Positions 1-24,972 of a stretch of 24,972 bases of DNA are shown here, piece by piece. This DNA is from a virus. A program made the position numbers and the translations under genes. A model generated the notes under the pieces. The model did not search any database. It was given only the letters and a program-made list of their open reading frames with translations, and was not told the DNA's origin. Where the stretch lies: IMG/VR virus record IMGVR_UViG_3300020174_000066, positions 1 through 24,972 of that record, one strand, 5' to 3'. Numbering within the stretch: the stretch's first letter is position 1; each line of letters starts with the position of its first letter.

Positions 1-772
1 GTTCGTCCTCACGTTCGTTGAGTTCACGCTTTTCTGCCTGTACTTCGCGTAACTGTGCGATTACCGATGACAGATCGGTCAGATCGGCAACATGTTCGCT
101 GACAGGTGCCGACGCGAAATCGTTGTAGTTCGCCTGCCAATTGTCGGGCAGCAACCCGGCAGCGATGTTCCGGCAGAAATCCGCGACCGCGGAAACATGC
201 CACGAACGCTCGCTGTAGTCGACATACTGGCGGTAGATTTTCAAATCGAGGGTGCTGTCAAACACCCCCCAGATCACCTCGTCGGTGTCGCAACAGATCG
301 ACTGCTGCACGCCTTGCCAATGCCAGTAGGCCGGCAGAGGGCCGTATCCGTCGCCGTAGTCGCCGTCAGGGTCGAACACACCCGAATAGGTTTTGATTTC
401 TACGATGGCGTCGGGCAGGAACTGGTTGTCGCCGATGTACCCGTCGAGGGTGGCGACCATTGACGCGCCTCGTTCTTGGAAGACGTACATGCGGTCGGGT
501 TCGTTGACTCGTTCGCCGATTTCGTCGCCAACCCAGTTCAACAAGGTGGCTTCTAGGCGGTTGCCGCGTTCCATCGCACGGTTTGTTTCGGTGACGGTTG
601 GTTCGTCAGCGAGTTTGTCGATGCCGAGGCCGTACTTCGTTTTGAAACGGTGTTGGCCGTGGACTGCTGCCGCGTCTGATGCGGATACGACCGGCCAGCC
701 GGTGTCGTCCCGGTGACGAAGTTTCAGCCATTCCATGCTGCCGTGCAGCGGTTTGATGATGGTTGCACCCAT
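1..772 (-). CDS. YqaJ/lambda-exonuclease-like recombination nuclease (partial, C-terminus outside window)
   Basis: The frame is open from an ATG at 772 to the window edge, giving 257 residues. It reads as a PD-(D/E)XK nuclease of the YqaJ viral recombinase type. Visible landmarks are an N-terminal W-x3-R (residues 15-19), a serine/aspartate helix start SASDAAAV (30-37), G70 and E74 in the ERGNRLEA segment, D110 in ATLDGYI, E125 and K127 in VEIKT, and a downstream Q-rich helix in GVQQSICC. D110, E125 and K127 fit the metal-binding catalytic triad. The family chews one strand from double-stranded ends for annealing-type recombination, usually with a phage annealing protein, which is not in this window. 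The start is fixed by a perfect AGGAGG five bases upstream. A 62-bp gap separates it from the upstream gene and holds a promoter-like sequence, so it probably begins its own transcript. The last residues are Glu/Arg/Lys-rich. Confidence 0.85.
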   Translation of the reverse strand, partial: MGATIIKPLHGSMEWLKLRHRDDTGWPVVSASDAAAVHGQHRFKTKYGLGIDKLADEPTVTETNRAMERGNRLEATLLNWVGDEIGERVNEPDRMYVFQERGASMVATLDGYIGDNQFLPDAIVEIKTYSGVFDPDGDYGDGYGPLPAYWHWQGVQQSICCDTDEVIWGVFDSTLDLKIYRQYVDYSERSWHVSAVADFCRNIAAGLLPDNWQANYNDFASAPVSEHVADLTDLSSVIAQLREVQAEKRELNEREDE

Positions 773-802
773 AGGTTCCTCCTGTGTAGCGGGTTGGCTA
801 CA

Positions 803-832
803 GTATTACAGGAGGGTGTGACACGCTGTCAA
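803..832 (-). promoter_or_regulatory. Promoter-like sequence before the YqaJ-type nuclease
   Basis: Reading the minus strand there is a perfect -35 hexamer TTGACA (832-827), an 18-bp spacer and a weak -10 candidate TAATAC (808-803), about 30 nt before the ATG at 772. A perfect inverted repeat TGACA-CGC-TGTCA (819-831) covers the -35 box and could be an operator. The -10 matches consensus poorly, so this is a prediction. Confidence 0.45.
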
Positions 833-834
833 GT

Positions 835-1149
835 CTAAAAGTTCTCGTCAAACCAGTTGACCGGCAGGTGAGCTGCGAGCGAGTACACCGAGCAGACGTT
901 CTCTAACGGGATGTGGGTGATCTCGCCGACGGTGTCAGGATCGTTCGGGATGCCGATAACGGACGACACGATCGTCAGGTGACCTTCTAAGCATTGGGGC
1001 CACACCCAGCCGACCGTCAACACATGGGTTTCCTTAGGTTCGTAGGTAGCGGTATCTACCCAGCCACCTTCGCCACCCGATGCAGCGTCACGCCATTGAC
1101 ACACCACAATCGGCCATGTCTCATCGTCCTCGTCGTACACCTCGCCCAT
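835..1149 (-). CDS. Conserved hypothetical phage protein, 104 aa
   Basis: The product is 104 residues starting at the ATG at 1149. That start overlaps the stop of the preceding zinc-ribbon gene as TGATG, which is why I prefer it to the ATG 45 bases further upstream that would overlap that whole gene. The central part has an aromatic-rich beta pattern (W-x-D near residue 20, then GGW, then TVGWVWP), followed by a segment ending in IPLENVCSVYSL. I have the impression of a small family common in tailed phages (W-D...GGW...TVGW...IP), but I know no function. It is the last gene before the nuclease promoter. No signal peptide or membrane segment is visible. Confidence 0.7.
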   Translation of the reverse strand: MGEVYDEDDETWPIVVCQWRDAASGGEGGWVDTATYEPKETHVLTVGWVWPQCLEGHLTIVSSVIGIPNDPDTVGEITHIPLENVCSVYSLAAHLPVNWFDENF

Positions 1150-1253
1150 CAGAACGGCTCGTACGGAATAAGTTTGCCGCCACACGCAGAGCATTTACGG
1201 CCACCAACAACGATGGCACCGCACCGCACGCACTCGTACACAGGTTCGCTCAT
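1149..1253 (-). CDS. 34-residue zinc-ribbon microprotein
   Basis: This short frame encodes 34 residues with two CxxC knuckles, CVRC (residues 8-11) and CSAC (21-24). They are separated by nine residues, the spacing of a single rubredoxin or zinc-ribbon finger. The ATG at 1253 overlaps the stop of the upstream basic-protein gene by 4 nt (ATGA). Its own TGA overlaps the next ATG by one base (TGATG). Both junctions imply translational coupling and support a real gene despite its size. It probably folds around one zinc ion and may contact nucleic acid or a polymerase, but no specific role can be assigned. Confidence 0.7.
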   Translation of the reverse strand: MSEPVYECVRCGAIVVGGRKCSACGGKLIPYEPF

Positions 1254-1513
1254 TTCTTCCCCCTATTGCGGGCACGGTTTTTCGATGCGGACTCCATTGT
1301 CGTGCCGCCACCTTTCTTGTGCGACACATCCTTGCCGCCCTTGCCCATCACCCCGCGCTTGCGACGTTCCTTCGACAGTTCAGCACGGTACGCTCGACGG
1401 CTGTCGTTGTCATGGTATGCGGTGTCGTACGCAGCCTTCTTCTTGCGCGCTTTCGCGTTCTTGCGGTAGTACTGCGCGGAGCGTTTAGGGCTGCTGCTCT
1501 TTGGTGGGGCCAT
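1250..1513 (-). CDS. Basic Lys/Arg-rich conserved phage protein, 87 aa
   Basis: The product is 87 residues from the ATG at 1513 and extremely rich in Lys and Arg. The first half has a Tyr/Lys/Arg helix pattern (YYRKNAKARKKKAAYDTAYH), then KERRKRGVMGKGG, DVSHKKGGGT and NRARNRGKK at the end. The V-S-H...G...ES...NRARN ending recurs in small proteins of many marine phages as far as I recall; no function is known to me. The composition suggests nucleic-acid binding. The start lies 29 nt inside the end of the metallophosphoesterase gene, while its stop overlaps the zinc-ribbon start. A longer in-frame version beginning at 1597 is less likely because it would run 113 nt into the upstream gene. Confidence 0.7.
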   Translation of the reverse strand: MAPPKSSSPKRSAQYYRKNAKARKKKAAYDTAYHDNDSRRAYRAELSKERRKRGVMGKGGKDVSHKKGGGTTMESASKNRARNRGKK

Positions 1514-2663
1514 AGTTATATAGTTTGCCACGCCAGAAGGTCTGTCCGTGGTGAATCGGGATCTGTTCGTACCAGAACTGGCCGTCGCCTTCCTCATACG
1601 ACACGACTGAGAAACCTTGCTGCCAGTCCTCCACCACCGTCAACGGGCGACCGTCGAGGTCAATCCCGCCGCGCGTCGAAGGGACAGCTCCGTCCGTTCG
1701 GGCAAGGGTTCCAGGCGACGCCGCAAGGATCGTCTTGGGGCCATCCCAATCCTCTCTGGTTTTCTCAGCCCACTCACGGCGGTGGATGTGACCGAAGATG
1801 ACAGATACTTTGCTTTCGCTGTTGAGATACTGATGCGCTGTCGAACCGTTCGATTTGACACGGTTGCCGTGGATGACTTTGAGTTTGTTGTTGATCCAAA
1901 AGCTGGATGCAGGGTAGCCAGCCAGATACTGGATGCCATGATCGTCAAAACGGCAGAGATAAGGCACACTAAGAACAGGCCAAGAATCTGGAGTGTTGCC
2001 TCGACGGATACCGAACGCAGCTTTCGCGTTGTCGATGACATAGTTGACGAGCCTTTCTTCGTGGTTACCGGCGAGCCAAAAAATTTCTGCGTTGGGAGCG
2101 CACGCCCGTAGTTCAGCAGCAAAGACAGCAGCCCGATCGATGGACGCTTGGGTGGTGTGAGAAAAAGCCGGCGAGAGCCGGTATTTTCCGAGTTCCGGCA
2201 GGTCGAGATTATCGCCGACGAGGGTGACGAGGTCGGGGTTTATGTCCCGCATCACCGACAGACACAGCGAGATTGCTGCCTCGTCGTGGGTTGGGACAAG
2301 TTCTCCGTCAGCAGCCCTGTAATAGCCGATCTGTACGTCAGGGACAATCACGGCGGTCTTGTAGCCTTCGGGGCGTGCAACGCCTTTTAGGGGCCTTACA
2401 GAGCATTTGACGGGGGCTGACTGCGACACCGGGTTCCACTCGGGGCCGTCCTCCCACGACGGAGAGAACGACAACCCAGCCATGTCAACCGTGTGCGCCT
2501 CACCCTCGTCATCTTTGTAGAAACCCTGCCACACGTTGACACGTTGGATCTTGCCGACTTCCTCGACATCGATCCCGTTACGTTCCAACAGGTGGGCGAT
2601 CTTCCCCAACACCTCTTTCTTCGGAGGGGGAGGGCCGGCTTTCATGTCGTCAGATAACGCCAC
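1485..2663 (-). CDS. Calcineurin-like metallophosphoesterase
   Basis: The product is 392 residues with an almost complete set of metallophosphoesterase motifs in order: D109-V-Q111, GDN with D151 (150-152), GNHE (199-202), H265 in VIHGN, and GHIH (291-294). These residues bind two metals and support phosphomonoester or phosphodiester hydrolysis. The first motif is DxQ rather than the usual DxH. The first 90 or so residues form a separate domain with a helical segment (LLERNGIDVEEVG) and an aromatic beta stretch, perhaps for nucleic-acid or protein binding. The GTG at 2663 is preceded by a GGGGGG stretch seven bases upstream and overlaps the preceding gene by 14 nt; an alternative ATG lies at 2645. 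Related phage proteins sit near DNA metabolism genes, as here, but the substrate is unknown. Confidence 0.85.
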   Translation of the reverse strand: MALSDDMKAGPPPPKKEVLGKIAHLLERNGIDVEEVGKIQRVNVWQGFYKDDEGEAHTVDMAGLSFSPSWEDGPEWNPVSQSAPVKCSVRPLKGVARPEGYKTAVIVPDVQIGYYRAADGELVPTHDEAAISLCLSVMRDINPDLVTLVGDNLDLPELGKYRLSPAFSHTTQASIDRAAVFAAELRACAPNAEIFWLAGNHEERLVNYVIDNAKAAFGIRRGNTPDSWPVLSVPYLCRFDDHGIQYLAGYPASSFWINNKLKVIHGNRVKSNGSTAHQYLNSESKVSVIFGHIHRREWAEKTREDWDGPKTILAASPGTLARTDGAVPSTRGGIDLDGRPLTVVEDWQQGFSVVSYEEGDGQFWYEQIPIHHGQTFWRGKLYNYGPTKEQQP

Positions 2664-2928
2664 AAGTACACCCCCCAGTAGTGTGCCGTTGCACCGTGGA
2701 CTTGGAGATGTTGTGCCCGTTGGCCTGCAACACTTCGGCGAACCATCGAGCAGTCAAACCTGACTTGCCGTTCTTACGTTCATTGCCAGGAGTTGACGCC
2801 AACTGTTTCAAAGTTTCGTTGAAAACCCTGAGGTCTTCGCCGTCTAGCTGCTCACGCAGATAATAGATCCCGCACCGAACCATTGGTTCCGGTTCCGGTA
2901 CCGCCTGTAGTGCTTCCGCGAGTCCCAT
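2650..2928 (-). CDS. Small helix-turn-helix-like protein, 92 aa
   Basis: The product is 92 residues from the ATG at 2928, which has GGAGG three bases upstream. The C-terminal third reads as a helix-turn-helix: residues 59-70 form a helix (TARWFAEVLQAN), a turn at G71-H72, then ISKSTVQRH as recognition helix (74-82). It ends in a CxC tail (C87, C89). I recall the pattern of an HTH followed by RH...C.C from small actinophage DNA-binding proteins, and a role as regulator or terminase-like DNA binder is possible but not shown. The start lies inside the upstream small gene by 77 nt, an unusually long overlap here. A 113-aa version from 2991 is less likely because it lacks a good ribosome site. Confidence 0.65.
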   Translation of the reverse strand: MGLAEALQAVPEPEPMVRCGIYYLREQLDGEDLRVFNETLKQLASTPGNERKNGKSGLTARWFAEVLQANGHNISKSTVQRHTTGGCTCGVI

Positions 2929-3037
2929 GTCCCTCCAATATCTTGATGATGTGACAGAGACGCTGCGCTTCGTCTGCGCCTCTGGGCACAACTCTAGTCA
3001 AGAAATGGGCTGCGTCAAGGTATACATCTTGGGGCAT
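2852..3037 (-). CDS. Small hypothetical protein, 61 aa
   Basis: The product is 61 residues from the ATG at 3037, preceded by a GAGGAAGG-type ribosome site. The first 35 residues look like genuine coding sequence: an amphipathic helix (LDAAHFLTRVVPRG) and a second helix rich in Leu, Ile and Arg. From residue 36 on it turns into a Gly/Thr repeat-like tail, and this tail overlaps the start of the HTH gene in another frame. No function is recognised. It could be a real gene whose 3' end is forced by the overlap, or the true product could be shorter after a sequencing or annotation problem. Confidence 0.5.
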   Translation of the reverse strand: MPQDVYLDAAHFLTRVVPRGADEAQRLCHIIKILEGHGTRGSTTGGTGTGTNGSVRDLLSA

Positions 3038-3062
3038 GGGTCGCCTTCCTCTTTGGGAGGAA

Positions 3063-3260
3063 TCAGCGACCGTGCTTCAAGTGGTAATCGATGTGGTCAT
3101 TGAGTCGTTCCCGAGTGTCCTCAGAAACCTCAATAACGCGATCCAACTTCGCAGAGTTCGCGGCGTGATCCCTCGCGTTTTCCTTCTTCAACTGAACAAG
3201 GGTGACAAGGATACCACCGGGTGCCAGCACGGCGAGAAGAATCGTCAGCCAAACTGGCAT
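3063..3260 (-). CDS. Small single-span membrane protein with coiled coil (second holin or spanin-like candidate)
   Basis: The product is 65 residues. Residues 2-22 form one hydrophobic membrane segment (start MPVWLTILLAVLAPGG). It is followed by a highly charged helix with heptad-like spacing (LKKEN...AKLDRVIEV..DTRERLNDH) and a His-rich end (HIDYHLKHGR). This topology is common among small lysis-cassette membrane proteins of actinophages. It lies directly downstream of a holin-like gene and the endolysin, so a lysis role (accessory holin, antiholin or membrane anchor) is a reasonable inference from position. There is no lipobox. Confidence 0.65.
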   Translation of the reverse strand: MPVWLTILLAVLAPGGILVTLVQLKKENARDHAANSAKLDRVIEVSEDTRERLNDHIDYHLKHGR

Positions 3261-3267
3261 CGGAGAT

Positions 3268-3486
3268 TCACTTTTCTCCGAAAGCCTGTTCGATTTCTTC
3301 GATCGTCAGGTCGCCGTCACGGTATGACTGGGCGAGAGCCTGGACGACTCCGAGGACAGCGACCGCGCCGGACATGACAGCAGCCTTCCACAGTTCCACG
3401 TCGAGGGCGATGCCAACAGCACCGTTCGGGATGCAAGCTGCAACAAAGGTGGCGGCGAGACGGGCAACAATTTTGGTGGGGTTCAT
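3268..3486 (-). CDS. Holin-like membrane protein
   Basis: The product is 72 residues. Residues 5-28 form one moderately hydrophobic stretch (Ala/Val-rich with a Gly). Residues 32-54 form a second (ELWKAAVMSGAVAVLGVVQAL), and an acidic tail follows (LTIEEIEQAFGEK). Two short membrane spans, small size and position directly after the endolysin match phage holins, which form membrane lesions that let the endolysin reach peptidoglycan. The start at 3486 has TAGGAG six bases upstream. A spacing of only 8 bases after the endolysin stop implies co-transcription. I infer holin from context and topology, not from a diagnostic motif. Confidence 0.7.
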   Translation of the reverse strand: MNPTKIVARLAATFVAACIPNGAVGIALDVELWKAAVMSGAVAVLGVVQALAQSYRDGDLTIEEIEQAFGEK

Positions 3487-3494
3487 GGCAGCTC

Positions 3495-4355
3495 CTACGC
3501 GGTCGCTTGGATGTCGATGATGATGTCGGCTTTACCTGACGAGTACACCTTGATGTGGCCGTTCTCGACAGGGACAAGCGACGTGTTGGCAATCGGGGCA
3601 TCAACATAGTTGACGTTGCTGACGTTCGGCATGTCGCCGGCGTCCCACACGGTGACGAACCCTGGCTCGTAGGGGACGACGGTGATGTTGACGAACGCGG
3701 CAGACACATCAGCGACCCGTACGTCACGGGTTTCTCCGGCTTTGAATGGCCCGCCTTTGGAACGGGAGTCGAACAGTCGGGCAGGCTTGACGAGACGCAT
3801 GTCGAGATCCTTCGTGATGTGTGTGATCGGGTCGGGGGTGAAGTTGTTGGGGGGTTCCGGCGGGTTCCATACTTCTAGGACTTGGCCGGAGTAACGGGAA
3901 CGTGATTTGGGGAGTTCGACTGGTTGGAAGTGCCACGGCTCGGAGTTGACGTTGGCGAAATGCAGCAAGTCGAATCGGTGTGCGTTGGCGTTCGCCCAGT
4001 TGAGGTCGCCGACGAGGTCAGCGGCGTAACACCAGCCTTCGCTGTCGGTCGGTTCATGGTAGGAGCGGCCAGGAGGCGCAGCGGATGCGACACCGCGTTT
4101 CTTTGTCCACCGTTTGCCGTCCCAGCGGGTGCGTCCGTTCGGGTCTTGAACGTACCGTGACAGGAACATTGCTTTCTGGCGTTCGGTGGAGCGGTAGCCA
4201 CCTCCGATACCAACATCGACACCTTCTTCGCGTGCTGTGACGAACAGGGCGTGGAGTCTACGCCGGAACTCTGGGTGCAGTTTGTTCCATTTGGTGCGTT
4301 GTTCCATTTCTGCAAGGGTGAGACGCACCTTGCCATACCCGTATGCGAACTCCAC
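3495..4355 (-). CDS. Endolysin: M15 (VanY-type) peptidase with actinobacterial C-terminal domain
   Basis: The product is 286 residues. Residues about 5-145 are a D,D/L,D-carboxypeptidase-like domain. GGYRS (52-56) with Q60 and M63 is the substrate-side motif. SYH (98-100) supplies one zinc-binding His, D113 in YAADL is the likely second ligand, and EPWHF (139-143) contributes the general base Glu139 and the third ligand His142. It should cut peptidoglycan peptide stems at lysis. Residues about 186-284 form a separate beta-rich domain with LFDSR, VNITVV, GFVTVWDAG and SNVNY motifs, the pattern of a domain repeated in secreted actinobacterial proteins, probably for cell-surface binding. The GTG start lies two bases after the previous stop with GGAAGG upstream. 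The His-to-Asp spacing is longer than the usual HxxGxAxD. No signal peptide, so export needs the holin. Confidence 0.85.
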   Translation of the reverse strand: MEFAYGYGKVRLTLAEMEQRTKWNKLHPEFRRRLHALFVTAREEGVDVGIGGGYRSTERQKAMFLSRYVQDPNGRTRWDGKRWTKKRGVASAAPPGRSYHEPTDSEGWCYAADLVGDLNWANANAHRFDLLHFANVNSEPWHFQPVELPKSRSRYSGQVLEVWNPPEPPNNFTPDPITHITKDLDMRLVKPARLFDSRSKGGPFKAGETRDVRVADVSAAFVNITVVPYEPGFVTVWDAGDMPNVSNVNYVDAPIANTSLVPVENGHIKVYSSGKADIIIDIQATA

Positions 4356-4357
4356 GG

Positions 4358-6103
4358 TCAGCCTTCCAGTTCGGCGATGCGTGCTTGCAGGCTGTCAACC
4401 TTCGCGGACAGTTCTTGGATCGCAGCGACAGCAGACGACAGGATCGCTACTGGGTCGATGCCGGGTACACCGTCGTGGTCGGTGACAGCGAGAGGGATCG
4501 CCGCGTCAACTTCTTCAGCTATGAAACCGATGCGCTGCCGGTCAGGGTCGTCGTTGTAACGGAACGTGACCGACCGCAGCATGTTGACGAGGTCTAACGC
4601 GCCGTCGTCCAAAGTAACGATGTCATGCTTCACAGTTTCGGAACTAATCGAAGACAATGATCCGCTGTAGTACACGTCATGGACGTAAATGTCGGCGTAC
4701 GCCAAACCTGCACCGCTGCCGGTAGGCCCGGTCACGTTCAACGCTGCCCACGAACCGCCGGTAGACCCGGCACGCAACTGGACGGTGCTTGTCGCGGAGT
4801 TGCTTGTACGAAGAGCGATACCTGCACCACCGCCAGGGTTCACGACGAGCTGACATGTGGAATAGTCGGCACCGATAGCGTTCTCGGTGAGAGTCAATTT
4901 GCCTGACTTCGACTGGTCTGTGCTGCCGGTCACCAAAATGCTGCTGGTGTCAACCTTTGCCGAAGTGATTGTCGAATCAGCGATATGCGCGTTGTCAATC
5001 GATCCGTCAACGTAATGCTCAGAGTTGATCGAGTTGTCATCAATCTTGTCGCCATTGACAATGTCGGCTGCGAGATGCTCCCGGTCGATTGAGCCGTCAA
5101 CGTAATGACCGGAGTCAATCGAATTGCTAGCGATGTGGCCGCCGTCGATTGTGCCGAACGCTAAGTTGCCTGTCCCGTCCCTTCGCAGGACGTGGTTCGC
5201 ACCCGCAACAATTTCTGATAGATCACCAGCCGTCCCACCGACACGCGCCAACACGGTATGTCCAGCAGCGTTTTCAAGTTTCGCATAAGTAACCGCATTG
5301 TCAGCGATTTTGCTTGTGCCGACCGCGCCAGTACCAATCTCGTCGCTACCGACCGCGCCAGCAGCGATCTGTGCGGCTCCGACAGCGTTGTCGGCGATCT
5401 TGGCGTCTGTCACAGCGTCGGTAGCCAACTCGGTGGTATCAACCGCGCCGGCAGCGATCTTCGCGTTCGTGACAGCGTCATCAGCGATCTTCGCGGTCGT
5501 GACCGCGTCAGCAGCTAGTTCCGCTGTGTCAACAGAACCATCAACGATGTGTGTTGCCGCGACCGAGTTTGATGCAAGCTCAGAACCCGTCACCGAGTCG
5601 GCAGCGATCTTGTCGGCGGTGACCGCGTTCGTAGCGATCTGAGCGGTGTCAACCTGCGCCCACGCCAAACCGCCAGACGCAGCAGAATCGGCAGTTAGGA
5701 CGTATCCGTCGGTGCCGACAGCGAGACGTTCAAACGTGGACGCGCCGTGCGTGACAATGTCGCCCTTCGTTGTCCACGTCGAGGACAGTTCGTTCGCCTC
5801 ATCAGCGTCGGTAGCTGTGAACACCGGATACACCGTTGAACCGTCAGCATGAGTCACATCTGTCGTGCCGTCCGCGCCACGCGAACCTGACACCGATAAC
5901 GTCAAATCACCCGAGTTCGCACGGGTAACCAGAATCTTTTCCTCGTTTGCCGTACCAGGCTCAACAACAATGAAGAACGGGTTCGCACCGTACGGCCAGC
6001 CGGTAGCAGCAGCGACTGAGAACGAGGTAGCACCGGCAGCGAACGCGCCGTTCAACGTCGTTGACGCGCCTGCGCCTTCATATGCTCTGCGGGTCTTAGC
6101 CAT
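4358..6103 (-). CDS. Tail fibre with decapeptide repeats and peptidase S74 chaperone
   Basis: The product is 581 residues. Residues about 12-95 form a beta domain also seen in the upstream adaptor-like protein (ATS near the start; RG..GTT..TH..G near the end). Residues 151-280 and 319-388 are in-register 10-residue repeats of the type VTxAKIADxA. A short beta region follows (390-480). The end is an intramolecular chaperone of the peptidase S74 family: Ser487 and Lys492 in SSETVKHDI form the expected Ser/Lys dyad, then RIGFIAEEVDAAIP (524-537) and a C-terminal coiled coil (555-580). In this family the C-terminus trimerises the fibre and then cuts itself off before the serine, which would release about 95 residues. 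The ATG lies three bases after the previous stop. The likely role is receptor binding or a side fibre. Confidence 0.88.
   Translation of the reverse strand: MAKTRRAYEGAGASTTLNGAFAAGATSFSVAAATGWPYGANPFFIVVEPGTANEEKILVTRANSGDLTLSVSGSRGADGTTDVTHADGSTVYPVFTATDADEANELSSTWTTKGDIVTHGASTFERLAVGTDGYVLTADSAASGGLAWAQVDTAQIATNAVTADKIAADSVTGSELASNSVAATHIVDGSVDTAELAADAVTTAKIADDAVTNAKIAAGAVDTTELATDAVTDAKIADNAVGAAQIAAGAVGSDEIGTGAVGTSKIADNAVTYAKLENAAGHTVLARVGGTAGDLSEIVAGANHVLRRDGTGNLAFGTIDGGHIASNSIDSGHYVDGSIDREHLAADIVNGDKIDDNSINSEHYVDGSIDNAHIADSTITSAKVDTSSILVTGSTDQSKSGKLTLTENAIGADYSTCQLVVNPGGGAGIALRTSNSATSTVQLRAGSTGGSWAALNVTGPTGSGAGLAYADIYVHDVYYSGSLSSISSETVKHDIVTLDDGALDLVNMLRSVTFRYNDDPDRQRIGFIAEEVDAAIPLAVTDHDGVPGIDPVAILSSAVAAIQELSAKVDSLQARIAELEG
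4940..5149 (-). repeat. Decapeptide repeat block 2 in the tail fibre gene (7 units of 30 bp)
   Basis: Residues 319-388 consist of seven 10-residue units with Ile or Val first and a hydrophobic residue at position 6. They run more to the pattern IDxxHYVDGS and differ from block 1 in having His at position 5 in most units. There are no insertions. Confidence 0.85.
5264..5653 (-). repeat. Decapeptide repeat block 1 in the tail fibre gene (13 units of 30 bp)
   Basis: Residues 151-280 are thirteen consecutive 10-residue units. Each has V (or V-like) at position 1, I or L at position 6, mostly A at 7 and A or S at 10, for example VTTAKIADDA then VTNAKIAAGA. Units never gain or lose a residue. Confidence 0.9.
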
Positions 6104-6106
6104 CGT

Positions 6107-7948
6107 TTACTCCACTAGCGACCGTAACGTGACGGTGGCGGTGCCATCGAACACATAACTGTCATTCGGCGAATCTACAGGAACCCATTCTACACTCTCA
6201 GCGATCACCTTGTAGGTGCGTGGCCCTTCCTGAAACGTAACAATCCGAGGGTTGTGGATAAGATCACGCAAAAATTCCAGTTCAGTATCCACATCGAAGA
6301 AGTATTCGCGGTGTTTCCAGTACAACCGGGAGTGCAACAGGATTGGGATTTGGAACAGTTCTGACCGTGTAGGTGCAGGTACAGCGCGGGCTTGCCAACG
6401 CCACAACACCGGCCCTTCAGATGCGGTATCGGCGTCACGGTTCAACGTCACAATGAAACGTGCCTCACGGAACGGGTCGTCAACACCTGTCATTGTGAAC
6501 GCGGTGGTGCCTTGACGGTTCGCTGTGCCCAACGAGGTGCGCGTGCCAGAGTCAAACTCAAATTCGGCTTCGATGGTGCCGTTCAACGGTTCAAAGTCAA
6601 GGTCGAAAAACGCCAAGAATTTGTTGTCGGGGATGCCCCACCGCCACACACCCGTATCGATGTAACCGGATGGCATCAGTTCGCTCGCATGTTCGGCAAC
6701 AATGCCGACGCCTGACACGGTGAACAGCCGACGACCATTGAACGTGATGATTGACAGCACGTCACCCTGACCGGCATACATCAGATCGGGTGCGTGCGCT
6801 GGAAGTCCGGCATCTACGAGCTGACCAAGATCAACACGTCCGGTGCCGGTGTACTCGCTGGTGTAATCGGTGACCCCCACCCAAACATACTGGTCGTAGC
6901 CGTGGGCGCACAGGATCGGGTTCGGCGACGGGATCGTCGGGCCAAGCACCAGGTTCGCTTGGGTGTCAGATGTCGCGTATCGGAGTCCTTCGTTCGTGCC
7001 GATCAGCACATACCCGAGGTATGCGGACATTGAGTAGATCGTTTCGCCCTTAGGGAGTTCTGCTGCGACGACAGGCGTGTCAAGGGTGCCGTCTGCCTGC
7101 ACGGTGATCTTGTAGATGAGGGCTTTGTCGCCAATGTTCGCGGCACAGTAGATCGCGTTTTGACCGGCAGCGAAATCAACCCAGCGAAGATCAGCGGGGA
7201 ACGAGTCGTAATCGGCGGGCGGGCTGTTCCCAGTCGGGTCAACCCACAGTTCGTTCGTGGAGTTCCCACCGACGAACAAACGGCCTTTCACAAACTCGAC
7301 CACACCGTACTCATGGCCGTAACTGGCAACCGACGAGGTATGCGATGCCGACGACACCTTCAACAAGCCCTGTGTCGCTCCCGTTCCAGCAACCGTGACG
7401 TACACATTGAAGCCGTCAGAAGTGGTATGCCGAACTGTCGCACCCAACGAAATCGAGGTTGGGCTACCGGCGAACGGGTCGTCGGTGTAATAGATGTTGC
7501 TGCCGTCCGTGTACCACAGTTCCCCGCCAGCCAACTCCAAGTACATGTTTGTGCCGGTATGTGTCTGCGCGAGGAACGTGTTCTTCAACAACGACACTTC
7601 GCCGTCTGTCCACACGTCCACACCCAACGACTGATAGAACCGTTGCGGGAACGAATCCGGCAAATCACCATACGGCTGATTCATACCGAAATGCCACGAC
7701 GTTTGGCCTCGACGCCACAACCCCTGCGGGTTGATCGCAGCCTCACCAGGAATATCAGAGAAGTCGCTGGACTCACGCAGACGCGCCTCAAACGTGCGGG
7801 CATACCTGCCAGACGCCATATCCAGCGCGTACGAGCGACCGGCGATAGCGACAGGGAAAATGTCAGGTACGAGGGATGAGGTGCCGGAACCGCCCGTGTA
7901 AAACGTCGGGCCACCCGTATAAGCGGTGGTGAACGTGGTCAGCGACAT
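6107..7948 (-). CDS. Large beta-rich tail protein (nozzle/tail-tip-like)
   Basis: The product is 613 residues of almost purely beta character with no membrane span. The N-terminal 110 residues contain RYARTFEARLRESSDF and a QRFYQSLGVDVW segment. Residues about 120-400 show repeated short blades ending in patterns such as GGELWYTDGSNIYY, KGRLFVGG, and LGYVLIGTNEGLRY, which resemble a beta propeller. The last 110 residues (from RSELFQIPILL) form a separate domain that ends FDGTATVTLRSLVE. I recall this layout from tail genes of aquatic phages. The position between an adaptor-like gene and an S74 fibre fits a T7 gp12-type nozzle or distal tail hub, but that assignment is contextual. The ATG at 7948 is 6 bases after the preceding TAG. 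Confidence 0.65.
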   Translation of the reverse strand: MSLTTFTTAYTGGPTFYTGGSGTSSLVPDIFPVAIAGRSYALDMASGRYARTFEARLRESSDFSDIPGEAAINPQGLWRRGQTSWHFGMNQPYGDLPDSFPQRFYQSLGVDVWTDGEVSLLKNTFLAQTHTGTNMYLELAGGELWYTDGSNIYYTDDPFAGSPTSISLGATVRHTTSDGFNVYVTVAGTGATQGLLKVSSASHTSSVASYGHEYGVVEFVKGRLFVGGNSTNELWVDPTGNSPPADYDSFPADLRWVDFAAGQNAIYCAANIGDKALIYKITVQADGTLDTPVVAAELPKGETIYSMSAYLGYVLIGTNEGLRYATSDTQANLVLGPTIPSPNPILCAHGYDQYVWVGVTDYTSEYTGTGRVDLGQLVDAGLPAHAPDLMYAGQGDVLSIITFNGRRLFTVSGVGIVAEHASELMPSGYIDTGVWRWGIPDNKFLAFFDLDFEPLNGTIEAEFEFDSGTRTSLGTANRQGTTAFTMTGVDDPFREARFIVTLNRDADTASEGPVLWRWQARAVPAPTRSELFQIPILLHSRLYWKHREYFFDVDTELEFLRDLIHNPRIVTFQEGPRTYKVIAESVEWVPVDSPNDSYVFDGTATVTLRSLVE

Positions 7949-7954
7949 AGCCGC

Positions 7955-8836
7955 CTACTTCCGAATACGGATCGGGTGTTGACGGTTCAACCGTGCCGCC
8001 TCGGCTTGGATGCGGTCACGACGCAAACGCTGCAACTGAATCATCGAGTTAGCAACAGCACCCGACGGCACTTCTTCCGCACGGCGAGTGTCACCCTGCG
8101 ACTCGGTGAAGTTTCGTTTCACCTCACGCGGAGCGATGAGGCGCATCTGCGCCCCGATAGACAACAGATCATCCAACGTGTCGCTACCACCAACATCAGC
8201 GACGGTGTCCGACTCGGCGGTGAACTGGCCGTACGCAGCCTTATAGATCACACGGATACTCCCAGCACGCACAGGCGAATCAAACACCAGAGCGTTACCG
8301 GATGCGAAATCGGAGGTTGGCATGTCACGCAACAGACGCACCGAACGGATCACCGGGTAATCGTCGTTTAGGTAACGCAACCGTACGTCGTACAGGTCAA
8401 TGATGTTAGTGGCACCAGCAAGATCAACCATCCGGTCAGAACCGTTGTAAGCGACATCAACCGTCTTCATTTGGAACAGGCCGTTCATCGGCGACGACAA
8501 GTCAGCCAGATCAGCGTTCAACTGGTTCAACACCCGATGCCGAGGGAACCGTGGGTTCACCGTCACAATCGCACCGGCATCATGCGTTGAAGCAGTAGTG
8601 CCACCGAAACCGCGCTCAACAACAGCGGTCTTCGATGTGCTGTTCGTCGTCCACACATAGAACAACTCTTGGCCGATCTCAAAGACACCGCCTTCGCGGA
8701 CACCTTGCAACGAGTACGTCAAAGTGATCGACGTGGCTGAAGCGTCGATACCGGACGCAAGCTTGTTGCGTTCCTCGACCGTCCCCGCTAGCAGTTCACC
8801 AGAGACGCGGTCAATGAGTTGGCCTGCGGTCGTCAC
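7955..8836 (-). CDS. Head-tail adaptor / neck-like tail protein
   Basis: The product is 293 residues. It begins with a short helix (AGQLIDRVSGELL), then a beta domain at residues about 26-96 that matches the N-terminal domain of the S74 fibre in key positions (ATSITL; IGQELFYV; RGFGGTTASTHDAGAIV). The rest is mixed, with a Tyr/Arg-rich middle (DVRLRYLNDDYPVIRSVRLLRD) and a basic C-terminus (LRRDRIQAEAARLNRQHPIRIRK). Placed just before the nozzle-like protein, it is the best candidate for a tail adaptor comparable in role to T7 gp11. That is inference, as I see no diagnostic motif. The GTG start overlaps the stop of the upstream small gene by 4 nt (GTGA), so translation is coupled. Confidence 0.6.
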   Translation of the reverse strand: MTTAGQLIDRVSGELLAGTVEERNKLASGIDASATSITLTYSLQGVREGGVFEIGQELFYVWTTNSTSKTAVVERGFGGTTASTHDAGAIVTVNPRFPRHRVLNQLNADLADLSSPMNGLFQMKTVDVAYNGSDRMVDLAGATNIIDLYDVRLRYLNDDYPVIRSVRLLRDMPTSDFASGNALVFDSPVRAGSIRVIYKAAYGQFTAESDTVADVGGSDTLDDLLSIGAQMRLIAPREVKRNFTESQGDTRRAEEVPSGAVANSMIQLQRLRRDRIQAEAARLNRQHPIRIRK

Positions 8837-8973
8837 TTCCTGCGCTTCTTCGCCTTGAAGTTAGATTCTGCGCTGGACAAAGCAGGGCCGAACGACCACG
8901 AACCGGGGCCGTTTGACTGGGTTGAACCGCCCTTGCGGCCCTTCTTGTACTTCATGCCACCGTACATAGCCAT
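8833..8973 (-). CDS. Tiny basic Gly/Lys-rich protein, 46 aa
   Basis: The product is 46 residues starting MAMYGGMKYKKGRKGG and ending FKAKKRRK. It is rich in Lys, Gly, Ser and Arg, with a central NGPGSWSFGP segment. A longer frame from 9063 exists, but the ATG at 8973 follows the stop of the preceding gene by one base (TGA-C-ATG) and is the natural start. Its stop forms a GTGA overlap with the adaptor-like gene. No function is known to me. The composition suggests binding to DNA or RNA, or to an acidic protein surface inside the virion. Confidence 0.65.
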   Translation of the reverse strand: MAMYGGMKYKKGRKGGSTQSNGPGSWSFGPALSSAESNFKAKKRRK

Positions 8974-8974
8974 G

Positions 8975-9145
8975 TCACTTCTTCTTCTTTCTCGCCATAG
9001 CGGCGTTATCGACAAGGTTCGGATACGGGCGACCCGCCTTCTTCGCACGCGCCTTCGCAGCACGTTTCTGAGCAGGTGACAACGACGACGACGACTTCTT
9101 CTTCGGGTTCTTCGTATCCCAAAACGCTTTCTTCTTCGCCGGCAT
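8975..9145 (-). CDS. Tiny Lys/Ala-rich basic protein, 56 aa
   Basis: The product is 56 residues starting MPAKKKAFWDTKNPKKK, then a Ser run, then a predicted basic helix (LSPAQKRAAKARAKKAGRPYPNLVDN) and a KKKK end. I recall the PAQK...AKARAKKAGRPYPNLVDN segment from small phage proteins near tail genes, though no role is known. The ATG at 9145 is preferred to the frame's upstream start at 9220 because it lies 4 bases after the preceding stop. Histone-like composition suggests nucleic-acid contact. Confidence 0.65.
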   Translation of the reverse strand: MPAKKKAFWDTKNPKKKSSSSLSPAQKRAAKARAKKAGRPYPNLVDNAAMARKKKK

Positions 9146-9149
9146 CAGC

Positions 9150-9407
9150 TCACCACGCCTTGCACGACCAGAAACGTGCCTTCGTTTTCGGGCCAGGACT
9201 GTCACAGTTATGACGGGCACGAAAGTTCTTACGACGGGCAGGATCTTGCTTCTTGATCTTCATGTTCGGATCACCGAACGTCACCCGTTTCACATTCGCG
9301 CCGTCCTTCACATAGACGACAGATTTCTTACGGCCATAGCCCGGTTCACCCTTACGGATACGGCGAGGCGAGTTCAACTCAACCTGCTTGCCACGGTACA
9401 CAGCCAT
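9150..9407 (-). CDS. Basic conserved phage protein with ARHNC...KARFWSCKAW ending, 85 aa
   Basis: The product is 85 residues. It has a basic N-terminus (VELNSPRRIRKGEPGYGRKK) and a short beta segment (SVVYVKDGANVKRVTFGDPNM). The C-terminal motif is RRKNFRARHNCDSPGP, then KARFWSCKAW with two cysteines and a His. I recall this F-G-D-P...FRARH.C......KARYWSC pattern from small proteins of many marine phages, including T4-like ones, and the Cys/His arrangement suggests a metal site. No function is established to my knowledge. The ATG sits six bases after a TACAAT hexamer with no ribosome site between, so it may be translated from a leaderless transcript, a mode common in actinobacteria. Confidence 0.75.
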   Translation of the reverse strand: MAVYRGKQVELNSPRRIRKGEPGYGRKKSVVYVKDGANVKRVTFGDPNMKIKKQDPARRKNFRARHNCDSPGPKTKARFWSCKAW

Positions 9408-9413
9408 GCGCCT

Positions 9414-9429
9414 ATTGTACTACAAGATG
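9414..9429 (-). promoter_or_regulatory. Copy 2 of the shared CATCTTGT-NN-TACAAT element (leaderless promoter candidate)
   Basis: On the minus strand this reads CATCTTGTAGTACAAT. It matches the element before the scaffold gene at 14 of 16 positions. TACAAT fits a -10 box, and its last T is 7 nt before the A of the ATG at 9407, which would place transcription start on the start codon. The element overlaps the last codons of the preceding gene. No clear -35 is seen. Confidence 0.55.
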
Positions 9430-9686
9430 CCTGTAACGACCTGTGACGGATGATCGGCCTTCTTCTCGATCTCGGCAGCACCGTCAATCTTTGCGGGCTG
9501 TAAACCGTCCTGTTTCAAACGCTTGTATGCGTCCATGTCTTTCGACCAGCGGCGCTCCGTCGCATCAATGTCGTTCGTAGCGATCTTGCGGGACGGCATT
9601 GAGGACGCGGCGAAAGCGACGCCTGCGATCCTGCAACCGAAACAGCCGTCAACGTCAAGACCAGGATGGGTTTCACGATGTTTCAT
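9420..9686 (-). CDS. Conserved phage protein with GCFGC motif, 88 aa
   Basis: The product is 88 residues. It opens MKHRETHPGLDVDGCFGCRIAGVAFA, with a CxxC pair at C15 and C18 beside a His-rich start. Then come SSMPSRK, a charged helix (ERRWSKDMDAYKRLKQDGLQP) and an acidic/basic C-terminal helix (KIDGAAEIEKKADHP). I recall the HPGLD..GCFGC..AGV and KDM.AYKRL..DG.QP pattern from small actinophage proteins in tail regions; their function is unknown. The CxxC with nearby histidines may hold zinc. The stop codon TAG is part of the promoter-like element that follows. Confidence 0.75.
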   Translation of the reverse strand: MKHRETHPGLDVDGCFGCRIAGVAFAASSMPSRKIATNDIDATERRWSKDMDAYKRLKQDGLQPAKIDGAAEIEKKADHPSQVVTGIL

Positions 9687-9696
9687 GTGGAACAGT

Positions 9697-9987
9697 TTAG
9701 GTGATGAAGTCGCCGTAGCCTGCTGCTGTCAAAGCTGCTGCTTCGGTGTCGTCAACGGTGTATTGGTGACCACCGTAGTAGGTGATTGCTACATCGGAAA
9801 TGTCGGCAGGGTCGTTCTCGATGTAGGTGCCGTCGGTGAGTTTGTACACGTTGCGGCCTCTTGGGAGGGCGGCGTAGTGACGGAGAAACATGTATGCCTG
9901 TCGGCGTTCCGCTGTCCAAGGTTTGTCCACATCGAAGTCGGAAAGATTGTGGAAATCGTCGGTGGGCGGGGTGAAGGTTGCCATCAT
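9697..9987 (-). CDS. Standalone fibre-module protein (NVYKL-DGT family), 96 aa
   Basis: The product is 96 residues that match the C-terminal 85 residues of the neighbouring 273-aa protein. Shared landmarks are FTPPTDDF against FRPPAEDDF, GRNVYKLTDGTYIENDP against ARNVYKLADGTFTNVDP, a Y-G-G-H or L-G-A-H turn, and a closing EAAALTAAGYG against KAELVAAGYE. I recall this module at the ends of minor tail or fibre proteins of actinophages. It is probably a small structural domain that attaches to fibres. ATG codons at 9987 and 9984 are both possible; the first forms an ATGA overlap with the upstream stop and is chosen. No membrane or signal sequence. Confidence 0.75.
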   Translation of the reverse strand: MMATFTPPTDDFHNLSDFDVDKPWTAERRQAYMFLRHYAALPRGRNVYKLTDGTYIENDPADISDVAITYYGGHQYTVDDTEAAALTAAGYGDFIT

Positions 9988-10805
9988 GTGACCTCGTATC
10001 CTGCTGCGACGAGTTCTGCTTTCTCGTCTTCTGTGACGAAGTGTTCGTGTGCGCCGAGGTACAGTTTGACGACAAGGTTGTCGTTGCGCGGATCGACGTT
10101 GGTGAATGTGCCGTCAGCAAGTTTGTACACGTTGCGTGCCCTGGCTCCTGGTTGGACGAACCCGTAGAAACGGTTTGCTTTGCCTCGACCGAGGTAGGTG
10201 GCGAACGGGAAGTCGTCTTCGGCTGGTGGCCGGAAGATCAAGCTCTTGATCCAGTCGGCGGCGATGTCACCGCCTGTGCCGCTGCCAACCAGATCGGCAA
10301 AAACGATACGCGCCCCAACCGAGGCAGATGTGCCCGTTCCTGTTCCTGTTCCGGCGCGGGGGACGATACGCAGATAGGTCGCGGTGTCCCCGGTGGTTGC
10401 GCCGCCTGACCCATAGCCGGTGCGGAGCTGTTTGTGCAAGATCGCGTTGTTAGAGGTTCCAGCACCTGTGCCTGTGGCGGTGGCGAACGTGATGCGGAGT
10501 TGGCTGGTGGGGCTGTTCCCGCCTGTTCCCGAGCCTGTTCCCGTCGCAAACGTGGTTCTGACAGCGGTTGTTCCGCTGGTTCCCGAGCCGGTTCCCGTCG
10601 CGGTGCGTGGCACGAAACGAAGACCGGCGGCGGTCGAGGTGCCTGCGCCTGCCCCAGTTGCGGTGCGTGCCCGTGTGACAACCGGCGTAGAGCTGCTGTC
10701 GCCTGCACCTGCCCCGCTGGCTGTGCGGGCATGAATTTCTGCGCCGTTGTAGGTGAGGTTCGACGCGCTGTAGGTGAACCCGCTGTCGTTGTACAGGCGG
10801 GCCAT
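9984..10805 (-). CDS. Gly/Thr-repeat fibre-like protein with NVYKL-DGT C-terminal module
   Basis: The product is 273 residues. The first 24 residues are Tyr/Asn-rich. Residues about 25-185 are eight degenerate repeats of about 20 residues built around RTATGxGxGTS followed by a short hydrophobic strand. This fits an elongated glycine-rich beta fibre. Residues 189-273 are the same module as the downstream 96-aa protein, with ARNVYKLADGT at 222-232. No catalytic motif is visible. It probably forms a decoration or short fibre on the tail. The ATG at 10805 has AGGAG seven bases upstream and follows the 44-aa gene by three bases. The downstream partner starts within its stop codon. Confidence 0.7.
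   Translation of the reverse strand: MARLYNDSGFTYSASNLTYNGAEIHARTASGAGAGDSSSTPVVTRARTATGAGAGTSTAAGLRFVPRTATGTGSGTSGTTAVRTTFATGTGSGTGGNSPTSQLRITFATATGTGAGTSNNAILHKQLRTGYGSGGATTGDTATYLRIVPRAGTGTGTGTSASVGARIVFADLVGSGTGGDIAADWIKSLIFRPPAEDDFPFATYLGRGKANRFYGFVQPGARARNVYKLADGTFTNVDPRNDNLVVKLYLGAHEHFVTEDEKAELVAAGYEVT
10251..10733 (-). repeat. Degenerate ~60-bp repeats encoding Gly/Thr fibre units
   Basis: About eight units of roughly 20 codons, each with an RTATGxGxGTS-like core, cover residues 25-185 of the 273-aa protein. On the plus strand this shows as recurring gttcccgagcc-type words. The units vary by one or two residues, unlike the strict decapeptides of the S74 fibre. Confidence 0.75.
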
Positions 10806-10808
10806 TGG

Positions 10809-10943
10809 TTACTCCTGGTCGGGTTCTTCGACAGGGACTTGTTCTTGCAACATCCGAATATGAACTGCCTGAGCGCAGATCGTCAACTCCTTAGGGAACT
10901 GACGTTCAAACTCGTGGATCAAATCCATAGGGTCAATGTTCAC
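10809..10943 (-). CDS. Small acidic helical protein, 44 aa
   Basis: A 44-residue product starting with GTG at 10943, which overlaps the stop of the S74 fibre by 4 nt (GTGA). The sequence begins VNIDPMDLIHEFERQFPKE, continues through a helical ICAQAVHIRMLQEQ segment and ends in an acidic EEPDQE tail. One long amphipathic helix pair is likely. I recall similar P-M-D-L-I-x-E-F-E-x-x-F-P-K-E-L-T proteins beside phage fibre genes; a fibre assembly or trimerisation helper is conceivable but not shown. Gene spacing (3 bases to the next ATG) and an AGGAG at its 3' end for the next gene support it as a real gene in the operon. Confidence 0.7.
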   Translation of the reverse strand: MNIDPMDLIHEFERQFPKELTICAQAVHIRMLQEQVPVEEPDQE

Positions 10944-13165
10944 GCTGCCTCCAAAGCAGATAGCCGTGCATCTATTTCCTGTAGAGCCTTGACCAGCACG
11001 GAAGTCAAAGCCAAACCATCAATCGCCTTATTCTCCCCAGACTTCATGTCGATATCAGTCACCTGCGGAATAACCTCACCGACTTCCTCGGCAACAAGCC
11101 CGATAGTTCCACGTTCCCACTGCCTGTAATAATTGCAGGGTTCTTCAACGCTGCTATCACAATCACGACCACAAATGTGTGTATCGTCGTGATCTGGGTC
11201 ATCTTCGCAAACTTCATTAGCGATACAGTACCTTTGTTTGTCCCAACGGTATGACACGACATTCAACTGGTTCACCAAACTCATCGTTGTCGCATACTCA
11301 GGGTTCGTCATCGAACCAGCAGAAACAGGGACAGGCGGCGACCATTCAACAATGTCCTGTTTCTCATCACGCGAGGACTGGCTGGAAATAATCGCGGCAA
11401 CCGTGTGATACCCGCCGTCGTTGTGGCTGCGAATAAATAAAATTCCAGACGAAGCACGCATCTGAGTTGTATGGGTATCCGAACCGTAAGAGCGGATAGC
11501 AATACCAATATCGTTAGCAGTACCCGCTACCGCCTGAATCGGCTGGGCCGACCAGTCATTAGAACTTGTGTCGTAGTAGAAACGACTTTCGCCGTAGAAG
11601 TCGCAAAAGTTGTTGCCGAACGCCGCACGCATAACGCCGCTAGTACCAATGTACACACGATCATTTGCCCCGTAAATACCTGTGTCTCCGTCAGATGACC
11701 AAGTGATTGGAGGGTCGGTTACCGACCCGTAAGCCAACTGGATTTCATTTCGCACCTGCAACACATCAAAAGATGATGTGCCAGAATCCGAATACAAACG
11801 ACCTGCCACACGAAAACCAGAACTATCTGTGTAAGCCTTAGTTACGTTGTTGTGTTTCAGTTCAACAGAGCCGTTCAGCGTACCGTAAAGCATCCACTCA
11901 TTATTCACATCGTTGTAAATGCCCCAAGCATTGGCACCGTCGTGCATGAAAACGACACGGCCATCAATACTGTAACCCTCCCAGTTGCCCGCGCCAGACC
12001 CATGAGTTTGAACTGTGCCATAACTTCCTGATACTTGACGCAACCCTCTGCTGCCAAGATACAAAAGGCCATCAATAGTCAAATCTCCGCGTACTGTTGA
12101 GCCACCTGCCATGTTGATGTACTTGTAGAAGTAGAAAGCAGGACGGTCAGTTTGAAAATGGCACCACGAGGTGTTCAGCGGACCGAAATCCAGATAGCCG
12201 TATGCGGTTGTCAATCGAAGGTCGTTCTCCGCGCCTGCGTCAGAAAGAATCGGACCGCTGTTGAGTTGCAACGAAGAAGTGTATGCGGCTCCTGTGGATC
12301 GGAACGTACCGTTGACATCTAGCGTGTACGAAGGAGTACTGTCGTTGACACCGACATTGCCCTCAAAGTGATGGTTTCCGAACCCGCTACCCGTCCAGTA
12401 GCCATACCTCATGACATTTGTAGAAGCATCAGCAGCGAGGAACCCGTACTCCGAAACTGTGCCGCCCGTAGATGAAATCCTGATCTGATCGACTGCGTTG
12501 CCTGCCCCAAACAAGTGCAGAGGTGAACTGGGGCTGGTTGTACCGATACCGACATTGCCAGACGAAGTAATCGTTACACGGTCAGTATTGCCTGTCTGAA
12601 AGTGCATATCGTCGCCAGCAACACGAATCTGTCGGTCATAATAGTTACCTGTCGAATCGCTGTCCTTGAACGCAATACCCGCACTAGAATCACCAGACTC
12701 AAACAAAGCCACAACGTTTGTGGACGCATCATAAACGTGCATATTGGTATCGGGTGTCGTTGTACCGATACCGACACTGCCAGACGAGTCAATACGAACC
12801 GCCTCAGAACCACCAGCGTACAACCGCATCTCGTCGCCAACAGCACCAACACGCACCTGTGTGTTGCTGGTAGTTCCGCTGTCAGTAAGTGTGATGTAGG
12901 CGTTCGTTGCGTCTGACCCAAAGTTTGCGACAGCACCCGATGACGACTGGACTTCCAAAGTGCGAGCAGGTGTTGTCGTGCCGATACCGACCCGCTCGTT
13001 CGCGTCGTCAATGTGCAACGGCGCGCCATCCAACAAGGCAGTCTCAATCGCCTCAACAGCATCATTCACATCCGCATGCTGGGCAGCATGATCCGGCGAC
13101 GCAAGAGTGTCAGCCGAAGTCGGATTCGTAAACGAATCCTGCGAACCAGGGAAATTAGTAGCCAC
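10940..13165 (-). CDS. Tail fibre with VGIGTTTP repeats and Cys-rich peptidase S74 chaperone
   Basis: The product is 741 residues. Residues 1-45 are an attachment-like segment (SADTLASPDHAAQHADVNDAV). VGIGTTTP or VGIGTTSP units recur near residues 59, 131 and 205, with a degenerate one at 271, each followed by a beta strand, typical of fibre shafts. The end is a peptidase S74 chaperone: Ser597 and Lys602 in SSRDEKQDI match the catalytic dyad, VVSYRW follows, then GLVAEEVGEVIP (689-700) and a final coiled coil. Between VVSYRW and GLVAEEV there is an unusual insertion with five cysteines (647, 653, 665, 669, 677) and two histidines (659, 663). Self-cleavage would free about 145 residues. The GTG start is eight bases after the preceding stop with GAGGT upstream. 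It is likely a receptor-binding fibre. Confidence 0.88.
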   Translation of the reverse strand: MATNFPGSQDSFTNPTSADTLASPDHAAQHADVNDAVEAIETALLDGAPLHIDDANERVGIGTTTPARTLEVQSSSGAVANFGSDATNAYITLTDSGTTSNTQVRVGAVGDEMRLYAGGSEAVRIDSSGSVGIGTTTPDTNMHVYDASTNVVALFESGDSSAGIAFKDSDSTGNYYDRQIRVAGDDMHFQTGNTDRVTITSSGNVGIGTTSPSSPLHLFGAGNAVDQIRISSTGGTVSEYGFLAADASTNVMRYGYWTGSGFGNHHFEGNVGVNDSTPSYTLDVNGTFRSTGAAYTSSLQLNSGPILSDAGAENDLRLTTAYGYLDFGPLNTSWCHFQTDRPAFYFYKYINMAGGSTVRGDLTIDGLLYLGSRGLRQVSGSYGTVQTHGSGAGNWEGYSIDGRVVFMHDGANAWGIYNDVNNEWMLYGTLNGSVELKHNNVTKAYTDSSGFRVAGRLYSDSGTSSFDVLQVRNEIQLAYGSVTDPPITWSSDGDTGIYGANDRVYIGTSGVMRAAFGNNFCDFYGESRFYYDTSSNDWSAQPIQAVAGTANDIGIAIRSYGSDTHTTQMRASSGILFIRSHNDGGYHTVAAIISSQSSRDEKQDIVEWSPPVPVSAGSMTNPEYATTMSLVNQLNVVSYRWDKQRYCIANEVCEDDPDHDDTHICGRDCDSSVEEPCNYYRQWERGTIGLVAEEVGEVIPQVTDIDMKSGENKAIDGLALTSVLVKALQEIDARLSALEAA

Positions 13166-13173
13166 CAGCTACC

Positions 13174-13536
13174 TCAGTCGAGCGTCAACGTCAACGAAGT
13201 GATCTGAAACGTATCCCCAGCCGTCAACGCAGCCGACGACGCCAACGCCCCCGACCACAACGCATTACCAGCCGAAGAAGCATCCCACAACGACCAATGC
13301 GTCACAGTCTCCGTCGCAGCAACATTCGTCCACTCAACAGTCGCCGACGACGCCATCGAACCACCAGACGCCGCACTAAACGACACCGACTTGCGAGTCG
13401 TCTCCGTCGCAGCGTTCGCGGTGCAATCCTCCCCCGGATCACCCAAATGCAGCTGAAGATACGCGGTCGTCACAGAGAACGACGTACCACCGATCGTGTC
13501 CAACAACTTGTTTTCAGCGTAGTTAGAAATGCTCAT
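13174..13536 (-). CDS. Phage tail-fibre-associated protein, 120 aa
   Basis: The product is 120 residues. It begins SNYAENKLLDTIGG, continues with AYLQLHLGDPGEDCT, then RKSVSFSAASGGSMASSATVEW and ends THWSLWDASSAGNALWSGAL....DTFQITSLTLTLD. This arrangement (SNYAEN.LL, L.LH..DP, F..ASGG...N, TH..L.DA..GN.L..G.L) is one I know from small phage tail/fibre proteins encoded just before long fibres. It is beta-rich with no membrane segment. The gene is the first after the capsid terminator and has a TACAAT hexamer upstream, so it may start the tail operon. Confidence 0.75.
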   Translation of the reverse strand: MSISNYAENKLLDTIGGTSFSVTTAYLQLHLGDPGEDCTANAATETTRKSVSFSAASGGSMASSATVEWTNVAATETVTHWSLWDASSAGNALWSGALASSAALTAGDTFQITSLTLTLD

Positions 13537-13565
13537 GGTCTACCTTCGGTCAGGATCGTGCTGCC

Positions 13566-13571
13566 ATTGTA
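13566..13571 (-). promoter_or_regulatory. Possible -10 hexamer (TACAAT) starting the tail operon
   Basis: On the minus strand TGGTACAAT is an extended -10 type sequence about 30 nt before the ATG at 13536 and just after the capsid terminator. No good -35 is found. It lacks the CATCTTGT part of the 16-bp element seen at two other sites. Confidence 0.35.
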
Positions 13572-13587
13572 CCACCCCCACAACGGC

Positions 13588-13614
13588 AAAAGCCCCCCGC
13601 CGAAGCAGGGGGCT
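13588..13614 (-). terminator. Intrinsic terminator after the major capsid gene
   Basis: The minus-strand RNA folds into a 10-bp stem with AGCCCCC pairing GGGGGCT, one G-U pair and a GC pair on each side of a UUCG loop closed by C-G. A short U-tract follows. It lies 20 bases after the capsid stop at 13635 and separates capsid from tail genes. The U-tract is short, so read-through is possible. Confidence 0.75.
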
Positions 13615-13634
13615 GATGCCTGAGGGAACTCGGA

Positions 13635-14585
13635 TCAGGCGTTCGCACCGATCGAGGACGACGACTCAATCCGGCGAAGCGAAGCCTCGCGGAACCGACC
13701 GTAGCCACCGAGCCAGTACCAACCGATCGGCTGGAAACGCTCCAACGTGTCGGTCACAGGGCCACGCACGATTGACGGGCTGGGGCCGTTGCCATCGGTG
13801 ATCGAGTGGGCCTTGGCGAGAGCCTGACGGCCCATGACCAGGGTGCCGTATGCGTCCACGTTGGATGCACCGCCATCAACGAACAGCGGGGCGCGAGGCG
13901 TCTCAATGAAACGGGTACCCTCAAACGCGCCGATCTCACCGTTGTAAATCATGTCGGTGTCAACGTACACATGCGGGTCGCGCCATGCGGCAGCACCAGT
14001 CTCCGAACGCAGGTCATAGCTAACATCTGGGTGGATGTAGCCCATGTACAAACCGTTGAACGTCGGGACGTTGTCGCCACGAAGTTGTGCGGTCACCTTA
14101 CGGAGGTCGTCAGCTGCAATGATGTCCTCGGCGGCGATGGTCACACGCGAAGTCGGGTCGGTTGCGCCGCCCGTCGCGTAGTTGACGTTGGTGCCTGCTT
14201 CAAGAACGGTACGAACCACGCTGTCAATCGAGATACCAGCGTTGTAACCAACGACGTTGGCGGCAACGGTATCGACATCGAGGAACGAGGTGCCACGCAG
14301 CTTGGCGGTGGTCAGCACCGCGTTGCCGTACTCAGCGAGGGTCACGCTGACCTGGCTGTCGCTCATGGCGACGGCGGTCACATCGCTCGTCTCGGTCAGA
14401 GCCGTAGTTGCGGCTGCGAGGTCGTTGAAAATGGTGAAAGTCACCGTGGAACCGGGCATCGACTGGTTGGTCGGCTGCACGTCGGCGACAGCGTCGAACA
14501 ACAGCTCTGAACGCAGCGCGAAGAACGCGATACGATCAAATGCCGCCTGATCGACGGAGAGGGATGAAGCCTGGGTATAGGCCAT
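13635..14585 (-). CDS. Major capsid protein (N4-gp56-like HK97 fold)
   Basis: The product is 316 residues. Landmarks are AFDRIAFFALRSELLFDAVADV (16-36), PGSTVTFTIFNDL, VSVTLAEYGNAVLTTAKLRGTSF, the N-T/G-Y-N-A-G helix start, GLYMGYIHPDVSYDLR, GAFEGTRFIETPRAPLF, and a C-terminal FQPIGWYWLGGYGRFREASLRRIESSS. These match my memory of the N4-gp56 family of major capsid proteins. The family builds the icosahedral shell on a scaffold, and a scaffold-like gene precedes it by 39 bases. GGAAGGA lies before the ATG. Upstream is a hairpin that includes the scaffold stop codon, and downstream a strong terminator, which together isolate its expression. There is no visible delta-domain or protease, so proteolytic maturation is unlikely. 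Confidence 0.85.
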   Translation of the reverse strand: MAYTQASSLSVDQAAFDRIAFFALRSELLFDAVADVQPTNQSMPGSTVTFTIFNDLAAATTALTETSDVTAVAMSDSQVSVTLAEYGNAVLTTAKLRGTSFLDVDTVAANVVGYNAGISIDSVVRTVLEAGTNVNYATGGATDPTSRVTIAAEDIIAADDLRKVTAQLRGDNVPTFNGLYMGYIHPDVSYDLRSETGAAAWRDPHVYVDTDMIYNGEIGAFEGTRFIETPRAPLFVDGGASNVDAYGTLVMGRQALAKAHSITDGNGPSPSIVRGPVTDTLERFQPIGWYWLGGYGRFREASLRRIESSSSIGANA

Positions 14586-14605
14586 GATGGAGTCCTTCCG
14601 GGTTG

Positions 14606-14628
14606 GTAGCCCCGGTTAGGGGGGCTAC
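14606..14628 (-). other. Hairpin between scaffold and capsid genes
   Basis: The minus strand reads GTAGCCCC, a 7-nt loop CCTAACC, then GGGGCTAC: a perfect 8-bp stem. It contains the stop codon of the scaffold gene (TAG) and ends about 6 bases before the capsid ribosome site. No T-run follows, so it is not a standard terminator. It may block ribosome read-through or protect or process the capsid mRNA. Confidence 0.7.
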
Positions 14629-15056
14629 TGTGCTTGGGCTTTTGCTTCGGCCAGCAACTGGTCAACCTCTGCCGTTGTTTTGGCTTGGCTGATTCGCGTC
14701 ACGAAATCGACTGGGGCTTCGCTTGACGAGTCTGCTGCTATCTGCGTGGAACGATCCCACGTTTGGGCTTCAGACTTGACCTGCTCGGCCTGTGCGTCTT
14801 TCACGATTTGCGCTTCGATCGCTGCTTCTCTGATCGCGTCTTCGGTGAGGTCGCCGTCGTAGCCCTTCATAAAGTACTTGGAGATCGGAAGGTTCGGATC
14901 TACTCCGGCCTTCACGAACGCCAGTTCGCGGGCTGCTGCGGATGCCTCGTCGGCTCGCGCTTTCAGTTCAGCGTTTTCGGCTTCTAGCTGCTTCATCCGG
15001 TCGCGTAGCGGATTGCGGCCTTCTTGCTCGTCATCGCGGTCGATGTCGCTGTCCAT
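14625..15056 (-). CDS. Capsid scaffold-like protein, 143 aa
   Basis: The product is 143 residues from the ATG at 15056. The first 20 residues are acidic (DSDIDRDDEQEG), then a coiled coil (RDRMKQLEAENAELKARADEASAAAREL, about residues 18-45), then AFVKAGVDPNLPISKYFMKGYDGDL, then a second helical, Glu/Ala-rich part. This profile plus the position directly before the capsid gene match scaffold proteins of actinophages, which guide shell assembly and then leave. AAGGAG is eight bases upstream of 15056, so I reject the upstream in-frame start at 15083. It begins a unit with its own promoter-like element and about 95 nt of leader. Confidence 0.75.
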   Translation of the reverse strand: MDSDIDRDDEQEGRNPLRDRMKQLEAENAELKARADEASAAARELAFVKAGVDPNLPISKYFMKGYDGDLTEDAIREAAIEAQIVKDAQAEQVKSEAQTWDRSTQIAADSSSEAPVDFVTRISQAKTTAEVDQLLAEAKAQAQ

Positions 15057-15156
15057 ATGTACACTCCTTCGCCCAACCGTCACCCGGAGGCAGATGACGG
15101 TGCTGCATATTTCTCCCGCTGTGCGGGGTTCCTGCCATATCTTGGCATCGTCAGAA

Positions 15157-15172
15157 ATTGTAGCACAAGATG
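15157..15172 (-). promoter_or_regulatory. Copy 1 of the shared CATCTTGT-NN-TACAAT element (scaffold-capsid promoter candidate)
   Basis: The minus strand reads CATCTTGTGCTACAAT, with TGC before TACAAT forming an extended -10. It starts 7 bases after the stop of the upstream virion gene. It leads into a roughly 95-nt untranslated leader containing a 5-bp GC hairpin (15115-15127). It matches the copy at 9414-9429 in 14 of 16 bases. A TTGCAA lies 12 nt upstream of the element but is too far for a standard -35. Confidence 0.6.
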
Positions 15173-15179
15173 TTGTGTG

Positions 15180-16031
15180 TTATTGCAACCCTGTGACTTG
15201 GCCGGATCGTCCGGTTGCGAACCCACCGCCACCTTCGAACTCTGCTTGCCGGCGTCGTTGGCGTTGACGGAGACGTTGCGCTGCTGCCGGATCTGTCCCG
15301 AACACCGCGCCGATCTGTTCTTCCTGTGTAAGACCGCCTGCTTCTCCGGTAGTCGGCTGGAACACTTCTTGCAACTGTTCGATCGCTGCGAAACCTGCTC
15401 GGGCTTGCTGACCGGAGATACCTTCGCGTTGCAGTTCTTCTGCTTGTTCTGCTGTGATGCCGAAACCTGCTTGGGCTTGTGCTTCTCCGGCGATGCGTGC
15501 GGCGGCGGCACGGCGGGTAAGGGTGGTGTACGCCTTGTCTGGGTCGAGGAAGTAGGCGGCGAGGTCGCGTTCTTCGACGCCGTACAGCCGGCGCATCGCT
15601 GCAACGGTTTCTGGGTTGGCTTGTGATACTGCCTGGTAGCCCTGTTCGATGCGTGTAGCGAGTTCGTCTGGGGATACGTCGTATGCAAGGAATTGGGATA
15701 CGTCTTCGGGGCTGTCGTAGAACCCTTCGGGCATGTCCATGTCGCGCATCACGTCGATCATCATGCGTTCAAGGTTCAGGTATTCGCCTTCCGGCAATGC
15801 CGACATGCCTTGCCGTAGACGTTCTTCGTTGGCGCGGAACCGTTGCTTGTAGAACTGGCCTGCTTGCCCGGTGTCCTGGCGCAGTCGGGCGAGGATGTTC
15901 TGGAACGCTGTGATGCCTTCATCGAACACCATTGTGCGGACGAATTCTGTGACGGGTTCAAGGCCGTAGTCACGAAGCGCGTTCTCGATGATGTCGTACG
16001 CCGACAATGTGGATGGGCCGGTGTCACTCAT
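15180..16031 (-). CDS. Virion-associated protein, 283 aa (internal or head protein)
   Basis: The product is 283 residues and mostly helical. It begins AYDIIENALRDYGLEPVTEFV, then QFYKQRFRANEERLRQGMSALPEGEYLNLERMMIDV, then MPEGFYDSPEDVSQFLAYDVSPDELATRIEQGY, then AYFLDPDKAYTTLTRRAAAARI, with a Gln/Glu/Ala-rich tail and a basic-then-Gly C-terminus (RQRQRRRQAEFEGGGGFATG). I recall this layout from uncultured actinophages in the same place between portal and scaffold. It is likely an internal virion or DNA-ejection component, by position. The start overlaps the previous stop by one base (TGATG). No enzyme motif or membrane span is seen. Confidence 0.65.
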   Translation of the reverse strand: MSDTGPSTLSAYDIIENALRDYGLEPVTEFVRTMVFDEGITAFQNILARLRQDTGQAGQFYKQRFRANEERLRQGMSALPEGEYLNLERMMIDVMRDMDMPEGFYDSPEDVSQFLAYDVSPDELATRIEQGYQAVSQANPETVAAMRRLYGVEERDLAAYFLDPDKAYTTLTRRAAAARIAGEAQAQAGFGITAEQAEELQREGISGQQARAGFAAIEQLQEVFQPTTGEAGGLTQEEQIGAVFGTDPAAAQRLRQRQRRRQAEFEGGGGFATGRSGQVTGLQ

Positions 16032-17986
16032 CAGACTCTCCCGAACAGGTTAGCAATTTCGTCGGCAACCGAGTAGGCGCTTGATTGTGCTTGCTGGGTG
16101 AACTCGTAGCCGAACTGTCGGTTAGTGCGGAGTTCTTGTTCCCATTCGCGTGCGCTCATCATCGACTGCTCACCCTTGTCGTTTGTTTTTGTGACCGCAG
16201 CCAAATATTTGCTGTCCATGAAATCGATCTGATCTGGCTCGAGTTCGAGGATAGCTGCGGCTTTTGACCTGTACGGTGCGACGATGTCTGTGAATGTGCT
16301 GCCGGCGTCGATCTGGTTAGATATAGCTGGGTACAGCACTTTCGCGTACTCGCGCATCTTGCCTTCAAACGACACGTTTGATTCTTCACCGACAGCGAAC
16401 TTGTTGACGTAACTGTTGATTTCGGTGTCGCTAAGACTGATCCCGTACGATGCTGCCATTTCTCGAATGTCCTGGCCGATTTTTCCGGCGCGCAATTGCG
16501 ACAGACCGGCGGTGCTTTTGACCGCTTCGGAGGTGACGGCTGTTGAGTAGGTTTGGTAGTTCCAGCCGCCTCGAAGGCTGTCGCGTGCGATTTGTGACGC
16601 TGTTTGTTCGGCGAGGGTGACACCTTGGGTGCGTGCGATTTGTTGTAGTTCTGCTGCGCGGTTGTCAATTTTTGTTTGGACGGTTGCCGGGTCGGTGGCT
16701 TCTTCCATGTCGAACTGGCGTGCCGATTGGGTGGTGGTTTTCCACCAGTCGGTTTGTTCGAGTGCGGCACGGAACTTGTCGTCCGACCAGTCGTTCATTG
16801 TGGCGTCGAGAAGAATTTGTTTCAGCTCTGGGTTGTATTTGAAGATTGCCCAGTATGCGCCGTATTGTTCTTCCGCTGCTTTTTCCCAGTCTTCTGGGAG
16901 CATCACATCTTCAGCGGGAGGGACAACGCCCCCAGCTACTCCACCTAGCCCGCCGCTAGGGGCACCATCGCCGCCAGCAGGCACGCCTCCCATGCCCGTT
17001 GCGACACCAGAAACACCCACACCTGCGCTGTACAAAGCAGAAACTTCTTCGCGGGTCATCAGCCCTAGATCGATAGCGTCTTGGGCAGTCATCCGCTCGA
17101 CGGTGCTTGTCTGCGGGTTATACACCGACACCATCGTTTCTGACGGCGGTGCCGCAGCAGGAGCGGCAGGTTCGCCAGCAGCAGGTTCTTGTGTTACAAC
17201 TCTTGACAGCCCTTGTTCGCGTGCCTCTCTAGGTGCCAGATAGACAGCACGCCCCAGATCGGGGTCGTAATACGCAACCCGCGTTTCCGACAAAGTTTCC
17301 ACAACCCCAGCCAACTGCTGTTCTTCTTGGGCAACTGAGGTTCGTACAGGCCCAGCCATGTCTCGCGCAGCTTGCATGAAAGCAATTTCCCGATTGGGCA
17401 TGTTGCTGGGATAAACAGAGAATTTTGCTAACGCTTGCAGATCGGGATTAGACGGGTTGGCTAAAGCTTCTGCGGCTCGTTTGCGATCGGCGACAGAAAG
17501 ACCGCTTTCACGACCGCCATACCATTTACGAAATTCCTCACCCATCAAATCGATGATCGCGTCTACTACCGGGCTGCGTTCTGCTTCCCCGCCACCAGGC
17601 AGACGCCCAGCAGCCGGCTCACCGGGTACTGGAGGAACATCAGATGGGTAGTTGTAATCGTCACCTAAAGGTTTCGTAGTAACAAAATCGCTCCCAAGAT
17701 TTGAAATACGATCCCACACGCTTTTGATTTCACGATCGCGAACACCTAAAGCGACACCGACGTTGTACAAAGCGTTTTCTTCTGTTTCGGTGCCTTGACC
17801 CGCGTCGCGGAGATAAGGAGTAAGAGCCAGCATCTGACCAGACGAAGGGTTTGCACGGACAGCGTCGAGCAACCGGCGTTCTTCAAACGTCAGGCGTGCG
17901 CCGCCAGTACCGTCGCGGAAATACCGGCGGTACTTGATGTCAAGGGCATCAGCGATTCTGTCAATAACGGTTGGGTCTGCTGCCAT
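16031..17986 (-). CDS. Large virion-associated protein, 651 aa (internal or ejection-type)
   Basis: The product is 651 residues. The N-terminal part is helical (VIDRIADALDIKYRRYFRDG). The middle is a long Pro/Gly/Ala-rich linker with VPAGGDGAPSGGLGGVAGG-type sequence. The C-terminal half is helical, with W-rich features (DWEKAAEEQYGAYWAIF, DWWKTT), ASYGISLSDTEINSYV, YPAISNQIDAGSTFTDIVAPYRS and a conserved last segment (MSAREWEQELR..RQFGYE). The C-terminal pattern is one I recall from aquatic phages, sometimes beside a lysin-like domain, but no transglycosylase motif is present here. It is likely an internal head protein injected with DNA; inferred from place and composition. Both ends overlap neighbours by 1 nt. 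Confidence 0.65.
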   Translation of the reverse strand: MAADPTVIDRIADALDIKYRRYFRDGTGGARLTFEERRLLDAVRANPSSGQMLALTPYLRDAGQGTETEENALYNVGVALGVRDREIKSVWDRISNLGSDFVTTKPLGDDYNYPSDVPPVPGEPAAGRLPGGGEAERSPVVDAIIDLMGEEFRKWYGGRESGLSVADRKRAAEALANPSNPDLQALAKFSVYPSNMPNREIAFMQAARDMAGPVRTSVAQEEQQLAGVVETLSETRVAYYDPDLGRAVYLAPREAREQGLSRVVTQEPAAGEPAAPAAAPPSETMVSVYNPQTSTVERMTAQDAIDLGLMTREEVSALYSAGVGVSGVATGMGGVPAGGDGAPSGGLGGVAGGVVPPAEDVMLPEDWEKAAEEQYGAYWAIFKYNPELKQILLDATMNDWSDDKFRAALEQTDWWKTTTQSARQFDMEEATDPATVQTKIDNRAAELQQIARTQGVTLAEQTASQIARDSLRGGWNYQTYSTAVTSEAVKSTAGLSQLRAGKIGQDIREMAASYGISLSDTEINSYVNKFAVGEESNVSFEGKMREYAKVLYPAISNQIDAGSTFTDIVAPYRSKAAAILELEPDQIDFMDSKYLAAVTKTNDKGEQSMMSAREWEQELRTNRQFGYEFTQQAQSSAYSVADEIANLFGRV

Positions 17987-18753
17987 CAGAATCTGCCTCC
18001 GAGTAGGCCCATGAAGGTGTCCATCTTGCCGAGGAACTTGTAGCCCTGCGCCTCAGTAGGTGCAGCCTGCATCGCATACTGCTCAGCAGCAGTCTGCAAC
18101 GACGTAGCCTGCTCGGCCACACCGGCCCCAGCCTGTTGCGCGGCAACCTGCGACGACTGATACGACTCAACAAACTTGTTGACCTCATCCTCCGTGAACC
18201 GGCGACCCAACGTGCGTTTCGCCATTTCATGTGCGACCGAACGGATATCCGCTGCCGAAGTGACACGGTAACGCGGGGCAGCAGGCTGCTTGTCTGGTGC
18301 GCGACGATCCAACTGGCGCAACATGTAGTTGAAATCGCGCCCCTCGACGTTCGCTTGCAACATGATGTTCGCCAACGCTGACTGCACCTGCGGGATCGTG
18401 TTCACCGAATAACCCTTACGGTCTAGAACGTCAACGATCTGTGACAACTCGTCCGGTGGAAGCCCGTAATACATTTGGATTGGGTCGTTATCAAGGTCGT
18501 AGTACGACGGGTCGCCGTTCTCATCGAAACGGATGAACTGGCCGCGTTCGTTGACGTTGCCGTGGCCGTCGTACTGTTCCCATGAACCATCACGGAAGAT
18601 TTCGCGTGGGGGTGGGGTGTACGGCCATTTAGGGCTATCCAACTGTTGAGTAGCGAGAGCCTGTAGTTGATCTGGGGTAAGGCCGAAACGGGAAACTTCG
18701 CCGTTGTCCATCGGCACGGACTGTTCGCCGCCGGTATCCATTGTGTCACTCAT
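17986..18753 (-). CDS. Virion-associated protein, 255 aa
   Basis: The product is 255 residues. The first part is Pro/Gln-rich with a short acidic loop (RFDENGDPSYYDLDNDP). A helical middle follows (PDELSQIVDVLDRKGYSVN), then VTSAADIRSVAHEMAKRTLGRRFTEDEVNKFVESYQ, and a Gln/Ala-rich coiled-coil tail ending FLGKMDTFMGLLGGRF. The DIR...A...LGRRFTEDEV motif recurs in portal-adjacent proteins of related phages. It is probably part of the internal virion set with its two downstream partners. The ATG at 18753 overlaps the stop of the 1653-aa gene by 4 nt (ATGA), and its own stop overlaps the next start. No motif gives an activity. Confidence 0.65.
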   Translation of the reverse strand: MSDTMDTGGEQSVPMDNGEVSRFGLTPDQLQALATQQLDSPKWPYTPPPREIFRDGSWEQYDGHGNVNERGQFIRFDENGDPSYYDLDNDPIQMYYGLPPDELSQIVDVLDRKGYSVNTIPQVQSALANIMLQANVEGRDFNYMLRQLDRRAPDKQPAAPRYRVTSAADIRSVAHEMAKRTLGRRFTEDEVNKFVESYQSSQVAAQQAGAGVAEQATSLQTAAEQYAMQAAPTEAQGYKFLGKMDTFMGLLGGRF

Positions 18754-21700
18754 ATGTCAACCTCGTCAAACAGAACGCGCGACCAGACACGTTCAAACTC
18801 TGGGGTTTCATTTGTAAGCCGGTCGCCAACTGCACGCAACCATTGTCGCAGATCGGCGTTGTCTTTGCGTCCAAGAATGCCGAATCCGGCGGTACGCAAC
18901 CAATTCTTGTAATCCGCTTCGGATTGACCGGCGGCACGCTGACCGACCATAGTGTTGCCGTCACGCGCCAACGCAACTTCCAACATTTGGTCGCGGTACA
19001 CGCTGTACTTAGCGATCGACTGGGCGATCTCGTTATCGGCCAAACTGACGTTATCTGCCGCGGTCAAGATTTGGTCAAGAATTTGTTGACGTTCGTTGAT
19101 GTTCAACGGCTGCGTTTTGAAACCAGGGAGTTCGGCCTCGAGCTGGTCACGGTACTCACGCAAAGTTTCTTTAGCGACATCTGACGGGTCGGTGCCGGCC
19201 TGCCGGACAGCGTGCATGTACAACGCTTTGCCGACAACTGCTTCAGCGTCCGCTTGAATTTCTTGGGTGTCGCTGATCCGTTCACGATCTTTCTCGCGGA
19301 TCTGACGCAAATAGGTTTGCAGCTCGAACTCGCCGCCGATCGGGGCGAAGTAGCCGTACACGTCGGGGAACTTTTCGCGTACGTCACCGTTGCGTCGTTC
19401 CCAGTCGCCGAACAGATCAGTCGCTTGCAAACCCTGCACGTTGGATTGGGACAGACCGGGGAGAAACATCATCGTGTCGTCGCCGAATGCGGCAAGGAAG
19501 TTGACAACAGCGTTCTCGTAATCTTCGTCCTGCATGGTGCGGAACGCTGACGCGAGCAGCGACGCTGGGATGTTGCCCTCAACCATTTCTGTTACGTCGT
19601 TGACGGTGACCTCGCCCTCAAATTTTGTGGGCACGATCAGTTCTGGTTCCGGTCGGACAGGGCCGACGAATTGGCCGATGCCGCGCAACACCAGCAAGGT
19701 GCGCGCAACGTCGCGTGACCGTTGACGAAGTTCTTCCATCTGGTCTGGGCTGGTGTTGTCGTACTGGCCTGTTGCGTACATTGATCGGAAAGCGTCAACG
19801 TACAACGATGCGAACAATCGATCTGAGTCGGGGTCTGCGGTGATTGCCTGCGAAATTTTTTCTGCCCACGACGGCACGATTGATTCAAGCGGGTTTTCGT
19901 ATGCGCCGAACGGTGCGATAATTTGCAGCACCTCATCGAACCGTGGTTTGTCACCAAGCAGTCGTTGAGCGGACATTTGGACAGCAGGCCCAAAACCGGG
20001 CAGCACCTGGAAAGATTGTGACAGCGATTGGGCTGGGGCGACGAACGACATGCCGACATCGCCAAGACGTTCCTCAACAACACCTTTTCCGGCGTACCCA
20101 AGTCCTCCACCAGCGATCGCGCCAGCAGCGAACGTCATTGGGCCGCTGCGTCCGCGACCGAACAAAGTTTCAAAACCGATACCGCCGCCAACCGCACCGA
20201 TCAACGGAATCATGTCTGTTGAGAACGGATAGTTGAACACCATTTCCCCGGTCACCGGGTCTTTGTACATGAAACCTTTACCGTCGCCGTCAGGATCCAT
20301 GTCGCGGAACCCTTGCGCGGTGACCGACATGTTCTTCAACCGATTCGGCTTAGTCAACACTTCTTTACGGTAGAAGCGGAGAGCTTCGCCCCATGCTGGG
20401 CCGAACGGCACAACGATCCGCATGATGTCCGTAAAGTTGTTGACTTCTGAAGCGTTGTAGAACACGCGCTTGGTTTCTTCCATAGCGAACGCTTTGCCGA
20501 TGAATGACAACTGGTCGCGTGACAGGCCGCGTGCTTCCTCGAGGACACGTTCGTACTGTTTCGGTGTCAACGATTTGCCGTCAACAATATATTTGCCGTC
20601 CGCTCCGGGTTGTAGTTTGCTGAGACGGACGTACCGAGGGTTTGTCGGTTGGATGTACTGCCCGTTCTGGGCACGTTTGATCGTGTCCCACAACTCCGGC
20701 GACCCGACATATCGTGCAGCCCATTCGTCATCAACGATGCGGTACACCTTCTTGCCGTCTGGGCCTTTAGTGACACGGATGCGGCCACCGACCTTGCCCA
20801 TGTCCTTGTCGGCTTTGGCGATGAGGCGGTCACGTTGTTTCGCTGAGATCAGTTTCCCGTCCCACTCGTACTTGCCGCCCTGTGTCGGCGACAGGCTACG
20901 AAGAAGACGTAGCTGTTCTTGTGCCTGTTCAAACGCGCCTTCAGCAATGCTGTTGTACGCGGCACGCAACGCTTCCGGTGTGACCTCGCCGGCCTGCACA
21001 AGATCGTTGACTTTCTTGTAGTAATACTGGCGAAATACCGGGGAACGGTTGAGGAACGCTTCCTTACGTCCGAACACGGACGAGAAGAAGTGGTTCATCG
21101 TGTTGTTCCACCAGTCGAACTTTGATCGGCCACCGATCATCTGTTTGTCGAGCGGCTGATCGATTTTGACGAACTCAGGCAAAGCGTTATCTGTGTTGCG
21201 TGTAGCGACGTTCAGTTCGTTGATTTCGTCAAGAAATTCTTTGGCGAACTCCATGTTTTCCATCGCGTCGTCTGCGGTCGCGCCTGCGTTGACACCTTTG
21301 AACGCCCGGTTGCGTGCCGCATCGCTACCGATCACATCGAGCAGCTGCTGGTTTTTGCCGGTCTTCACATCGACACGGCGCAGCAAAGACTCAGCGAACT
21401 TCTGCAAGTTGTGATCGATGAATTCGCCGTCAGCGGTTTTGAACGACACGGTGCCGGTGAACTTGCGGCCATTCTTGTCGGTCAACGCACGGTTTGTCCA
21501 ACGGCTTTGCAAACGCCGCAAATATTCTTCACCGTCAGCAGATTTGAGGAAGTCAACTACCGCTTGGACGCCGAGGTCGTCTGCCCCGGCGAGACGTGCT
21601 TGAACCATGCGTCGTGCTGCTTCGTCGCCAGCCAGCAAACGTAGTTCAACAGCGACACCGCGCGCATAGTCAGTTTCTGACTCAACATTCTTTACTACCC

Positions 21701-23711
21701 GGAATCGTCCTGACTTGCGGCCACGGAACGCCAACTGGATTGGGTCTTGGAGTTCGCGCACCTTTGCACCAGTTGCGTCGAAGAACTCTTTGTTGCGGGT
21801 TCGAGCCATGCGGCCTGCGCTGCCGATCCATCCGGTGCCGTCAAGGTCGCCTTTGAAGGTGTAGCCCATCATCGACTGGATCCATTGCAGCGGGTGTGTT
21901 GGGCCTGACGCGATACCTTTCGCGGTGGTTTGGCGCATGATCGACTCAAGCATGTTACGGAACATGTAGCCGCCGGTCATCAGAGTGACGGGTCGCCACA
22001 CTTGGTTCTGGATGAAATCGAGTGCGGTGACGTAGCCGCGTGCGTCGCCGTACAGTTTGGAGTTTTCTGCTGACTTTGTCCACAGCCATGAATACTTAGA
22101 GGTGGCGCGCCGGATGTTGCGTGCGTCAGGGAGGTAGGTTGTGAACTTCTGTGCTTCGGTGCTGAGTTGTGAGAAACCGGGATCCATGTCGACCAGGCCG
22201 TCGACCTCGACGCCGTCTTCTGTGACACGGACGCCGTCGATACCTTTGGGGTTAGCGAACTCGTCAATTTCGCCGTAGTTGGCGTAGTTGTCGATGTCTT
22301 TCTGGAACTGTTCAAACATGTCGTCAATCATTGACTCGTCGCCGCTGCGGGCGAGAGGGCCTTGGTTGTCAACCATTGATTTTTTGACGACGTTTGTTAG
22401 TTCGCGGAAGACGTTGCGTGCTTCTTCTCGGTTGCCGCTTTCCAACGCGCGGGTGAGACGCAAAGTGAGGTCGTTGCGGACTGTGGCGTCTGCGCGGACT
22501 GTGCGAAGGTATGCGTCAGCGTTACGGATCGTTGAGTTGATTTCGCGTGGCCCAGCAGCATCAATGACGAATTCGTCGCCGGGTACGATCGCGCCGAGAC
22601 GGGAGTTCATGTTGCGTAACGTCAGCCGGCGGCGGGCGTCGTCCATCCGGTTGATGCTCAAATCGTCTACACGGTTGAGTCCTTCGCGGAACCCTAGGTT
22701 GCTTTCGAGCAGACCTCTAGCTGCGGCTTCGGTTCCTGCTTCTACAACGTCAGCATGGAACACGCTGTCGGCTTTCGGGAACATCGCCCGAGCCTCATCC
22801 ATGTTTTTGACGTTGACCATGTTTCCCATTACTTGTCTGGCGCGGTCGCTGTCGAGCCATCTGCGTGCTTTAGCAGTATCGATGTAGTTGCTGCCAAAGT
22901 TTGAGAGGCCGGCGGTGCGGCGCAACCCTGCGACATCGCCGACTTGTTCCAGCCCTGCTGCGAGGACACGGCCACCTGGCACAGACGGGGTAGCGATCGC
23001 CGCAGCAGCATCTACCACGCCAGACCAAATGTTGTACGACTTTGATCCTGGTTCTGCGAACGACGCGGCAAACCCGCGCCCGAATGTCCATGCTTCGCCG
23101 TCGATTGTCCCTCGATAATCAGACGCTGCTTGCTGTTGTTGTTCTAACGCTGCTTCGCCGATGAAGTAGCCTTCGCCGGATTCCGCGCCGGACATCAACG
23201 CGCCAAGGTCGGTAGATGCAACAAGACCGTCGAAGAAACTTGAGTCAGGGGCTTCGTAATAGCCTCGGTCGCCGGGGGATCCCATGCTGGCATATGCACG
23301 GGAACCGACGTTGACTGCGAGCTGCGGGACGAATTCCAAACCTGCGAACGTCCATTTCGCGCCGGACTTCACGATGTCATGTGTTTTGTCCCAGATTTTG
23401 CCGAGGACACCCCGCGTGTCTTGTTCTTCGGCTTGTTGCTGTTGTGCGGCCATCTCGATCTGGCGTTCCAGCGTTGAGGTTGCCATGTTGACACCTTCGC
23501 CGAACGATATCTGCCCGCCGTTGATTGCTTGGGCTGTGGACAACGCGACGCTGGGATCGACGTTTGGCACCGCACGCACCAGATTGTCAACGGTGTCCGA
23601 CAGGTTTTGGGAAACCATGCGGGTCTGTTGGGAGCGTCGTTGTTCCCAAGCATCTAGCTCACGATATAGCTGATGCTCGTCCTCAATAGAGAAGTCGATC
23701 GGTTCGATCAT
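18750..23711 (-). CDS. Giant virion protein, 1653 aa (putative internal or DNA-ejection protein)
   Basis: This is a 5-kb gene, a fifth of the window. The N-terminal 100 residues are helical and Gln-rich. The centre has polyvalent-type segments (DARNIRRATSKYSWLWTKS, RPVTLMTGGYMFRNMLESIM). IVVPFGPAWGEALRFYRKE lies at about 1099-1117, a motif I recall from very large virion proteins of marine phages. Residues about 1167-1212 are Gly/Ala-rich and hydrophobic (IGAVGGGIGF, FAAGAIAGGGLGYAG), suited to entering a membrane. A GKYxxDGKxxxxKQxxR unit occurs twice (near 946 and 1039). No RNA polymerase motif of the N4 virion type is found. Placed beside the portal-adjacent gene, it is most likely carried in the head and ejected with DNA. 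The ATG start overlaps the preceding stop by 4 nt. Confidence 0.7.
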   Translation of the reverse strand: MIEPIDFSIEDEHQLYRELDAWEQRRSQQTRMVSQNLSDTVDNLVRAVPNVDPSVALSTAQAINGGQISFGEGVNMATSTLERQIEMAAQQQQAEEQDTRGVLGKIWDKTHDIVKSGAKWTFAGLEFVPQLAVNVGSRAYASMGSPGDRGYYEAPDSSFFDGLVASTDLGALMSGAESGEGYFIGEAALEQQQQAASDYRGTIDGEAWTFGRGFAASFAEPGSKSYNIWSGVVDAAAAIATPSVPGGRVLAAGLEQVGDVAGLRRTAGLSNFGSNYIDTAKARRWLDSDRARQVMGNMVNVKNMDEARAMFPKADSVFHADVVEAGTEAAARGLLESNLGFREGLNRVDDLSINRMDDARRRLTLRNMNSRLGAIVPGDEFVIDAAGPREINSTIRNADAYLRTVRADATVRNDLTLRLTRALESGNREEARNVFRELTNVVKKSMVDNQGPLARSGDESMIDDMFEQFQKDIDNYANYGEIDEFANPKGIDGVRVTEDGVEVDGLVDMDPGFSQLSTEAQKFTTYLPDARNIRRATSKYSWLWTKSAENSKLYGDARGYVTALDFIQNQVWRPVTLMTGGYMFRNMLESIMRQTTAKGIASGPTHPLQWIQSMMGYTFKGDLDGTGWIGSAGRMARTRNKEFFDATGAKVRELQDPIQLAFRGRKSGRFRVVKNVESETDYARGVAVELRLLAGDEAARRMVQARLAGADDLGVQAVVDFLKSADGEEYLRRLQSRWTNRALTDKNGRKFTGTVSFKTADGEFIDHNLQKFAESLLRRVDVKTGKNQQLLDVIGSDAARNRAFKGVNAGATADDAMENMEFAKEFLDEINELNVATRNTDNALPEFVKIDQPLDKQMIGGRSKFDWWNNTMNHFFSSVFGRKEAFLNRSPVFRQYYYKKVNDLVQAGEVTPEALRAAYNSIAEGAFEQAQEQLRLLRSLSPTQGGKYEWDGKLISAKQRDRLIAKADKDMGKVGGRIRVTKGPDGKKVYRIVDDEWAARYVGSPELWDTIKRAQNGQYIQPTNPRYVRLSKLQPGADGKYIVDGKSLTPKQYERVLEEARGLSRDQLSFIGKAFAMEETKRVFYNASEVNNFTDIMRIVVPFGPAWGEALRFYRKEVLTKPNRLKNMSVTAQGFRDMDPDGDGKGFMYKDPVTGEMVFNYPFSTDMIPLIGAVGGGIGFETLFGRGRSGPMTFAAGAIAGGGLGYAGKGVVEERLGDVGMSFVAPAQSLSQSFQVLPGFGPAVQMSAQRLLGDKPRFDEVLQIIAPFGAYENPLESIVPSWAEKISQAITADPDSDRLFASLYVDAFRSMYATGQYDNTSPDQMEELRQRSRDVARTLLVLRGIGQFVGPVRPEPELIVPTKFEGEVTVNDVTEMVEGNIPASLLASAFRTMQDEDYENAVVNFLAAFGDDTMMFLPGLSQSNVQGLQATDLFGDWERRNGDVREKFPDVYGYFAPIGGEFELQTYLRQIREKDRERISDTQEIQADAEAVVGKALYMHAVRQAGTDPSDVAKETLREYRDQLEAELPGFKTQPLNINERQQILDQILTAADNVSLADNEIAQSIAKYSVYRDQMLEVALARDGNTMVGQRAAGQSEADYKNWLRTAGFGILGRKDNADLRQWLRAVGDRLTNETPEFERVWSRVLFDEVDI

Positions 23712-24103
23712 CGTTTGGTTTCTCGGATGCGTTGCAGCAGTAAGCCAACACCGTCATTGGGGTACATCTCGTACAGCAACGACAAGTTTTCTTCGACATC
23801 GTCGCGGGGGACAAGACGGCGACGGGTTGTGGATAACCTGTTTGCGCCAGCACCAAACGGTGCGCCAGCGGTAATTGGTTCGCTTGGGCGTTCAGTTGGG
23901 CGTGCCAACGGACGATCACCGGGCTGTGGGCGTTGCGCCATCTGCTGACCTTGGACAGCGGTCGGAGGTGCCCCCGGAGGAACAGCCTGCTGGGCGCGTT
24001 CCTGCGCGACACCTTCGCCGTAGGTTTGGCCGGTGAACCGCACCTGACGGGTGGCAGCGTCACGAAGATCGCTGCGATTGGGGTATGAGCCTGTGTCAGA
24101 CAT
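23708..24103 (-). CDS. Portal-adjacent Pro/Gln-rich protein, 131 aa
   Basis: The product is 131 residues. It contains FTGQTYGEGVAQERAQQAVPPGAP, a Pro/Gln/Ala-rich disordered middle, then PTERPSEPITAGAPFGAGAN and a helical C-terminus (RDDVEENLSLLYEMYPND). The tGQ.YGE...Q..AQ..VP and RP.EPIT.G.PFG.G motifs are ones I recall from a small protein encoded just after the portal in uncultured actinophages. A role in portal assembly or as a linker to the internal proteins is plausible. The ATG follows the portal TAA directly with GGAG upstream, and its stop overlaps the next start. Confidence 0.65.
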   Translation of the reverse strand: MSDTGSYPNRSDLRDAATRQVRFTGQTYGEGVAQERAQQAVPPGAPPTAVQGQQMAQRPQPGDRPLARPTERPSEPITAGAPFGAGANRLSTTRRRLVPRDDVEENLSLLYEMYPNDGVGLLLQRIRETKR

Positions 24104-24972
24104 TTACGCTCCTAACTGTGCGAGGAGATCGTCCAGACCGCCGCCGCCGGGAGGTGGGCCGGCCATCGGCTGTTCCGCACCCATACCAGGCATCGCCAAA
24201 CCAGGCATCGTTTCCGGTGCCATCGATTCGGCTTCGGTGGCTTGACGTTCGCGTGCCTCCTGGTCAACCTCTGCGACAGCGTCAAACAACGACTTGTTTT
24301 CAACCATCACCTTGCGGACAAGCGACGCAAGATCAGCAGGCTGATACGGGCCGTCCGGTTGTGACGCCTGCTGCTGGATTGATGCGAGCAGCGCAGCCTC
24401 GACACCTTCGGAGGTGATCCGGTCGTGTTCCATCTCGGGATCGTCAATCAACGGGTCGGCTTCGCGTGCCGACTCTTTCGACATCATGCCGGTGCCCATC
24501 CGCTGACCCAACCCGATAATGAGGTTGTTTACGTCGGAGCCGGCAGCGGAGTACGCCACATGGTGGAAATCGGTTTCCCACAGTTTGTTCGGCGTGTAAT
24601 CCGCTTTGTCAACATTGGCGCGACCAGGGATGAAGAACGACTTTTGCTGGTTACCGAAATACGCTTTGTCAACAGCGATCGCAACCTTGTCTTCCTCGAG
24701 CAGCGACGACGCCAAAATCTCTTGTGCTTCCTGCACACGGAAATCAACCGTTGCGGACAGGACGTTCTCACCGCGTCGGCCAGTACGAATGTTCGTGCCT
24801 GACTCGCCGCTGAACTCGGCAGGGATCGCACCTTCCAAACGCTCTTGGCGTTCAATCCTGTCCAACGCCTGCTCAGTCTTGTAGCCGGGGTTGACCTGCT
24901 GGATCTGAAGGTCACCGCCCTTGATGATGCCAAGCTGACCGCTTTTGCCGTCAGCGATCTGGATTAGTTCGG
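24104..24972 (-). CDS. Portal protein, C-terminal part (5' end outside window)
   Basis: The frame is open to the window edge, giving at least 289 codons. A TTG-initiated start at 24865 is inside the coding sequence, because coding continues upstream (GQLGIIKGGDLQIQQVNPGY). Landmarks are TGRRGENVLSATVDF, DKAYFGNQQKSFFIP, NKLWETDFHHVAYSAAGSDVNNLIIGLGQRMGTGMMSK, DPLIDDPEMEHDRI and a Pro/Gly-rich C-terminus (PGLAMPGMGAE). I recall this combination from portal proteins of uncultured actinophages. The portal is the dodecameric ring at the DNA entry vertex, and the place directly before internal and capsid genes fits. The N-terminal portal core cannot be checked here, so the assignment rests on memory of the C-terminal pattern and on gene order. 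Confidence 0.65.
   Translation of the reverse strand, partial: ELIQIADGKSGQLGIIKGGDLQIQQVNPGYKTEQALDRIERQERLEGAIPAEFSGESGTNIRTGRRGENVLSATVDFRVQEAQEILASSLLEEDKVAIAVDKAYFGNQQKSFFIPGRANVDKADYTPNKLWETDFHHVAYSAAGSDVNNLIIGLGQRMGTGMMSKESAREADPLIDDPEMEHDRITSEGVEAALLASIQQQASQPDGPYQPADLASLVRKVMVENKSLFDAVAEVDQEARERQATEAESMAPETMPGLAMPGMGAEQPMAGPPPGGGGLDDLLAQLGA

Follow-up and report, generated by a model that had tools for sequence, protein, structure and literature searches.

A viral M15 endolysin gene with a conserved internal start and a C-terminal domain that bacterial secreted proteins carry in threes

The window, by which we mean the whole stretch of DNA analysed here, is a virus record of 24,972 bases. 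An endolysin gene lies on its minus strand, followed by two small genes whose products are candidate membrane proteins of a lysis cassette. The features to which we refer below are as follows.

3495..4355, minus strand: endolysin gene, an ORF read from its translation; GTG start, 286 aa, full-length product of about 32.2 kDa
3927..4283, minus strand: catalytic domain, M15 / VanY-type peptidase (Pfam PF02557), residues 25-143
3801..3926, minus strand: linker, residues 144-185, mostly of low confidence in the structure model
3495..3800, minus strand: C-terminal domain (residues 186-286), predicted to be made as a free product of 101 aa as well, about 10.8 kDa
3808..3812, minus strand: internal Shine-Dalgarno (SD) sequence, AAGGA, placed seven bases ahead of the internal start codon
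3798..3800, minus strand: internal in-frame start codon ATG (Met186)
3268..3486, minus strand: 72-aa candidate membrane/lysis-cassette protein beside the lysin, with hydrophobic stretches seen by inspection
3063..3260, minus strand: 65-aa candidate membrane/lysis-cassette protein with an N-terminal hydrophobic segment; PHROG 32850 (function unknown), E 9.4e-6

The Pfam VanY model PF02557 matches residues 25-143 of the lysin with an E value of 3.3e-10 and a score of 40.3 bits, the curated cut-off being 25. By inspection, the protein also has the zinc-ligand motifs of family M15, which we take to be the His and Asp of an S-x-H...D motif and the His of an E-P-W-H motif; in the lysin these are His100, Asp113 and, within SEPWH, His142. 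Judged by its sequence, the VanY part is a D-Ala-D-Ala peptidase of family M15. Among annotated proteins, those nearest to the catalytic domain are for the most part Microbacterium phage lysins, with 27.6-36.5% identity over 35-50% of the protein; this likeness lies in the catalytic domain, and none of the 33 record matches extends into the C-terminal domain of the window lysin. In a structure model of the window lysin, linker residues 148-183 have a pLDDT below 50, and the catalytic half is modelled poorly (pLDDT mostly 38-83) and was left uninterpreted.

The capsid protein of the virus is closest to those of Streptomyces phages (45%), as, among named phages, is a protein of the tail region, and the phosphoesterase is closest to those of Clavibacter and Microbacterium phages, with most of the matched records coming from Mycobacterium. 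Since capsid, tail, phosphoesterase and the catalytic domain of the lysin independently point in the same direction, gene content makes an actinobacterial host likely even when the C-terminal domain of the lysin is set aside. Several other genes merit mention. The 72-aa ORF at 3268-3486 matches PHROG 26427, labelled 'nuclease', with an E value of 1.6e-15; that label may be wrong, the product having the appearance of a small membrane protein. Peptidase_S74 chaperone domains form the C-termini of two fibre-like proteins encoded on the minus strand at 4358-6103 (E 1.6e-11) and 10940-13165 (E 0.012, below cut-off), the former directly upstream of the lysin and with long D-A-V-T-x-A-K-I-A repeats. 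A low-complexity protein with R-T-A-T-G-x-G-x-G-T repeat blocks, possibly a surface or fibre protein, is encoded at 9984-10805, also on the minus strand.

The C-terminal domain of the lysin had been singled out in the initial annotation by the motifs RLFDSR, VNITVV, GFVTVWDAG and SNVNY and described as a domain of secreted actinobacterial proteins fused to an M15 peptidase, at the place where a wall-binding domain is expected. All four motifs do lie within residues 186-286, and the fusion is as described, with VanY at residues 25-143 followed by the domain at residues 186-286; residue 186 is encoded at window 3800..3798, which is also where that annotation had set the upper end of the domain. 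The domain is C-terminal in the lysin, the position expected of a wall-binding domain. Its presence in a lysin is not odd: a whole group of related lysins regularly ends in this module.

As a single sequence the domain matched nothing above chance in Pfam, NCBIfam, PHROGs or the PDB, and on its own it has a credible copy in none of 50,697 annotated phage records. A single-sequence tblastn search of plasmids yielded two Streptomyces matches, weak (E 0.4 and 0.6) though full-length, both of which sit in proteins with three repeats of the domain in a row. Matches in plasmids of Lactococcus, Burkholderia and Acetobacter (E 5-9) and in Erwinia phages (E 0.3-1) were dismissed as chance, and six BFVD matches at E <= 0.001 had query TM-scores of at most 0.27 and were uninformative. 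A six-repeat Streptomyces profile aligned with nearly the whole of the window domain (hhalign probability 97.4, E 1.2e-11, 95 columns), and the domain recurs in 40 IMG/VR loci and 79 bacterial loci. This recurrence, together with the profile match, argues that the domain is more than a chance resemblance.

The 40 viral loci were collected from IMG/VR with a mixed profile; another scan gave 21. In every domain-bearing viral lysin ORF that was read, the domain is present once and is C-terminal; the ORFs of L004 and L052 end at the edge of the contig or stretch. Pfam matches to the catalytic parts of 21 lysins, namely 20 with the domain and L032, a related M15 lysin without it, comprise 12 to Amidase_2, three to VanY and one to GH25, and five lysins match no family at 0.001. 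One lysin without a Pfam match, that of L025, matches an endolysin PHROG. The catalytic halves of L016, L019 and L034 likewise belong to no Pfam family at 0.001, L016 giving only a weak hint of Peptidase_M15_3 (E 0.15), and are joined to the same C-terminal domain, as is the L035 lysin, which is nearly identical to that of L034.

Because unrelated catalytic parts are swapped ahead of one C-terminal module, a role in wall binding is the putative function of that module. The domain could alternatively be a tag for trimerisation or stability, or could bind a secreted host protein and not the wall. Its bacterial partner domains include SpoIID (7 of 65) and one M23 peptidase, which fit a role at the wall, and also PKD, fn3, beta-helix, GH18 and M4 peptidase, a mixture that would suit a tag or another ligand; however, wall-binding modules typically do change catalytic partners while keeping the position of the binding domain, as this domain does in lysins with unrelated catalytic domains, and we consider a tag or another ligand highly improbable. 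We therefore retain wall binding as the putative role.

The phage domains form a group of their own. In an unrooted tree of 132 domains over a short alignment of 116 columns, sampled as 108 domains from 36 bacterial triplet proteins, 21 phage domains and three single bacterial ones, all 21 phage domains fall into one clade with a support of 0.905. Capture of the domain from a host, as suggested in the initial annotation, would imply a direction of transfer, which an unrooted tree does not give. When viral sequences were scanned with a bacterial-type profile, no triplet lysin came up, and the scan returned single-copy secreted proteins on three large contigs (L152-L154); in a viral scan that used the Streptomyces profile, none of 45 candidates was confirmed. 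Origin of the lysins through loss of a stop codon between a lysin gene and a free domain gene was considered, and no free-standing domain gene was found in the loci read.

At the head of the domain, an ATG or GTG stands in frame in all 30 viral lysin ORFs examined, and in each it is preceded, at the spacing of a ribosome-binding site, by a purine-rich sequence of the AAGGA, GAGGA or GGAG-like kind. These 30 ORFs are that of the window and those of 29 of the 40 viral loci, 11 near-identical or truncated loci having been left out (L001, L002, L004, L005, L007, L014, L015, L023, L026, L046 and L047). The starts and SD sequences span several unrelated catalytic domains (M15, Amidase_2, GH25 and unassigned ones), and they are retained where the residues of the linker vary. 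For 23 unique upstream regions the mean anti-SD energy is -6.1, against -3.6 (sd 0.5) after synonymous recoding, with none of 2000 recodings as low. For 12 representatives of 60% nucleotide clusters, a clustering that lessens kinship among the sites without removing it, the energy is -6.4 against -3.7 (sd 0.7), with none of 5000 as low. Equally strong SD sequences precede 40 of 171 other in-frame ATG or GTG codons in these genes, so one site alone would prove little. In the window, the RNA around the internal start is weakly folded (-5.5 kcal/mol, the median being -13.6).

It could be argued that the lysin is an ordinary single-chain modular enzyme and that the Met and the purine-rich stretch reflect constraint at the level of the protein, namely a charged end to the linker and a hydrophobic first residue of the domain, and the synonymous p values of the individual ORFs, at 0.06 to 0.42, would allow this. 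However, the joint test was matched in none of 5000 cases, G at -9 and an ATG or GTG are found at 23 of 23 unique sites despite the varied linkers, and a Val at the head of the domain is always encoded by GTG (4 of 4 unique sites). We judge a purely single-chain lysin to be quite unlikely, and regard an internal start at the domain head as well supported by the sequences compared. Given that start and SD are conserved in 30 of 30 ORFs and that codon-shuffled controls did not reach this, the gene most likely makes a full lysin plus a predicted free domain. In a survey of endolysins from phages that infect Gram-positive bacteria, about half have a candidate internal site (PMC9430671).

Bacterial genomes were scanned with a three-sequence alignment, which gave 343 pattern matches, of which 91 were confirmed and 79 loci kept. 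By record title, 75 of these loci are actinobacterial, three are from Chloroflexi and one is from a 'bacterium'; the first 17 rows all have actinobacterial titles. Among sampled genomes, where the counts are lower bounds since a limited number of candidates was scored per genome, the phylum to which an Actinomycetota locus belongs has the domain in at least 20 of 296 genomes, the class of an Acidimicrobiales locus in at least 19 of 100 and the phylum to which a Chloroflexi locus belongs in at least 18 of 201. At such rates the Chloroflexi-titled phylum bears the domain as often as the Actinomycetota one does, and the domain is not specific to Actinobacteria. Hence the proposed homology to a domain of actinobacterial secreted proteins holds but its exclusivity does not; the label 'actinobacterial' suits the best matches but does not cover the family as a whole. 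Four genomes, G002 (the genome of L057), G043, G125 and G200, hold the domain in very high numbers, with 131 matches in one genome of 4.7 Mb and at least 48 in the others, which would amount to tens of triplet surface proteins per cell.

In the bacterial proteins, three copies are the rule. Sixty-nine of the 79 ORFs have three copies, one has six, five have two and one has a single copy, and a further three have three copies and one match of 2-4 bits. Of the six ORFs below three copies, L070 is a triplet split over three frames, L054, L079 and L082 are cut short where their sequences end, and two copies are present in L094 and L114. The last copy ends within five residues of the C-terminus in 67 of the 79 ORFs. 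Nearest neighbours in the tree occupy the same copy position for 71 of 108 domains, which makes an old origin of the triplet probable. Neither in Pfam nor in NCBIfam was an entry found for this tandem-triplet domain, which is homologous to the phage domain and has the same strand order. The two differ in that the bacterial proteins have three copies per chain and rarely a start with an SD where the domain begins (7 of 229 copies), whereas the phage lysins have one copy with a start.

Secreted relatives with a single copy also exist. Two of them, L139 and L153 (3797-4900), carry collagen-like G-x-x repeats, like C1q in reverse order; collagen-like repeats form triple helices. Four other single-copy forms of the bacterial type, L136, L137, L152 and L154, are without collagen repeats, from which it follows that three copies are not obligatory.

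An AlphaFold2 model of one bacterial triplet, based on an alignment of 51 of 62 non-redundant triplets, reached a pLDDT of 96.0 and a pTM of 0.92. In this prediction the copies pack in a fixed arrangement, as one rigid unit and not as loosely strung domains. The phage domain, modelled as a monomer, has the strand order of the bacterial domain with a pLDDT of 90-98. For both, the best solved match is the tip of the Bdellovibrio Bd2133 fibre (8ond, 8ok3), with Z 9.7 for the phage domain and 9.9 for the bacterial one (9.4-9.9 over all comparisons); this tip is a trimeric beta-sandwich (PMC10769870). Identity between Bd2133 and the domain is 8-10%, the tip belongs to a Gram-negative predator, in which it crowns a beta-helical fibre, and the likeness speaks for a shared fold but not for common descent. 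The C1q/TNF-like jelly rolls and engineered single-chain trimers are also three-lobed, and are weak matches in fold. The phage domain gives Z 6.4 with the ten-stranded C1q/TNF jelly roll 1pk6, and the whole triplet gives Z 7.2 and 7.3 with engineered adiponectin and APRIL-BAFF-BAFF (4dou, 4zch) over about 200 of 373 residues. With values below 8 for domain and triplet, membership of this superfamily is not established. The non-trimer PNGase F scores Z 8.3 with as many residues of the triplet aligned, and whole-triplet matches of Z about 7 are within the range of common arrangements. Foldseek matches of the triplet to the PDB were long multi-domain beta proteins with an rmsd of 14-34 A and were not used.

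Based on these observations, we propose a model for the lysin. A single gene would give rise to the full-length M15 peptidase with its C-terminal domain and, from the internal ribosome-binding site and ATG, to free copies of that domain. The domain itself would be a beta-sandwich that acts as a trimer. In bacteria the trimer would be held in one chain, by the three tandem copies at the C-terminus of secreted proteins; in the phage one domain would be carried on the enzyme and two more would be supplied by internal translation. That the bacterial domain is carried in threes suggests that the two phage products join as a trimer. What the sequences themselves show is the fusion, the homology, the conserved start and the threefold repeat in bacteria. 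We infer that the free product is translated and that it assembles with the full-length lysin, one full-length chain to two free ones, into a single peptidase on a three-domain head which would bind the wall with avidity. As an overall explanation of the locus, a two-polypeptide endolysin with a 1:2 trimeric wall-binding head seems to us rather probable.

The two polypeptides might assemble otherwise, as a tetramer (1:3 or 2:2) or as a larger domain ring, for which there are enterococcal, clostridial and streptococcal examples. Stoichiometries of 1:3, 2:2 and 1:5 are given for such endolysins (PMC9430671), and LysIME-EF1 is a tetramer (PMC7098653). However, bacteria have the tandem copies in sets of three, the model of the triplet is a single rigid body and the solved structure closest in fold is trimeric, and we hold these other assemblies to be unlikely. 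Against the cited ratios, the 1:2 assembly that we favour would be new, and searches of the open-access subset of PMC gave neither an account of this domain nor a report of a 1:2 endolysin.

The window lysin closely resembles the Type II iTSS endolysins Lys170, LysIME-EF1, CTP1L, CD27L and LysP7951, which likewise combine one catalytic with one C-terminal binding domain and have an in-frame internal start with a ribosome-binding site between the two, yielding a free binding domain that is here predicted (PMC9430671, PMC7098653). The window lysin has a catalytic part and a C-terminal module, whose binding is putative, and its internal start and ribosome-binding site are conserved in position. 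It differs from these enzymes in that its binding domain belongs to another family, without a Pfam model, that its phage probably infects actinobacteria and that its predicted ratio is 1:2.

On a broader proposal we are evenly balanced, namely that phages of actinobacteria reuse a surface domain which bacteria encode as a natural single-chain trimer, and rebuild the trimer from one copy by internal translation, giving a 1:2 lysin and a previously undescribed trimeric wall-binding fold that is swapped across unrelated catalytic domains. Were this true, the complex would have a predicted mass of 53.8 kDa and the free trimer one of about 32.5 kDa. The analysis delimits a widespread bacterial surface domain that matched no Pfam or NCBIfam model, and the trimer reading would offer a reason why bacteria carry it in threes. 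Few wall-binding domains are, to our knowledge, known for actinobacteria, and this domain is a candidate for such a module. In conclusion, the model predicts how phages of uncultured actinobacteria may hold their lysins on the wall.
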